Assembly: GCA_002840015.1 (NCBI GenBank)
Contig: PGZE01000008.1
Span: 1 to 64,000, forward strand
Reading direction: 5' to 3'
Length of the DNA: 64,000 nt
DNA from: Gammaproteobacteria bacterium HGW-Gammaproteobacteria-2
Lineage (GTDB): Bacteria; Pseudomonadota; Gammaproteobacteria; Xanthomonadales; Xanthomonadaceae
Below the pieces are notes generated by a model. That model saw only the letters and a program-made list of their open reading frames with translations. It was not told the origin of the DNA and did not search any database. Made by a program: the position numbers and the translations under genes. Below are positions 1 to 64,000 of the stretch, piece after piece; position 1 is the first letter of the stretch; each line of letters opens with the position of its first letter.

Positions 1-202
1 ACACCTTGATACCGTCGCGGATCTCGGCGTCAGCCAACACGTCAACACCGTGAAAGGACACGCCAAGGCCACTCAAGATGCCAACCGCCTTGGCCGAGAA
101 CCCGCATTGTGGCGCGTTGGGCTGACCTTTCATGAAAAGCACCACATGGTTGGCATCGAGCAGGGATTGAATGCGCTCGCGCAGCGCAGGTTGAATCGAC
201 AT
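1..202 (-). CDS. grxD: Monothiol CGFS glutaredoxin (Grx4 type), 3' end outside window
   Basis: Reads leftwards from an ATG at 202 and leaves the window, so about the first 67 residues are visible. They contain the monothiol active site CGFS (residues 33-36) in the context KGQPNAPQCGFS, the signature of Grx4/Grx5 glutaredoxins. Members of this family bind a glutathione-coordinated [2Fe-2S] cluster as dimers and pass clusters to apo-proteins; they are weak disulfide reductases. The protein is cytoplasmic, with no signal peptide. The family is about 105-115 residues long, so roughly 40 residues are missing. It stands alone on this side; the next gene downstream of its start (LpxH-like) is also on the minus strand but 54 bases away. 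Family assignment is firm; the C-terminus is unseen. Confidence 0.9.
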   Translation of the reverse strand, partial: MSIQPALRERIQSLLDANHVVLFMKGQPNAPQCGFSAKAVGILSGLGVSFHGVDVLADAEIRDGIKV

Positions 203-256
203 GGTGCAGCTCCAGACGGGTTATCGCGCTATTTTACGCGTTAGCGTCGGGTAGTG

Positions 257-1123
257 CTAAGCGGCGGGGCGCAGCGTGGCTGCGTCTTGTTGCAAGCTTG
301 CCACTGCCGGCAAAGTGCCGAAGGCGAGCGCGGCGACCATGCCGGGTTGCACCCGATTGCCCAGCGCGTTGGCCAGGCAGGTGCGCTGCTCGGTCCAGTG
401 CAACAACTCCATGTAGCCGGTGTCATCCTCGGTCAGCGCAGTGCAGTGTTCCACCCAATCACCGTCGTTGCAGTACAGCACGCCGTCGATGTTGCGAATA
501 CCGCCAAAATGGATATGGCCGCAAATATGGCCGTCGAAGCCTTGCCCACGCGCGCGTGCGGCAACCATGTGTTCATACTGCTGGATGTAGGCCAATGCGC
601 GCGCGATGCGCGACTTGATGATGATGGTGAGCGGCAGATAGGGCAGGGCATGCCGCCGCCGCCAACGGTTCAGACGGCGCTTGGCCCAGCAGATCAATTG
701 TTGCGAGGTGTCGCCCAATCGATAGAGCCAGCGCTTGCCACCGTGATGTGGATCGAACTCGTCGCCATGGCTGACCCGGAAACGGCGACCATCGGCGCCA
801 ATGTGTACAGCGTTGCGCATGATCCGGATGCCGCCGATGCGGCGTCCGGCAAAGCGGCGCATCGCGGCATCGTGATTGCCCGGAATGTAGATCACCTCGG
901 TGCCCGCGCGCGCCATGCGCAGCAACTGGCCCACTACTGCTGCATGGGTGGCAGGCCAGTACAGGTGTTCGTCCAGCGCTTCCAGGTCGATGATATCGCC
1001 GACCAGATAGAGCTGCCGACAACGGATGTGGCGGAGAAAATCAAGCAGATATTCTGCTTTGCAGTCGGGAGTGCCCAGATGCACATCGGACAAAAATACG
1101 GTACGCAGTGGACGCGACGCCAT
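257..1123 (-). CDS. Calcineurin-like metallophosphoesterase, LpxH-like
   Basis: 288 residues carrying the full set of binuclear-metal phosphoesterase motifs: DVHLG (13-17), GDIID (42-46), GNHD (82-85), SHGDEFD (118-124) and GHIHFGG near residue 200. This arrangement fits the LpxH/YbbF branch, which hydrolyses UDP-2,3-diacylglucosamine to lipid X in lipid A synthesis at the inner leaflet of the cytoplasmic membrane. The protein is longer than typical LpxH (about 240 residues), with an Arg-rich middle (RRLNRWRRR) and a C-terminal extension. Longer paralogues of this kind are common in gammaproteobacteria and not all have proven LpxH activity, so no gene symbol is given. The start is the ATG at 1123; it lies 80 bases downstream of the broken glnE on the same strand. 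Confidence 0.82.
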   Translation of the reverse strand: MASRPLRTVFLSDVHLGTPDCKAEYLLDFLRHIRCRQLYLVGDIIDLEALDEHLYWPATHAAVVGQLLRMARAGTEVIYIPGNHDAAMRRFAGRRIGGIRIMRNAVHIGADGRRFRVSHGDEFDPHHGGKRWLYRLGDTSQQLICWAKRRLNRWRRRHALPYLPLTIIIKSRIARALAYIQQYEHMVAARARGQGFDGHICGHIHFGGIRNIDGVLYCNDGDWVEHCTALTEDDTGYMELLHWTEQRTCLANALGNRVQPGMVAALAFGTLPAVASLQQDAATLRPAA

Positions 1124-1203
1124 TGCAGTGCCTGTGACAAGGTCTGTTGCAAGATACTGCGCGCAGTGGATATCACGATGATGACCAAACGGTTCCGCTT
1201 TTG

Positions 1204-3887
1204 TTACGTGGCCGCACGCACTTGCTGGCGCGAACGCGCCAGCTCATCGGTCAGCGGCAATACCCGCGGGCGGCAGTCCAGAGTACATTCCAGCGAGCGT
1301 GCCAGCAGGCAGCCGTGGGCCTGATGGGCACCTTCGGCGCAGACGCTATCCCAGATGCCGACGGTACTGAGTGCATCGATCAGTTCGCCGCTGCTGCGTG
1401 GCCGGGCGAGTGCGGGAAACCGTGCGGCATGGGCAAGCACTGCGGCCTGCAGGGCAAACTCCAGGTCAACCAGGCCGCCCTCGCCGTGTTTCAGATCGAA
1501 TCGACCGGGACCGGAGCGGTCGAGCTCGGCGCGCATGCGCTGGCGCATCTGGCGCACATCGGCAACCACCTTGTCTGCATTGCGCGGCAGGCACAGGGTT
1601 TGCGCACGGGTGTGCTCAAAGGTCTGCATCACCGATTCGGCGCCGGCAATGGCGCGGGCGCGCACCAGGGCCTGGTGTTCCCACGCCCATGCGCGCTCGC
1701 GCTGATAACCGGCAAAGCCCTCGATGCTGGAAACCAGCAAGCCACCCGCACCATCCGGACGCAGCCGCAGATCGGTTTCATACAAACGCCCGGAAGGCGT
1801 CGGCACCGACATCAGGTTGACCAGTTTCTGCACCAGCTTGGCGTACCAACGCGGCGCATCAAGCGGACGCGGCCCCTCAGAAACGGCATCGACCGGCGCA
1901 TCGTAGACGAACACCAGATCCAGGTCGGAGGAAAAGCCCAGTTCATTGCCACCCATGCTGCCGTAACCGAGCACGGCCAGGCCGTTGCCGGGTGCCGGGC
2001 CGTGGTTGAGCGCGACATCGGCTGAAGCCATCGGCAGCACGTGCGAAATGACAGCGCGTGTCGAAACTCGTTGAGCACACGCAGTCGCTCTTCGGTGTCG
2101 TCGGCAGCCAGGCCGGCCAGTGCGCCTGCCAATTCGGTGCGCAAGCTGTCTTCATCGGGGGGCAGATCGACGTAGCGCGAATCGAGCAACTCGTCGAGCA
2201 GCAGCGGGTGTTGCACCAGATGCTCGGCGAGCAGCGCACTGCGTGAGACGACATTGACTAGACGCGCCAACGCCTTCGGCGCTTCCTCCAGCAGTGCGAG
2301 GTAACTGCTGCGGCGGACGATCGCGCCGATCAGGCTGAGCAACCGTGGTAGCGCGGTGTGCGGGTCGCTGCTGGCGCCGGTGGCAAACAGCAACGCCGGC
2401 AGCACCCGATCCAGCCGCGAGCGCCCGCGTGTGGACAGCGTACGCAATGCTGGCGACGCGGCGAACTGGCGCAGGGCAGTATCCGCACCTGCAGCATCAT
2501 CGAAGCCGGCTTCGGCCAGCACATCAGGCTCTCCGGCGTCAGGCAGGGCGCGCCAGTAGCGCTCCAGCACGCTGGCTTTGGCGGTGCGTTTGCGTGGGGC
2601 AAGCAGGCGGTCGAATTCTTCACTGACCACGTTGCGGTGTTGTTGCAACTGCTCGTATAGCCCTTGCCACTGCGGATAGCCCAGCCCGATTGCCAGACGT
2701 AGGCGGGTAAACTCATCGTCGGGCAATTGATGGGTCTGCTGGTCGGCGAGCATCTGCAGGCGGTTTTCCAGCCGCCGCAAAAACCGGTAGGCCGTCGCCA
2801 GACGGTCGGCAACCTCGGCGCTGAAATGCCCGGCATCGGCAAGCGCCTGCAACGCCGTCAGCAGGCCACGCTGACGCAATTGCGGCTCGCGCCCAGCACG
2901 CACCAGTTGCAGGGCCTGCACCAGAAACTCGATTTCGCGGATGCCGCCCGGCCCCAGCTTGATGTGCTCGGCCATATCGCGGCGTTCCACCTCAGCAGCA
3001 ATCAGCGCCTTCATCGCGCGCAGGCCATCGAGTGCGCCGTAATCGAGGTAACGGCGGTAGACAAACGGGCGTAGCGTATCCAGCAGGCGCTCACCGGCGA
3101 GCACATCGCCGGCCACTGGCCGTGCCTTGATCCAGGCATAACGTTCCCAATCACGGCCTTCGCGCTGAAAATACTGCTCCATCGCGGTGAACGGCAGCAC
3201 CAAACGGCCACTGCTGCCGAACGGGCGCAGCCGCATGTCCACGCGATAGCAGAAGCCGTCGGCGGTGACGTCATCCAGCAACTGGATCAGTTGTTGCCCG
3301 GCGCGGGCAAACCAGGTTTCGGCTTCGAGCACGCGCTTGCCGCTGCTCTGCCCGGGCTCGGGAAAGGCGAAAACCAGGTCCACATCCGACGAAAAATTGA
3401 GTTCACGTCCACCGAGCTTGCCAAGCCCAAATACCACCAACGATTGCGGATCGCCATTGTGATCGCAGACCACACCGTGACGCTGCGCCATGTCGCCCTG
3501 CACCGCAGCCAGCGCGGTGCCGATACAGCGATCCGCCAATTCGGAGGTGCCGCGCAGGACGTGATCGATGGCGTTCGGGTCGGCGACATCGGCGACGATC
3601 ATCGCCAGCGAACCGGCAACGCGGTAGCGTCGCAACAGTGCCGGCCATTGCGCTGTGGCGTCGGCCGCGAGCAGCGGTGGCGGTGGCAAATCATGTTGCG
3701 CCAGCGGCCACAACGCCGGATCGCGCAGCAGCGAATCGAAGGCAAAATCGCTGGCGATCAGGACGTCGTCGAGCAGGCGCGGTTCAGCCGTGTCATCGAC
3801 ATCCAGGCCAGCGGCTTGCAGCCTGGTCCGGCGCTCATTGAGCCAGTCATTGAGCACGGATGGAAGGGGGTGTAGGTCGCCGGCCAT
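1204..3887 (-). pseudogene. glnE: Glutamine synthetase adenylyltransferase/deadenylase, disrupted by a deletion near 2050
   Basis: GlnE is the bifunctional enzyme that adenylylates and deadenylylates glutamine synthetase under PII control. Two blocks on the minus strand together cover it. From about 3887 to about 2050 there is the N-terminal deadenylase half, with a nucleotidyltransferase motif (GLGKLGG...SSDVDLVFAF), the matching RLRPFGSSG block and the helical linker. From about 2060 to 1204 in another frame there is the C-terminal adenylylase half (GYGSMGGNELGFSSDLDL, DLRLRPDGAGG). The first frame reads on into unrelated peptide and stops near 1812. The junction joins ...NEFRHALSFR directly to ...VLPMASADVALNHG, while family members have roughly 25-45 more residues there. 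One out-of-frame deletion explains both the shift and the missing residues. ATGs at 3887, 3902 and 3917 are possible starts; upstream sequence is repeat-derived. An assembly error is the main alternative. Confidence 0.8.
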
Positions 3888-4005
3888 GCCGCATTCTGGC
3901 ATACCGCAACCGGGCATTACGGTTGCCCATAAGGTGGGCTCCCGCAGAGAACGCTGGTCTGTCCCTGGAGCAACTGTGTTACTCGTTGGTGCCAATCCGT
4001 GCTGT

Positions 4006-4072
4006 TGTGGGAGCCGGCCTGCCGGCGAACCATCTTGCGACAGCTTCGCGCGCAAGGCGCGCTCCCACAAAT
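4006..4072. repeat. REP-type palindrome (copy 1)
   Basis: A 67-base imperfect palindrome whose arms are TTGTGGGAGCCGGCCTGC and its counterpart GCAAGGCGCGCTCCCACAA, with GGCGAA and TTCGC next to the loop. The same arms occur at 31624-31689 and 41451-41513, and one arm at 9501-9528. It fills most of the 225-base gap between the glnE start and the convergently placed end of the DPP-IV gene. The rest of the gap contains fragments of a second short repeat, CCCTGTGGGCGA (about 4090), and a related AAGGTGGGCTCCC stretch (about 3928). No gene was seen in the gap. Confidence 0.85.
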
Positions 4073-4112
4073 GCCTTGAAGCACTCCTGGAGCCGCCCTG
4101 TGGGCGACCTGC

Positions 4113-6362
<2,250 letters not shown>

Positions 6363-6411
6363 TCAGTCCTGGGTCGCTTCGAGTTGGTCAGCGTAGCAAG
6401 GTGCAGCCATG

Positions 6412-7299
6412 TCAGCGAATGGCCAACGACAAGGCGATGCCGGCAAACACCACCAGCCCAACCCCAGCGTTGTGCAAAAATGCGCGAAAGCAGGCGTCAC
6501 GCTGGCGTCGGCGCGCAATCCAGAACTGCCACCCGATCAACACGCCCGCGACAGCCAGGCTGGCGAAGTAGGCCGCGCCCAGTTCGAGGCGCTGACCGAG
6601 CAGCACCATGCTCAGCAGGAAACCGGAAAATAGCACTGCCTGTGCCAGCAGATCAGCCGAGCCAAACAAAATCGCCGTGCTTTTGGCGCCAGCACGCAGG
6701 TCGTCGTCGCGATCCACCATCGCGTACCAGGTGTCGTAGCCGGTGGCCCACAGAATGTTGGCCAGGAACAACAGCCAGGCGATTGCCGGCACAGAGCCGA
6801 TGACCGCGGCATAAGCCATCGGAATACTCCAGCCGAACGCGACCCCGAGATAGACCTGCGGCAGGTAGGTGTGACGTTTCAGGTAGGGATAGCTGGCAGC
6901 GAGAAACACGCCGACCACGCTCAGCAGCACGGTCAGGCGATTGGTCAGCAGCACCAGTGCGAATGCCACTGTCATCAACGCCGCAAACACGATCAGTGCT
7001 TCGCGCCCGCTTACCGCGCCGGTCGCCAGCGGCCTGTTGCGGGTGCGTTTTACCTGGCCATCGAGCCAGCGATCGGCGTAGTCGTTGATCACGCAGCCGG
7101 CGGAGCGGGTGAGCCAGACACCGGCAGTGAAAATTGCCAACAGCCGCCATGGTGGGGTGCCATCGGCGGCCAGCCACAGCGCCCACCAGGTGGGCCACAG
7201 CAGCAACAGCACGCCGATCGGGCGGTCGCCACGCAGCAAAAGCCAATAGTTGCGAATGCGCTGGCCCGGCAGCGGGAGATTGGGCAGGTGTGGTTTCAT
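6412..7299 (-). CDS. ubiA: 4-hydroxybenzoate polyprenyltransferase
   Basis: Integral membrane enzyme that attaches the polyprenyl tail to 4-hydroxybenzoate in ubiquinone synthesis. Both Asp-rich prenyl-diphosphate/Mg motifs are present: [19 protein letters not shown] in the first half, and [13 protein letters not shown] in the second. The two are separated by hydrophobic helices typical of the eight- or nine-helix UbiA fold. The ATG at 7299 ([13 protein letters not shown]) is preferred over the upstream ATG at 7350, whose extra 17 residues look like untranslated leader. This gives 295 residues, the usual family length. It is divergent from the two-component regulator that starts 84 bases away, so that gap should hold both promoters. 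Confidence 0.95.
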
Positions 7300-7382
7300 G
7301 GCGCGAAGCGTAGCAAAGCATGGTGGGTTCGGGCCACGACTTAAGCTCAATCAAAGCGGGATCGTTACACTGGCCGTAATTC

Positions 7383-8066
7383 ATGGTGATGGTGGCTGCT
7401 GTGCGTATTCTTGTGGTCGATGATTCCGAACGCTTGCGCTGCGCCTTGGCAACCGGGCTTGGCGGCAGTGGCTTTGCTGTGGATCTGGCTGCCGATGGCC
7501 GCGAAGCCCTGTCGTATCTTGAAGCATACAGTTATGACGTGATCGTGCTGGATCTGATGATGCCGTTTGTCGATGGGCTCGATGTGCTGCGTGAAATCCG
7601 CCGTCGTCAATTGCAATGCCGGGTATTGATCCTTTCGGCGCGTGACCAGATCGATGATCGGGTAAAGGCTCTGGATCTGGGTGCCGATGATTATCTGGTC
7701 AAGCCGTTTGCGTTTGCGGAACTGCGCGCAAGGGTGCAGGCACTGGCACGGCGCCGTTTCGATGAGCGCGCGCCGCTGCTGACTCACGGCAACCTGAGCA
7801 TCGATACCGTGGCCTTGAATGCGCGGGTCGATGAGACGATATTGCCGTTGACACCAAAGGAGTTCGCGCTGTTGGTGCTGCTGTTGCGTCACCGCGGCCG
7901 CACGCTGAGCCGCGAAGCGGTATTCGAACATCTGTACAGCTCTGACAGTACCGCCTCGGACAAGGTTATCGAAGTGTTGATGAGCACTTTGCGCAGCAAG
8001 CTGGGCAAAGCCGGGCATGCCGAGCTGATCGAAACCCGACGGGGTTTTGGTTACGTGGTCAACTGA
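7383..8066 (+). CDS. OmpR-family response regulator
   Basis: 227 residues: a receiver domain with the acidic pair D13/D14, phospho-acceptor D57 in VLDLMMP and K107 in LVKPFAF, then a winged-helix DNA-binding domain (about 130-225) ending in ETRRGFGYVVN. It is the transcriptional half of a two-component system with the histidine kinase that begins two bases after its stop codon. The layout and sequence style resemble QseB/PmrA/TctD-type regulators, but the signal and targets cannot be read from the sequence. In-frame ATG and GTG codons at 7389 and just after are alternative starts. Neighbouring ubiA is divergent and functionally unrelated. Confidence 0.93.
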   Translation: MVMVAAVRILVVDDSERLRCALATGLGGSGFAVDLAADGREALSYLEAYSYDVIVLDLMMPFVDGLDVLREIRRRQLQCRVLILSARDQIDDRVKALDLGADDYLVKPFAFAELRARVQALARRRFDERAPLLTHGNLSIDTVALNARVDETILPLTPKEFALLVLLLRHRGRTLSREAVFEHLYSSDSTASDKVIEVLMSTLRSKLGKAGHAELIETRRGFGYVVN

Positions 8067-8067
8067 C

Positions 8068-9489
8068 ATGCGCCTGTCTCTGGTCGACCAACTCAGTGTG
8101 CTGCTGACCGTGCTGTTGGGCGTCATTCTTTCCGCGTTGTTCTGGTTTGTCGATGTGCGCATCGATGCCGAATTGTATGGGCGCTTTGATCGCGGCCTGC
8201 ATAGCCGGTTGAACTTGCTGGCCAATATGCAGGGCGTGGGTTCTGGAAGCCCGGTACCCACTCGACTTGAGCGCTGGCTACCGGAGTATGCCGAGCATGG
8301 CCACACCGCGTTCTACCAGGTCTGGGATGCGCACGGCTTTACGGTTGAGCGATCGGAATCCAGCGACGGCCGGGATTTGCCGGCGCCATCGCAATTGCTG
8401 GCCGGTGCGCCGGCGAAGTTGTACGACGTGCAGTTGCCCGATGGGCATCGGGGGCGGGCTGCGGTTCGCCGTTTCGATTTGCCCGCGGATGATCCGCGCG
8501 GGAGCTTGTACCTGATGATCGCCGAGGAACGTGAACCACTCGATGCGCTGGAGCGCAGCCTGCATTTCGCGTTGCTGGGTGGTACCGCGTTGGCGCTGTT
8601 GCTGGCGATCATTGTGCTGCGCTGGGCGGTGGTGCGCACGTTGGCGCCACTGCAAAGACTGGGCGAGGCGGCTAGCGACATCGATCCCGATGGACAGCCC
8701 GTGACGCTGCATACCCAGGGCTTGCCCAAAGACCTGCTGCCGATGGCCAGCAAGTTCAACATGCTGCTGGAGCGGCTGTTTGCCACTATCGCCCGCGAGC
8801 GCCGTTTCGCCCGTGATCTGGCGCACGAGTTGCGTACGCCAATGGCGGAAACCCGCGCCATTGCCGAAGTGGCATTACTGACTGGCGACCACGAGGCCTT
8901 GCGCAACAGCCTTTCCGAGATCGGCAAGGTCAGCGCGGAAATGGAACGGGTGGTGGAAACATTGCTTGCGCTGGCGCGGCAGGAGGCGGGTCTGGATAGT
9001 CCGGCAGTAGAACCGGTCGAGTTGGCGGGGCTGGTGGCCGGGCAATTACGCCGACTCACCGAGGCTGCGCAATCGCGGCAGATCACGTTTCAGGTAGCGA
9101 TGCCGCATGAGGCGTGGGTGTTGGCCGATGCGGCGGCATGTGAGCGCATTATTGCCAATGTGTTGGGCAATGCGGTGGCGCATGCGCCAGTGGGCGATAC
9201 CGTGGCGGTGCGTGTGTTGCACGATGAAGCTGCGCAGATTGCGGTAAGTGTCAGTAATGCCGCACCGGGGTTGCGCGTGCAAGACATGACGCAGCTTGGC
9301 GAGCGGTTCTATCGCGGTGAGGCGCCGCCGGATCGACAGCACGCTGGCCTTGGGTTGGCGCTGGCGCAGGCTTTGGCCAAAGCGCAGGGGCTGCGTCTGC
9401 TGCTTGAACTGGACGACGCAAGCCGGCTCCGAGTGACGCTGGGCGGGTTTGCGCCATTGCCCGGCGATGACGAATCGGGCAGTTACTGA
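8068..9489 (+). CDS. Sensor histidine kinase, partner of the upstream regulator
   Basis: 473 residues. Two membrane segments (about 10-30 and 168-188) flank a periplasmic sensor of about 135 residues. A HAMP-like linker follows, then the DHp helix with phospho-acceptor His253 in DLAHELRTP, and an HATPase domain with N-box NVLGNAVAHA and G-box HAGLGLALA. ATP-dependent autophosphorylation of His253 and transfer to Asp57 of the upstream regulator is the expected role. The ATG at 8068 is chosen because it starts right after the regulator's TGA; the longer reading begins inside the regulator. The periplasmic domain has no recognisable ligand fold and few charged clusters, so the stimulus is unknown. 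Confidence 0.92.
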   Translation: MRLSLVDQLSVLLTVLLGVILSALFWFVDVRIDAELYGRFDRGLHSRLNLLANMQGVGSGSPVPTRLERWLPEYAEHGHTAFYQVWDAHGFTVERSESSDGRDLPAPSQLLAGAPAKLYDVQLPDGHRGRAAVRRFDLPADDPRGSLYLMIAEEREPLDALERSLHFALLGGTALALLLAIIVLRWAVVRTLAPLQRLGEAASDIDPDGQPVTLHTQGLPKDLLPMASKFNMLLERLFATIARERRFARDLAHELRTPMAETRAIAEVALLTGDHEALRNSLSEIGKVSAEMERVVETLLALARQEAGLDSPAVEPVELAGLVAGQLRRLTEAAQSRQITFQVAMPHEAWVLADAAACERIIANVLGNAVAHAPVGDTVAVRVLHDEAAQIAVSVSNAAPGLRVQDMTQLGERFYRGEAPPDRQHAGLGLALAQALAKAQGLRLLLELDDASRLRVTLGGFAPLPGDDESGSY

Positions 9490-9500
9490 CGTAACGTTTT

Positions 9501-9528
9501 TTGTGGCAGCGCGCCTGCGCACGAAGCT
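9501..9528. repeat. Half-REP remnant
   Basis: TTGTGGCAGCGCGCCTGCGC followed by ACGAAGC closely matches one arm of the REP copy at 31624 (TGTGGGAGCGCGCCTGCGCGCGAAGC). The second arm is missing. It lies in the 65-base gap between two convergent genes, a usual REP location, and could still form a small hairpin. Confidence 0.6.
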
Positions 9529-9554
9529 TTTGATGCTCTGTTTGTGTGGCCGCG

Positions 9555-12341
9555 CTAATCCGTTGCTTGCGGCATCACGTGTGGCGCGCGCAGCCATTGG
9601 CTCATGTCGGCTTCAGTCAATGGCCTGCTGAACAAATAGCCTTGAAACTCGTCGCAGCCTTGTTGCTGCAATGCCCACATTTGCTCGTAGGTTTCCACGC
9701 CTTCGGCCACCACTGACATGTTCAGCGCGTGGCCAAGACCGATGATGACCTGGGTCAACTCACGTGTCGTGCTGTCGGTAAGCATGGTCTGCACGAAGCT
9801 GCGGTCGATTTTGAGGTGTTGCACCGGGAAGCGTGTCAGATAGTGCAAATTGGAAAAGCCGGTACCAAAGTCGTCCACTGCGAGCCGGATGCCGCGTTGC
9901 TCGAACAAAGTGAACGCCTGGCGCAGGATGTCGGTGTCACGCATCAATGCCGACTCGGTGAGTTCAAGCTCCAGACGTTTCGGGTCCCAGTTCTCTGCGG
10001 CGCAAATGCGCAGCACGCGCTCGGCAAAATCGGGGTCGCGCAGCTGCACAGCCGAAACATTGACTGCCATGCGCTCGAACGGCAAGCCCTTGGCAGCCCA
10101 TGCCGCAGCTTGTCGGCAGGCTTCGGACAACACCCAGTCGCCGATCGGAATGATCTCGCCGCTGTCTTCGGCCACCGCGATGAACTCGTCCGGTGGACGC
10201 GACTCACCACTCGTCGTGGTCCAGCGCAGCAAGGCTTCAATGCCGACCGCAGCCCCGGTCTTCATGTTGACAGTGGGTTGATAAACCAGCCTGAACTCCT
10301 CCCGGCGCAATGCCGTACGCAACTCGTTTTCCACAGTGAGGCGGCGCTGCACACGTTCAAGGAACGCATCGGTATAAAACTGGAAGGTATTGCGTCCCAG
10401 ATCTTTTGCTGCGTACATGGCGGTGTCGGCAGCGCGCATCAGATCGTCCAGATCGGTGCTCGATTCATTCCACAAGGCGATGCCGATGCTGGCGCCGATG
10501 TGCAGGTCTACGCCCGCCAAGGTGATGGGTTCTTGCAGCGAGACAAGGATTTTGCGGGCGACGATGGCGGCGTCGTCGGGGCGGCGGATATCACGCAGCA
10601 AAATCAGAAACTCATCACCACTGAGGCGGCCAATGACATCGTGCGAACGCACGCAGGCGCGCAGACGGCCACCCACTTCAAACAGCAGTTGATCGCCGAT
10701 GGCGTGCCCCATCGAATCGTTGACGTTTTTGAACCGGTCCAGATCGATGAACAGCAACGCCAGCATGGCTTTGCTGCGGCGGGCATCATTGATCGCATCG
10801 CGTGCGCGCTGGTGGAACAAGAAGCGATTGGGCAGGCCGGTAAGCGAGTCGTAGTGCGCCAGTTGCTCGATGCGCTCGCCGGCTTCGTGTTCCTCGGTGA
10901 TGTCTTGTATCAGCCCAACCACGCGATGAGGAATGTCGTTTTCGTATTCCAACTCGGCAGCGCAGCGTACCCATACCCGGCGGCCGTCGGGTGTAAACAG
11001 CGCCAGCTCCAAATCGTTCACCGGCATGCCGGTGGTAATCACCTGCGCTATGGCATCCTCCAGCCGCTCACGCGAGGTGGATTCGTACATCGCCTTGACC
11101 TCGGCTTTGGTCAGCGGAGTACCAAGTGGCAAGCCAATGATGTGATAAACCTGATCGGTCCATTGCACCTCCTCGCTGGCAATCATCCACTCATAGCCGC
11201 CGATTTTTCCCATTGATGAAATCTGCGCCAGCATTTTGCTGTTCCAGCGGCTTTGCGCTTCGCTCTCGCGCTGGTCGGTGATGTCCTGCACGACACCGAT
11301 CAGGCGCGGCCAGCCACCCTCGTCGCGCAGCACTTCAGCGCGTGCCGCGATCCAGCGGTGGCTGCCATCGCCGCGCACGAACTCCAGGTCCAATTCGTAT
11401 GGGGCGCCAGTTTCCAGCGATTTTTCCAATGCGGCATTCAAGCGTTCCTGCGATTCGGGCGTGTACAGCTTGAGGTGGTTGGCTCGATCATGTTGGCTTG
11501 CGCTTGGGCTCAACCCAAAGATGCGATACATCTGCTCCGACCACCATGAAACGTCGGCAATCGGGTCGTAGGCCCAACTGCCGATCTTGCCGACCGCCTG
11601 CGCCTTTTGCAGCAGCGCCTCGTGCTCGCGCAGGCGGGCTTCGAGTTCCTTGTAGGCGGTGATGTCCTGGGTCGAAATCAGCATCCGCTGCGGCTGGCCG
11701 CTGGCCTGCCAGCTGATCACGTGGCCGCGGTCCGCCACCCAACGCCATTGGCCATCGCGGGTGCGCAGGCGATGCTCGCATTCAAACAGATTGCCGTCGC
11801 CGGACAGGCATTGCGCCAGCGTGGCGTTGACCCGTTCCAGATCATCCGGGTGGACCCGCGACAGCCATTCATTGCTGGAGTCGCTCAACTCGCCGGAGGC
11901 GTAGCCGACGATGCCCAGCCAGTTCTGCGAATAGGTGATGCGGCCCCTTGCCATGTCCCAGTCGCAGACACCGGCGTCACTGAGTTCAAGCGCCTGTTGC
12001 AGCGGATCACCCGCGCTGCTGTCTTCACCGCTCGCGTCGTCGGCTAGCGCGGAAAAGGTGAAGCCACGCAATTGACCGTCGGCAAGGGTAACCGCGCGCA
12101 TCTCGCAGCGCAGGCGCAGTTCATCGAGTGTCAGCACGTCGTTGATCACATGCTCGGGATGGTGTTGCAGCAACGCTCGCCAATCGCTGAGCGCTTCGTG
12201 CAAGGCGGTGCCTTCCATGGCAGGAATCAGCGTGCGCGCGGCCGTGCTGTGCGCAAGTAATGCACCATCGGCAGCGAATATGGCGATCGCCCGCCGAAAG
12301 GGGTGCTTGAGTACGCTTTTGGCGATTGCCAAATCCATCAT
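9555..12341 (-). CDS. Three-PAS GGDEF-EAL cyclic-di-GMP protein
   Basis: 928 residues from the ATG at 12341. A short N-terminal region is followed by three PAS/PAC units (about 115-230, 245-357 and 372-485, each ending in a QDIT-type PAC motif). A GGDEF domain follows (about 495-660) whose signature reads SGDEF (574-578), and then an EAL domain (about 670-920). The EAL domain has the catalytic and metal motifs intact: EALLRW, ELTESALM, DDFGTGFSN, KIDRSFV and VAEGVE. It should hydrolyse c-di-GMP in the cytoplasm. The SGDEF variant may keep or lose cyclase activity, or act as a GTP-sensing allosteric domain. No membrane segment is visible, so the PAS domains probably sense cytosolic cues. The upstream 58 codons of the longer reading are repeat-rich leader and are excluded. 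The closest relatives should be the many PAS-GGDEF-EAL proteins of xanthomonads. Confidence 0.92.
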   Translation of the reverse strand: MMDLAIAKSVLKHPFRRAIAIFAADGALLAHSTAARTLIPAMEGTALHEALSDWRALLQHHPEHVINDVLTLDELRLRCEMRAVTLADGQLRGFTFSALADDASGEDSSAGDPLQQALELSDAGVCDWDMARGRITYSQNWLGIVGYASGELSDSSNEWLSRVHPDDLERVNATLAQCLSGDGNLFECEHRLRTRDGQWRWVADRGHVISWQASGQPQRMLISTQDITAYKELEARLREHEALLQKAQAVGKIGSWAYDPIADVSWWSEQMYRIFGLSPSASQHDRANHLKLYTPESQERLNAALEKSLETGAPYELDLEFVRGDGSHRWIAARAEVLRDEGGWPRLIGVVQDITDQRESEAQSRWNSKMLAQISSMGKIGGYEWMIASEEVQWTDQVYHIIGLPLGTPLTKAEVKAMYESTSRERLEDAIAQVITTGMPVNDLELALFTPDGRRVWVRCAAELEYENDIPHRVVGLIQDITEEHEAGERIEQLAHYDSLTGLPNRFLFHQRARDAINDARRSKAMLALLFIDLDRFKNVNDSMGHAIGDQLLFEVGGRLRACVRSHDVIGRLSGDEFLILLRDIRRPDDAAIVARKILVSLQEPITLAGVDLHIGASIGIALWNESSTDLDDLMRAADTAMYAAKDLGRNTFQFYTDAFLERVQRRLTVENELRTALRREEFRLVYQPTVNMKTGAAVGIEALLRWTTTSGESRPPDEFIAVAEDSGEIIPIGDWVLSEACRQAAAWAAKGLPFERMAVNVSAVQLRDPDFAERVLRICAAENWDPKRLELELTESALMRDTDILRQAFTLFEQRGIRLAVDDFGTGFSNLHYLTRFPVQHLKIDRSFVQTMLTDSTTRELTQVIIGLGHALNMSVVAEGVETYEQMWALQQQGCDEFQGYLFSRPLTEADMSQWLRAPHVMPQATD

Positions 12342-12832
12342 TGCGGGCTCGTTGGCTACCGGTCTGGGCCTACAGCTTAACCGCTTGCATTGTTTATGCC
12401 ACAGTGGCGGGTTCGGGATGTCCGGGATTGCATGTCCGGGATTGCATGGGATTACACGCGAGATTACACGAGGCCCGAGTCCGTAGGATGGGAAGAGCGT
12501 AGCGAAACCCATCAAAAGCTGAGAGATGAACGCTGTCCCACAACGCGCCAGGTCTTCTCTGTTTGACGGTGTAACTTACAAGCAAGGCTTTCACTGTCCT
12601 GCGGCCGGCGAGGCCCTCACACAACGGAAAAGGACCCAAAACGCCTTGCGCCGGGCGCACGCCGGTGCGGCTCCTGCTTCGCCTGTGCCCTGCGCTACTT
12701 GTCCGCTTTTTCGTTTCATCCCACTGCACCGATGCGACAACTGTCGCCCGCAGGGTGGGCTCTTACAGGTGAGCGCTACAGCTTGTCTGTGGAGCTCACC
12801 CTGTGAGCGAGCGATCGACCGAATCCCGAGCC
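12342..12832. other. 491-base intergenic region with short repeats, no gene seen
   Basis: Between the GGDEF-EAL start and the end of the serine hydrolase. It holds a 14-base tandem duplication (ATGTCCGGGATTGC twice, about 12418-12445) that decays into two GATTACACG units up to about 12472. A dispersed motif TAGGATGGGAAGAGCGTAGCG follows (about 12486; a related copy lies near 18136), and near 12750-12810 there are copies of the GTGGGCTC / CACCCTGTGAGCGAGCG short repeat also found near 4090, 22148 and 41538. The promoter of the GGDEF-EAL gene must lie at the left end. No open reading frame here has recognisable protein features. Confidence 0.7.
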
Positions 12833-13987
12833 CTACGGCAACGCCGCCAGCACCCGGGTAATCACGCCGGCCAGATCGGGCACCCAGCGCAGCACCACCA
12901 CCAGATCGTTGGTGCGATCAATGTAAATGTAGTGGCCGCCAAAGCCGGCGGCCCAGAATGCCGATTCGGGCGCGGCGGGTATGGCCTTGCGCCCGCTATT
13001 GAGCCACCACAGGTAGCCGTATTCGGGATTGGCGGTGCTGGCCGTGGTTGCCTGCTTGAACCAGTCCTCGGCAAGCAGTTGGCGCCCGCCCCAGCGGCCA
13101 TTGCGCAGCGCCAGCAAGCCGAAACGGGCGTGGTCGAGGGTGTTGATGAACAGGCCGCCACCAAAATGGCCGCCGCCGGAGACCGATTCGATCGGTTTGC
13201 CATCGATCAGCACCGTGGAGTTGCGATAGCCATGCCAGCGCCAGCTCGTTGATGCACCGATCGGGCCCATGATGCGTTGCTGCAATACCTCGGGTAGCGG
13301 CTGCTTGAACACCGCCAGCAAGGCATAGGCGAGCAGGTTCACTCGCACATCGTTGTACTTGAAGCGGGTGCCGGGCGTGCTGAGCGGTCGCTTCGGCCAG
13401 TCGGCGGGAGTGGTGCCTTCGGGGCGATCGGCCCAGTCCGGGGTATCAAACAGGCTGCCCTGCCAGTCCGAGGTCTGTTGCAACAAGTGCTGCCAGGTGA
13501 TCGCGGCGTTGTGCTCGCCGCTGAAATGGCCGTCGCTGAGGTAGCGCGATACCGGGTCGTGGACATCCGCGATGCGGCCATCGGTAAGCGCGATGCCGGC
13601 CAGCGTGGACAAATAGCTCTTGACCGCCGAGAAGGTCATGTCGGCACGCTCAAGATCACCCCATTGCGCGGCGATGGTGCCATGTCGGATCACCAGCCCG
13701 GCACTGCCAACGCGATCGCGGGTGGGTCCGAGCACCCGGTAATTGGGTTCGCGTGCGACGTAGGCATCGAGCAACACCTGATGCATGTCGCCAGGCGTTA
13801 CCACTGCCTTGTCTTGCGCGTAGGTCACAGCCGCAGAAAGTGCCTGCGGGTCGAAGCCCAGTTCGGCCGGCGCCTTGTGCGCCCAGTCGCCGGCCGGCGG
13901 TACATATTCGCTGGCCCGCGCCGGGGCCAGTGCAACCAGTGCCAGCAGCAATACTGTTTGCAGTCCATGCCGCAGTGTCAGGTTCAT
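12833..13987 (-). CDS. Secreted beta-lactamase-family serine hydrolase
   Basis: 384 residues with a Sec signal peptide (LLLALVALAPARA). The penicillin-binding-like fold shows the SxxK catalytic pair in FSAVKSYLS, a Tyr-x-Asn style second motif in KYNDVRVN, and a third-motif equivalent near the end (GFGGHYIYID). This is the beta-lactamase/transpeptidase-like (class C, EstB/6-aminohexanoate hydrolase) group, whose members act as esterases, amidases or D-peptidases; a true antibiotic lactamase is unlikely. It acts in the periplasm or outside. It starts 10 bases after the alpha/beta hydrolase on the same strand, so the two are probably one operon. The substrate cannot be told from the sequence. 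Confidence 0.88.
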   Translation of the reverse strand: MNLTLRHGLQTVLLLALVALAPARASEYVPPAGDWAHKAPAELGFDPQALSAAVTYAQDKAVVTPGDMHQVLLDAYVAREPNYRVLGPTRDRVGSAGLVIRHGTIAAQWGDLERADMTFSAVKSYLSTLAGIALTDGRIADVHDPVSRYLSDGHFSGEHNAAITWQHLLQQTSDWQGSLFDTPDWADRPEGTTPADWPKRPLSTPGTRFKYNDVRVNLLAYALLAVFKQPLPEVLQQRIMGPIGASTSWRWHGYRNSTVLIDGKPIESVSGGGHFGGGLFINTLDHARFGLLALRNGRWGGRQLLAEDWFKQATTASTANPEYGYLWWLNSGRKAIPAAPESAFWAAGFGGHYIYIDRTNDLVVVLRWVPDLAGVITRVLAALP

Positions 13988-13997
13988 CGGATATCCT

Positions 13998-14765
13998 TCA
14001 AGCAGTTCGGTCGAGGTAGCGCTGCGCCCACGCGGCGATCACATTGGCAACATACTCGGCGTCCTCCTTGCGTGACAACAGGTGGTCGGCGTTTTCCAGC
14101 GACACGAAGCTCTTGGGGTGTTTGGCAGCAGCAAAAATCTGCGCGGCGTTGTCAACGCCTACCGTGGTATCCACTGGCGAATGGAACACCAGCAGCGCCT
14201 TGCGCAGTTTGCCAATGCGCTCAAACTGCGGCTGGCTGCGAATATCTTCGATAAAGTCGCGGCTGATGCGGAACGGCCGCCCGGACAATTGCACCTCAAC
14301 CGTGCCTTGCGCCTCGATCTGCTCGATATGCGCATCAAACAAATGCGCGACGTGGCTGGGGTCGCTGGGTGCCGCGATGGTGATGACACCCTTCACCTCG
14401 GCGATACCGCTGGCGGCGGCCAGCACCGCTGCACCGCCAAGGCTATGCCCGATCAGCAAATCCGGTGCGCGCAAGGTGGAGCGCATGTGTGCCGCTGCGG
14501 CCAGCAGATCGGCCACGTTCGAGCTGAAATTGGTGTTGGCGAACTCGCCTTCGCTGGCGCCGATGCCGGTGAAGTCAAAGCGCAATACCGCAATGCCATG
14601 GCGGGTGAGACCTTGCGCAATACGTCTTGCGGCAAAGATGTTCTTGCCGCAGGTGAAGCAGTGGGCGAACAGCGCGCAGGCCCAGGGCTCGCCATCGGGC
14701 ATTTCCAGCAAGGCGGAAAGCTGTTCGCCCTGGGCGTTGGGGAAGTCGAAACGTTGTGACGGCAT
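13998..14765 (-). CDS. Cytoplasmic alpha/beta hydrolase
   Basis: 255 residues with the alpha/beta hydrolase triad: nucleophile Ser in GHSLGG, Asp in HSPVDTTV and His in NADHLL. Early motifs are AHCFTCGKN (oxyanion strand) and FDFTGIGASEG. This is the hydrolase module that in many bacteria is fused to a C-terminal OsmC peroxidase domain; here the protein ends without one. No signal peptide is present. It is first in a two-gene unit with the secreted serine hydrolase. The leader upstream (14766-15072) contains a dispersed repeat. Esterase or thioesterase activity is the safe guess; the substrate is unknown. Confidence 0.88.
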   Translation of the reverse strand: MPSQRFDFPNAQGEQLSALLEMPDGEPWACALFAHCFTCGKNIFAARRIAQGLTRHGIAVLRFDFTGIGASEGEFANTNFSSNVADLLAAAAHMRSTLRAPDLLIGHSLGGAAVLAAASGIAEVKGVITIAAPSDPSHVAHLFDAHIEQIEAQGTVEVQLSGRPFRISRDFIEDIRSQPQFERIGKLRKALLVFHSPVDTTVGVDNAAQIFAAAKHPKSFVSLENADHLLSRKEDAEYVANVIAAWAQRYLDRTA

Positions 14766-14836
14766 TGCCCACTCCTTTGATCGGCACGGTGACCACTATA
14801 CGACCGCAGGCAGGTGCGGCAGTTGCATGCAGGGAT

Positions 14837-15000
14837 CGGGACTCGGAAAGGCCAGAGCAACACCGCAGAAGCAAGAGCGGATGTCCGCAAAGGACGCGAA
14901 AGGCGCAAAGAAAACACAGCAAGACATGGGCTTTCCTTTGCGAACTTTGCGTGCTTTGCGGACCATTTGCATTCCCCGAGTCCCGAGTCCCGTGGTCCCG
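14837..15000. repeat. Dispersed intergenic repeat, copy A
   Basis: About 164 bases in the 307-base gap between the divergent alpha/beta hydrolase and hemB. It starts CGGGACTCGGAAAGGCCAGA, continues with a period-9 purine-rich core (CCGCAAAGGACGCGAAAGG, then CGCAAAG), then CTTTGCGAACTTTGCGTGC, and ends with inverted 7-mers (CCGAGTCCCGAGTCCCG). The near-identical sequence recurs inverted at 28541-28665, and partial or altered copies lie at 45464-45610, 49200-49460 and 49811-49912. Ends are inverted relative to each other, as in a miniature non-autonomous element. The remainder of the gap has nothing notable except a good hemB ribosome-binding site. Confidence 0.82.
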
Positions 15001-15009
15001 ACATCTTGA

Positions 15010-16065
<1,056 letters not shown>

Positions 16066-16085
16066 ACCCGATTGCGGAGAATCCG

Positions 16086-16955
16086 ATGTCCGAGAACGCC
16101 ACCAGCGATACAAAACTCCGCCAATTTGCCGTGTTCGGTCATCCGGTGGCGCATTCGTTGTCGCCGCGGATTCATCAGACATTTGCCAGGCAGCAGGGAT
16201 TGCTGATCGAGTACCGAGCGATTGATGTGGCGCCTGCGGCACTGCCTGCTGCGCTGGATGCGTTTGCAACTGCCGGCGGCATGGGCGCGAACATTACCCT
16301 GCCGCACAAGGAGGCTGCGTTTGCCCTGTGCGCCGCGCGCAGTGATCGCGCCGCGCGTTCGGGTTCGGTCAATACACTTACCCGCGTCAACGGCCGCTGG
16401 CATGGCGATAACACTGACGGTGCGGGGCTGGTGCGTGATCTTACCGAGCGCCAGCGCTTCGACCTGCGCGGGCGGCGCACGTTGTTACTCGGTGCCGGCG
16501 GCGCTGCACGCGGTGTCGCGCCAGCGCTGCTCGATGCCGGCATTGACGAACTGGTGATAGTCAACCGCAGTCCCGAGCGCGCAGATGCGTTGGCCGACGT
16601 ACTGGGCGACCCGCAGCACGCGCATTCGCGCTATTGGAAAGACCTCGGCACCATCGGTGAGTTCGATCTGCTGATCAATGCCACCTCCGCCGGTCGTGCC
16701 GGTGGCCGGCTGGATCTGTCGTTTGCCCTGATTGCGCCGCGTGCGTTGGCAGTGGATTTGAATTACGGCGAAATCGCGGTGCCGTTCCTGGCCTGGGCTG
16801 AAAGTGGCGGCTGCAAAAAACGCAGCGACGGCTTGGGCATGCTGGTCGAGCAGGCGGCCGAGAGCTTCGCGATCTGGACTGGCAAGCGGCCTTCGACCGA
16901 AGCCATTTTCGATGAGTTGTCGCAACAGGCCCAGACGCTGCATACCGCCGATTGA
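16086..16955 (+). CDS. aroE: Shikimate dehydrogenase
   Basis: 289 residues. Reduces 3-dehydroshikimate to shikimate with NADPH in the aromatic amino acid pathway. Visible motifs are the substrate-binding SLSP (24-27), NITLPHK with catalytic Lys75, DNTDG, the dinucleotide loop GAGGAARGV and NATSAG. The ATG at 16086 is chosen because GCGGAG precedes it and the family starts just before the [11 protein letters not shown] strand; the longer reading overlaps hemB. The last codons (LHTAD) lie inside a 22-base sequence that is repeated at 18093-18114, beyond the following orphan gene. Confidence 0.96.
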
Positions 16956-16957
16956 CA
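16936..16957. repeat. Direct repeat, left copy (3' end of aroE)
   Basis: CGCTGCATACCGCCGATTGA plus CA covers the last codons and stop of aroE. An identical 22-mer lies at 18093-18114. Similarity extends a few bases outward on the left (CCCAGA, with one indel) and loosely to the right. The pair brackets about 1.1 kb containing the orphan secreted protein gene, like an attachment-site or target duplication. Confidence 0.8.
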
Positions 16958-17142
16958 AGGTGACTGGCGCATGCGCAGTACATTTATCGAACGTGCGGAA
17001 TTCAGTTTTAGTTCAGCTCCATTCAAAAACACTAGCGGCCAGCGTTGCCACGCCAGTGCTCGAAGCATGCTCGCGTTACGCGCACACGCAACGTTGAATA
17101 CGCAATTGTCGGCGGGCAAATCACCCACTAAGGAGGGACATC

Positions 17143-17988
17143 GTGAAGACCTTTCTGGCCGCTGTGTTCATGCTCATCGCAAGCGCTGCGGCAAACTCAG
17201 CGCAGGCGTCGGCGGTGGCGGTGCCGTGCAATGCCTGTACCAGTGTCGAGGCGAGCCAAGTCGCACGTAGCAAGGGGCAGGGCATACATTATGTGTATGA
17301 CTTCTTCAATGAAACGTTGCGGAAGTATGAAGTCTATATCGAACGTGATTTGATCCCAGGTCAATATACAACGTTGGTTGACGAGCTTCCCGTCGAGGCG
17401 GGGAACGCGAATTATTTCGCGATGTTGCTCGCGGCCAAGCGAGACTTTGGAAATATTTCAAGCATCGTTGTCCCCATCACCGTCGTTCCTGGCGATACCA
17501 GTCCGGGTGGGGTGGATTTGGGCACCCTCAATGCCGGCGATATCTTGCGTTCGAGTCAAAATCGCAACGCTTTGTTCGACTTCATTCTCGCGCAGCAGAA
17601 TGTGATTTTTTCGCGGGCCGGGCTACCGTCCAATACCTCCGAGAATCTTGTCGGGTTGCTAAAATCTTTGGACAAAGTGTTCACCCAAGGTGAATTGCTC
17701 AATGTCACGCTAAAGCTCACTTTTTCCGATGGCAGCAGAATTACATTAACATTGGGCGATGGTGGCACCGTAACGATCATACCGAGAACAGCTATCGACA
17801 AGGACGGAAATTCCATTCCAGATGCCAATGTTGTCGATTTTGCCGGTGAGTTCACGTTCTCTTCCGGTAGTTCAAGGGATGACTTCGTTTCAGTCGCCAG
17901 ATTGTGGGGTATCTCTTTCAGCACCGGTAACAGTCTGAAATTCTCATGCGCTTGGGATGGGGTTACGCTCAGCTGCAAACCTATCTGA
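17143..17988 (+). CDS. Orphan secreted protein of unknown function
   Basis: 281 residues, not recognised. A clear Sec signal peptide (MKTFLAAVFMLIASAAANSAQASA) is followed by a CxxC pair (VPCNACTS), and a C-terminal pair of cysteines (CAWDGVTLSC). The middle alternates short beta-prone stretches with a hydrophilic helix (residues roughly 135-180). The C-terminal third is Thr/Gly/Asp-rich (LTLGDGGTVTI), giving the look of a small exported beta-sandwich. It starts with GTG preceded by the strong ribosome-binding site AGGAGGGACATC. Base composition is noticeably more AT-rich than its neighbours, and it is flanked by direct copies of the aroE 3' end, both suggesting acquisition by transfer. The 187 bases before it contain no other gene. 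Confidence 0.75.
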   Translation: MKTFLAAVFMLIASAAANSAQASAVAVPCNACTSVEASQVARSKGQGIHYVYDFFNETLRKYEVYIERDLIPGQYTTLVDELPVEAGNANYFAMLLAAKRDFGNISSIVVPITVVPGDTSPGGVDLGTLNAGDILRSSQNRNALFDFILAQQNVIFSRAGLPSNTSENLVGLLKSLDKVFTQGELLNVTLKLTFSDGSRITLTLGDGGTVTIIPRTAIDKDGNSIPDANVVDFAGEFTFSSGSSRDDFVSVARLWGISFSTGNSLKFSCAWDGVTLSCKPI

Positions 17989-18092
17989 CGATAAAAATGG
18001 GTTCAATCATTACGTGGTAGAACAAGGTTCCGGCTCTGCCGTTTCACATGATCCGATGCGTTGTGTGCCACAGCGCATCGGGTTTCCCAGAG

Positions 18093-18114
18093 CGCTGCAT
18101 ACCGCCGATTGACA
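18093..18114. repeat. Direct repeat, right copy
   Basis: Exact second copy of the 22 bases at the aroE 3' end, here outside any gene, between the orphan secreted protein and the tail of tyrS. It is followed at about 18136 by the dispersed motif TAGGATGGGTAGAGCGCAGCG, a short intergenic repeat related to the one near 12486. Confidence 0.8.
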
Positions 18115-18190
18115 CGGCATTCGGCGCGCAATACGTAGGATGGGTAGAGCGCAGCGAAATCGTGCGCCCTGCCATCCATCCGTGCCCATC

Positions 18191-19405
18191 TCAGGTGCGC
18201 AAACGCACCCGCGCGAAATTGCGTTTGCCGATCTGCAGCAGGCCCTCGAAGCCGGCGTTGAACACACGCTGCGGGTCTTCGATCAACTCGCCATCCACGC
18301 GCACCGCGCGTTCGCGCAGTTTGCGGGTTGCTTCGGAGTTGCTGCTGGCGAGCCCGGCCAGGCTCAGCAATGCGCCAACGCGCAAGCCTTCGGCCGGCAC
18401 CGTGAGTTCATGTAGCGGCAACAAATCGAGCTGGCCTTCGGCGGCGCCTTGCACCACTGCCTGCCAGCCGGCGATGGCTTGTTCGGCCTCGGTCGCATCA
18501 TGGAAGCGGGTGGCCAACTCGCGCGCCAGACGCAACTTGATATCGCGCGGATGCACCGTGCCGGATGCGACATCGGCGCGTAGTTGCGCCAACTCGGCCA
18601 GCGAAATATCGAAGCTCAGCAGTTCGATCCAGCGCCACATCAGGCTGTCGTCGATCTTCATGGTCTTGCTGACCATGTCGATGGCCGGCTCGTTGATGCC
18701 AATGTAATTGTCCAGTGACTTGGACATCTTGTTGACGCCATCAAGCCCTTCCAGCAACGGCATGGTCAGCACGATCTGCGGCGCTTGCCCGTAGTGTGCT
18801 TGCAGGGTGCGACCCATCAGCAAATTGAAGGTCTGGTCGGTGCCGCCGAGCTCGACATCGGCCTTGAGCGCGACCGAATCGTAGCCCTGCACCAGCGGAT
18901 AGAGAAACTCGTGGATGGCGATCGGCTGCTGGCCGGTGAAGCGCTTGGAAAAGTCATCGCGTTCAAGCATGCGCGCTACGGTATGTTGCGCTGCAAGCCG
19001 GATCATGTCGGCGGCGCTCATGCGATCAAACCATTCCGAATTGAAGCGCAGTTCGGTGCGTTCGCGGTCGAGCACCTTGAATACTTGTTCGGCGTAGGTT
19101 TCGGCGTTGCGTGCCACATCTTCGCGGGTGAGCGGCTTGCGCGTTGCGTTCTTTCCCGAAGGATCGCCAATCATGCCGGTGAAATCGCCGATCAGAAAAA
19201 TCACCTGATGGCCGAGATCCTGGAACTGGCGCATTTTGTTGAGCAGCACGGTGTGGCCCAGATGCAGGTCAGGTGCGGTTGGGTCGAAACCGGCCTTGAC
19301 TCGCAGCGGCCGCCCGGAGGCCAGGCGTTCGCGCAATTCTTCGGGCTTGAGTATCGATTCGGCGCCGCGCGCAATCAGCGACATGGCGTCAGTGGTATTG
19401 CTCAT
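18191..19405 (-). CDS. tyrS: Tyrosyl-tRNA synthetase
   Basis: 404 residues. Charges tRNA-Tyr with tyrosine. Class I signatures are present: the HIGH equivalent PDLHLGH (45-51) and KMSKS (226-230). The tyrosine-binding segment is [21 protein letters not shown]-terminal S4 RNA-binding domain (about 335-404) follows. The length and the [12 protein letters not shown] wording place it with the TyrZ-like, longer-linker subgroup common in proteobacteria. Transcribed alone on the minus strand and divergent from the M23 peptidase gene; the 157-base divergent gap carries AT-rich stretches around 19510-19545 suitable for promoters. Confidence 0.97.
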
Positions 19406-19562
19406 GGTGGTCTCACAAAACAGGAATGTGCTGCGTCGAGGCGTAGCGAGGTTCAGCGTTGCGTTGCGTGCGATGGCAGTCCGAAGCCGGCCAAGGTGAC
19501 AATCACAGACGTTAAGTACACGTTAATGGCAAACGCATAAAAAAGCCAGTGCTGGCAAGGGT

Positions 19563-21005
19563 TTGACGAGCGCTGGCGAGCTAGGTAATGTGGCAGAAGA
19601 TCGGCTCTCGGGTGCGCGTGTGAAAAATCGTTGGGGAAGCCTGTTCGCAGCATCGCCGCGCGTGCAGGCGGTGCGCCGAACACAAGCCGCGCATGCTGCG
19701 CCGCAGAGTGCATCACTGGCTGCACTGTGGCAGCGATTTGCGCACGAACACTGGCTGGTCGCGGCCTTGTTGCTGTCGATCACGCTGATGGTGATGGCGA
19801 TTGTGCCGGGTCTTTCAAGGGTGGTGCAGGCTGCAACGACATCGCGTGTCGAGCTTTCTGTGGAGCTGCCACAGCGTGAGCAGGACGCGGCGGCCCCGAC
19901 GCTGCAACGAGGATCGTGGAAAACGGTAAAAGTGGCTGCCGGCCAGACGCTCGGCCAGATCTGCAGCAACCTTGGCATTGCCATGGCTGACATGTACAAG
20001 GTGCTTGACTACCCCGGTGCGCGCAAACCACTTACTCATTTGCAGGTCGGTGCAGAGTTGGCATTTGATATTGGCGAGGCTGGTGCGTTGCGCGCGATCC
20101 GTTTTGATCGTGATGATAGCCAGCGGGTGCAGCTGAGGCTCAATGGCGAACAGGTGCTGGAAACCGTTACCGCACGTGAATTGCAGTCGCGGGTGCAAGT
20201 CGCTTCGGCCGAGATCAACAGTTCGTTGTTCGCTGCCGGTGCCGCCGCTGGCTTGCGTGATGCCACCTTGTTGGAATTGGCCAATGTGTTTGGCTACGAC
20301 ATCGACTTTTCTCAGGACATCCGTGCCGGTGATCGCTTCACCGTGGTCTATGAGGAAATCTGGCGCGATGGCGAGTTTGTTCGCAGTGGCGATATCGTTG
20401 CCGCGACCTTCGTCAATCAGGGGCGCGAGTTTGCGGCCTACCGCTACACCACCAGTGACGGCAAGCTGGGTTATTACGATGAAGAAGGTCGGCCGGTAAA
20501 GAAAAGTTTTCTGCGCATGCCGATCGAGTTCGCGCGCATCAGTTCGCGGTTTACCAGCGCACGCAAGCACCCGATCCTCGGTAAGGTGCGAGCGCATCAG
20601 GGCGTCGATTATGCTGCACGCACCGGTACGCCGATTCGTGCCGCCGGTGATGGTCGGGTAGCGTTCGCTGGCTGGAAAGGGGGTTACGGCCGCGCCGTGA
20701 TTCTCGATCATGGCCGAGGCTACACCACGCTGTACGGCCATATGTCGAATTTCGGAAAATACCGCACTGGTCAGCGCGTCGTGCAAGGCTCGGTCATCGG
20801 TTACGTCGGCGCCAGTGGTCTGGCTACCGGGCCGCATCTGCATTACGAATTCCGGGTCGCCGGTGTGCATCGCGATCCGTTGAAGGTAACGCTGCCCAAA
20901 CCCGAGCCGCTGCCGCGCAACGAAATGGCTCGGTTCACCGCGCAGATTACGCCGATGCGCACGCAATTGGCCCTGTTGCAGGCGCGGCGCTTCGCGGCGC
21001 GTTGA
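19563..21005 (+). CDS. M23-family murein endopeptidase (MepM-like)
   Basis: 480 residues or fewer. A cytoplasmic tail of about 60 residues and one membrane anchor ([17 protein letters not shown]) precede a LysM-like/OapA-type region (about 115-180), a second domain, and the C-terminal LytM Zn peptidase. The peptidase shows HxxxD in [14 protein letters not shown] and HLH at 425-427 in GPHLHYEFR. Such enzymes cut D-Ala-mDAP cross-links in the periplasm to allow sacculus growth. No ATG is available: the TTG at 19563 gives the longest reading, while the GTG at 19620 (VKNRWGS) is an equally good start. Its stop overlaps the anmK start, linking wall cleavage with recovery of wall sugars. Confidence 0.9.
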
Positions 21006-22117
21006 AGGTGGATGATCCGCACTGTTATCTCGGACTGATTTCCGGTACCAGCGCCGATGGCATCGATGCCGCGCTGGTGTCGTTTGCGCCGTCCTTGCAG
21101 ATCCATTCCGCACACACGTTTGCCTACTCCTCCGCGCTGCGTGATCAGGTGCTGCAACTATCGCAAGCCAATGTGCGGGTCACACCCGACGACCTGGCTC
21201 GACTCGACACGGCAATTGGCCGTGCATTTGCCGACGCCGCCGAGCAGTTGATCGAGAGCTGCGCGATTGAACGCGATCGGATTCTGGCAATTGGTTCGCA
21301 TGGCCAGACCCTGCGCCACAATCCCGGCGATGCATTGGCCTACAGCATGCAACTGGGCGACCCCAACCAGATTGCCGAGCGTTGCGCGATTACCACTGTT
21401 GCCGATTTTCGCCGTCGCGATGTCGCGGCCGGCGGTCATGGCGCGCCGCTGATGCCGGCGTTCCATGCTGCCGTGCTGCATAGCGCCGACGAAGACCGTG
21501 CAGTGCTCAACCTCGGCGGTATCGCCAATCTCACCTTGCTGCCGCGCTCGGGGCCGGTACGCGGGTTCGACACCGGCCCGGCCAATGGCTTGATGGATGC
21601 CTGGTGCGCTCTGCATCGCGGCCTGCCGTTCGATGCCGATGGGGTGTTCGCGGATTCCGGCAACATTGACAGTGGCCTGCTTGCCGCGTTGATTGCCGAG
21701 CCGTGGTTTGCCTTGCCGCCGCCCAAGAGCACTGGCCGAGACCAGTTTCATCTGGATTGGCTGCATGCCGCGATTGGCGTACGAAAGATCGCCGTCGCTG
21801 ATGTGCAGGCTACCTTGTGCGAACTCAGTGCGCTGAGCATTGCCGACGCGCTGCGTGACAATGCGCCCGATACCCGTCGTATGCTGATCTGCGGTGGTGG
21901 CGTGCATAACCCGGTGTTGCTGCGACGCTTGCAGGCACACCTGCCCGATGTTGCCCTGGCCAGCACCGCGTCGCTGGGGCTGGACCCGGATTTTGTCGAA
22001 GCCGCCGGTTTCGCCTGGCTGGCGCGCGAGACGCTGGCCGGTCGCGCCGGCAATCGCTGCGAAGTGACCGGCGCGCGCGGGCCGCGTGTGCTTGGTGCGA
22101 TTTACGCCGCGGGTTGA
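21002..22117 (+). CDS. anmK: Anhydro-N-acetylmuramic acid kinase
   Basis: 371 residues. Phosphorylates and opens 1,6-anhydro-MurNAc to MurNAc-6-phosphate in peptidoglycan recycling. Signature motifs are [15 protein letters not shown] at the N-terminus, [20 protein letters not shown] and a C-terminal GGGVHNP. The start is TTG at 21002, overlapping the M23 stop (TTGA), or GTG at 21008; there is no ATG in frame, so translation is probably coupled to the upstream gene. tyrS / M23 / anmK is a familiar arrangement in xanthomonads. Cytoplasmic. Confidence 0.95.
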
Positions 22118-22248
22118 AGCAAGGGTTGTGGCGCATTCGCCGCTTGTCGCCCACCCTGTGGGCGACTGCCGCGCAAAAAAGAGTGCTTGCGACACGGGTG
22201 CAAGCGTCCGGCGTTACCGCGCGGCTCCACCGCTGCGCGGCTTGAGCT

Positions 22249-22280
22249 TCCGAGTCCCGAGTCCCGAGTCCCCAGTCCCG
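22249..22280. repeat. AGTCCCG 7-mer array (end of the dispersed repeat)
   Basis: Period-7 units CCGAGTCCCGAGTCCCGAGT and CCCCAGTCCC just after the rlmM stop. The same units form the ends of the dispersed element at 14837 and 45464. The 170-base gap between the convergent anmK and rlmM also has a CCACCCTGTGGGCGA short repeat near 22148; no gene is seen. Confidence 0.7.
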
Positions 22281-22287
22281 GCTTCAT

Positions 22288-23379
22288 TCACCGCACCTGC
22301 GCAAACACGGTGATCTCTTCGCGGTCGTGATACAGCTGGCGGGCACGGATGTTCAGTGCGCGGCCGGCATGTTGCTGTACCAGGTCCAGGCACAGGGTGG
22401 TCTCCAGCCAGCGCTTTTTCATCGGCAGTTTGAGGTTGAATATCGCCTGCCGGCACCAGCCGTTGGCAAACCATTCGCCCATGCGCGTGGCGACCCGTCG
22501 CGGTTGCTCAACCATGTCGCAGACCATCCAGTCCAGCGTTTTGGTCGGTTGCCAGGTGAAGCCATCGGCGCGCTGATGGGTAATCAGGCCGGTGGCCATG
22601 GCACTGTCCGCCATCGGCCCGTTGTCGATGGCACTGACCTGTATTCCGTGCCGGCTCAGCACCCAGCTCCAGCCGCCGGGTGCAGCGCCCAGATCGGCAG
22701 CGCGCATGCCCGGTCGCAGCAACTGCGCACGTTCGCCAGCGTCGAGCAGGGTACACAGGGCTTCTTCCAGCTTGAGTGCCGAGCGCGATGGCGCGTCGGC
22801 ATGGCTGCGCAGGCGCGGCACGCCCAGCGGCCAGGGCGAAGCGTCGTGCGGCCGGCTGCTGGCGAGCAAGGCATGTGTGCCGTCGAGCAAACACACGTGC
22901 AGGCGCGGCAATGAGGGGTCGTCGGTTGCCGTCAACACGCCGCGCTCGCGCAGTGGCCGGCGCAGGGCATTGGCAAAGCTGCGCGCCAGGCCCGCCAGCG
23001 GGCGGCCGTGCTCGGAATCGGCGTGTTCGACCCAAACCTCACCGAAAACGCCGCGCCCCTTGAGCGCAGCCAGCATCGGGGTGATGCGGTCGTGCGGGTC
23101 GAGGTGGCTGAGCTCGGCCACAATGCGTAGTTTCTGGCGAGCAAAAATCAGATCGCGAAACGGCAGCGCGCGATCCAGTGCGGCGCTATCGTCGCCGAGC
23201 CAAAGCACCACACCGCTCTGCCGTTCGGTGCGGGCATAGCCCGCCAGGCCCAGCGCGCCGCTGCGCTCACCCAGTTCTGCCGCCAGCTCGGGTTCGAAGC
23301 CTGGCCGGCACCAGCACAGCAGGCCGTCGAGAGGCTGATTGATGAGGGCCTGTGCAGGCCCCGGCTCAGTAGCCGCCAC
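22288..23379 (-). CDS. rlmM: 23S rRNA 2'-O-ribose C2498 methyltransferase
   Basis: 363 residues. An N-terminal THUMP-like region (about 20-160) is followed by a Rossmann methyltransferase with the SAM loop DLGAAPGGWSW and the K-D-K-E tetrad: Lys in SRSALKLEEAL, Asp in CDMVEQP, Lys in NLKLPMKKRW and Glu in REEIT. This is the RlmM/YgdE enzyme, which modifies C2498 of 23S rRNA before 50S assembly is complete. It starts with GTG inside the last codons of the deaminase gene (14-base overlap), so expression is translationally coupled to it, and it is the last gene of a four-gene overlapping unit beginning with glnS. Confidence 0.95.
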   Translation of the reverse strand: MAATEPGPAQALINQPLDGLLCWCRPGFEPELAAELGERSGALGLAGYARTERQSGVVLWLGDDSAALDRALPFRDLIFARQKLRIVAELSHLDPHDRITPMLAALKGRGVFGEVWVEHADSEHGRPLAGLARSFANALRRPLRERGVLTATDDPSLPRLHVCLLDGTHALLASSRPHDASPWPLGVPRLRSHADAPSRSALKLEEALCTLLDAGERAQLLRPGMRAADLGAAPGGWSWVLSRHGIQVSAIDNGPMADSAMATGLITHQRADGFTWQPTKTLDWMVCDMVEQPRRVATRMGEWFANGWCRQAIFNLKLPMKKRWLETTLCLDLVQQHAGRALNIRARQLYHDREEITVFAQVR

Positions 23380-23929
23380 CAGCCTGCTCGCTGTAATGCC
23401 GCAGCACCGCGCACGCGGCCTCGCGTTGAATATCGCGGTACACCTGAATATCGCGCCGCTCCAGTTCGCCGATCCAGTCAGCAGGCAGCGGGCCTTCGTC
23501 GAACTCGGTCAGCGCCATCACATCGCTTGCGCGGGCGCCGATCAGCAGCCGGTCGATGCCGGCCCAGAAGGTGGCGCCGTAACACATGCAGCACGGCTGC
23601 GCCGAAGTGGCCATGGTGATTGGACCGCCGCTGGCATTGAGGCGGAATTGCAGGCTGCGTTGCTGCGCGATCATGAACGCCATCATCTCGGCATGCGCCA
23701 CCGAGCAGGTTTCCGGAATCACCCGGTTGACGCCGATCGACAGCACCCGGCCGACGGCATCGAAGATTGCCGCACCGAACGGCCCGCCGCTGGCATTGTC
23801 TACGTTCAGGCGTGAGAGTTCGATCGCCAGCGCCACCTTGCTGGCATCGTCATCGAAATTGCGATTCAGATCGACCTGGTCGTGTACCCAGATCGGCAGG
23901 GTGAGGTGAACCTGGGCATGAAGCATCAT
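23366..23929 (-). CDS. Nucleoside/guanine deaminase family protein
   Basis: 187 residues. Zn-dependent deaminase fold with His79-Ala-Glu81 (SVAHAEMMAF) and the PCxxC motif (QPCCMC, Cys113 and Cys116). These coordinate zinc and shuttle protons in the CDA/TadA superfamily. The sequence is closer to guanine deaminase and nucleoside deaminase paralogues than to TadA, which has a shorter, more basic C-terminus. The ATG at 23929 has a clear ribosome-binding site (AGAAGGTGCA) that lies inside the preceding lipoprotein gene, whose stop it overlaps. Its position between an exported lipoprotein and rlmM gives no clear hint to the substrate. Confidence 0.85.
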   Translation of the reverse strand: MMLHAQVHLTLPIWVHDQVDLNRNFDDDASKVALAIELSRLNVDNASGGPFGAAIFDAVGRVLSIGVNRVIPETCSVAHAEMMAFMIAQQRSLQFRLNASGGPITMATSAQPCCMCYGATFWAGIDRLLIGARASDVMALTEFDEGPLPADWIGELERRDIQVYRDIQREAACAVLRHYSEQAGGGY

Positions 23930-24294
23930 TGCACCTTCTGGCTGCCACCGGTGAGCGCAGACCCTGTCGCTTCGCAACGTCCCTGATTGCAACTGCACGC
24001 GCTGATTTCACGGAAGCCGCACACCGCCATCTTGCCTTCGCGTGCGCAGTCGGCGCGCACCTGCTCGGGGTAGGTCGGGCTGTTCGTGTTGACGCAGGCC
24101 GGGTAATAGCCGCAGCAATTGCCGACGTTCTTGACCGCGCAATCACTGTCGGCCTGACAACGGTAATCGACGATGCCGGCTGGTACGTTAGCGGTTGTCG
24201 TGACCTCGCCGTTGCCAGCGGGCGTCGTACACGCGCTCAATGCAAGCGCCAGCAACAGGGCCGTGGATGGCAGCAGGGCGTGCCAGCGGTTCAT
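23926..24294 (-). CDS. Small cysteine-rich lipoprotein of unknown role
   Basis: 122 residues, starting with an ATG that overlaps the glnS stop. It has a lipoprotein signal with lipobox LSAC (Cys22 as lipid anchor), and residue +2 is Thr, which favours outer-membrane sorting. The mature part has ten further cysteines in about 90 residues, including CxxxxDC, a CC pair and a CSC triplet ([29 protein letters not shown]). This implies a compact disulfide-knotted domain of the eight-cysteine-cluster kind seen in other proteobacterial lipoproteins. I do not recognise a function. Its overlap with glnS and the deaminase on both sides means it is produced from the same mRNA as a tRNA synthetase, an unusual partner. 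Confidence 0.8.
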
Positions 24295-26036
24295 TTGCCG
24301 GCCGCCTGCTTGGCCCACACATCGCGCAGGGTCACGCTGCGGTTGAACACCGGTGCCGCTGCGCTGTGATCGCGGCGATCGGCGACAAAATAACCCACGC
24401 GCTCGAACTGCAACGATTGCTCCGGCGCCGTCTGTGCCGCCGCCGGTTCAATCCAGGCGGTGACGACCTGGCGCGAATCGGGGTTGAGGTAGTCGCGGTA
24501 GGTGCGGCCATCGCTGTCGTCGTCCGGGTCGGCGGTGGTGAACAGGCGGTCGTACAGGCGCACTTCGGCGGCGAGCGCATGACGCGCGCTGACCCAATGG
24601 ATGGTGCCCTTGACCTTGCGCTCCGCGCCGGCGTTGCCCGGGCGCGATTCCGGATCGAGGCTGCAATGCAGCGTGCGCACCTGATCGCCGTCGAGCACCA
24701 CCTCATCGCAGCGGACGATGCCGACTCCGCGCAGACGCACTTCGGTGCCGGGCATCAAACGATGGAAGCCCTTCACCGGCTCGCGCATGAAATCGTCCTG
24801 CTCGATCCACAGCTCGCGCGAAAACGGCACCTCACGGTTGCCCAGACTGGCGTCCTTGGGATGGTTCGCAAAGCTCAGCATCGCCTCGTGATCGGCGGCA
24901 AGGTTGGTGATCACCAGCTTGAGCGGATTGAGCACCGCCAGACGGCGCGGCGCGCGGCTGTCGAGGTCCTCGCGCAGGCAGGCTTCGAGCAGCGAAAAAT
25001 CGGTGACCGAGTTCTGTTTGCTGATACCGATGCGATCGCAGAGCAGGCGCAGCGCGCCCGGGGTGTAACCGCGCCGGCGCAAGCCCTGCAAGGTGGGCAT
25101 GCGCGGGTCGTCCCAGCCGTCCACCAGGCCTTCCTTGACCAGCGCCATCAGCTTGCGCTTGCTCATCACCGTGTAGTTGATGTTCAGGCGCGAGAACTCG
25201 ATCTGGCGCGGCTTGGCCGCTTCCAGGGGCAGGCCTTGGGCGGTGAGCGGCGCCAACAGTTCGGGATGGCGCACCAGATCCACCTTGTCCACGCACCAGT
25301 CGTACAGCGGGCGGTGATCCTCGAACTCCAGCGTACACAGCGAATGGGTGATGCCTTCGATCGCGTCGGACAGCGCATGCGCCAGGTCGTACATCGGATA
25401 GATGCACCATGCATCGCCGGTGTTCTGGTGGGTGGCGCGTTTGATGCGGTACAGCGCCGGGTCGCGCAGGTTGATGTTGCCGCTGGCCATGTCGATTTTC
25501 GCGCGCAGGGTGCGTGCGCCATCGGCAAACTCGCCCGCGCGCATGCGCCGGAACAGGTCGAGATTTTCCGCGACGCTGCGCTCGCGGTTAGGCGAATTGC
25601 GGCCAGGCTCGGTGAGGGTGCCGCGATATTCGCGCACCTGTTCGGCTGATAGATCGCAAACGTAGGCATCGCCCTGTGCGATCAGTTTTTCCGCCGCCAG
25701 ATAAAACACCTCGAAATAATCCGAGGCATGGCGCAGTTCGTGCCATTCATAGCCCAGCCAATGCACGTCTTCCTTTATCGCCGCGACGTATTCGGGATCT
25801 TCCTTTGCCGGGTTGGTATCGTCAAAGCGCAGATTGCAGTCGCCGCCGAACTCGGCGGCCACGCCAAAGCTCAGGCAGATCGCCTTGGTGTGGCCCAGAT
25901 GCAGATAGCCATTGGGCTCCGGTGGAAAGCGGGTGCGGATCGCCGTGTGCTTGCCGCTGACAAGGTCATCGCGCACGATCTGGCGGATGAAGTCATTGCG
26001 GGTCGGTTCGCTGGGCGGCGGGCTGGGTTCGGACAT
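24291..26036 (-). CDS. glnS: Glutaminyl-tRNA synthetase
   Basis: 581 residues from the ATG at 26036 ([10 protein letters not shown]). Class I synthetase with HIGH motif [15 protein letters not shown] (38-52) and KMSKS variant VMSKRKL, followed by the two C-terminal beta-barrel anticodon-binding domains. It attaches glutamine to tRNA-Gln. The length matches bacterial GlnRS (about 550-580). The longer reading from 26123 runs into the promoter region shared with the divergent TonB receptor and is rejected. First gene of the glnS / Cys-rich lipoprotein / deaminase / rlmM chain in which every junction overlaps. Confidence 0.97.
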
Positions 26037-26111
26037 GGCTGCGTAGGGAGTGGGAAACCGCCCATGGTAACAGGGCATGCAGGTGCCGGTTGGCCTGTGT
26101 ACTATTTCGCC

Positions 26112-28145
26112 ATGCTCGATCATGCCCTGCTCGCCGCTGCGCTATCCGTCGACGCTCGCGTGCTTGATGCGCTCACCGTTACTGCACGCCGGCCGCAGCC
26201 CCTGGTCACGCAGGTGGAGGCGTTGAGTGTGCTCGACGCTGACGCCATTGCCGGTGTTGCCGCCACGCATGCCAATGAACTGCTGGCACGGGTGCCAGGT
26301 GCGTGGATCAGTCGTGGCAGCGGCCAGGAGCAACTGGTGGCGATCCGCTCGCCGGTGCTGACCGGTGCCGGTGCCTGCGGCGCATTCCTGATGCTCGATG
26401 ATGGCGTGCCGATCCGGCCGGCTGGCTGGTGCAATGTCAATCAGTTGTTTGAACTGAATACCGAGCAGGCCGGTGCAGTGGAAGTGCTGCGCGGGCCGGG
26501 TGCGGCGGTACATGGTTCCAATGCCCTGCATGGGGTGATCAACGTGCGCCCACGCGCGCCCGGTGACAGCCCGGCGCAGGCATGGACATTGGAATTGGGG
26601 CCAAATCGCTATCATCGCTCGCAGGGCACCATCACCGGGGGGCTGACGAGCTCGCCGTGGCGGATCGATGCCTATGGTGTGAGTAGCGGAAGTTTTCGCG
26701 ACCAGGAGGGCTTCGATCAACAAAAGCTGCGCCTGCAATGGCAGCAGCCCGACGGCTTTGGCGCACCGCGTCTGCAACTGGCACTGAGCAATTTGAATCA
26801 GGAGACCGCCGGCTTTGTTACTGGCCGCAATGCCTTCCGTGATGCCAGACGGCGCAGCAATGAAAACCCGGAGGCATTCCGTGACGCCACCAGTGTGCAG
26901 GCGCAGGGGCATTGGCAGTGGGCGCTTGGTACGCGGCACAGCTTGAGCTGGGTGCCGTATGCGCGCTATCAGCGCATGGATTTTCTGCAGCACTTCAGCC
27001 CCGGCAAACCGCGTGAGCTGTCCGATACCCAAAGCGCGGGTTCGCAACTATTGTGGCGGCGGCAGGGCGGGCTGGATGTGCAGGCGGGTGTCGATCTGGA
27101 ATGGACGCGGGGTGATCTGCTGGAGCGCCAGGATTCGTCGGTGATTGGCAGCGCAGCACTGCAGGCGATCCGACCCCTTGGGCGGCATTACGATTATCGC
27201 GTCGATTCGTTCAACAGCGCGCTGTTCGCACAGGTGCAGGCGCATGTTGGCCGGCTTGAACTGAATCTGGGCGCGCGACTGGAGCGTTTGCGCTACCGCT
27301 ACGACAACCGTGCCAGCGACGGCAACCTGCGCGAGGACGGCACCGCCTGCGGTTTTGGCGGGTGTTTGTTCAACCGGCCTGGCGACCGCCGCGATGTCTT
27401 TAATGATGCCAGTGCGCAGCTGGGTTTGCGCCTGCCGTTGAGCACTACCACCGCGCTGGTGGCGCGTTATGCACGGGCCTTTCGCATGCCGCAGACAAGT
27501 GAGTTGTATCGTTTGCAGCGCGGCCAGGACGTGGCTGATCTGGAAGCGGAAACCCTGCGCGGCCCGGAGCTGGGGCTGCGCCATGCCACTGGCAACGTGC
27601 AAATGGACATCGACGCCTACAGTTATCACAAGCACCATGTCATTGGCCGTGATGCCGATGGCTTCAATTTTTCCGACGGCACCACCCGTCATCGCGGCAT
27701 CGATGCGCAGGGCCGCTGGCGGTTTCGTCCGGGCTGGTGGGTACAGGGCAATGCGGCCTATGCCCGCCATCAGTATGCGTTTGATCGCGATATCGCAGGT
27801 GGCGAACGCATCCGCGCTGGCAATGCGGTGGACAGCGCGCCGCGCTGGCTGGCCGCTGCCCGGCTTGGCCACGAGCAGCCCATGTTTGGGCGTTTCGAAC
27901 TGGAGTGGGTGCATGTGGGTGCCTACTGGCTCGATGCGGCCAACAGCGAACGCTATCGCGGCCATGATTTATGGCATTTGCGCTGGCAACGCCCGTTGTC
28001 GGCGTCCTGGCATGGGGCACTGCGCTTGATGAATCTCACGGATCGCCGCTATGCCGAGCGAGCGGATCTGGCCTTTGGCAGTTTTCGCTATTTCCCCGGC
28101 GCCGGGCGTTCGTTGTTTTTGGAAATAGCCTATCGCCGCGATTGA
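26112..28145 (+). CDS. TonB-dependent outer-membrane receptor
   Basis: 677 residues from the ATG at 26112; the longer reading is antisense to glnS and is rejected. The N-terminal TonB-box-like segment (DALTVTARR) and a plug domain (about 25-150, with [19 protein letters not shown]) are followed by a 22-strand-type barrel. The last residues ([12 protein letters not shown]) resemble an outer-membrane beta-signal, though without the usual terminal Phe. The signal peptide is short and poor (LLAAALSV). An internal CGFGGC pair suggests a disulfide in an extracellular loop. The family takes up siderophores, cobalamin, nickel or saccharides using TonB energy; the substrate cannot be assigned. It is divergent from glnS with only 75 bases between starts. 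Confidence 0.88.
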
Positions 28146-28204
28146 TGCACTGCTGCGACAACCATGCGCTATGCTCGGTGCGATACGGCGGCGTGGGAGG
28201 CGTT

Positions 28205-28492
28205 ATGCGTGTGGTTTACGAGGCAGAAAACGTGATCGACGCCCATCTGGTGAAAACCCTGCTGGAGAACGTGGGCATACCGGCATGGGTGCGCGGCGAG
28301 TTTCTCACCGGTGGCATCGGCGAGTTGCCGGCGCAAGGGTTGGTGGCGGTGTCGGTGCCCGATTCGGCTGAGGCTGATGCCCGCGCAGAACTCGCAGCGT
28401 GGCAGGCGGGGCGCGATGCATTGATCAGCGCATCGGGCGATGCGCAAACCGGGCTTGATGAAGACGACGCCACGGCGTACACGCCAGCGTAA
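28205..28492 (+). CDS. DUF2007-type small cytoplasmic protein
   Basis: 95 residues. The N-terminal 70 residues match the DUF2007 (putative signal-transducing) pattern: VYEAENVIDAHLVKTLLEN, then a short strand, then LVAVSVPDSAEADARA. The C-terminal 20 residues are acidic and probably disordered. A start at 28205 with GGGAGG upstream is convincing. DUF2007 folds like an ACT/ferredoxin-type beta-alpha unit; its role is not known. It stands 59 bases after the TonB receptor and may be co-transcribed. Confidence 0.85.
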   Translation: MRVVYEAENVIDAHLVKTLLENVGIPAWVRGEFLTGGIGELPAQGLVAVSVPDSAEADARAELAAWQAGRDALISASGDAQTGLDEDDATAYTPA

Positions 28493-28540
28493 GATTTCCC
28501 GGTAGCGCCGGGGCTTGCACAAGCGCGTAAAGCACATTGG

Positions 28541-28665
28541 GGCCGCAAAACACGCAAAAGAAAGCCCAAGTCTTGATTCGCTTTCTTTGCGGCTTTCGCG
28601 TCCTTTGCGGAATCCGCTCCTGGTTTTGCGTTGTTGCTCTGGCTTTTCCGGGCGCCGAGTTCCGG
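28541..28665. repeat. Dispersed intergenic repeat, copy B (inverted)
   Basis: Reverse complement of copy A (14837-15000) over about 125 bases: CTTTCTTTGCGGCTTTCGCG, CCTTTGCGGAATCCGCTCCT, TTGTTGCTCTGGCTTTTCCG. The terminal AGTCCCG units have decayed to GGCGCCGAGTTCC. It lies between the DUF2007 gene and the DISM-GGDEF gene and extends the open frame upstream of the latter, which should not be taken as coding. Confidence 0.82.
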
Positions 28666-28779
28666 TTGGCTGATTCCGCAGCGGACGTTCTCGGTATAGC
28701 ATGGCTGCACAGGGGAGTAATCAGGATCACCGTGGCGCATGTTGCAACGGTGGTATCTGGTGTGATCAGGGCTTGGCCG

Positions 28780-31050
28780 ATGACACAATGGTGTAAAACA
28801 TGGATTGTTGCAACGAGCATGCTGCTCAATTTGCTGTTGGTGCCGCACGCGGTTGCCAGCGAAGGCGTAGTGTTGGATGTCGGGGTGATTGCCTCCGATC
28901 AGCCCTACACTGCACGACAGGTGTTGCGTGGCGATGCCGGTGCGTGGCAGGCGCGCGATGTCAGTCGGCTGCATTTTTCTGGTAGCCCAACCACGACTTA
29001 CTGGCTGCGCATCAAGGCGTCGTTGCCAGAGTCGCCGGATGATCGCTGGGTGCTGTGGTTCGATCGGGTAACGCTGACCGATTTGAGCCTGATGCTGCGC
29101 GACGGTAATGGCGATTTCACCGAGGTGACGCGGCAGTTTTTCCGGCCAGCACCCGATGATCCGGCGTTTTCATCGGGGCTTCGATTTCCGCTGCGCGCCT
29201 ATGGTTCACAATCGTTGGAATTGTTGCTGCAGGTGCGCACCAATGTTGCGGTCAATCTGCGGCCAATGTTGTTGACTGAAGAGGAATACCGGCGCAAGGA
29301 TCGCGATAGCGTCATCCTGCTGTCGGCGATGTATGCCGGCTTGCTGGTGCTGGCGATGACCGGGCTGGCAATGTTCATTGCGTTGCGTGACCGTATCCAC
29401 GGCGCCTACGTCGGGTTCACGGCGACATCTTTTTTTCTGTTGCTGGCAGTCAATGGCCATGCCTATTCATTGCCGGTGCTTGATGTGTTGGCCTATTGGC
29501 GTGAGCTGGGCATTCTGGCGCTGGTCAATTTGCTGACGGCATTTACGGTGATGCTGGCGCGCGCGTTTGCCAATGCCGGCCGTGATTCGCCGCGCAGCGA
29601 TACGGTGATGCTATGGAGTGCGCGATTGATGCTCGCGCTGGCTTTGCTTTGTGTACTCAACCTGCGTGTTTTTTTGCCGCAATTGCAGATCGCCTCAATG
29701 GCGTTGTGGACCTTGTCCGGGTTGCTGGTGATTACTGCCGCAGTGCAGGCATTGCGCCGACGCCGTCCGTTGGCACGGCCGATGCTTTTCATCTGGTTGA
29801 TGGTCTATCTGAGCACTCTGGTGCGCGGCCTGATTCCACTAGGCTGGATGCCGCAAAACAGCGTAACGATGTATGCCTTTCAGGCTGGCCTGGCATTTGC
29901 GGCGTTTTTGCTGTCGTTGGCGATGGCCGATCAGGTAATGGAGTTCCGCAAGCAACGTGACCGTGCCCGCCTGGCAATGGAGCAGACCGACGCCAGCCTG
30001 CAATCGGAAAAAGTGCGGCGGCGGTTGCTGGAATCACTGCAAAGCGGCCTGCGTGCAGCGCCAACCAAAGACCTGGCCTGGATTGCGCTGCGTCGCATGC
30101 TGGATGCGGTCAACCAGGTGGTACCGCAACGGCGGTCGGCGGTCGCCGTGTTCGGTTATCAGGGAGGCGATCACTTGATCGCTGAACCGGTTGCTGCGAC
30201 GGAGCACTTCGAACACTTGCTCAGCGCGCGTGGCGGTGCGATGAAAGGTTTGTGTCGCACCAACAAACCAGTGCAATTGCGGCTTGAAGATCCGTCTGAG
30301 GATGATGAAGAGGGCAGGCGCAGTGAGCATGCCGAGTCGGCATACGCGATCATACCGCTGCCGATGCCCCGGCCTGCCTGGGGCGTTTTGTTGATCGAGC
30401 GTGCGGCATGGGAGGCATTTTCACCGTCGGAATTGCGCGAAGCCAGCGAGTTCAGTGCCATCGCCATGCAGGCGGCGGATGATGCGCGTGCAGCGCAGGA
30501 GTTGGCTGCCAAAACCGAGCGTGACCCGCTCACCGGCGTGCTCAACCGGCAGGCCGTCGCCACCATCATGACGCGTGAGCTGGAAAGCGCACAGGCGCGG
30601 CGCACTTCGCTGGCTTTGCTGGTGTTGGGGGTCGATCGTTTGACGCAATTGTCCCAACGTTACGGCCATGCCGTGGCTGATGACTGCCAGTGCGCAGTGG
30701 CCGAATTGCTGCGGCAATCGTTGACGGTCGGCGATTGTGTGGGACGTCTCAATAGCGAGGATTTCGTGCTGGTGCTGCCCGGTAAGACGCTGGAGCAGGC
30801 GCACGCTGTTGCCGACAAACTGCGGCTCGGCGCCTCGGACATTCGCGTGCCCAGCCCGCTTGGGTTGTGCCAATTCACTATCAGCGTTGGCGGCACCGTG
30901 CGCGCCTCAGCAGAAAACAAATTGGCAACCTTGCTTGATCGCGCCAGCAAGGCATTGATTGCTGCGCGCCATCGCGGCAACAATCAGACCCACATGATTG
31001 CGGTGGACACCAGCAGTGCGGGCGATCCCGATGCGCGGCTGTACTTCTGA
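28780..31050 (+). CDS. 7TM-DISM sensor with degenerate GGDEF domain
   Basis: 756 residues from the ATG at 28780 ([10 protein letters not shown]). Signal peptide ([13 protein letters not shown]), a periplasmic 7TMR-DISM extracellular-2 type beta-sandwich (about 30-185), seven membrane helices (about 200-400), a coiled-coil linker, a GAF-like region (about 450-560), and a C-terminal GGDEF-fold domain (about 585-745). In the GGDEF domain the signature reads NSEDF in place of GGDEF, so cyclase activity is probably lost and it may bind GTP or act by contact. The expected role is to sense a periplasmic ligand and influence c-di-GMP signalling. Its stop codon overlaps the msrA start (TGATG). The upstream extension of the frame is repeat-derived. 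Confidence 0.88.
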
Positions 31051-31664
31051 TGGAAATCACTGACCGGCATCATGTGCATGGCCGATCATTGCGCGGGCCG
31101 TTTCCGGGCCAGGCCGAGGTGTTGTTTGGCATGGGCTGTTTCTGGGGTGCCGAGCGGCTGTTCTGGTCGCTGCCGGGGGTTTTTTCCACGGCGGTTGGCT
31201 ATGCCGGCGGTGCGATCGCAAACCCGAGCTATCGCGAGGTATGTTCGGGCCGGACTGGCCATGCCGAAGTGGTGCGGGTGCTGTTTGATCCGGCGCAGAT
31301 CGCATTCACCGAGTTGCTGCGCCGGTTCTGGGAAGGCCACGATCCGACTCAGGGTATGCGTCAGGGCAATGACGTGGGCAGCCAGTACCGCTCACTGCTC
31401 GCCTGCGCCGATGCCTCGCACCAGCAGTTCGCGCTCGCCAGCCGCGATGCCTACCAGCAACGGCTGCATGCTGGTGGCCTGGGAACCATCAGCACCGAGT
31501 TGCTGTTTCCGCTACCACCGTTTTATTTTGCCGAACACGAGCACCAGCAATACCTGTCCAAAAACCCGCAGGGATACTGCGGCTTGGGTGGCACCGGGAT
31601 TGGTTGCGGCCAGGACGTGTCAGTGTGGGAGCGCGCCTGCGCGCGAAGCAGTTCGCCCGATTGA
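31050..31664 (+). CDS. msrA: Peptide methionine-S-sulfoxide reductase
   Basis: 204 residues. Reduces the S-epimer of methionine sulfoxide in proteins using thioredoxin. Catalytic motif GCFWGAE with nucleophile Cys30; the resolving Cys region is [13 protein letters not shown] near residue 185. Starts one base into the stop of the DISM-GGDEF gene. The family normally ends soon after the resolving Cys, but here the frame continues through a REP element, so that residues 192-204 ([13 protein letters not shown]) are encoded by its left arm. The enzyme is probably still active. Cytoplasmic. Confidence 0.95.
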
Positions 31665-31689
31665 TTCGCTGGCAGGCCAGCTCCCACAA
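31624..31689. repeat. REP-type palindrome (copy 2), overlapping the msrA 3' end
   Basis: TGTGGGAGCGCGCCTGCGCG followed by CGAAGC and, after a 20-base loop region, TTCGCTGGCAGGCCAGCTCC and CACAA. The left arm provides the last 13 codons and the stop of msrA, and the right arm is intergenic. Confidence 0.82.
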
Positions 31690-31739
31690 GAGCTATGGTC
31701 AACAGGCCAGTCCCTGCAAGCGTTTCATTGAACCAGGCA

Positions 31740-33158
31740 TCAGGGCGCTTCAGGCTTCGCGGCGCTGCCAAAACCGCCATCGGCCTGGGCGGCCAGATAG
31801 GCGAGCACGGCATAAGCGGCGACCTGTTGATCGAGCGCGCGCGGGTCGATTTTGTCCAGGGTGTCATTGGCGGTGTGGTGGTAGTCGAAATAATCGCTGC
31901 CATCCTGCGCTAACTGCGCCCAAGCCATGCCGCGCTCGGCCATTGCGATGATATCGGGGCCGGGGCCGCCACCTTCACTGTCATGGGCAATGCCCAGTGG
32001 CGCCAGCACTTCGCCAATAGCGGCAATCTGCGGACGCGCGGCCTCGCTGACGGCTGCACGCAGGGCATAAATACGGCCGGCACCAAAATCGCTTTCGGCA
32101 CCGATAATGTGCTGACTGATTTCGGCCTTGTGCTGTTCAGCGTACGCCTTGCCACCGAACAGACCCTGTTCCTCGTTGGCGAAGGCGACCACGCGGACAC
32201 TGCGCTCGGGTGGGGTTTTCAGGTCGCCGATCAAGGCGCCGGCAGCCATGGTGATGGCAACGCCGGCACCGTCATCGATGGCGCCGGTGCCCAGATCCCA
32301 GGAATCGAGATGGCCACCGATGATGACGACTTGCTCGGGATATTGGCTGCCGGTGATTTCGCCGATCACGTTGTATGAGGTGGCCATGCCGACGACACCC
32401 GCATCGATGTTCAGGCGCAACCGCACCGGTTGGCCACGGCGGAGCATATTGGTGAGCAGGTCAGCATCGGGATTGGATAGCGCCGCCGCCGGAATCTTCG
32501 GCGGCGCGTTGTCGCCCTCGGCGTATTGCAATGCGCCGGTATGCGGCATGCGGTCGTGGTCGGTGCCGATCGAGCGAATCAACAACGCCAGTGCGCCTTT
32601 GCTGGCGGCCTCGCTGGCACCGCGAGAACGAGCTCCCACGGCCGGGCCGTAGCCTTTGCCATCGCGGGTGCGAATCATGCGATTGGTGATGTAGGCGATC
32701 TTTCCGTCCAGACTGCCCGGTTCGGCTGCGCTCAGTGCGGCGAGGTCGGCAAACGCCACCACCTCGGCTTCGATCGGGCCATTGCTGCCAACACTGAGCC
32801 CCAATGCAGTGATATGCAGCGGCTGCGGGTAGGGCGCAAGCACTTCGGCGAGTTCAACACCGCGTCGCCACTGCGGAAACGTCACCGGCTCGGTCCACAC
32901 CCGATCAAAACCCAGCTCCTGGAACTTGGCCTTGGCCCAGGCAACGGCGCGCGCATCTGCTTCACTGCCAGCCAATCGCGGACCCACTTCGGTGGTCAAC
33001 GATTCCACGATGTCGTAAGCCGCCGAGCCGCCGTTGGCCAGATCGCGCAGGTAGGCGGCAGTCTTCAGTGCATCGGGTGCGAACGCCGCCTCGCTGGCGA
33101 TTGTTGCGGTGAGGGGCGCTAACAGGGCGGCGGCGAGCGCCAGGGTGGGGATGCGCAT
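31740..33158 (-). CDS. Secreted M28-family aminopeptidase/carboxypeptidase
   Basis: 472 residues with a signal peptide (LALAAALLAPLTATIA). Zn-dependent M28 exopeptidase with an inserted PA domain (about 125-255). Metal and catalytic residues are in GGHLDSWDLGTGAIDDGAG, NEEQGLFG, ESDFG and DYHHTANDT. Family members release N- or C-terminal residues from peptides in the periplasm or medium; the arrangement resembles the plasma glutamate carboxypeptidase-like subgroup. It lies 23 bases downstream of mscL on the same strand, with the FAH-family and small membrane protein genes further upstream, so may be the last gene of a loose operon. Confidence 0.92.
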   Translation of the reverse strand: MRIPTLALAAALLAPLTATIASEAAFAPDALKTAAYLRDLANGGSAAYDIVESLTTEVGPRLAGSEADARAVAWAKAKFQELGFDRVWTEPVTFPQWRRGVELAEVLAPYPQPLHITALGLSVGSNGPIEAEVVAFADLAALSAAEPGSLDGKIAYITNRMIRTRDGKGYGPAVGARSRGASEAASKGALALLIRSIGTDHDRMPHTGALQYAEGDNAPPKIPAAALSNPDADLLTNMLRRGQPVRLRLNIDAGVVGMATSYNVIGEITGSQYPEQVVIIGGHLDSWDLGTGAIDDGAGVAITMAAGALIGDLKTPPERSVRVVAFANEEQGLFGGKAYAEQHKAEISQHIIGAESDFGAGRIYALRAAVSEAARPQIAAIGEVLAPLGIAHDSEGGGPGPDIIAMAERGMAWAQLAQDGSDYFDYHHTANDTLDKIDPRALDQQVAAYAVLAYLAAQADGGFGSAAKPEAP

Positions 33159-33181
33159 GCAGACTCCGGAAGGGTGCAGGG

Positions 33182-33580
33182 TTATTTTTTGAGGGCGTCG
33201 CGGATTTCGGTCAGCAGCGTCACCTCTGCGCTGGGTTCGGCAGGCTTTGGGGGTGCCTCTTGCTGCTTGCGTTGCATTTTGTTGACCAGCTTGATGGCGA
33301 TGAAAATCGCAAACGCGATGATCACGAAATCGACGGTGCTCTGCACGAACAAACCGTACTGCAACAGCACCGGTTCAACGCCCTCTGCGCCGGGTTTGAG
33401 GGTAATGGCCAGATCGGCGAAGTTGACCCCGCCGACCAGTACGCCGACTACCGGCATGATGATGCCACTGACCAATGCCGACACGATCTTGCCGAACGCC
33501 GCGCCGATCACCACACCTACCGCCAGGTCCACCACGTTGCCACGCATTGCAAACTGTTTGAACTCCGATATCAGACTCAT
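33182..33580 (-). CDS. mscL: Large-conductance mechanosensitive channel
   Basis: 132 residues. Homopentameric inner-membrane safety valve that opens on hypo-osmotic shock. The N-terminal amphipathic helix ([20 protein letters not shown]) is followed by TM1 with the glycine-rich pore ([17 protein letters not shown]), a periplasmic loop, TM2 ([17 protein letters not shown]) and a cytoplasmic helix ([11 protein letters not shown]). The length is typical. The Pro/Glu-rich linker before the last helix is normal for the family. Confidence 0.97.
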
Positions 33581-33643
33581 TGCGTACTCCCCGGTCCATG
33601 TTCACCGTAAGTGGCGAAGGCATGACTTTACCTGCGTAGCCCC

Positions 33644-34342
33644 TCAGCGGGAAGTGAATTGACCGTCGAGTTGCAGCACAGCATCGATGCTAGCGTGGTA
33701 GCTATCGCCCGGTTGCAGGGCAGCGACGCCGGCCGGTGTGCCCATGAAGATCAGATCGCCGGCACGCAGTTCGTACAGGCGCGAGAGCTCGGCGATGATT
33801 TCCGGCACCGACCAGACCATGTCCGACAGCGGCGCCTGTTGGCGTACGCTGCCGTTGACGCTGAGCGTGAGTTGTTGCGCGCCGAGCGGGCCAAATTGCG
33901 CAACAGGTATGATTTCGCTGATCGGTGCGGAGCGGTCGAAACCTTTGGCGGTATCCCATGGCAGACCCTTGCTTTTGGCTCTGGCCTGCAGGTCGCGGCG
34001 AGTGAGGTCCAGCCCCAGTGCGAAGCCGAGCACCAGCGCCATCGCCTGTTCGGCGGGCACTTCGCCATCGGCATCGTGGCCGAGTGCAACCACCAGCTCA
34101 ACCTCATGGTGCAGATCGCTGGTGGCGCTGGGGAACGGCTGATCGCCACCGCCGGGCAGCACTGCGTCGGCGGGTTTCATGAAAAACACCGGGCTGCCGC
34201 GGTCGATCTCCGAGCCCATTTCGCGCGCATGCTCGGCGAAATTGCGGCCGACGCAGTAAATGCGATGCACGGGAAATCGGCGGTTATCACCACGTACCGC
34301 GAGGGTGGGCGTGGCCGGGGTGGCTATGATCAGGTCGGGCAT
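33644..34342 (-). CDS. Fumarylacetoacetate hydrolase family protein
   Basis: 232 residues from the ATG at 34342 (MPDLIIATPA). The FAH fold is identified by RIYCVGRNFAEHAREMG, the metal-binding HHEVELVV and GFDRSAPISE-type segments, and MGTPAGVAALQPGD at the C-terminus. It is closest in length and wording to fumarylpyruvate or acylpyruvate hydrolases, which cleave C-C bonds in aromatic acid breakdown or act as oxaloacetate decarboxylases. The true substrate is not inferable. It sits between a small membrane protein and mscL on the same strand, with gaps of 51 and 63 bases. Confidence 0.88.
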   Translation of the reverse strand: MPDLIIATPATPTLAVRGDNRRFPVHRIYCVGRNFAEHAREMGSEIDRGSPVFFMKPADAVLPGGGDQPFPSATSDLHHEVELVVALGHDADGEVPAEQAMALVLGFALGLDLTRRDLQARAKSKGLPWDTAKGFDRSAPISEIIPVAQFGPLGAQQLTLSVNGSVRQQAPLSDMVWSVPEIIAELSRLYELRAGDLIFMGTPAGVAALQPGDSYHASIDAVLQLDGQFTSR

Positions 34343-34393
34343 CGGGCGGGCTCGCAAAAACCGGGAGTGTAGCGCGGCCAATAGCGAGATGGG

Positions 34394-34648
34394 TCAGCGC
34401 GCCAGCGACGCCTTGCCGTTGCCGACGACACGGTACTCGCCGTCGATCACGTTGCCAGACGTGTTCGCGGCCGGCGCCTTTTGCGACAGCACCCGGCGCA
34501 ACAGGCCAAAGCCGATCATCAGCATGCCCACCACCACGCCGAGTGCCAGCACCACGCTGAGCAACGCCAAGCCGAGCAGCGCCAAAAGCACGCGGACGAC
34601 CGGATTGCGCAGAGCGCGTGACGAGGAAAGGGTGTGTAGTCGGATCAT
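34394..34648 (-). CDS. Small single- or double-pass membrane protein, unknown
   Basis: 84 residues from the ATG at 34648 (MIRLHTLSSSR). A basic N-terminus, one long hydrophobic stretch of about 35 residues (LLALLGLALLSVVLALGVVV and following) that could form a hairpin, and a short polar tail ending in a GEYRVVGN strand. No family recognised. The longer reading from 34705 overlaps the divergent Rieske leader and is not favoured. Confidence 0.6.
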   Translation of the reverse strand: MIRLHTLSSSRALRNPVVRVLLALLGLALLSVVLALGVVVGMLMIGFGLLRRVLSQKAPAANTSGNVIDGEYRVVGNGKASLAR

Positions 34649-34711
34649 GGATGTCTTGCCTGAGTGGACTTGTGCGAAGATCAGCGCCCCGATGTGAGGT
34701 GGCACACAAAC

Positions 34712-35068
34712 ATGCTACAGCCGGATGACAAGTCAGACGTAAGCGTTTCGTTAAGTGCCGTGCTGGCGCAGTTGCCCGAAGGCTCTGCCAGCGAGGCGGA
34801 GCTTGCGATTGGCGGCGAGCCCGCGTCGTTGATCGTTACCCGCGTGGCTGGCCGGGTTCAGGCATTTCGCAATATCTGTCCGCACGCCGGGCGCCGGCTC
34901 GACTGGGCGCCGGGCGAGTTTTTGATCGATCAGGGGCAGTTGGTTTGCGCCGCCCACGGTGCCAGCTTCGACATGGCCAGCGGTCTGTGTGTGGCTGGGC
35001 CGTGCAAGGGGGCGTCGTTGACGGCGGTTGCGTTGCCCGGCATCGCTGCGGCAGGTACCGGATCTTAG
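34712..35068 (+). CDS. Rieske [2Fe-2S] ferredoxin-like protein
   Basis: 118 residues from the ATG at 34712 (MLQPDDKSDV). Rieske cluster ligands are Cys56 and His58 in CPHAGRRLDW and Cys79 and His82 in CAAHGASFD. No signal peptide or membrane anchor is present, so it is a soluble cytoplasmic electron carrier of the NirD/ferredoxin-component type rather than a bc1 subunit. It is followed after 51 bases by prpB on the same strand. A functional link to propionate metabolism is not known and may be only positional. Confidence 0.88.
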   Translation: MLQPDDKSDVSVSLSAVLAQLPEGSASEAELAIGGEPASLIVTRVAGRVQAFRNICPHAGRRLDWAPGEFLIDQGQLVCAAHGASFDMASGLCVAGPCKGASLTAVALPGIAAAGTGS

Positions 35069-35119
35069 GGCTGCACCGCAAAGCGCGTTAAAATAGGCAC
35101 TTTGAGCGCTGGAGGAATC

Positions 35120-35977
35120 ATGAGCAATCCATCCCCGGGCGCGCGCTTTCGTGCCGCGCTGGCTGCCGAGACCCCGTTGCAGGTGATGGGCGCGATTACC
35201 GCGTACGCCGGGCTGATGGCCAAGCGCACGGGGTACAAGGCGTTGTATCTGTCCGGGGGCGGTGTCGCCGCCAATTCGCTGGGCGTGCCTGATCTGGGCA
35301 TCAGCAGCATGGAAGACGTGCTGATCGATGCGCGCCGGTTGCTGGTCGATATCGATACCGGTTGGGGCGGGGCCTTCAACATCGCACGCACCATCCGTTC
35401 GTTCGTCCGCGTCGGGGTGGCGGCGGTGCACATGGAGGATCAGGTCGGGCAGAAACGCTGCGGCCATCGCCCGGGCAAGGAAGTGGTGCCGATTGCCGAG
35501 ATGATCGACCGGATCAAGGCGGCGGTGGACGCACGAACGGACCCCGGTTTCGTGATCATGGCGCGCACCGACGCTGCCGCAGTCGAGGGTATCGACGCCG
35601 CGATCGCTCGCGCCGTTGCTTATGTTGAAGCCGGTGCCGACATGATTTTTCCGGAAGCGATGACCAGCCTGGACGATTACCGCCGCGTCAAGCAGGCAGT
35701 GCAGGTGCCGGTGCTGGCCAACCTCACCGAATTCGGCTCGACGCCGTTTTTCACCACCGATGAATTGCGCGGGGCTGGCGTCGATATCGCCTTGTATTGT
35801 TGCGGCGCCTATCGTGCGATGAACAAGGCGGCGCAGCATTTCTACGAAACCGTACGCCGTGACGGAACCCAGAAGCACATCGTCGATACCCTCCAGACGC
35901 GCGCCCAGTTGTATGACTTTCTCGATTACCACGCCTACGAGGACAAGCTCGACGCGTTGTTTTCCAGGAAGTCGTGA
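35120..35977 (+). CDS. prpB: 2-methylisocitrate lyase
   Basis: 285 residues from the ATG at 35120, with GGAGG immediately upstream. Splits 2-methylisocitrate into pyruvate and succinate in the methylcitrate cycle for propionyl-CoA disposal. The active-site loop KRCGH is at 112-116 (Cys114), with metal-binding DIDTGWGG and VHMEDQ upstream. It belongs to the isocitrate lyase/PEP mutase superfamily; the length and the KRCGH context favour PrpB. It is followed by prpC after 62 bases. No prpR regulator, prpD or acnD is visible in the window. Confidence 0.95.
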
Positions 35978-36039
35978 CCCTTCCGTCGCCGAACCGCAAT
36001 CGATTGTCACGCGACAGCGTGTAAAACCCAGGAGCCGTC

Positions 36040-37197
36040 ATGTCCGATCCCAGTGCCAACACCCTGCCAAAACCGAAGAAATCCGTCGCCCTGAGCGGCA
36101 CCGCCGCCGGCAATACCGCGCTGTGTACGGTCGGGCGCAGCGGCAACGACCTGCATTACCGTGGCTATGACATCAAGGATCTGGCCAACGGTGCCAGTTT
36201 CGAGGAAGTGGCGCATTTGCTGGTGCATGGCAACCTGCCCAGTTTCAGCCAGCTCGGCGCCTACCGGCGCAAACTCAAGGCACTGCGTGGCCTGCCGCTG
36301 ATCGTGACCGACGCGCTGGAGCGCATCCCGGCCTCCGCGCACCCGATGGACGTGCTGCGCACCGGCGTGTCGGTGCTGGGTACGGTGCTGCCGGAGAACG
36401 ACAACCACGGCGCGCCGGGCGCGCGCGACATTGCCGACCGGCTGATGGCCAGTCTGGGTTCGATGCTGCTGTACTGGTATCACTTCACCCACAATGGCCG
36501 GCGCATCGAGGTGCGTACCGAGGACGAATCGATTGCCGCGCATTTTCTGCACCTGCTGCACGGCCGCCCGCCGAGCGAGCTGCATGCCAAGGCGTTGGAC
36601 ACCTCGCTGGTGCTGTATGCCGAACATGAGTTCAACGCCAGCACCTTTGCTGGCCGGGTGATCGCCGGCACCGGCTCGGACATGTATTCGTGCATCACCG
36701 GTGCCATTGGCGCGCTGCGCGGGCCCAAGCATGGCGGCGCCAATGAAGTGGCGATGGAGATCATTGCCCGCTACGACAATCCCGATGACGCCGAAGCCGA
36801 TATCCGGGCGCGGGTCGAGCGCAAGGAAATCGTGATCGGCTTCGGCCACCCGGTGTACACCATCGGCGATCCGCGCAATCCGATCATCAAGGAAATCAGC
36901 CGCAAGCTGTGCAAGGAGGGCGGCAACGAGGCGCTGTTCAACATCAGCGAGCGGATCGAGACGCTGATGTGGGACATGAAGAAAATGTTCCCGAACCTCG
37001 ACTGGTTCTCGGCCTCGGCGTATCACATGATGGGCGTACCGACCGCGATGTTCACGCCACTGTTCGTGATTGCCCGCACCTCGGGCTGGAGCGCACACGT
37101 GATCGAGCAGCGCGAAGACGGCAAGATCATCCGTCCCAGTGCCAATTATGTCGGGCCGGAAGATCGCGCTTTTGTACCGCTGGAAAAGCGCGGCTGA
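36040..37197 (+). CDS. prpC: 2-methylcitrate synthase
   Basis: 385 residues. Condenses propionyl-CoA with oxaloacetate. Citrate-synthase-fold catalytic residues are visible: His in [12 protein letters not shown], His in [12 protein letters not shown] and His in GFGHPVYT, plus a C-terminal CoA-binding Arg region ([12 protein letters not shown]). The compact length and the PKHGGAN motif are typical of methylcitrate synthases, which usually retain some citrate synthase activity. It forms an operon with prpB; the next gene is convergent. Confidence 0.94.
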
Positions 37198-37291
37198 TTA
37201 CACCGCGCGCGGTTGGCGGAGCGGTGAATCCAACGCTACTTGCGTGGCGTGTTGAGCCAGGCGTGCAACGCCAGCAACATGCCGCGCGCCA

Positions 37292-37741
37292 TCATGGCGC
37301 CAACCGCTGGATGCGATAAAAGGTGTGGTCGCCGATGGTCGCCACCGGGGTGTCGGTGGCCCACGCCGGGCTGGCCTTGTCCAATGCCACGAAATGGCTG
37401 GCACCGGGCACCTGCTCGATGCGCTGGTCAATCGGCAATGCCCAATCCGCCTGCATGGCGAAAGCAATGCGTGCCGATTTGGCCCAGGCGATCGGGTTTT
37501 TCAGGCGCATGCGTGGGTCAACGATACCCGGAGCAAACTGCTTGTGGGCGGTAACCACCGCACACACCGAGTTGCCCCACAGGCCGCTGTCGGCGCGGCG
37601 CAACGCCACCTCGGCTACTGCACGCTGGCCGGCAACCGGCTGATCACGCGCTTCAAGGTAAATGGTGGTGGTCAGGCACAGCGGGTCAGCGATTGGCTGT
37701 GGTAAAACAGATGCCAGCCAAAGAATGAAGGCCAGTTTCAT
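37292..37741 (-). CDS. SleB-family cell wall hydrolase
   Basis: 149 residues with a short signal sequence (MKLAFILWLASVLPQP). The core TIYLEARDQPVAGQRAVAEV matches the SleB/CwlJ lytic transglycosylase domain, with the catalytic Glu in YLEAR; the segment VCAVVTAHKQF and the FVAL/HTFYR strands complete it. In non-sporulating proteobacteria these enzymes act on periplasmic peptidoglycan. Single gene; its promoter must be in the following 427-base gap. Confidence 0.88.
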   Translation of the reverse strand: MKLAFILWLASVLPQPIADPLCLTTTIYLEARDQPVAGQRAVAEVALRRADSGLWGNSVCAVVTAHKQFAPGIVDPRMRLKNPIAWAKSARIAFAMQADWALPIDQRIEQVPGASHFVALDKASPAWATDTPVATIGDHTFYRIQRLAP

Positions 37742-38168
37742 GGTCTATCTCCTTGGTCACTGCGTGCTCCATGCACAACTTCAGCGGCACAGCCTGTGCC
37801 TCAGCGACGGATGGGGTGATGCCTCCCAGGTGCCAAATTGTCGTCATTCACCTGAAACAACGTGATTTGTGCAAAAACCTGGCCGGGAAGTTCACCCGGT
37901 GGTATATGTGCGCATCCTCGGATGCGGTGCCGGCCTGCCCAATGGCTCGTGATCCGGTTGGAATTGCCCCTGCTGCACCATGCGGCAGGCTGCCAAGCTG
38001 GCGGCACCTTAGTGAGCCGATGCGCAACCTGCGCTGAACGCAGGCACTTGACAGTGGAAATAAAGGTACCTGATTTGTCTAGTGTTTTTGCTCTGGGCAG
38101 GCATGAACTGTGCGGTGTTCGAGATTGCGAGCGTTAGCCCGGTCACAGAAAAGCCCTGTGGGCAAGCA
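37742..38168. other. 427-base intergenic region, no gene seen
   Basis: Between the start of the SleB-type gene and the end of the GST gene, which is transcribed in the same direction. I see no tRNA cloverleaf, no recognised repeat and no frame with protein-like features on either strand. A GGAAGTTCACCCGGTGG stretch (about 37889) is not part of a tRNA. The region is less GC-biased than the genes around it, and the promoter of the SleB-type gene must lie at its left end. Confidence 0.6.
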
Positions 38169-38876
38169 CTACGCGGTCAGGCCACCGCCAGCCACTACCG
38201 CCCGCAAATCAGCAGTTATCGTGCCGATAGTCGTCAGTTCGGCATCGTGTTCCGGGTCGCGGAAGTCTTCGGCCAGCGCCTGTGCCTCCCAGTCACGCAT
38301 CGCTGGATGCGCCAGCAATCGTTGCAGGTAATCCGCCGCCGCACCCGCCACAGCCACACCGAAGCTCTGGAAGCGGAACGCCACCGGTGCGTAGAAGGCA
38401 TCCACTGCAGTGAATGTGTCGCCCGCCAGATACGGCCCGCCAAAGCGGGCCAGACCCTCGTTCCACAACGCCAGTACACGGTCGATGTCGGCCTGCAACG
38501 TCGGCGAATGCTGTTTTACCTGCACCCGCACCCCGACATTCATTCCGAACTGACCGCGCAGGGTGGTGAAGCCCGAATGCATTTCCGCTGCCGCGCAACG
38601 CGCAAATGCGCGCGCCTCAGCCGCGTCGGGCCAGATCCCTGGATGTCGCTCAGCCAGATACTCGGCAATCGCCAGTGAATCCCATACTGCCAGCCCGTCA
38701 TCGACCAGACACGGCACCTTGGCATTGGGTGAAAACGCACGGAATCCGTCGTCAAGGTTGTCGCGCCCGAAGCGGTGCGGCACTTCCTCAAACGCAATTC
38801 CGTGCGCCCGCATCAATACCCACGGACGCAGCGACCACGACGAGTAATTCTTGTTGCCGATATGCAGGGTGAGCAT
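38169..38876 (-). CDS. Glutathione S-transferase family protein
   Basis: 235 residues. N-terminal thioredoxin-fold domain beginning LTLHIGNKNYSSWSLRPW, with Ser as the likely thiol-activating residue. The cis-Pro and glutathione-binding region are NAKVPCLVDDGLAVWDSLAI, and an all-helical C-terminal domain follows (about 88-230) with the N-capping AVDAFYAPVAFR motif. The NYSSWS(L)RPW signature is that of the zeta-like/YfcF group common in proteobacteria, used for detoxification or isomerisation with glutathione. Cytoplasmic and monocistronic. Confidence 0.9.
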   Translation of the reverse strand: MLTLHIGNKNYSSWSLRPWVLMRAHGIAFEEVPHRFGRDNLDDGFRAFSPNAKVPCLVDDGLAVWDSLAIAEYLAERHPGIWPDAAEARAFARCAAAEMHSGFTTLRGQFGMNVGVRVQVKQHSPTLQADIDRVLALWNEGLARFGGPYLAGDTFTAVDAFYAPVAFRFQSFGVAVAGAAADYLQRLLAHPAMRDWEAQALAEDFRDPEHDAELTTIGTITADLRAVVAGGGLTA

Positions 38877-38972
38877 GGTGCGCTCCGTGTCGGGAAAGCG
38901 GCATTATCTGCCAGATACCTGCGCCGGCCGGCGGTGCCGGCTCAGGGCAGGCTGCTAGGCATTGTGCAGCGC

Positions 38973-41375
38973 TCAAAACCGATAACGCAGGCGCACGGTC
39001 CAGCTGCGCGGGCGCTCGGGCAGCACCAGGTTGGAGCCGAACAGGTCCGAGGCATTGGCGCGGAAGTAGCGTTCGTTGAACAGGTTGTTGATGAAGCCCT
39101 GTACTTCGAACTGGCCGATGCTGACGCTGGAACCGAGATTGACCACGGTGTAGCCAGGCAGGCGCACCACGCCGGAAAACCCTGATGGCATCGATGCCAC
39201 GTCGGTGACGGTGGCGAACACTTCCAGGATGTCGGTGGGCTTGACGATGGCGGTGAGGCTGCTGACCCGATCGGGAATGCCGGAGCGCTTGTTGCGGCCG
39301 TCGATCAAGCCGGAGACGGTGCCGCCGAAGCTGTTTTCCGGGGCGATGCCGCTGTTGGCCGGGTTGAAGAACGCGAACTGGCCGCCGGCTGAGATGTTGG
39401 TATTGATTACATCCTGCCACGCGCTGTTGCCGATCAGGCTGAGCCAGTCGCTGACCACATAGCGTGCTTCAAGCTCGATGCCCTTGCCGCGGGTGGAGGT
39501 GTTGGTGGACAGGTTTTGCGAGCTGAAGTTGGTGCGGGTCTGGCGATAGGCCGATACCGCCGTGAACAGGCGGCCATCGAGAAAGTTGCCCTTGATCCCG
39601 GCCTCGTACAGGCGCGAGGCATTGAGCGCGCCCAGTTCGACATTGGCGAGCGACACTTCGCCGCCCTGGCCGGTGATCACAGTGCGCTGGGTCGATGCGG
39701 TGAGATACGGCCGGATGTTGTCGGTCAGGTCGTAGCCGAGGCTGGCGGTCCATGACAGGCCGCTGTCGGTATCGCTGGCCTGTTGGCCGGCATCGCCGGC
39801 GGTGGCGGTGCGCGCCTGCCGCGATTGGATATCCAGCACGTCGTAACGCAAGCCGAGCAGCGCATGCCAGCGCTGATACAGGGTGAGATTCGACAATGCC
39901 GCCAGGCCATAGTCGGTGTAATCGGTGGTGAGGTCGTTGACGAACTGCGCGCTGTCGAACAAGCCGGCGGTTTCGATACGGTCGTTGGCGCTGGGGCCTT
40001 GCGACAGGTCGCGGCGGTCGAGGAACTCGAACAGGAAATCCTCAGCCAGCTTGGCGCGGGTGTGGCGCACCGAGGGCGAGAACTCGAAATCGGCCTGCAC
40101 GTTCGGGCTGGCGTCCCATTGCCACGACGCAATCAACTGGTCTTCCAGCACGTAGGTGTCGATTACCTGCGAAAAGCCGTAGGAGTTTTGCAGCTCGGTA
40201 TCGAGGCTGTCGAAAAACAGTTTATTGGTGAGCTGTACTCCGTTGTTCAACGTATGGTGGAAGTCGAAGTAGGCGGTGGTGGTGTCGGTGGCGAGAAAAT
40301 CCTCGGGGTCGATCAACACGTTTTTGCGCGAGAGTTGCACTTGGTGAACGCTTGCCGGGTCGAGCGCAAACACGGCATTGGCACCATTCGGGCCGAAGCT
40401 TGCCACTGGCCCGGCGGTGGTCAGGCCGGGCGCAAACACGAACGCCGACAGGCCGCCGGCGGCGATGATCTCGGCCTGCGACAAACGCCCGCTCTGGTCG
40501 CTGTCGAGATTCAGCAACGGGGTGCCGGCCAGATACGTGCCGCTGTCGATCAGGTCCTGGCTCAGCCGGTTCCAGCCGGCATTCTGGTTGCCGTGGTAGT
40601 TGTGGTATTGCACCCCGAACTCGACCCGGGTGCGCTCGTTGATGTCGCTGTCGAACGCCGCCTGCAGCACGCTTTGCCGGGTGCCGTCGTTGCGGTAGTA
40701 GCTATCGGAGTTTTCGTGCAGGCCGTACAGGTAGTAGCCCACCGGGGTGGCGTCGGCGTTGAACTTGTAGCCGTATTCGGCTTCCAGCACCGCGCGATCC
40801 CAGGAGCCGGTGGTGAACGACACTTCGCCCACCGCTTTATCGAGATAGGCGCCACTCTCGGCGCGCGCCGATTTGGGCACGAAGTTGACGTAGCCGCCAA
40901 TCTTGGATGGGCCGTAGATCGGCGAAGCCGGGCCGCGCACGATGTCGAGGCGATCGGATGCGGCGATCGGAGTGGGAATGTTGCCGGGGTTATCGACCCG
41001 GCGCACTCCACGGAAATAATTTTCGCCCGGCGTGCCACGAATATCGATCGAGCCGGCGACACCAAAAAACGAGCTGGTGAAGGTGCCCGGCGTCAGTGTG
41101 GTGATGTCGTTGAGGTCGCGGATATTGAGCAGATCGATCAGTTCGGCGCTGACGCTGGTCACCGCGCGCGGGGTGTCCTTGATGCTCAGGTCAAAGCCGG
41201 TGACCGAGTTGGTTTCACCCTGCTGCAGCAGGTCGCGGCGATCAAGCACCTGGCCGCTGACTTCGACGGTGGCAAGGCGCGTGCTGGCAGGCTCGGGCGG
41301 GGGGTTCTGGGCGATTGCCGGGCTGGCGAATGCCAGCGCGATGGCGAGGCCAAGGCGGTGTGGGTGTGGGGGCAT
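38973..41375 (-). CDS. TonB-dependent siderophore-type receptor with an EF-hand-like loop
   Basis: 800 residues. Signal peptide (LGLAIALAFASPAIA), TonB box (TVEVSGQ-like ATVEVSGQ), plug with RLDIVRGPASPIYGPSKIGG, a 22-strand barrel and a terminal aromatic (RSWTVRLRYRF). It resembles the FecA/FhuE-like siderophore receptors of xanthomonads. Within the barrel half, residues encoded at 40470-40505 read DSDQSGRLSQAE, which satisfies the canonical EF-hand calcium-binding loop (D1, D3, S5, G6, S9, E12). It lies in what should be an extracellular loop. Transcribed alone; upstream is a REP-containing gap. Confidence 0.92.
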   Translation of the reverse strand: MPPHPHRLGLAIALAFASPAIAQNPPPEPASTRLATVEVSGQVLDRRDLLQQGETNSVTGFDLSIKDTPRAVTSVSAELIDLLNIRDLNDITTLTPGTFTSSFFGVAGSIDIRGTPGENYFRGVRRVDNPGNIPTPIAASDRLDIVRGPASPIYGPSKIGGYVNFVPKSARAESGAYLDKAVGEVSFTTGSWDRAVLEAEYGYKFNADATPVGYYLYGLHENSDSYYRNDGTRQSVLQAAFDSDINERTRVEFGVQYHNYHGNQNAGWNRLSQDLIDSGTYLAGTPLLNLDSDQSGRLSQAEIIAAGGLSAFVFAPGLTTAGPVASFGPNGANAVFALDPASVHQVQLSRKNVLIDPEDFLATDTTTAYFDFHHTLNNGVQLTNKLFFDSLDTELQNSYGFSQVIDTYVLEDQLIASWQWDASPNVQADFEFSPSVRHTRAKLAEDFLFEFLDRRDLSQGPSANDRIETAGLFDSAQFVNDLTTDYTDYGLAALSNLTLYQRWHALLGLRYDVLDIQSRQARTATAGDAGQQASDTDSGLSWTASLGYDLTDNIRPYLTASTQRTVITGQGGEVSLANVELGALNASRLYEAGIKGNFLDGRLFTAVSAYRQTRTNFSSQNLSTNTSTRGKGIELEARYVVSDWLSLIGNSAWQDVINTNISAGGQFAFFNPANSGIAPENSFGGTVSGLIDGRNKRSGIPDRVSSLTAIVKPTDILEVFATVTDVASMPSGFSGVVRLPGYTVVNLGSSVSIGQFEVQGFINNLFNERYFRANASDLFGSNLVLPERPRSWTVRLRYRF

Positions 41376-41450
41376 GGGTTAGGTTTTCCGGAAAGTGATT
41401 TCGATGGTTTCAGACGCTTGGCGACAGCGCTCGCTGCGCGATTCGCTCTT

Positions 41451-41513
41451 TTGGGAGCCGGCCTGCTGGCGAACTACGTTGCGGAAGCTTCGCGGGCAAG
41501 GCCCGCTCCCACA
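41451..41513. repeat. REP-type palindrome (copy 3)
   Basis: TTGGGAGCCGGCCTGCTGGC and its inverted partner GGGCAAGGCCCGCTCCCACA enclose GAACTACGTTGCGGAAGCTT-like loop sequence. It lies in the 243-base gap between the TonB receptor start and a membrane protein stop. Immediately right (41533-41600) are a CCCACCCTGTGGGCGAGCG short repeat and a GATGGGTCGCCCATC inverted repeat. No gene in the gap. Confidence 0.82.
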
Positions 41514-41618
41514 GAAAAACAGGTGCGTGCTTCTGTGGAGCCCACCCTGTGGGCGAGCGTCGGTCACGCGGTCACGATGGGTCGCCCATCCTACACGGTC
41601 ATCGGGCTGCGCCGCCAA

Positions 41619-42257
41619 TTATTCGCGGTTATCGAGCGCCTGCCGGGTGAAATCATCGCTGCCACGCGCCACCAAGCCACCGCGCGGATGCAGCATCACC
41701 TCGTAGTGGCCGCCATCGATCAATGGCAGATAGGCACCGCTGCCGTAGCGGGTATCGACAAACGGCAACCATTGCGGGTACTGCTGTTGCAGGGTCAACA
41801 GGTCGAGTGCGTTGCGGTTGCTGAGTGCAAATACGCTGCGCGCGGCCTCGCGTTCCTGGTCGATGTCGCGGTAGCGTCCGGACAAGCGTTCCAGCCGGTA
41901 CAACGGCGGCACACCGGCCAGCAGCGCCGGCAATTGCCAGCGCAGCACGCGGGCATCGAGCTGCCATTGATCGCCCAGCACCTCGAAACGACGGGTGTCG
42001 CCGCTGGCATCGTGCAATAACACCGCGAAGCGCTGCGGCCCCAGTGCCGTTGCTTCCAGCGTGGCCACCGGCAATGCCTGATCCAGCCGCAGGTATTGGC
42101 GCAGGCTGACGCCCAGCGCCGCCAGCAACAACGCCAGCGCCACGCAGCACAGCCCAAGCAGACGCCGCAGCCAGCGCCCGCTGCGACCAAACAGCAGGAC
42201 CAGTGCAAACAGACCAAGCAGCAGTGCCGGCAGCAGCAACCAGTTCATCGGGTTCAT
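41619..42257 (-). CDS. Membrane-anchored protein of unknown function
   Basis: 212 residues from the ATG at 42257, which has AGGAG upstream; a second in-frame ATG at 42248 is an alternative. Two close hydrophobic stretches at the N-terminus (WLLLPALLLGLFALVLLFG and LLGLCCVALALLLAALGVSL) are followed by a roughly 150-residue soluble domain rich in strands (FAVLLHDASGDTRRFEVLG) that should face the periplasm. Homologous small proteins in xanthomonads have been labelled efflux-related without support I can see here. It is divergent from lptM-dapF with 55 bases between, so the two share a promoter region. Confidence 0.7.
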   Translation of the reverse strand: MNPMNWLLLPALLLGLFALVLLFGRSGRWLRRLLGLCCVALALLLAALGVSLRQYLRLDQALPVATLEATALGPQRFAVLLHDASGDTRRFEVLGDQWQLDARVLRWQLPALLAGVPPLYRLERLSGRYRDIDQEREAARSVFALSNRNALDLLTLQQQYPQWLPFVDTRYGSGAYLPLIDGGHYEVMLHPRGGLVARGSDDFTRQALDNRE

Positions 42258-42312
42258 CACACGCTCCTGCGGGGGCGAAAAATCATTGCTACCCCGCAGT
42301 ATACTGGCGCGC

Positions 42313-42429
42313 ATGAAAACTACTGCCCGCTTTGCCTGTCTGCTGATCGCTCTGGCCCTGCTCGCTGCCTGCGGCAACAAGGGGCCGCTGGTGTTGCCAC
42401 CGCCGGACGCGCAGTCCGCCACGCAATGA
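42313..42429 (+). CDS. lptM: LPS-assembly lipoprotein LptM (YifL-like)
   Basis: 38-residue lipoprotein: a signal peptide with lipobox LLAAC (lipidated Cys20), then the conserved GNKGPLVLPPP, closely matching the CGLKGPLYFPP motif of the family, and a short Gln/Ser tail. LptM stabilises and helps oxidative maturation of the LptD/E lipopolysaccharide translocon in the outer membrane. Its stop overlaps the dapF start (ATGA), the same gene order as yifL-dapF in enterobacteria. It is much shorter than the enterobacterial protein (about 67 residues), with nearly only the conserved motif left. Confidence 0.85.
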   Translation: MKTTARFACLLIALALLAACGNKGPLVLPPPDAQSATQ

Positions 42430-43271
42430 GCGATCCCGGCCCGCTGCATTTTTCCAAGATGCATGGTGCCGGCAACGATTTCGTATTGGTCGATTGCCGT
42501 CAGGGCCGCGTCATCGACGCGGCGATAGTGCGCGCAATGGCCGATCGTCATCGCGGTATCGGCTGCGATCAGTTCATCACCATCGAGCCCGCACACAGCG
42601 CAGGCGCCGTGGCGGGCTACCGGATCTGGAATACCGACGGCTCAAGCGCGCAGCAGTGCGGCAACGGCGCGCGCTGCGTTGCCGCCTGGTTGCGCCGTGA
42701 GCACGCCGAGCTGCCGCCGCACTTTGTGCTCGACAGCCCGGCTGGCGCAGTCGCGGTCGAAACCCTGGGCGGCGGCAACTACGCATTGCAACTGGGCCGA
42801 CCCGAGTTTCGCCCCGAGCGGATTCCGCTACGGGTGGATGCCGAAGCGTTGACCTATACCTTGAACGTGGCTGGCGAGGCAGTGCATTTTGCTGCGGCAT
42901 CGATGGGCAACCCGCACGCGTTGATCGAGATGAGCGAGCTTGACGACGCCAGCGTGCAGCGGTTGGGCCCGGCGTTACAGGCGCGGCCCGAGTTTCCCGA
43001 TGGCGTCAATGTCGGTTTCGCCCGTGTGCGCTCGCGTTCGGCGATCGACCTGCGCGTGTACGAGCGCGGGGTCGGCGAAACCCTTGCTTGCGGCAGCGGC
43101 GCCTGTGCGGCGGTGGCGATACTGGTGCGCGCCGGCCGGGTGGGTCGCAGTGTACGTGTCAGCCTGCCCGGTGGTGATCTGGAAATTGCATGGCCCGATG
43201 ATGGCGCACCGGTGCGCATGGCCGGGCCGACCGCGTTTGTCTTTGATGGTGATTTCGAGGGAGTGTGGTGA
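42426..43271 (+). CDS. dapF: Diaminopimelate epimerase
   Basis: 281 residues. Converts LL- to meso-diaminopimelate for lysine and peptidoglycan. The two catalytic cysteines are Cys78 in SSAQQCGNGARC and Cys222 in ETLACGSGACAAV; the N-terminal KMHGAGNDFVLVD is diagnostic. It is coupled to lptM in front and to the DUF484 gene behind (TGATG overlap). Confidence 0.97.
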   Translation: MSDPGPLHFSKMHGAGNDFVLVDCRQGRVIDAAIVRAMADRHRGIGCDQFITIEPAHSAGAVAGYRIWNTDGSSAQQCGNGARCVAAWLRREHAELPPHFVLDSPAGAVAVETLGGGNYALQLGRPEFRPERIPLRVDAEALTYTLNVAGEAVHFAAASMGNPHALIEMSELDDASVQRLGPALQARPEFPDGVNVGFARVRSRSAIDLRVYERGVGETLACGSGACAAVAILVRAGRVGRSVRVSLPGGDLEIAWPDDGAPVRMAGPTAFVFDGDFEGVW

Positions 43272-43948
43272 TGACAGAGCATGCTGAGCGCATCGGCCCG
43301 AGCGAAGTGGCGGCCTGGTTGCGTCGCCATCCTGATTTTCTGGCGACTTATCCCGACCTGGCACTGACCCTGGCGCCACCGCGTCAGGAAGGCAGTGCGA
43401 CTTCGCTGGCCAGCTATCAGCTCGATGTATTGCGCGACAAGAATCGCGAGTTGAACCGGCGCCTGCACGAACTGTTTGCCACTGCGCAGGAAAACGAACG
43501 CCTCGCGGTACGCACCCATCAGCTTGCGCTGAGCTTGATGCGCCAGCGCAGCGCGGCCGACAGCGTGCGCGCGATGGTGGCTTGCCTTGGCGAGGATTTC
43601 CAGGGCGATCAGGTCAGCCTGGTGCTGTACCACCCGGTAGCGGGGCTGGGCAATGAGCCGTGGCTGCAGATCATCGCTGCCGATGCGACCGAGCTCAATG
43701 CGTTCGCGCAATTCGTGAACGATGGCGAGCCGTTGTGCGGGCGCCTGCATAGCGACAAGCAACAGCGCCTGTTCGGTGAGGGCCACACGCAGATCCAGTC
43801 GAGTGCGTTGATGGTGGTGCCCGAGCGTGGCCTGCTGGCTGTGGGTTCGCGCGACGCCAACCGGTTTTTCCCCGGCATGGGCACCTTGTTTCTGCATTTG
43901 ATGGCGCAATCACTGGCGGCGGCGCTGGCGCGCTTCGATAGCGAGTGA
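43271..43948 (+). CDS. DUF484 family protein
   Basis: 225 residues. GAF-like DUF484 protein: an N-terminal helix-turn (EVAAWLRRHPDFLATYPDL), a coiled-coil (LASYQLDVLRDKNRELNRRL and following) and a C-terminal GAF-type domain (about 95-220). This family sits between dapF and xerC in very many gammaproteobacteria, but its role remains uncertain; a link to XerC or chromosome dimer resolution has been proposed only from position. Starts in the dapF stop and ends directly before xerC. Confidence 0.9.
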   Translation: MTEHAERIGPSEVAAWLRRHPDFLATYPDLALTLAPPRQEGSATSLASYQLDVLRDKNRELNRRLHELFATAQENERLAVRTHQLALSLMRQRSAADSVRAMVACLGEDFQGDQVSLVLYHPVAGLGNEPWLQIIAADATELNAFAQFVNDGEPLCGRLHSDKQQRLFGEGHTQIQSSALMVVPERGLLAVGSRDANRFFPGMGTLFLHLMAQSLAAALARFDSE

Positions 43949-44851
43949 ATGATGAGCGAACCGGCCGAATTGAACACGGCGGTTACTGATTACCTCGCCC
44001 GACTGCGGGTCGAGCGGCGCTGCTCGGTGCATACCCTGGATGCCTATGGCCGCGACCTGAGCGTGCTGCTGCAATGGATGGCGGCGCAGGGCATCACCGC
44101 GTGGCCGGCGCTCACTGGCGAAGGCTTGCGCGGCTACATCGCCAATGAACATCGTCGTGGGCTGAGCAGCAAAAGCCTGCAACGCCGGCTGTCGGCCTGT
44201 CGCGGCCTGCTGCGCGACCTGCTGCGGCGGGGCACTATCGCGGCTGATCCCAGCGCCGGCCTGCGCGCGCCCAAGGCAGCACGCAAGTTGCCGCAGGTGC
44301 TCGATGCCGATGAAATGGGCCGGCTGGTGGAAGTGCCGACCGACGGGCCGCTGGGTCTGCGAGATCGCGCCATGCTTGAGCTGTTTTATTCCTCCGGCCT
44401 GCGCCTGTCCGAACTGTGTGGTCTGCGTTGGGGCGCGCTGGATCTGGATGAAAGTCTGGTGCGCGTCGATGGCAAAGGCGGCAAAACACGCATCGTGCCG
44501 GTGGGCCGCTTTGCGCGTGAGGCCTTGCAGGCCTGGCGTGCGCAGTCTGCCGCCAGCGCTGAAGCGCCGGTATTCCCGGGCCGCGGCGGCGCGCCGATTT
44601 CATCGCGTGCGGTGCAGTTGCGGCTGAAGCAACTTGCGCAAAGGCAAGGCGTGTGGAAACGCGTACATCCGCATTTGCTGCGGCACAGCTTCGCCAGCCA
44701 CGTGCTGGAGTCGTCCGGCGATCTGCGCGGGGTGCAGGAACTGCTGGGCCACGCTGACATTGCCACCACCCAGATTTACACCCATCTGGATTTTCAGCAT
44801 CTGGCCAAGGTCTATGATGCGGCGCACCCGCGGGCGCGGCGTAAAACCTGA
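43949..44851 (+). CDS. xerC: Tyrosine recombinase XerC
   Basis: 300 residues. With XerD it resolves chromosome dimers at dif. An N-terminal core-binding SAM-like domain (about 8-95) precedes the catalytic domain with Arg152 (SGLRLSELCGLRW), the Lys in the beta-hairpin VDGKGGKTR, His242/Arg245 (HPHLLRHSFASH), His268 (LGHADIATTQ) and nucleophile Tyr277 (TQIYTHL). It is chromosomal, not phage-associated: it belongs to the conserved dapF-DUF484-xerC-hslVU block. A second ATG at 43952 is an equal start. Confidence 0.97.
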   Translation: MMSEPAELNTAVTDYLARLRVERRCSVHTLDAYGRDLSVLLQWMAAQGITAWPALTGEGLRGYIANEHRRGLSSKSLQRRLSACRGLLRDLLRRGTIAADPSAGLRAPKAARKLPQVLDADEMGRLVEVPTDGPLGLRDRAMLELFYSSGLRLSELCGLRWGALDLDESLVRVDGKGGKTRIVPVGRFAREALQAWRAQSAASAEAPVFPGRGGAPISSRAVQLRLKQLAQRQGVWKRVHPHLLRHSFASHVLESSGDLRGVQELLGHADIATTQIYTHLDFQHLAKVYDAAHPRARRKT

Positions 44852-44920
44852 GGGTTTGTTTCCCTTGTGTGGGCCGGTATTCGTCCCCATCAAAGTCATT
44901 CGGAAACTCGGAGCGCAATC

Positions 44921-45460
44921 ATGGCGGAAACCATCCACGCCACCACCATCATCAGCGTGCGCCGCGACGGCCAAGTGGTTGTTGCCGGCGATGGCCAGGT
45001 AACGCTCGGCAATACGGTGATGAAGGCCAATGCCTGCAAAGTGCGGCGGCTGGGCCGCGATGGCCGGGTACTGGCCGGGTTTGCCGGCGCCGCCGCCGAT
45101 GCCTTCACCCTGTTCGAGTTGTTCGAAGCCAAATTGGAAAAGCACAGCGGCCAATTGGTGCGCGCGGCGGTCGAACTGGCCAAGGACTGGCGCACCGAGC
45201 GCCGTCTGGGCAAGCTCGAAGCACTGCTCGCGGTCGCCAACAGCGAAACCTCGTTGATCGTGTCCGGCAATGGCGATGTGATCGAGCCCGAAGATGGCCT
45301 GATCGCAATCGGTTCAGGTGGCCCGTTTGCGCTTTCTGCGGCGCGCGCCCTGCTGGCGCACAGCACGCTCGATGCGCGCGGCGTGGCCGAGGAGGCAATG
45401 AAGATCGCAGCGGATATCTGCATCTACACCAACCGCAATATCAGTGTGGAAGTGTTGTGA
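44921..45460 (+). CDS. hslV: ATP-dependent protease peptidase subunit HslV
   Basis: 179 residues from the ATG at 44921, with CGGAG upstream. Proteasome-beta-like peptidase of the HslUV (ClpQY) complex. A Thr in [10 protein letters not shown] is the expected N-terminal nucleophile after processing, and the active-site Lys lies in [24 protein letters not shown] is the family's nucleotide-free Gly-rich loop. Processing removes the first six or seven residues, slightly longer than the usual two or three. The partner ATPase hslU follows, but separated by a 190-base repeat-filled gap. Confidence 0.96.
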
Positions 45461-45463
45461 GGC

Positions 45464-45610
45464 CGGGACTCGGGACTCGGGACTCGGGACTTGGGACTCG
45501 GGACTCGGGACTCGGGACTCGGGACTCGGGACGGCAAGCTTGCTGGATTTTGCTTTGAGTTTTTTGCTGTGGCTTTTCCGAGTCCCCAGTCCCCAGTCCC
45601 TAGTCCCCAC
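45464..45610. repeat. 7-base tandem array and dispersed repeat, copy C
   Basis: Begins three bases after the hslV stop with nine and a partial copies of CGGGACT (45464-45532; one unit is TGGGACT), runs through an AT-rich stretch containing TTTTTTGCTGTGGCTTTTCC, and ends with four inverted units CAGTCCC/TAGTCCCC (to 45610). The CGGGACT and AGTCCCC blocks could pair into a long hairpin in the hslVU transcript. The middle matches one end of the dispersed element (inverse of GGACTCGGAAAGGCCAGAG). Confidence 0.9.
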
Positions 45611-45650
45611 TTCATAGCATCCCGAGCCCCCAACCCTTAGTGCCCAACTC

Positions 45651-46991
45651 ATGTCCGAACTCACCCCCCGCGAAATCGTCACCGAACTCGACCGCTACAT
45701 CATCGGCCAGGCCGATGCCAAACGCGCGGTCGCCATCGCCCTGCGCAACCGCTGGCGGCGCATGCAGCTCGACCCGGCACTGCGCAATGAAGTCACGCCG
45801 AAAAACATCCTGATGATCGGCCCCACCGGCGTCGGCAAAACCGAGATCGCACGGCGGCTGGCGGCGCTGGCCAACGCGCCATTCGTGAAGGTAGAGGCCA
45901 CGCGGTTCACCGAGGTCGGTTATGTCGGCCGCGATGTCGAGCAGATCATCCGTGATCTGGCCGATGCCGCAGTCAAGATGTTCCGCGATCAAGCCAAGGC
46001 GCGGGTGCGGGTGCAGGCCGAGGATCGCGCTGAAGAGCGTGTGCTCGACGCGCTGTTGCCACGGCGCAGCGGCTCTGGTTTTGACGCTGGCACGGCCAGC
46101 AACGAGCCATCGGCAATCGACAGCGATACCCGCCAGAAACTGCGCAAGCAACTGCGCGAGGGCAAGCTTGATGACCGCGAAATCGAGCTCGAGCTCGCGG
46201 TAAATGTTGGCGTTGACATCATGGCGCCGCCAGGGATGGACGAAATGGCGCAACAGCTCAAGCAGATGTTCCAGGGCATCGGCGGCGGCAAGACTCACAA
46301 GCGCATGTTGCCGGTGCGCACAGCGTTGCCACAGCTGGTCGAGGAAGAGGCCGGCAAGATGGTCAATGAGGACGAGATACGCCAGCTCGCAATCGATGCC
46401 TGCGAGCAGAACGGCATCGTGTTTCTCGATGAGATCGACAAGGTCGCCAAGCGATCGGAGGGCATGGGTGCCGATGTCAGTCGTGAAGGCGTGCAGCGCG
46501 ATCTGCTGCCGCTGGTCGAAGGCTCCACCGTCAGTACCAAATACGGCGTGGTGCGCACCGATCACATCCTGTTCATCGCGTCGGGCGCGTTCCATATGGC
46601 CAAGCCGTCCGATCTGATACCGGAATTGCAGGGCCGCTTTCCGATTCGGGTGGAGTTGAGCGCGCTGGGCAAGGACGAGTTCGTGCGCATACTCACCGAG
46701 CCCAAAGCGGCGCTGATTCGCCAGTACGAGGCGTTGCTGGCAACCGAAGGCGTGCGCTTGAGTTTTACCGCCGACGCTATCGAGCGGATCGCCGAGATCG
46801 CCTTTCTGGTCAACGAGCGGCAGGAGAATATTGGTGCCCGCCGCCTGCACACGGTGCTTGAGCGCCTGCTTGAAGGCATCAGCTATGAAGCCCCCGACCG
46901 CAGCGATGACGTGGCGATTGATCGTGCGTATGTTGACGCGCGACTGGGGGCTTTGGTTCAGGATCAGGATCTTAGCCGATATATCCTGTGA
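45651..46991 (+). CDS. hslU: ATP-dependent protease ATPase subunit HslU
   Basis: 446 residues. AAA+ unfoldase that feeds substrates into HslV. Walker [10 protein letters not shown] (57-65), the GYVGRDVE pore loop, an I-domain (about 110-230), Walker B FLDEIDK, and the C-terminal tail ending DLSRYIL that docks into HslV. No clear ribosome-binding site precedes the ATG: the 40 bases upstream read CCCC-rich repeat sequence, so initiation may depend on coupling or be weak. Normally hslV and hslU are only a few bases apart. Confidence 0.97.
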
Positions 46992-47027
46992 GCCCTGCTA
47001 CGCATTTCCCACCGAGGATTTGTTTCG

Positions 47028-47471
47028 ATGAAAGCACGCATGTTGTTTCCTGCCCTGCTGGGCTTGCTGGTGCTGGCCACCCCAGCCCGCGCCGAGCAGC
47101 CGATAGCCGATATCCCGCAGCGTCTGCAGATGTTCATCAAGGCCAGCAACGATCACGATGTCGAGGCATTAGTGCAGGCCACTGCGCCGGGCCTGCGCTG
47201 GATGAGCGTCGAGCATGACAAGCTGAATATCGAAGTCGTTGGCCACGACGACCTGCGCAGTTGGCTGCATGGGTACTTCAAGGCCACCCCCGATGCGCGC
47301 TCCAGCATCGGGCCGATCACGGTTGATGGCCATTTCGCCAGCGTGGTGGAAACCGCCAGCTACACCGACGCTGACGGCAATCCGGCACAACAATCCTCGC
47401 TCAGCGTTTACGAGTTTGGCAGCGATGGCCTGATTCGCAATGTGTGGTATTTCCCGGCGCACGCGCCGTGA
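47028..47471 (+). CDS. Exported NTF2/SnoaL-like protein
   Basis: 147 residues with a signal peptide (LFPALLGLLVLATPARA). The remainder has the cone-shaped NTF2-like pattern: helices IPQRLQMFIKASNDHDVEAL and DDLRSWLHGYF, then strands SIGPITVDGHFASVVETASY and LIRNVWYF. Such domains bind small hydrophobic ligands or act as isomerases; no catalytic residues are obvious. Ends inside the start of the DUF971 gene (GTGA), so the two are coupled. Confidence 0.85.
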   Translation: MKARMLFPALLGLLVLATPARAEQPIADIPQRLQMFIKASNDHDVEALVQATAPGLRWMSVEHDKLNIEVVGHDDLRSWLHGYFKATPDARSSIGPITVDGHFASVVETASYTDADGNPAQQSSLSVYEFGSDGLIRNVWYFPAHAP

Positions 47472-47827
47472 GCAAGCCTCGGCCAACCGATATCATCCTG
47501 CATCGCGCCTCGCACACGCTGGAGGTTGCGTTCGACAGTGGCGAGCGGTTTCAGTTGCCATTCGAATACCTGCGGGTGGAATCCCCGAGTGCCGAGGTGC
47601 AGGGCCATGGCCCGGGGCAGAAGGTGCTGGTCGCCGGCAAACGCGGCGTTGCCATCGATGCGGTCGAACCGATCGGCCACTATGCGGTGTTGCTGCGTTT
47701 TTCCGATGGTCACGCCAGTGGCATTTTCAGTTGGGAAACCCTGCACACCCTCGGCCGTGAGCAGGACAAGCGCTGGTCCGGTTATCTTGCCGCCGTCGAG
47801 GCCGCAAACGTCTCGCGCGATGCCTGA
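47468..47827 (+). CDS. DUF971 / GBBH-like N-terminal domain protein
   Basis: 119 residues starting with GTG at 47468 that overlaps the preceding stop. The pattern HRASHTLEVAFDSGERFQLP, then EYLRVESPSAEVQG, and GHYAVLLRFSDGHASGIFSW is that of the gamma-butyrobetaine-hydroxylase-like N-terminal domain family, which stands alone in many proteobacteria near hslVU. The three-strand/His fold resembles Zn or Fe-S binding variants, but only His residues are seen here. Function unknown. Confidence 0.9.
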   Translation: MSKPRPTDIILHRASHTLEVAFDSGERFQLPFEYLRVESPSAEVQGHGPGQKVLVAGKRGVAIDAVEPIGHYAVLLRFSDGHASGIFSWETLHTLGREQDKRWSGYLAAVEAANVSRDA

Positions 47828-47839
47828 AGGTACACTGTC

Positions 47840-48487
47840 GTGAAACCCCATCAACACCGCTTTCTTGAATTGGCACTGGCCCGCGAGGCCTTGCGTTTTG
47901 GCGAGTTCACGCTCAAATCCGGGCGCAGCAGTCCGTATTTTTTCAATGCCGGGCGCTTTGACAGCGGTGCCGCGCTGGCAACTTTGGGTGAATGTTATGC
48001 CGATGCACTCGCAGCCAGCGGTATTGCGTTTGATGGCCTGTTCGGGCCGGCCTACAAAGGCATCCCCCTGGCCACCGCGCTGGCGCTGGCACTGGCGGCG
48101 CGTGGCTGCGATCTGCCGCTGAGCTTCAACCGCAAGGAAGTCAAAGCGCACGGCGAGGGTGGCAGCCTGATCGGGGCGCCGCTGCGTGGCCGGGTGTTGA
48201 TTGTTGATGACGTGATTACTGCCGGCACCGCCATTCGTGAATCAATCGCCATCATTCAGCAAGCGGGTGCCGAAGTTGCCGGCATTGTGCTGGCGCTTGA
48301 TCGCCAGGAACGCGGTCAGAACGATCAACGCTCGGCAGCACAGGAAGTCGCCGATACCTTCGCGATTCCGGTGTGTGCCATCGCCAGCCTGGACGAGCTG
48401 TTGCAGTTTGCCGGCACGCAGCCCGATATGGCACTGCAACGGGATCGGCTTTTGCAGTATCGTGAGCAATACGGTTGCAGTAAGTGA
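47840..48487 (+). CDS. pyrE: Orotate phosphoribosyltransferase
   Basis: 215 residues, GTG start. Makes orotidine-5'-phosphate from orotate and PRPP in pyrimidine synthesis. The PRPP-binding motif [13 protein letters not shown] and the flexible loop ALAAR...[14 protein letters not shown] are clear, as is the N-terminal [16 protein letters not shown]. It follows the DUF971 gene by 12 bases and precedes a DUF4124 gene by eight. Confidence 0.97.
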
Positions 48488-48495
48488 GGCCGCAG

Positions 48496-49182
48496 ATGCG
48501 CATCTCATGGATCATGATATTGCTTGTCGTCATTTTGGCGGCACCTGCCGTGCAGGCACAAACTGACCCGGCGCCCAAGCTCTACCGCTGGACCGACAAG
48601 GACGGCAAGGAGCACTACACCGACAGTCTGCCTGCCGAGGCAGTTGATGCCGCGCGAGCCGAGTTGAACAAGGCCAGCGGCAGCACCGTGTCGAAAGTCG
48701 AAAGGGCGATGACCGACGACGAACGTGCGCAGAAGGCGCGTGAAGCCGAGACGGCTGCCGCAGCGGCCAAAATCGAAGCCGACAGGCTGCAAAATGATCG
48801 CACTCTGCTTTCGTCCTATTCCAGCGAGAGCGAGTTGCAAAAGACCTACAGCGAGCGACTGATATTGGTCGAAGAGTCGGTGAAATCGGCGCAGGTAGGC
48901 ATCAACAGCCAGCGCGGCAGTCTGGCCAGCTTGCTGGCGCATGCCACCGATCGCGAGCTGGCCGGGCAGGCCGTTGATGCGCGCACGCTCGAAAATCTTG
49001 GTGATGCCCATCGCCAGTTGGGTGAGCAAAAGCACGCGTTGCAGCGCCGCGAAGCGGAACGCAAAGACCTGCAAAATGAACTCGATGACTTGCTGGCGCG
49101 TTACCGCGAACTGAAGGCCAACCCACCGGCAGAACCCGAGGCCGCTGCGCGACAGACGCCGGTGCCGAAGACCGGCGCCTGA
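48496..49182 (+). CDS. Exported DUF4124/coiled-coil protein
   Basis: 228 residues from the ATG at 48496. Signal peptide (MILLVVILAAPAVQA), then a DUF4124 domain (PKLYRWTDKDGKEHYTDSLP), found at the N-terminus of many periplasmic proteins of xanthomonads, then a long charged coiled coil (about 75-215) with an Ala/Glu-rich linker and a Pro-rich tail. It is probably periplasmic and scaffold-like. The function is unknown; pyrE is the upstream neighbour. Confidence 0.85.
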   Translation: MRISWIMILLVVILAAPAVQAQTDPAPKLYRWTDKDGKEHYTDSLPAEAVDAARAELNKASGSTVSKVERAMTDDERAQKAREAETAAAAAKIEADRLQNDRTLLSSYSSESELQKTYSERLILVEESVKSAQVGINSQRGSLASLLAHATDRELAGQAVDARTLENLGDAHRQLGEQKHALQRREAERKDLQNELDDLLARYRELKANPPAEPEAAARQTPVPKTGA

Positions 49183-49199
49183 TTGCGGATGGGTTTCTC

Positions 49200-49460
49200 G
49201 GGACTCCGGCGGGACTCGGCGACAAGCGTAAAACAGCAGGTCCGCAAAGGGACACGCTGAACAAACTCTTTTCAACGTCATTGCGAGCGCAGCGAAGCAA
49301 TCCAGCTTTTTGTTTTTATGGTGTTTCCTGGATTGCCCTAAAGGACTCCGATCCGCTATGGCCTGAAGGCCATGCAGAATCGTATGCCACGTCGCTTCGC
49401 TCCTCGCAATGACAGCTTGTTCAGAGCATCCAAAGAACGCAAAAGGCGCAAATTAAAAAA
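49200..49460. repeat. Dispersed repeat, copy D, interrupted by a second element
   Basis: Left part 49200-49262 (GGGACTCGGCGACAAGCGTA, GTCCGCAAAGG) and right part about 49428-49460 (CCAAAGAACGCAAAAGGCGC) read as one copy of the dispersed element once the sequence between them is removed. The gap 49183-49912 (730 bases) contains no gene. Besides copies D and E it has short CTCGGC(A)CTGTTCC duplications at 49540-49615 of unclear meaning. Confidence 0.7.
49276..49413. repeat. CGTCATTGCGAG inverted-repeat element nested in copy D
   Basis: 138 bases bounded by CGTCATTGCGAGCGCAGCGA and, inverted, TCGCTTCGCTCCTCGCAATG plus ACA. Inside are AGCAATCCAG / TGGATTGC and a CTATGGCCTGAAGGCCAT palindrome. 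The outer flanks GCTGAACAAA (49256) and TTGTTCAGAGC (49417-49427) extend the inverted repeat. This is the widespread CATTGCGAG(GAG)CGAAGCGACG bacterial intergenic repeat, here sitting inside a copy of another repeat family. Confidence 0.85.
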
Positions 49461-49810
49461 AATAGTTCGCTGTCGGCTCCGCCGCTCCGCTGCACAAGGA
49501 TGCGCAAGTGCCGCGAGTGCGTGCTTCCGGCATCCTCGGCCGCTGTTCCAGGCACGGCTCTACCTCGGCAACTGCTCCTGCGTTGCTCTCGGCCGCTGTT
49601 CCAGACGCGGCTCTACCTCCTCCATCCATAGAGTCGTACCTCCTGCATCCATGCAGTCGTCCTCCATACATGCCGGCGCCCTGCGCTATTCTTTCGAATT
49701 TGCCGTTTCATCCCACGGCAATCTTCGTTTCTCATCGCACGATGTAGACCGGATTGGAGGCCCGTAGGCCCATAACCCGGGGCGCATCGCGCCGGCGTAA
49801 CCGACATTCA

Positions 49811-49912
49811 GACTTGGATGTTCTTGGCGCTTTTCCTTTGCGCTTTTCGCGTCCTTTGCGGACCAGAAGCTTTACGCTTTTTCCCGAGGTCCCGAGGTCC
49901 CGAGGTCCCGAG
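49811..49912. repeat. Dispersed repeat, copy E
   Basis: GACTTGGATGTTCTTGGCGC, TTTTCCTTTGCGCTTTTCGC, GTCCTTTGCGGACCAGAAGC, ending in three and a half CGAGGTCC units (period 8 instead of 7). The last base before the stop codon of the HD-GYP gene (complement, 49913-49915) is also the last base of the repeat. Confidence 0.8.
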
Positions 49913-51877
49913 CTACACATGCCGGTAGCGTTCGTACACCTCGGTGATCTGCGGCATCGCTCGCTCAAATGCTGCGATCACGGCCGGATCGAAGTGTTTG
50001 CCTGATTGCTCGCGCAGGTAGTCCAGCCCCCGTTGCAGGGACCATGCTTCCTTGTAGGGACGTTTCGAGGTCAGTGCGTCGAAGACATCCGCTACCGCGA
50101 CGATGCGTGCTGCCAACGGAATGTCGCGGCCGCGAGTGCCTGCGGGGTAGCCGCCTCCGTCAAACCACTCGTGGTGACCTTCAGCGATATCGATGGCAAT
50201 TTTGAACAGATCGCGTGAGCTTTCCGGCAACTGTCCGGCGCAGGCGCGCAGCACGCTGCCGCCGATCAGCGGGTGCATCCGCATCTCGGTGCGCTCCGCT
50301 TCGGTCAAATGACCCGGCTTGAGCAGGATCGAGTCGGGCACACCCACTTTGCCGATATCGTGCATCGAGGCAAAACGCAGCACATCGCGCGCAAAACCGG
50401 GCGGCAACACTTCGCTGCTATCGGTCTTGTCGATGAATTGTCGGGCGATGGCATGCGCGTAATGGCTCATCCGGATCAGATGGTTTCCGGTTTCCGGATC
50501 GCGGCTCTCCGCCAGTTTGGATAACCCGTTCACGGTGGCCAGCAGCAATTGTTCCGATAGCGCACTTTTCTCGAAACCATGGGCGATCACTGGTGCCAGA
50601 TTGCCGAGCAGTACCTGCGCATCATGCGAAAACGCGTGCGCTGCGCGTGCGGCCAGCACCAAGGTGAAGCCAGGTCCGGATTCGCTGGGCAAACTCAACA
50701 CCAGTACCGTTTGAAAACCCTGTGAGGACAACGCTTTTGCGACATCGGGCAGGGCGAAGCTGGCCTCGTAAATCGCGAAACGTTTGTTCGATTTCAGGTC
50801 GGCCTGTTCGGCCATATCAAAGCCGTGGCCCGGCAACTCGGGGAACTGTTCACGCAACTGCACGCTGCGTGAGTCGGGATCATTGTCGTACAAGCCCAGC
50901 CAGTCGGCGGGGAAAAATGCGCCCAAGGCATCACGTACCTCGCGTGCGGTTGCACGCAGGTCGGCACCACGCTGAATATCATCAAGCAGACGCAGCACGG
51001 CACCCATTCGTGTTGATACGGTATTTATTGCGGTATTGAGCAAGCCAAGTTCATCATTGGACCGATCCGGAATCTGATGGCCGAAGTAGCCACGCGCGAT
51101 TTGCTCGCAACCGTGCTGGGTAGCGCCGAGCCGCCGGATCAGCGAGCGAATCAGGACGATAATGCCCAGCGCGCTCACGATCAGTGTCAGCATCACCCCC
51201 CACTGCCCAATCAGGCGGGCATGGTGTTGATGCGATTTGATGTCCTGTTGCAGTGATGTACTGATTTGAGAAATGTGCCCGGCGAGATCGCCCGATTTCT
51301 CGACGATATGGCGTGCCGCCCATTCCAGGCGCGGTTCATCGGCATCGGGCCCCAATGCTTGATGCAATTGTTTGCGGTAACTGCGCCAGAAGTCATGCAG
51401 CGGATCGAAGCGTGGGTCGCTGCCGGTTGCAGGCGGCCCCAGCAACAGCAGTGTCCATGGCGTTTGCTCCATGCGGGTGCGTTGATCGCTCAGTGACGCA
51501 AAGAGCGATTCTACTTGCTCGACATCATCCTTTAGCTGTGCGAAATAGAGGGTGGTGTCGCGGAAGTAATCGGGATAGTCGCGCGGCGCATTGCGCAAGT
51601 AGCGCTTGGCATCGGAGTGATAACGCGCAACGAGGGTATCGAGACGGCGCAAATCCGCCATCAGCGATTGGTCGCGTTGACTCAGCGCCAGTGCCCAGGC
51701 GCTGAATGCCAAAGCCACGAGCATCAGTACAAACAGACCGCCAAGACCGCCGACCAGCACGATGCGCAGGCGATAACGGCCAAGCCGTGCGATCCGCTCG
51801 CGAAGGCCGCTCACGGCTGTGTTCCGATTGCGACCAGCGACCAGCCGATGGCAGTCATGCCGGTTCCCGAACTGCAT
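49913..51877 (-). CDS. HD-GYP cyclic-di-GMP phosphodiesterase with periplasmic sensor
   Basis: 654 residues. Two membrane segments (about 38-62 and 225-247) surround a periplasmic four-helix sensor (about 65-220). HAMP follows, then a GAF-like domain (about 300-430), and an HD-GYP domain (about 440-645) with HDIGKVGVPDSILLKPG, GHHEWFDGGGYP and RIVAVADVFDALTSKRPYK, all intact. It should hydrolyse c-di-GMP in response to a periplasmic signal. The ATG at 51877 is preceded by a hairpin (51885-51900) whose G-rich loop may hold the ribosome-binding site. Divergent from the copper operon, with 181 bases between. Confidence 0.92.
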   Translation of the reverse strand: MQFGNRHDCHRLVAGRNRNTAVSGLRERIARLGRYRLRIVLVGGLGGLFVLMLVALAFSAWALALSQRDQSLMADLRRLDTLVARYHSDAKRYLRNAPRDYPDYFRDTTLYFAQLKDDVEQVESLFASLSDQRTRMEQTPWTLLLLGPPATGSDPRFDPLHDFWRSYRKQLHQALGPDADEPRLEWAARHIVEKSGDLAGHISQISTSLQQDIKSHQHHARLIGQWGVMLTLIVSALGIIVLIRSLIRRLGATQHGCEQIARGYFGHQIPDRSNDELGLLNTAINTVSTRMGAVLRLLDDIQRGADLRATAREVRDALGAFFPADWLGLYDNDPDSRSVQLREQFPELPGHGFDMAEQADLKSNKRFAIYEASFALPDVAKALSSQGFQTVLVLSLPSESGPGFTLVLAARAAHAFSHDAQVLLGNLAPVIAHGFEKSALSEQLLLATVNGLSKLAESRDPETGNHLIRMSHYAHAIARQFIDKTDSSEVLPPGFARDVLRFASMHDIGKVGVPDSILLKPGHLTEAERTEMRMHPLIGGSVLRACAGQLPESSRDLFKIAIDIAEGHHEWFDGGGYPAGTRGRDIPLAARIVAVADVFDALTSKRPYKEAWSLQRGLDYLREQSGKHFDPAVIAAFERAMPQITEVYERYRHV

Positions 51878-51884
51878 TTCATCA

Positions 51885-51900
51885 CGTTACCCCCGTAACG
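51885..51900 (-). promoter_or_regulatory. Perfect 16-base inverted repeat before the HD-GYP start
   Basis: CGTTACCCCCGTAACG (arms of six, four-base loop), seven bases upstream of the ATG. On the coding strand the loop is GGGG and the element reads CGTTACGGGGGTAACG. It could be a protein operator or an RNA hairpin hiding the only purine-rich ribosome-binding candidate. Confidence 0.5.
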
Positions 51901-52058
51901 TTTGACACCCGTGGGTGAGCCATACGGTGCGCATTCGCTATTGTGCACGCATCTATCTTTGGCGCAATGACGTGTGGCACACACGGATAGTGGATGTCCG
52001 ACAAGCCCACCCGTTGCCGTGGTAATCCACGCATCAAAGTGGTGATATTCTTGGTCTC

Positions 52059-52487
52059 GTGATCACTACCCTGTCTTTGCTGGTTCGGCTGTTGCTCAGC
52101 GTGACGCTGATCCTCAATGGATCAGTGGGCACGATGGCCACTGCACAGATGATGATGGGTCACGACTGGCACATGATTGATAGCGGTGCGGTCCTTGATC
52201 CGGATAATGACGACACCCTGTCATCGGCTGCGCATCCCTGCCACCCGATGCCGGGCGCGGCGGCGAATATCCCGGTCGTAACGGCGACCCCTAGCCTGCA
52301 CCATGCATCGGATTGTTGCGCGTCTGCGGATTGCCGGGACGCATGCGCACAGCATTGCGCTGCCGCCATCACTGGCACGGTGGTGGTGCAAGGCGCGGTC
52401 ATCCCGCGTGTTGCTCTGATGCTGCCGCTGCCAGCCGGCCATGTCTCGCCAGCCCTGCCGCACCTGATTCGACCACCGATCGGCTGA
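52059..52487 (+). CDS. copL: CopL-like exported Cys/His-rich protein, module A
   Basis: 142 residues, GTG start; no ATG is in frame upstream and no good ribosome-binding site is seen. N-terminal signal or anchor (LLVRLLLSVTLILNGSVG), a Met/His stretch (MMMGHDWHM), then a metal-ligand cluster HPCHPM ... HHASDCCASADC, DACAQHC, and a Pro-rich end. This matches the CopL family, which in Xanthomonas and relatives lies directly before copAB and is needed for copper-induced expression. It is followed by a 134-base leader with two strong hairpins and then copA. Similar proteins occur at 59561 and 62667. Confidence in family is fair, since such short sequences diverge quickly. Confidence 0.75.
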   Translation: MITTLSLLVRLLLSVTLILNGSVGTMATAQMMMGHDWHMIDSGAVLDPDNDDTLSSAAHPCHPMPGAAANIPVVTATPSLHHASDCCASADCRDACAQHCAAAITGTVVVQGAVIPRVALMLPLPAGHVSPALPHLIRPPIG

Positions 52488-52497
52488 ACCTCGGCAA

Positions 52498-52555
52498 CGC
52501 CTGTTCAGGCGTGCTTTCCCCTGTTCGTGTCCGTTGCGGGGCTTGCCCGCCAACG
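52498..52555 (+). promoter_or_regulatory. Two hairpins in the copL-copA leader
   Basis: 52498-52511 is CGCCTGTTCAGGCG (six-pair stem, two-base loop). 52532-52555 is a nine-pair stem, one bulge, with a GCTTG loop: CGTTGCGGGGCTTGCCCGCC followed by AACG. A T-run is lacking, so these are not classical terminators; they may attenuate or stabilise the message. Confidence 0.5.
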
Positions 52556-52621
52556 CGATGCGATGGGGTGTTCGGCTCAGGCCTCGCCTGCTGCCATCCG
52601 AATGTTGAAGAGAGGTGTTTC

Positions 52622-54400
52622 ATGTCGATCAAATCGTCCGGTTTTGCGCCGGGCCTGTCGCGTCGCCGTTTTGTCCAGGGCTTGGCGGCTGGTGGCGCTG
52701 TCGCCGGCATCGCTGGCTGGCCCAACCTGTCGTGGGCGCTGAAGTCGCCCGGGCAAACCGAAGTGTTGGCGGGCACCGACTTTTATCTGAACATCGGCGA
52801 GACGCCGGTCAACTTCACCGGCCGCAGCCGCAGCGCGATCACGGTCAACGGATCCGTGCCGGCACCCACCCTGCGCTGGCGCGAGGGCGATACCGTCAAC
52901 CTGTATGTCACCAATACTTTGCCGCCCGGCTCGATCCATGGTCAGCACACCTCGATCCACTGGCACGGCATTCTGCTGCCGGCCAACATGGACGGCGTGC
53001 CGGGCCTGAGTTTCGATGGCATCGGTCCCGGCGAAACCTGGCATTACCAATTCGCGCTACGGCAAAGCGGCACCTACTGGTACCACAGCCACTCCGGGTT
53101 TCAGGAGCAGGCCGGGCTATACGGCGCGCTCATCATCGATCCTTTGCAAGCCGAGCCATTCGCCTACCACCGCGATTACGTGGTGCTGCTGTCGGATTGG
53201 ACAGATATGGCGCCCACGGCACTGTTCGCACGCCTGAAAAAGATGTCGGACTACGACAACTACGCCAAGCGAACCGTCGGCGACTTCATCCGCGATGCGC
53301 GGCGTGACGGGTTGGCGGCAGCGGTGGCTGACCGCAAAATGTGGGGCGAGATGCGGATGACGCCGACCGATCTGTCCGATGTCAACGCCAACACCTACAC
53401 CTACCTGATGAACGGCACCACCGCACTGGGCAACTGGACCGGTCTGTTCCGCAGCGGCGAAAAAATCCGCCTGCGCTTCATCAACGGCTCGGCGATGAGT
53501 TACTTCGATGTGCGCATCCCGGGCCTGAAGATGACCGTGGTTGCCGCCGACGGCCAATACGTGCATCCGATCAGCGTGGACGAGTTCCGTATCGCAGTGG
53601 CCGAGACCTTCGACGTGATCGTCGAACCCGCAGGCCAGGACGCGTTCACCATATTCGCCCAGGACATGGGCCGCACCGGTTATGTCAGTGGCACCCTGGC
53701 GGTGCGCGAGGGCCTGCGCGCACCGCTACCGGCGCTCGACCCGCGGCCGATCCTGAGCATGGCCGACATGGGTATGGGTGGTATGGGTCATGGCGGCATG
53801 GACATGGGTGCGATGAGTGGCATGGATCACAGCGGCATGGATCACGGCAGCATGGACATGGGCGCGATGGCCGACATGCAAACGCACCCGACCAGCGAAG
53901 CGGGCAACCCATTGGTTGACATGCAAACGATGGCGCCAGTGCCGAAGCTCGACGATCCCGGCATCGGCCTGCGCGACAACGGCCGCCGGGTGCTGTGCTA
54001 TGCCGACCTGAAGAGTACGTTCGCCGATCCCGACGGCCGCGATCCGGGGCGCGAGATCGAGCTGCACCTGACCGGGCACATGGAGAAGTTCGCGTGGTCG
54101 TTCAACGGTCAGAAATTCATCGATGCCGAACCGGTGCGGTTGCGTTACGGCGAGCGGATGCGGATCACGCTGGTCAACGACACCATGATGACGCATCCGA
54201 TCCATTTGCATGGCGTGTGGAGCGATCTGGAAGACGCGCACGGCAACTTCCAGGTGCGCAAGCACACCATCGACATGCCGCCTGGCAGCAAACGCAGCTA
54301 TCGCGTGCGCGCCGACGCGCTCGGCCGCTGGGCCTACCACTGCCACCTGCTGTACCACATGGAAGCGGGAATGATGCGCGAAGTGAGGATCGAGGAATGA
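52622..54400 (+). CDS. copA: Copper-resistance multicopper oxidase CopA (PcoA-like)
   Basis: 592 residues. A twin-arginine signal (LSRRRFVQGLAAGG) exports the folded, copper-loaded enzyme to the periplasm. Three cupredoxin domains carry all type 1/2/3 copper motifs: HWHG, HSHSG, HPIHLHG and HCHLLYHMEAGM. A Met/His-rich insert near residues 375-420 (MADMGMGGMGHGGMDMG and repeats) binds extra Cu(I). It oxidises Cu(I) to less toxic Cu(II) and sequesters it. Ribosome-binding site AGAGAGG. The stop overlaps the copB start. Confidence 0.96.
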   Translation: MSIKSSGFAPGLSRRRFVQGLAAGGAVAGIAGWPNLSWALKSPGQTEVLAGTDFYLNIGETPVNFTGRSRSAITVNGSVPAPTLRWREGDTVNLYVTNTLPPGSIHGQHTSIHWHGILLPANMDGVPGLSFDGIGPGETWHYQFALRQSGTYWYHSHSGFQEQAGLYGALIIDPLQAEPFAYHRDYVVLLSDWTDMAPTALFARLKKMSDYDNYAKRTVGDFIRDARRDGLAAAVADRKMWGEMRMTPTDLSDVNANTYTYLMNGTTALGNWTGLFRSGEKIRLRFINGSAMSYFDVRIPGLKMTVVAADGQYVHPISVDEFRIAVAETFDVIVEPAGQDAFTIFAQDMGRTGYVSGTLAVREGLRAPLPALDPRPILSMADMGMGGMGHGGMDMGAMSGMDHSGMDHGSMDMGAMADMQTHPTSEAGNPLVDMQTMAPVPKLDDPGIGLRDNGRRVLCYADLKSTFADPDGRDPGREIELHLTGHMEKFAWSFNGQKFIDAEPVRLRYGERMRITLVNDTMMTHPIHLHGVWSDLEDAHGNFQVRKHTIDMPPGSKRSYRVRADALGRWAYHCHLLYHMEAGMMREVRIEE

Positions 54401-55305
54401 GCGCCATGGACGGTTCCACCGCGAAAATTCGAGTCGGCCTGTTGAGCGCGGCCATCGCGTTCGTCCTGCTGCCACCGCCGACCATCGCGCAGACGATGGA
54501 CCACACCAAGATGAAGATGCCAATGCCGGCGCAACAGCCGACACCGCCAGAGCAGTCTGCATCGGACGATCACGCGGCGGTGGCTACCAGCGAGCCGCGC
54601 ACGCCGATTCCGCCGGTAAACGATGCCGACCGCGCCGCCGCGTTCGTCGAACTCGCGCGGCCGATGGAACACGCATCGCTGGTGAACCATTTTGTGTTGC
54701 TTGATCGGCTGGAAGTGTGGGATGCCGGGCGCACTACCGGCCAGACATGGGATGGACTGGCCTGGGTCGGCACGGATATTCATCGTCTGTGGTTGCGCAG
54801 CGAGGGCGAGCGGGTCGGTAGCCGCACCGAAGCGGCCGATCTGGAAGCGCTATATGGGCGCAGCGTATCGCCTTGGTGGGATTTGCTGGTGGGCGTCAAG
54901 CACGATTTCCAGCCAGGCAACGCGCAGGACTGGCTCGCCATCGGCGTGCAGGGCCTGGCACCGTACAAGTTCGAGATGCAGGCGACCGCCTATGTCGGCG
55001 AGTCCGGGCGTACTTTGGCGCGAGTCGAGGCCGAATACGAACTGCTGCTCAGCGCACGTCTGATCCTGCAACCGCGAGTGGAAATCAACGCGTATGGAAA
55101 GGACGATCCGCAGCGCGGCATTGGTTCGGGCCTGGGTACCAGTGAGATTGGCCTGCGCCTGCGTTGGGAATGGCGTCGCGAGTTCGCGCCGTATCTCGGC
55201 GTGGTCTACGAACGTGCCTATGGCAATACCGCCGATCTACGCCGGGTGGCCGGCGAAGCCACCCACGACACCCGCCTCGTTGCGGGCATCCGTATCTGGT
55301 TCTAA
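54397..55305 (+). CDS. copB: Outer-membrane copper-resistance protein CopB
   Basis: 302 residues, start overlapping the copA stop (ATGA). Signal peptide (AAIAFVLLPPPTIAQ), a short Met-rich copper-binding segment (MDHTKMKMPMPAQQP, about 35-50), a Pro-rich linker and a beta-barrel C-terminal domain with a terminal aromatic (VAGIRIWF). CopB is thought to work with CopA at the outer membrane. The N-terminal Met/His region is shorter than in Pseudomonas CopB. Confidence 0.94.
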   Translation: MSAMDGSTAKIRVGLLSAAIAFVLLPPPTIAQTMDHTKMKMPMPAQQPTPPEQSASDDHAAVATSEPRTPIPPVNDADRAAAFVELARPMEHASLVNHFVLLDRLEVWDAGRTTGQTWDGLAWVGTDIHRLWLRSEGERVGSRTEAADLEALYGRSVSPWWDLLVGVKHDFQPGNAQDWLAIGVQGLAPYKFEMQATAYVGESGRTLARVEAEYELLLSARLILQPRVEINAYGKDDPQRGIGSGLGTSEIGLRLRWEWRREFAPYLGVVYERAYGNTADLRRVAGEATHDTRLVAGIRIWF

Positions 55306-55316
55306 AGGAGACAAAC

Positions 55317-56027
55317 ATGACTTTCATCACCCGTAAATCGATCGTGACCGGCTTCATCGTGGTCATCGCCGTGCTCGCTGCTCTGGCCGGTTTTGTCTGG
55401 TCTGGTGTCTACAATATCGGCGCAGATGAGCCGCATAGCGGCCCGATGCATGCCGTTCTGGAAACCTTGCGTGAGCGCTCCATTGCGGTGCGCGCGGACA
55501 CATTGCAGGTTCCTGATCTCAGTGACCCCGCACGCATTCGTCAGGGCGCCGGCAACTACGACGCGATGTGCGTGGGTTGTCACCTTGCGCCTGACGGGGA
55601 GGCCACCGAACTGAGCGCCGGCCTGTATCCGGCACCTCCAAATCTGAGCAAGGTGACGATCGAGGCGGCCAGTACCTTCTGGGTCATCAAGCATGGCATC
55701 AAGGCTTCGGGCATGCCGGCCTGGGGCAGGCAAATGAGTGACGAGTACCTGTGGAATCTGGTCGCGTTCGTACAGCGCCTTCCGAATCTGGATGCGAACG
55801 GTTACGCGACTTTGGTTGCAAGCAGCGAGGGGCATTCGCACGGCGGCGGAGAAACCGGGCCACATGACGAAGATGCGCCACACCAGCACCAGGAGATGCC
55901 AATGGATGCCGCCGATCCACAGCCTGCCAGCGTCGAGCATCGCCATGCCGACGGCACTATCGAATCGCATCCGGTGCCGCCAGCGACGCCGGCTGAGGCC
56001 GAACACGAGCATGACCACGACCACTGA
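55317..56027 (+). CDS. Cytochrome c with His-rich copper-binding-like tail
   Basis: 236 residues, well-placed ribosome-binding site AGGAG. N-terminal membrane anchor (IVTGFIVVIAVLAALAGFVW), one c-type haem site CVGCH (about 82-86) with Met ligand in GMPAWGRQM, and then a tail of about 80 residues full of His, Asp, Glu and Met (HSHGG, HDEDAPHQHQEMPM, EHRHADG, EHEHDHDH). The haem domain could accept electrons during Cu(I) oxidation by CopA; the tail should bind metal. It is cotranscribed with copAB (11-base gap). This pairing is not part of the classical copABCD set. Confidence 0.88.
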   Translation: MTFITRKSIVTGFIVVIAVLAALAGFVWSGVYNIGADEPHSGPMHAVLETLRERSIAVRADTLQVPDLSDPARIRQGAGNYDAMCVGCHLAPDGEATELSAGLYPAPPNLSKVTIEAASTFWVIKHGIKASGMPAWGRQMSDEYLWNLVAFVQRLPNLDANGYATLVASSEGHSHGGGETGPHDEDAPHQHQEMPMDAADPQPASVEHRHADGTIESHPVPPATPAEAEHEHDHDH

Positions 56028-56046
56028 CCCGAAGGAGCCATTGCCA

Positions 56047-56586
56047 ATGAAAACTCTCGCAACGTTTCTCGTCTGCGCGTTCGCCCTTGGCGACGCCAGC
56101 GCCGCGTCCGCACAAGCCCATCCTGATATTGCGGCACCCAAGCCGCATGCGCATTCGGCTGTTGCCGCATCGTCGATGGATGTCCCAGCCAATGCCCAGC
56201 AAGCCGTGGCTGTAGTCGATGCGTTTGGTCACGCGCTTGCCGCAGGCGACTTGAATACGGTGGAATCCTTGCTCGATGCCGAGGTGTTGATTCTGGAAAG
56301 CGGTGGCGCGGAGCGCAGTCGCGAGCAGTATCTTGGCCACCATGCCATCAGCGACGCGAGGTTCCTCAAGGACAGTCAGCGCGAGATCGCATACCGAAAA
56401 GCGCGGGTCGCGGGAGATTTGGCCTGGGTCGCCAGCGAAAGCAAAATCCAGGTTGCCAAGGACGGCAATATCCTGTCCCTGCTCAGCAGCGAAACCATGG
56501 TGCTGCGGCATGGCCCCGACGGATGGCGGATCATCCATATTCACTGGTCTTCACGCCCGCAAAAAAACAGTGGGGAAACGCCATGA
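56047..56586 (+). CDS. Exported NTF2/SnoaL-like (DUF4440) protein
   Basis: 179 residues with signal peptide (LATFLVCAFALGDASAASA), a short His/Pro segment (HPDIAAPKPHAHS), and an NTF2-like domain (about 48-170: AVAVVDAFGHALAAGDLNTV, EQYLGHHAI, GPDGWRIIHIHWSS). Ribosome-binding site AAGGAG. DUF4440 proteins commonly accompany copper operons; the ligand is unknown. The terminal sequence HIHWSS may contribute metal ligands. Confidence 0.82.
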   Translation: MKTLATFLVCAFALGDASAASAQAHPDIAAPKPHAHSAVAASSMDVPANAQQAVAVVDAFGHALAAGDLNTVESLLDAEVLILESGGAERSREQYLGHHAISDARFLKDSQREIAYRKARVAGDLAWVASESKIQVAKDGNILSLLSSETMVLRHGPDGWRIIHIHWSSRPQKNSGETP

Positions 56587-56663
56587 AGCCGAACGACAGC
56601 ACATTGCGCGTGCATGTTTTGAACGTTGCAGCCGCGATGCAGCAGCAAGGCAGCATGACGTAA
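56583..56663 (+). CDS. 26-codon frame overlapping the NTF2-like stop, doubtful
   Basis: ATGAAGCCG...ACGTAA; begins inside the stop of the NTF2-like gene (ATGA) and encodes MKPNDSTLRVHVLNVAAAMQ and six more residues. No signal or motif. It ends five bases before the -35 element of the MerR promoter. The overlap is the only reason to list it; it could be a random short frame. Confidence 0.2.
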   Translation: MKPNDSTLRVHVLNVAAAMQQQGSMT

Positions 56664-56667
56664 AGCC

Positions 56668-56699
56668 TTGACTCTGGACCATGGTCCAGGGTTCACACT
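56668..56699 (+). promoter_or_regulatory. MerR/CueR-type promoter and operator
   Basis: TTGACT (-35, 56668-56673), a spacer of 20 bases that is too long for ordinary RNA polymerase use, and CACACT (-10, about 56694-56699). The spacer holds a perfect palindrome CTGGACCATGGTCCAG (56674-56689). Overlong spacers with a central dyad are the hallmark of operators bent by MerR-family activators. It drives the regulator at 56727 and the coupled ATPase. Confidence 0.8.
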
Positions 56700-56726
56700 G
56701 GCACCAATCTTACGGGAGCAAGCACC

Positions 56727-57125
56727 ATGCACATCGGTCAATTGGCCAAACGTGCCGAAGTTCCGATTGATACTGTTCGCTATTACGAGCGTCACGGCAT
56801 TCTGCCTGAGCCGGACCGCGATATTTCGGGTTATCGTTGTTACCACCCGCTCGATGTGCGCCGCGTGCACTTTGTGCGACGGGCCAAGGCCCTCGGTTTC
56901 ACACTGCGTGAAATCAAGGAATTGTTGGCCTTGTCCGCGCCCCGGCATGGCGACGTTACGGCGATCAAGGCGCTGGCTTCGACGAAGCTGGCCGACATCG
57001 AACACCGCCTTGCCGAATTGACCCGTGTTCGCGATGGTCTGCGAACACTGGTGCAGGCGTGTCCCGGACATGGTGATATGAATCACTGCCCGATTGTTAC
57101 GGCGTTATCGGAGGAGTATGCATGA
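56727..57125 (+). CDS. CueR-like MerR-family metal regulator
   Basis: 132 residues. MerR winged helix ([20 protein letters not shown]), dimer helix, and a C-terminal metal loop [10 protein letters not shown] (Cys112 and Cys121), similar in place to the Cys112/Cys120 pair of CueR. The position equivalent to ZntR's third Cys lacks Cys ([10 protein letters not shown]), which favours a monovalent ion such as Cu(I) or Ag(I). It binds the palindrome upstream and should activate itself and the ATPase. Start overlap: its stop coincides with the ATPase start (ATGA). Confidence 0.92.
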
Positions 57126-59470
57126 GCATTCATGAGCATCAGTCAACCGGCGCTGGCGGCAACAGCGGCAACCCGCAGCACGCGCACACGGCCATCTCAG
57201 ACCCCGTTTGCGGCATGAAGGTCGATCCGGCCACGTCGAAACACCGGGCCGAACACGACGGCAAGAGCTACCATTTTTGTTCCGCGCGTTGCCACGACAA
57301 GTTCATTGCCGACCCCGCGCAATATCTTTCGGCGAAACCGGAAACTGCCCCAGCGGCAGTGCCCGCCGGCACCCTGTTCATCTGCCCGATGCACCCGCAG
57401 ATTCGTCAGGATCATCCCGGCACGTGCCCGATCTGCGGCATGGCACTGGAGCCGGAGATGCCTGGCGTTGAGGACGACGACAATCCCGAACTGCGCGACT
57501 TCAGCCGACGTTTCTGGTGGACGCTGCCGCTATCGGTGGTGGTGTTGGTATTGGCGATGTTTGGCCATCGCCTGCCATTGCTGTCTGCCGATATGCGGAC
57601 CTGGATCGAGCTGATTTTGAGTACACCGGTGGTGCTGTGGGCAGGCTGGCCATTTTTTGTGCGCTGCATCGCCTCGATTCGCAACCGCGCGCCCAATATG
57701 TGGACGCTGATCGGCATCGGTGTGTCAGCAGCGTTTGGTTACAGCGTGGTGGCTACGCTTGCGCCGGAATGGTTCCCGGCCTCGTTTCGCGAGCACGGCC
57801 GGGTCGGCGTGTACTTTGAAGCCGCTGCGGTGATCGTGTCACTGACCTTGCTCGGCCAGTTGCTGGAACTGAAGGCACGCTCGAAGACATCAGCAGCGAT
57901 CAAGGCTCTGCTCGGCCTGGCACCCAAGACCGCGCGCCGGCTGCGCGACGACGGTAGCGAAGAAGACGTTGAACTGAGCCATGTCCATGTCGACGATCGC
58001 CTGCGCGTGCGCCCTGGCGAGAAAGTGCCAGTGGACGGAGAAGTGATCGAGGGCCGCTCGCACATCGATGAGTCGATGCTGACCGGTGAACCGATGCCAG
58101 TCGAAAAGTCGGTTGGTTCGGCGGTGATCGGCGCCACCCTCAATGGCACCGGCAGTCTGGTGATTCGCGCCGGCAAAGTGGGTTCGCAGACGGTGCTCGC
58201 GCAGATCGTGCAAATGGTGGTGCAGGCGCAACGCTCGCGTGCGCCGATGCAGCGCATGGCTGACAAAGTGGCGTACTGGTTTGTGCTCGCGGTACTCACG
58301 GCTTCGGTCATCACATTTTTTGTATGGGGCTGGTTCGGCCCCGAACCGGCGTGGACTTTTGCGGTGCTCAATGCGGTTTCGGTGCTGATCATCGCCTGCC
58401 CCTGCGCACTGGGCCTGGCCACGCCAATGTCGATTATGGTCGCCACCGGGCGTGCGGCTCAGGCCGGCGTGCTGTTCCGCGATGCCGAGGCGATCGAAAA
58501 CCTGCGCAAGATCGATACCCTGATCGTGGACAAGACCGGCACCCTGACCGAAGGGCGCCCGACGTTCCGCACCATCGTGCCGGCGGACGGCTTCAGCGAG
58601 GATGAAGTGCTGCATCTCGCCGCCAGCCTCGATCAGGGCAGCGAGCACCCGCTCGCCGAAGCCATTGTTGCCGAGGCGCGACGTCGTGAACTGCGTTTGC
58701 AAACGGCGGAGACGTTCGAATCGGCCACCGGCATCGGCGTGCGCGGCGTGGTCAATGGCCGCAAACTCGCCATCGGCAACAGTGAGTTGATGCGCGATGC
58801 CGGTGTCGATCCCACGGTGATGCACGAGGCTGCCGAAGCGCTGCGCCATGAGGGCGCCAGCGTCATGTTTCTCGCTGTCGATGGACAATTGGCCGGGCTG
58901 ATCGCGGTCGCGGACCCAATCAAGGCATCCACAGCGGAAGCGATCAAGGCACTGCATGATGCCGGGTTACGCATCGTGATGGCGACAGGCGATGGCCTGA
59001 CCACCGCCAACGCGGTGGCACGTCAACTGGGGATCGACGAAGTGCACGGCGAAGTGCGTCCGGCTGACAAGATCGCGCTGGTACAGAAGCTCAAGGCCGA
59101 GGGCCACAAGGTGGCAATGGCCGGCGACGGCATCAACGACGCGCCGGCGCTGGCCGGTGCCGATGTCGGCATTGCCATGGGCACCGGTACCGACGTGGCA
59201 ATGTCCAGCGCACAGGTGACGCTGGTCAAAGGCGACTTGCGCGGCATCTTGCGGGCACGTGAGATTTCCAGCAACACGGTGGCCAACATGAAGCAGAACC
59301 TCTCTTTCGCCTTCCTTTACAACGCGCTCGGCGTGCCGATTGCGGCCGGCGTGCTGTATCCGCTGTTCGGCCTGTTGCTCAGCCCGATGATCGCAGCGCT
59401 GGCAATGAGCTTGAGTTCGGTGTCGGTAGTCAGCAATGCGCTGCGGCTGGGCCGCGCTGGACGCTTTTGA
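57122..59470 (+). CDS. Cu(I)-exporting P1B-type ATPase
   Basis: 782 residues. Instead of CXXC HMA domains it has an N-terminal His tail, a YHS domain ([10 protein letters not shown] ... CSARCHDKF) and a second metal-binding domain (ICPMHPQI ... [13 protein letters not shown]). Then come eight transmembrane helices, TGEPMPVEK, the CPC ion motif ([12 protein letters not shown]), phospho-Asp in DKTGTLT, the HP motif GSEHPLAEA and [10 protein letters not shown]. The last helices carry YNALGVP and [14 protein letters not shown], typical of copper pumps. It expels cytoplasmic Cu(I) into the periplasm, where CopA and the cytochrome would meet it. Confidence 0.95.
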
Positions 59471-59474
59471 GCGG

Positions 59475-59503
59475 CAAATCATTAATGATTTGATCACGAT
59501 CAA
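59475..59503 (+). promoter_or_regulatory. Two overlapping palindromes before module B
   Basis: 59475-59492 is a perfect 18-base palindrome CAAATCATTAATGATTTG, and 59490-59503 is TTGATCACGATCAA with six-base arms. They lie 4-32 bases after the ATPase stop and up to 60-85 bases before the CopL-like gene. This AT-rich stretch stands out from the 62-65 percent GC surroundings and looks like a transcription-factor operator rather than a terminator, since no T-run follows. Confidence 0.6.
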
Positions 59504-59560
59504 GATTGGTATCGCGATTCGATGGGAACATTGCCGCACGGCTGGAGATTGCTCACACCG

Positions 59561-59980
59561 ATGATTCGCACACAACGCCAACACCAACGCCAACGCTGGA
59601 TCGCCCTTTGGGCGATCTTGGCGTTGCTGCTCGGTCAAAATGCGTCGGCCGCGCATGCATGCATGCGTTCACCGCTCGCTGCGGCCAGTACCGCCGAGCA
59701 GACACACACCGGTCATTCCGCCGACCACGTATCGGTAACGAAGGCGTGTCCGCATTGCAGCACAGTCGCAACATCCGCCTGCATGGTGCATTGCGCCGAC
59801 CATGCCAAAGACAGCAGCCCATCCGCCAAAGTATTCGAAGTTCCGATGCTTCCGGGTCTAGGCTTCTGGCCTTTGCTTGTACGTCTCGAGTCCACGCCGA
59901 CCACGCGCGTCGGTCAGGTTGACGTGATCCGTAATGCGGACAATCGACGACTCTACGAGTTCTGCACGCTGCTGATCTAG
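59561..59980 (+). CDS. CopL-like exported Cys/His-rich protein, module B
   Basis: 139 residues from the ATG at 59561 (an ATG at 59522 gives 13 more). Signal sequence (WIALWAILALLLGQNASAAHA), then a cluster HTGHSADH, KACPHCSTVATSAC and MVHCADH, followed by a non-conserved tail ending YEFCTLLI. Ligand spacing differs from the copL at 52059, but size, location and Cys/His content match: it opens an operon of exported metal-associated proteins. A CACCG-ATTC-CGGTG hairpin follows its stop (59993-60006). Confidence 0.6.
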   Translation: MIRTQRQHQRQRWIALWAILALLLGQNASAAHACMRSPLAAASTAEQTHTGHSADHVSVTKACPHCSTVATSACMVHCADHAKDSSPSAKVFEVPMLPGLGFWPLLVRLESTPTTRVGQVDVIRNADNRRLYEFCTLLI

Positions 59981-60147
59981 TGTGCCTCGGCGCACCGATT
60001 CCGGTGTCTGCCTGCTCGATGTCCCGTTTCTCGAATCGCGGCGTTTGCCGAGTCACAGGCATCACCGCCATGCGGGTGCCGCACCACCTTCATCTTCGTT
60101 TACATCCACCGCCGCGCCGTTGGCTCGGCGAGCAAAGGACAACAACC

Positions 60148-61434
60148 ATGCGTATTCCATTGGCTACCCCATTGGCGCTCGCTGTCGGCTTCGCGCTATC
60201 CATCGCATCGCCCTGGGCATTGGCGGCATCCAGCCCGACCAACGATTCCGCCGAGCTGGCCGCGTTGCGGGCGCAGGTCGCCGAGCTGACGCGCCGCCTC
60301 GACGAACTGGCACAGAAAGCCGACAGCACACAGGCTGCTGCTCAGGCCGCGCAGGATACCGCGCAGGCGGCTGATCAACGCACCGTGCAACTGGAGCAAC
60401 AGACCCGAACGCTGGCCTCCAGCCAGGCAGGCGCCACCCGTGTGGTCTCGCATCTGGGCGGCTATGGCTTCGTCAACTTCGTTGCTCCACAAGACGGTAA
60501 CGCCGCTTTCTCGCAAGTGGGCTTCAATCCGATCTTTCATTACAGCTACGACGACAAGATATTTTTCGAAGGCGAGCTGGAGTTGGAGGCCGAGGAGGAT
60601 GGTTCGACTTCCACCGCACTCGAGTTCGCCAACATTGGTTGGCTGTTCGGCGAAAACGCCATGCTGGTCGCCGGCAAGTTTCTCAGCCCACTCGGCAATT
60701 TCCGCCAGAACCTGCATCCGGCGTGGATCAACCGCTTGGCCACCATGCCATTGGGATTCATGGATGGCGGCGCCGCACCGATCGCCGACGTTGGCTTGCA
60801 ACTGCGCGGATCGTTTTCTGCGGCAGCAGCTGGGCAGTTCACTTATGCCGGGTTCGTCACCAACGGACCGACGCTGGAAGCCGATGGTGACGAAATTGAA
60901 GCCATCGCAACCGAAGGCGGCACCGGCAACGCCGACGGTAACTTCACTGTCGGTGGTCGGGTCGGCTGGTTTCCCGTGCCAACGCTGGAAATCGCCGGTT
61001 CGTATGCCCGTGGCCGGGTCAGCGTGACCTCGATCGAAGGGGAGGAAGCGGAGGACGAACCAACACGCAGCTATCGATTCTATGGTGCTGATTTCAACTG
61101 GCAGCCGTTGCCGGGCCTTGGTGTGCGTGGCGAGTATGCGCGCCAACGTGCCGGCGGGGCAGAGGCAAGCGTTGCGCCCGATTCGGCGGTGTGGCGCACC
61201 TGGTACACGCAGGCGGCGTACCGCTTCAACGGGTTGCCATGGGAAGTTGTTGCGCGTTACGGCGATTTCAAGTCGAACAACGACATGATGTCGGCTAGTC
61301 AGTTCGGTGCCGGCCTCAACTACTGGCTGACCGCAAGCACCGTCATCAAGGCGGGTTACGAGTTCAACAATCCGGATTCGCCGATGAGTGCGGTTGGCGA
61401 CAAGTTCATCATGCAAATCGCACACGGCTTCTGA
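60148..61434 (+). CDS. Outer-membrane porin-like protein
   Basis: 428 residues. Signal peptide (LALAVGFALSIASPWALA), an N-terminal coiled coil (about 30-95, LRAQVAELTRRLDELAQ), as in OprP/OprO-type and SLH-like porins, then a beta-barrel (about 100-428) closing with a terminal Phe (FIMQIAHGF). The coiled coil could trimerise the protein or tie it to the cell wall. Ribosome-binding site AAAGGAC. Phosphate-selective type porins are the nearest shape, but the cargo is unknown; the context suggests metal or anion traffic. Confidence 0.83.
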   Translation: MRIPLATPLALAVGFALSIASPWALAASSPTNDSAELAALRAQVAELTRRLDELAQKADSTQAAAQAAQDTAQAADQRTVQLEQQTRTLASSQAGATRVVSHLGGYGFVNFVAPQDGNAAFSQVGFNPIFHYSYDDKIFFEGELELEAEEDGSTSTALEFANIGWLFGENAMLVAGKFLSPLGNFRQNLHPAWINRLATMPLGFMDGGAAPIADVGLQLRGSFSAAAAGQFTYAGFVTNGPTLEADGDEIEAIATEGGTGNADGNFTVGGRVGWFPVPTLEIAGSYARGRVSVTSIEGEEAEDEPTRSYRFYGADFNWQPLPGLGVRGEYARQRAGGAEASVAPDSAVWRTWYTQAAYRFNGLPWEVVARYGDFKSNNDMMSASQFGAGLNYWLTASTVIKAGYEFNNPDSPMSAVGDKFIMQIAHGF

Positions 61435-61445
61435 GGAGACCTGAC

Positions 61446-62096
61446 ATGAACCTTATTCACAGCACCCTTTTACGCGCGTGCGCGGTTGGCCTGATTGCGA
61501 TGGCAACTCCGTTCGCAACCGTTTCTGCCGCACCCGTGGCTGAGTCGGCGCAGCCTGCGAACGACCCGATGACGTTTGCCCGTGGCGCACAAGCCTGGGC
61601 CGATACGTGCGCTCGCTGTCACAATTTTCGCGACCCCAGGGAGTTCAGCGACGTGCAGTGGCGTGCGGTCATGCTGCACATGCGTATCCGAGCCAACCTG
61701 TCTGGCCAGCAGGCACGCGACATTCTCGGCTTTCTACAAGGTAGCAATGATCCGGCGGCGGTGATGTTCGCCCCGACCATGGCGGCGTCAACATCTGCCA
61801 CTGCGGTGGCCGGACCAGGCACTGAACCCGCCGTGTTGTTCAACCAGACCTGCGTTGCCTGCCATGGTGCCAACGGCAAGGGTGCGCTGGCCGGTATTCC
61901 AGATTTCACGTCCGCGCAAGGGCCGCTGGCGCGCAAGACCGACGCCCAACTCGCGGAGAGCATTCTCAACGGCCTGCAAACGCCGGGCGCGGCAATGGCA
62001 ATGCCTGCACAGGGCGGCAATCCGGCCGTCACGGAGTCCGATGCCGCCGCATTGGCCCATTATCTGCGCGCGCAGTTCTACGGCGGGTCGCGATGA
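61446..62096 (+). CDS. Dihaem cytochrome c
   Basis: 216 residues, 11 bases after the porin stop, with GAGGAG upstream. Signal peptide (LLRACAVGLIAMATPFATVSA), then two c-type haem sites CARCH (about 55-59) and CVACH (about 135-139). The first domain is short, resembling a degenerate c553 unit, and the second is a class I fold with a candidate Met ligand in AMAMPAQGG. Periplasmic electron carrier; possible electron acceptor for an oxidase or donor during metal reduction or oxidation. Confidence 0.88.
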   Translation: MNLIHSTLLRACAVGLIAMATPFATVSAAPVAESAQPANDPMTFARGAQAWADTCARCHNFRDPREFSDVQWRAVMLHMRIRANLSGQQARDILGFLQGSNDPAAVMFAPTMAASTSATAVAGPGTEPAVLFNQTCVACHGANGKGALAGIPDFTSAQGPLARKTDAQLAESILNGLQTPGAAMAMPAQGGNPAVTESDAAALAHYLRAQFYGGSR

Positions 62097-62218
62097 ATCG
62101 TAGTGGCTGCCGTACCAGGCAGGTGTGACGTACCGTTTTGTGGCCACGGATGGCCACGAACTACCGCAGGCTGGTATGCCGCTGCGGCCCCATGGTTTCA
62201 ACACAACGAGGTGATGTC

Positions 62219-62620
62219 ATGAATGGTTCAAGCAAAAGCATTCGCTGTTTGCGGGCGTTTCGTGGTGTACCGTCTCGGCGCACCATGATCGCCGCCCTGA
62301 GTGGCCTGTTGCTCGCCGGCAGCGTCAGCGCCGGCCCGGTCTACCATAAACTGGTCATGCAAGGCCAGGTGCTGTCGGTGGACGGCGATACGCTGGTGGT
62401 CTGCATTGGCAAGGACGATGGTGCCGAGGTTGGTCAAGAACTGAAACTGGTGCGGCATGTGCGCAGCAGCGCGGCGCCCAAGGCGGGCGGTCCCGGCTTC
62501 CGCCGCGAGGTGATTGGCAAGGTGCGCATCTACAAGATTTTCAATGAGCACTACGCAGGCGCCGAGGTGGTGCTGGGCGCTGCGCGCGAGAGCGACATGG
62601 TGGAGCTGGAAAGCAAGTGA
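62219..62620 (+). CDS. Exported FlgT_C-like small protein
   Basis: 133 residues with a long signal sequence containing RRTMIAALSGLLLAGSVSAG (a near twin-arginine stretch). The mature part is a two-strand-repeat barrel: GQVLSVDGDTLVVCIGKDDG, AEVGQELKLVRHV and VIGKVRIYKIFNEHYAGAEV. It resembles the C-terminal domain of FlgT and related SH3-like exported domains. A lone Cys in VVCIG could bind metal. Unknown function; the last gene of module B, 122 bases after the cytochrome. Confidence 0.65.
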   Translation: MNGSSKSIRCLRAFRGVPSRRTMIAALSGLLLAGSVSAGPVYHKLVMQGQVLSVDGDTLVVCIGKDDGAEVGQELKLVRHVRSSAAPKAGGPGFRREVIGKVRIYKIFNEHYAGAEVVLGAARESDMVELESK

Positions 62621-62666
62621 CCGCCATGCCCGCCAGTGGCCATAATCTACGGCAATACTCCGCGCT

Positions 62667-63071
62667 ATGAACCGTCGCACCGCCAAGCGCCTGTTCGCCA
62701 TCGCCGGCCGTTTGCTGCTGGCGGTGTCGCTGGTATTTTCGACCGGGCCGTGGGCGTCGGTGCTGGCGTCGGTGCAGGCCGGCGATTGCCAGCATATGAT
62801 GAGCACCGCGCAACATGGCTCGGCAAGCACAAACTACGATTGCTGCCCGGATGCGCGTGGCGATCACGGCATACCCGACTGCGGCAAATACGCTTCGCCA
62901 TGTAGCGGCATTTGCAATGCAGTGTGCGGGTTGGCTTGGTCTGGTCCGGTACCTGCTGCGTTGGCATTTGCCGGCTTGCCGGTGATTGCGGTAGCGCCGC
63001 TCCCGCGTTCGGGCATGCACGCGCCGACGCTATTCACATCTCCGGCACTGCGACCGCCGATTTCCATCTGA
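62667..63071 (+). CDS. CopL-like exported Cys/His-rich protein, module C
   Basis: 134 residues. Signal sequence (LFAIAGRLLLAVSLVFSTG), then GDCQHMMSTAQHG, YDCCPDARGDH, PDCGKYASPCSGICNAVCG and a Pro-rich end. Closest of the two copies to the copL at 52059 (CC pair, Met pair, C-x-x-x-C tail). It is followed by an eight-pair hairpin with a GCTT loop (63085-63104), and then the TolC-type gene, so it opens a third export unit. Confidence 0.68.
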   Translation: MNRRTAKRLFAIAGRLLLAVSLVFSTGPWASVLASVQAGDCQHMMSTAQHGSASTNYDCCPDARGDHGIPDCGKYASPCSGICNAVCGLAWSGPVPAALAFAGLPVIAVAPLPRSGMHAPTLFTSPALRPPISI

Positions 63072-63084
63072 TTGCCTGATCGCT

Positions 63085-63104
63085 CCGGTCGCGCTTGCGA
63101 CTGG
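63085..63104 (+). promoter_or_regulatory. Hairpin between module C CopL-like gene and TolC gene
   Basis: CCGGTCGCGCTTGCGACTGG: eight-pair stem (one G-T pair) with GCTT loop. The copL-copA leader hairpin at 52532-52555 shares the same GCTTG loop. It is 16 bases before the ATG at 63121, so could affect initiation. Confidence 0.45.
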
Positions 63105-63120
63105 CCGTTGATTGCAATGG

Positions 63121-64000
63121 ATGGAAATCCTCATGATCTGTTTTTTATTGAGTCGTCGCGCCTGCGTGCGCGGCAGTAACGCCTCTGTACCAACCCCGAC
63201 ACCGTCGGCCGCCATCCGTGTCGTGCAGCGCTGTGCACAACGCACACGCGTCGCTGCATTGCTGTTGCTGGCGCTGACTGCCGTGGCGGTGAATGCACAG
63301 GCGCAGCCCGAATCCGGCCCATTGGTGGTCGAACTCTCCTTGCCCGAAGCCCTGCGTATTGCGGTGGACGGCAATCCCGGGCTAGCGGAGATGCGCGAGC
63401 GGGCGCTGGCGGCGGCACAGGTGCCATCGCAGGCCGGCACCTTGCCCGACCCGAAGCTGAACTTCAATGCGCTCAACCTGCCGGTAGACACCTTCAGCCG
63501 CAGCCAGGAAGCGATGACCCAGATGCAGTTCGGGGTCAGTCAGAGTTTCCCGTTCCCCGGCACCTTGCGCTTGCGCCGCGAGGCGGCCACGTATGAGGCG
63601 GAAGCGGCCAGCCTGTCGGTCGTCGAGACCCGGCTGCGGCTGTTGCGTGATGTCAAGAAAGCCTGGTGGGAATTGGCGTATCTCGACCGCGCGGTGGCGA
63701 TCATCAGCGACAACTTGACCCTGATCGATCAATTCATCGACATCGCCAACACCAAGTACAGCGTCGGCAAGGGATTGCAGCAGGATGTGCTGCTCGGTCA
63801 GGTGGAACGCGGTCGCCTGCATGATCGCATGCTGCAACTGCGGGGCATGCGCGGAGTCATTGCCGCGCGACTCAATGCCTTGCTGGCGCGGCCACCCAAT
63901 GCGCTGGTGAGATTGCCGGAGCGGATTGACGAAGCCTTGCCCTCGCTGCCGATGCCGGGGCGTTTCATCAGCGAAGCCGAACAACAGCGCCCGCTGCTGG
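63121..64000 (+). CDS. TolC-family outer-membrane channel (CusC/CzcC-like), 3' end outside window
   Basis: About 293 residues visible. A long N-terminus with basic residues and a signal (RVAALLLLALTAVAVNAQAQ) is followed by the first OEP repeat: LSLPEALRIAVDGNPGLAEM, then GTLPDPKLNFNA, QMQFGVSQSFPFPGTLRLRR (substrate-channel strands) and LRLLRDVKKAWWELAYLDRA. This is the periplasm-spanning outer-membrane partner of RND metal pumps such as CusCBA and CzcCBA; cusB/cusA-like genes are expected beyond the window. ATGs at 63121 and 63133 are both possible. Follows the module C CopL-like gene by 49 bases. Confidence 0.9.
   Translation, partial: MEILMICFLLSRRACVRGSNASVPTPTPSAAIRVVQRCAQRTRVAALLLLALTAVAVNAQAQPESGPLVVELSLPEALRIAVDGNPGLAEMRERALAAAQVPSQAGTLPDPKLNFNALNLPVDTFSRSQEAMTQMQFGVSQSFPFPGTLRLRREAATYEAEAASLSVVETRLRLLRDVKKAWWELAYLDRAVAIISDNLTLIDQFIDIANTKYSVGKGLQQDVLLGQVERGRLHDRMLQLRGMRGVIAARLNALLARPPNALVRLPERIDEALPSLPMPGRFISEAEQQRPLL

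Follow-up and report, generated by a model that had tools for sequence, protein, structure and literature searches.

Candidate nascent-chain metal sensors upstream of metal-export genes in a Xanthomonadaceae genome

In a 64,000-nt stretch of Xanthomonadaceae DNA (the window), three small ORFs on the forward strand encode proteins with an N-terminus that is hydrophobic by eye and a Cys/His-rich middle, and each of them precedes a different set of metal-export genes. The locus raises the question of whether the three proteins belong together and by which means each could act on the gene behind it. The first-pass annotation had taken all of them for CopL-like leaders, possibly of different metal specificity, acting through translation of the leader or attenuation. 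The ORFs are present as claimed, and so are their neighbours, CopA/CopB/c-type cytochrome, porin-like protein/dihaem cytochrome and TolC-like channel, identified by profile matches save for the porin-like protein, which has none above cut-off (Table 1).

Table 1. Positions of the leaders, their predicted RNA elements and the genes behind them
Feature	Position	Strand	Basis or remarks
Leader 1 (CopL)	52059..52487	+	142 aa, GTG start, ends HLIRPPIG-stop
RPPI codons of leader 1, putative arrest motif	52470..52481	+	CGA CCA CCG ATC; sequence
Leader 1 stem, 5' arm (last codons, stop, next 5 nt)	52478..52492	+	predicted fold of whole junction
Leader 1 stem, 3' arm (SD and copA start codon region)	52612..52630	+	predicted fold
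copA, multicopper oxidase, Tat signal	52622..54400	+	TIGR01480, 1040.5 bits; preferred start, 134-nt gap to leader 1
copB	54397..55305	+	PF05275, 286.9 bits
c-type cytochrome	55317..56027	+	PF13442, 56 bits
Leader 2, exported Cys/His-rich protein	59561..59980	+	139 aa, ends FCTLLI-stop
Porin-like protein	60148..61434	+	no family above cut-off; preferred start, 167-nt gap to leader 2
Dihaem cytochrome c	61446..62096	+	PF00034, 55 bits, 2 stretches
Leader 3	62667..63071	+	134 aa, ends ALRPPISI-stop
Leader 3 stem, 5' arm (codons after RPP, stop, 4 nt)	63059..63075	+	predicted fold
Leader 3 stem, 3' arm (SD region just upstream of preferred tolC start)	63114..63129	+	predicted fold
tolC, outer-membrane channel, CusCBA/CzcCBA-like set	63133..63999	+	preferred start, 61-nt gap to leader 3; extends beyond window

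Family membership and gene neighbourhood

Leader 1 is a true CopL, matching the Xanthomonas/Stenotrophomonas model NF033807 over residues 7-142 with 106.2 bits (cut-off 40). Leader 3 reaches 19.2 bits, below that cut-off, over residues 15-132 of 134, and the probability of 95.2% in a profile comparison with CopL covers only 18 columns, in the signal peptide; by sequence it is a distant CopL relative. Leader 2 matches no Pfam or NCBIfam family above cut-off, nor NF033807 up to E=10, and its best approach to DUF2946 (PF11162), which leaders 1 and 3 do not match, stays below the gathering score (8.3 bits, E=5, against 23.7). Profile-profile comparison (hhalign) of its family gave probabilities of 9.5% with CopL and 11.1% with leader 3, and leader 2 is unrelated to CopL as far as sequence comparison reaches. 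The designation as three CopL-like proteins thus holds for leader 1, and at the cut-off it fails for the other two. The family of leader 2 stands upstream of TolC in 74 of 81 loci.

The leader 2 family occurs in 98 of the 297 genomes of the taxonomic family (profile search), and the arrangement with the porin-like gene recurs in one congener (L149). Class-wide, the CopL profile and the leader 2 family profile each matched 4 of 321 genomes, the source genome counted, so that at that sensitivity both are seldom met elsewhere in the class. Leader 3 has a paralogue (67%) 7.7 kb downstream and homologues in three further genomes from its genus, each with the tail RPPIS(I/L); its profile was matched by 3 of 299 genomes in a sampled draw from the order, again with the source genome. 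Plasmid searches with leader 1, with L099 or with a leader 2 family protein as query returned no matches, and the query L061 returned 21 Xanthomonas plasmids. On plasmid pLM159.1 of X. vesicatoria the order copL-copA-copB is that found at leader 1, and the Xanthomonas plasmid CopL ends in HLIRPPIG, sharing RPPIG with leader 1.

The TolC-like protein scored 100.8 bits with TIGR01844 (cut-off 225) and the CusB-like adaptor downstream of it 175.8 bits with NF007303 (cut-off 390), both below threshold; the CusA/CzcA pump of the same set lies above it (TIGR00914, 1259 bits). The idea of a different metal for each leader found no support, the typable neighbours being CopA, CopB, a Cu-type P-ATPase or members of the CusA/CzcA family. 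As this last family spans Cu/Ag and Zn/Co/Cd pumps, leaders for different metals may exist. A single regulatory logic across several export machines is plausible.

Resistance-gene annotation carries CopL as a transcriptional regulator (AMRFinder name 'transcriptional regulator CopL'), and copL is assumed, in the available part of PMC10924375, possibly to control the czc and cus operons as well. That CopL regulates transcription in trans is nevertheless extremely improbable, since the leaders appear by eye to be exported, show no match to DNA-binding domains, and copL, like cutF, is reported to be without action in trans by PMC9973294, which cites Voloudakis 2005.

C-terminal tails, codons and cysteine spacing

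The most constant part of CopL is its end. Among copies that are mutually related and were selected with profiles covering the tail as well, RPPI lies near the stop in 91 of the 91 read, in the form RPPI-x-stop in 90, and in the alignment of 89 distinct rows the fully conserved columns are R, P, P, I and one Cys. The Arg of the motif is encoded by the rare CGA in 80 of the 91 copies; in the background CGA accounts for 81 of 1870 Arg codons. The conserved CGA is mostly followed by CCU. In the leader 2 family, gathered in the same manner, the tail is L-(L/Q)-I-stop in 81 of 81 fetched members, with no Pro among the last four residues; leader 2 itself ends ADNRRLYEFCTLLI, and some of its relatives carry DPPPRLRFCSLLI.

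In the published search for CutF-like proteins (PMC9973294) the filter was a length below 150 aa, a signal peptide, PP within the last 15 residues and the next gene on the same strand within 1000 nt. With signal peptides judged by eye it retains leaders 1 and 3 and drops leader 2, which has no PP in that interval. The cysteines lie 38-52 residues upstream of RPP in leader 1, with one more at 77, and 42-57 residues upstream in leader 3, with more at 69, 70 and 88; in both CruR and CutF the distance is 45. The RAPP/RGPP arrest peptides, ApdA, ApdP and others (PMC10951233, PMC12992588), likewise carry C-terminal Pro-Pro motifs with an Arg nearby and lie upstream of regulated genes. CopL-type tails fall outside the RAPP/RGPP definition, having RPPI in its place, that is, Arg-Pro without an intervening Ala or Gly. 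The Ala that RPPI lacks belongs to RAPP, the motif with proven arrest. The CutF tail alone gave no stalling in E. coli (PMC9973294), and neither 'CopL' nor 'Xanthomonas' occurs in the main text of PMC12992588.

The signal peptides (by eye) and Cys/His clusters would also suit finished periplasmic copper-binding proteins or chaperones, any stem at the junction being ordinary operon coupling, and a C. metallidurans 'CopL' is described as cys-rich, there cytosolic, in the accessible text of PMC7563307. We regard this explanation as unlikely: the remainder of the protein drifts but the CopL tail stays constant as far as the stop, the rare-codon bias falls exactly on the motif, and CutF is rapidly degraded once exported (PMC9973294).

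Pairing between leader stop and downstream ribosome-binding site

Within the window a stem joining the leader stop to the next RBS is predicted for leaders 1 and 3 and absent for leader 2. At leader 1 the arms pair in the minimum-energy fold of the whole junction, and their pairing was equalled in 33 of 2000 shuffles; local folds lacking one of the arms were not unusual (z -1.8 and -1.2). At leader 3 the fold of 63045-63160 had z -5.5 (0 of 200 shuffles as good) and the longer fold of 62990-63139 z -2.35 (2 of 200), and the arms alone were matched by 6 of 2000 shuffles, those of the paralogue by 4 of 2000. The pairing at the leader 2 junction was reached by 1627 of 2000 shuffles, the best helix at the congener's junction is 5 bp, and local folds without both arms were ordinary (z -1.9 and -0.1). 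In the Xanthomonas plasmid CopL junction the predicted fold pairs CUAAGCGUC with GACGCUUGG, a pairing individually non-significant (282 of 2000 shuffles reach it). Arm pairing was individually significant in 26 of 91 CopL loci and 19 of 62 leader 2 family loci.

Across loci the two arms coevolve. After removal of 9 identical junctions from the 91 CopL loci, the helix between a locus's own stop arm and RBS arm exceeded that of swapped partners in the remaining 82 (z 5.8, reached in 0 of 5000 swaps). A positional scan over 65 loci, thinned by shared 3-mers (thresholds of 0.35 and 0.6 were used for thinning), placed the signal at window -9..+8 around the stop, with z 8.3; the three adjoining windows gave 6.3, 4.5 and 2.9 and the other 20 between -1.8 and 1.9. 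Of the 81 leader 2 family loci, 9 were removed because their start was unclear and 10 because their junctions were identical, leaving 62, thinned to 50. These gave a pooled z of 6.3, which contains swaps across the two tail types of the family, and within the types z of 4.6 and 2.8 (25 loci each), with off-target windows at 2.3-2.5 for the FCSL(L/Q)I type and 2.6 for the HP type.

The narrow contiguous-helix score used here was adopted post hoc, after inspection of the sequences, once a test with wide-window duplex energies had failed to separate own from swapped partners (74 CopL loci, p 0.415). Its choice was checked by the positional scan, the leader 2 family, two unrelated junctions and subsamples of matched size. 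The junction rplJ-rplL gave z -1.4..1.5 in 25 of 30 junctions, 5 with gaps below 34 nt being dropped and the rplJ stops taken without motif check; groES-groEL gave -0.2..1.4 in 25 of 30, a motif having identified GroES in 27 of the 30 and a gap of at least 45 nt being required. An apparent signal of z 3.0-4.9 at groES-groEL was discarded, as the stop codons were misplaced (gaps 4-156 nt) and the arms overlapped. CopL subsamples of 25 loci, the size of the controls, had a median z of 5.0 (5-95% range 3.3..6.7). Ordinary coupling can still draw on the control set being two ordinary junctions only; neither of them shows such coevolution. The suggestion that the leaders act through their translation is supported by the conserved tails and by the stop/RBS pairing coevolving in two families.

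Attenuation through a GC-rich hairpin, as first envisaged, is very improbable. Such hairpins do exist at 52536-52550 and at about 63085-63104, and all 6 copies of the leader 3 junction preserve a GC-rich stem, with sequence changes in both of its strands. That stem, however, forms the upper part of the longer stop/RBS stem, and this accounts for its conservation. The GCTTG loop, noted earlier as shared between two of the hairpins and considered as a common signal, was rejected, being found in 2 of the 6 copies of the leader 3 junction. The three leader gaps contain no terminator-like sites, and the Rfam search gave no match. Terminator-like sites numbered 7 against 10.0 expected, and promoter-like sites 2 against 3.1 expected; one of the latter, at 62617-62646, lies 20 nt upstream of leader 3.

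A nascent-chain reading and its relation to CutF and CruR

The conserved tails, the Cys-to-tail spacing, the coevolving stop/RBS pairing and the rare-codon bias at the motif form the basis on which we consider leaders 1 and 3, and probably leader 2 by family membership, likely to sense metal in cis through their nascent chains, in the manner of CutF. Each leader would be exported co-translationally. In the absence of copper the leader would be completed and released, and the mRNA at its stop would fold onto the RBS of the next gene, keeping it silent. Cu(I), perhaps Ag(I), would bind the Cys/His cluster roughly 38-57 residues upstream of the tail and hinder the movement of the chain, so that the tail, RPPI-x-stop or, in the leader 2 family, L-L-I-stop, would stall the ribosome at the leader's end. 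So positioned, it would cover or melt the 5' arm, exposing the next start site and switching the export gene on. Copper binding, ribosome arrest and the direction of the response are proposed by analogy with CutF and CruR.

CutF, from the cutFOG operon of Rhodobacter capsulatus (PMC9973294), is likewise a small exported Cys protein upstream of a multicopper oxidase, with a Pro-rich C-terminus, its 45-residue spacing and a stem hiding the next RBS, as predicted for leaders 1 and 3. By its description, to which the likeness is confined, CutF differs from CopL and the leader 2 family, where pairing begins at the leader stop and coevolves with the RBS, and the leader 2 family differs further in lacking Pro among its final four residues. 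CusD and SilD of C. metallidurans, placed with the CutF-like proteins by a figure legend in PMC9973294, precede cusCBA and silCBA (cusDCBAF, silDCBA, in the consulted portion of PMC7563307) as leader 3 precedes its efflux genes, a likeness of gene order.

CruR of Bordetella pertussis (DUF2946, PMC9426467) is also a cis-acting copper-sensing leader with a C-terminal arrest motif, as proposed here, although with RAPP instead of RPPI, Rho dependence and expression lowered by copper. Were the present leaders of that kind, copper would relieve the arrest and Rho would end transcription between leader and next gene. The RAPP tail, the Cys motif at 45 residues and the generally long gaps of CruR homologues lend this some appeal, as does leader 2 with its 167-nt gap and no RBS stem. 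We hold it improbable, because most genes here serve export or detoxification and are expected to rise with copper, and because RBS pairing, for which Rho control has no need, coevolves in both families.

The principle of the CutF-type reading is not new, as CutF, CruR and the suggested link of CopL to CutF are in print (PMC9973294, PMC9426467); the RNA partner sites, the second tail type and the shared codon choice appear to be new details. In the literature as available to us the mode of action of CopL is merely suggested. Should CopL prove to be a copper sensor that acts in cis, is sacrificed in the process and has the ribosome as its reader, typing schemes in which copL is scored as a regulator gene would have to be revised, and the copL-copA junctions of this family would offer a large natural collection of variation in either stem arm on which nascent-chain sensing could be tested; the leader 2 family would contribute an arrest signal of different chemistry. 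More tentatively, and with the balance slightly against it, that family may represent a new type of arrest peptide responsive to metals, with L-L-I at the stop and the ribosome caught in termination instead of at a Pro-Pro bond, and in CopL the arrest may combine peptide (RPPI) and codons (the conserved rare CGA) in a double brake, of which no description was found in the accessible portions of the leader papers. In the class-wide search with the leader 2 family profile, L228 and L229, from other taxonomic families, end in FLI and LLI and lie upstream of a gene that is efflux-channel-like by eye.

Leader proteins and their C-terminal tails

The three small exported Cys/His-rich open reading frames reported in the first-pass annotation are present in the sequence. 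Their common description as CopL-like holds for leader 1, which exceeds the 40-bit cut-off of the CopL family model NF033807, stands less firmly for leader 3 and falls for leader 2.

Features of the window (C10:1-64000) and of the neighbouring part of contig C10 (L045, working handle of a homologous locus in the same genome)
Feature	Position	Observation
Leader 1	52059-52487	CopL over curated cut-off; then CopA, CopB, cytochrome
CGA at RPPI, leader 1	52470-52472	example of the rare Arg codon
Leader 1 predicted stem	52478-52492 with 52612-52630	3' arm contains copA Shine-Dalgarno (SD) and start codon
MerR-type regulator	56727	below every NCBIfam cut-off among the matches listed
Cu-type P-ATPase	57122	TIGR01511, 596 bits (cut-off 397)
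Leader 2	59561-59980	family-model searches: no match over cut-off
Small exported protein, between dihaem cytochrome and leader 3	62219-62617	weak likeness (20 bits, below cut-off 52.5) to ExtJ, known from operons for selenite/tellurite reduction
Leader 3	62667-63071	19 bits against NF033807, match spanning nearly full length
Leader 3 predicted stem	63059-63075 with 63114-63129	codons after RPP, stop and next bases, with tolC SD region
tolC start	63112-63135	ambiguous (TTG 63112, ATG 63121, ATG 63133); conservation across five copies favours 63133
Fourth leader, outside the window	C10:70374-70775 (L045:8374-8778)	67% identical to leader 3; precedes second TolC, adaptor and second CusA/CzcA pump
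Adaptor gene of second efflux set	L045:10006-11350	apparently divided over two reading frames; seems a frameshift, pseudogene or assembly error

In a profile search of 198 genomes from the taxonomic family, NF033807 had matches in 158, of which 144 exceeded the cut-off. The 91 CopL copies compared (30 loci, 60 fetched from the matches listed, and leader 1) all carry RPPI at the C-terminal end, as RPPI-x-stop in 90 and RPPIGQVS-stop in one; since they were picked by a profile containing the tail, this invariance is partly a selection effect. Despite this, the contrast in conservation between the tail and the rest of the aligned protein is strong: among 89 distinct rows only R, P, P, I and one Cys reach 100%, and 18 of 137 columns reach at least 80%. 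The next gene carries the CopA Tat motif in 83 of the 91 loci and resembles a TonB-dependent receptor, a cytochrome or an outer-membrane lipoprotein in the remaining eight. By eye, a CopL-type leader precedes a TonB-dependent receptor-like gene at loci L106, L118, L121, L129 and L133, and therefore the leader may have been re-employed for non-export genes.

The tail RPPIS(I/L) is found in five leader-3 copies from four genomes of one genus. Distant copies end in RPPISA (L010, same family, next gene resembling a CusB-type adaptor), RPPISI (L223, another family of the order) and RPPIS (L169, next gene resembling an efflux channel).

A profile built from 11 members of the leader-2 family, run against 297 genomes of the taxonomic family, finds a match in 98 genomes and in 34 of 54 genera. 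The 81 members fetched, some near-identical and picked by a tail-containing profile, end in LLI (74) or LQI (7). A TolC homologue follows in 74 loci and a porin in two, those of the window's genome and one congener; in five no match for the next gene was obtained within the stretch examined. Two tail types occur, WHRPT-HPA-LLLI (HP type) and DPPPRLRFCSL(L/Q)I, and leader 2 resembles the latter.

Codon choice at RPPI is also skewed. CGA encodes the Arg in 80 of 91 CopL copies but makes up 81 of the 1870 Arg codons across these loci; CCT encodes the first Pro in 75 of 91, versus 213 of 2554 Pro codons. These counts are not independent because the copies are related. Leaders 1 and 3 use CGA, as do three of six leader-3-type copies. 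Work in yeast indicates that decoding can be slow where CGA precedes a CCN codon; alternatively, CCT could be owed to RNA pairing, CCUCC being complementary to the SD.

Predicted pairing of the stop codon with the next ribosome-binding site

The leader 3 stem is predicted with z -5.5 in a fold of 63045-63160, a value that none of 200 shuffles matched, and with z -2.35 when a longer stretch is folded; its paralogue, the fourth leader, and three congeners give the same fold (z -2.3 to -3.6). Shuffled arms equalled the observed pairing in 33 of 2000 cases for leader 1, 6 for leader 3, 4 for its paralogue and 1627 for leader 2. Pairing is individually significant in 26 of 91 CopL and 19 of 62 leader-2 family loci, and the stem is therefore a family-level trend and no proof for each copy.

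Selection was analyzed by comparing each locus's own arm pair with arms combined from different loci. For 82 CopL junctions the own value was reached by 0 of 5000 swaps (z 5.8), versus z -1.8, 0.1 and -2.1 for three displaced controls. With 65 thinned loci the signal was highest, z 8.3, in the window -9..+8 relative to the stop, with z 6.3, 4.5 and 2.9 in adjoining windows at -3, -15 and -21 and -1.8 to 1.9 in the other 20; at the 3' arm it was maximal at start-30..+3. Arm pairs include AAGCGUC/GACGCUU, AAGUGUC/GACACUU, GAUUGACC/GGUCAAUC and GACCUGUC/GACAGGUU. The ordinary junctions rplJ-rplL and groES-groEL (25 loci each) gave z at most 1.5, versus a median of 5.0 for CopL subsamples of 25 loci. 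An energy test over a wider window gave no own-versus-swapped effect.

In the leader-2 family, 50 thinned loci pooled gave z 5.2, 6.3 and 5.0 at -9, -3 and +3, and -1.1 to 2.5 elsewhere. Because pooling swaps arms across tail types, the within-type values at -3 are weightier: z 4.6 for the HP type and 2.8 for the FCSL(L/Q)I type; windows off target reach 2.6 and 2.5, respectively.

Metal assignment and precedent

CopA, CopB and the Cu-type P-ATPase point to copper. Downstream of leader 3 lies a CusB-like adaptor, its 176 bits under the cut-off of 390, and the pumps of the efflux sets belong to the CusA/CzcA family, which also transports Zn, Co and Cd. The porin-cytochrome unit of leader 2 cannot be assigned to a metal. 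The evidence speaks neither for nor against separate metals for the three leaders.

The leaders are a conserved, real feature, and they are best read as probable CutF-type copper sensors. In CutF, a Cys motif of the nascent exported protein binds copper and release is delayed by a Pro-rich tail, a delay that opens a stem over the next ribosome-binding site (PMC9973294). That paper lists CopL as possibly isofunctional with CutF, counts CusD, SilD and CzcI among CutF-like proteins and gives OEP genes as their commonest neighbours. Among the papers listed by the literature searches it is the only one to connect CopL with translation, by that listing, and therefore the idea is already in print; a literature search gave no paper with both 'CopL' and 'arrest peptide'. 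In the paper text covered by the analysis there was no sign of RPPI-x-stop invariance, of coevolution between stop and RBS, or of an LLI family. A second cis-acting copper-sensing leader, CruR, has a RAPP tail, a CXXC at 45 residues and an involvement of Rho, and its response is opposite in sign to that of CutF (PMC9426467). Its arrest was later demonstrated in vitro (PMC12992588), and structures of RAPP arrest have been published (PMC10951233).
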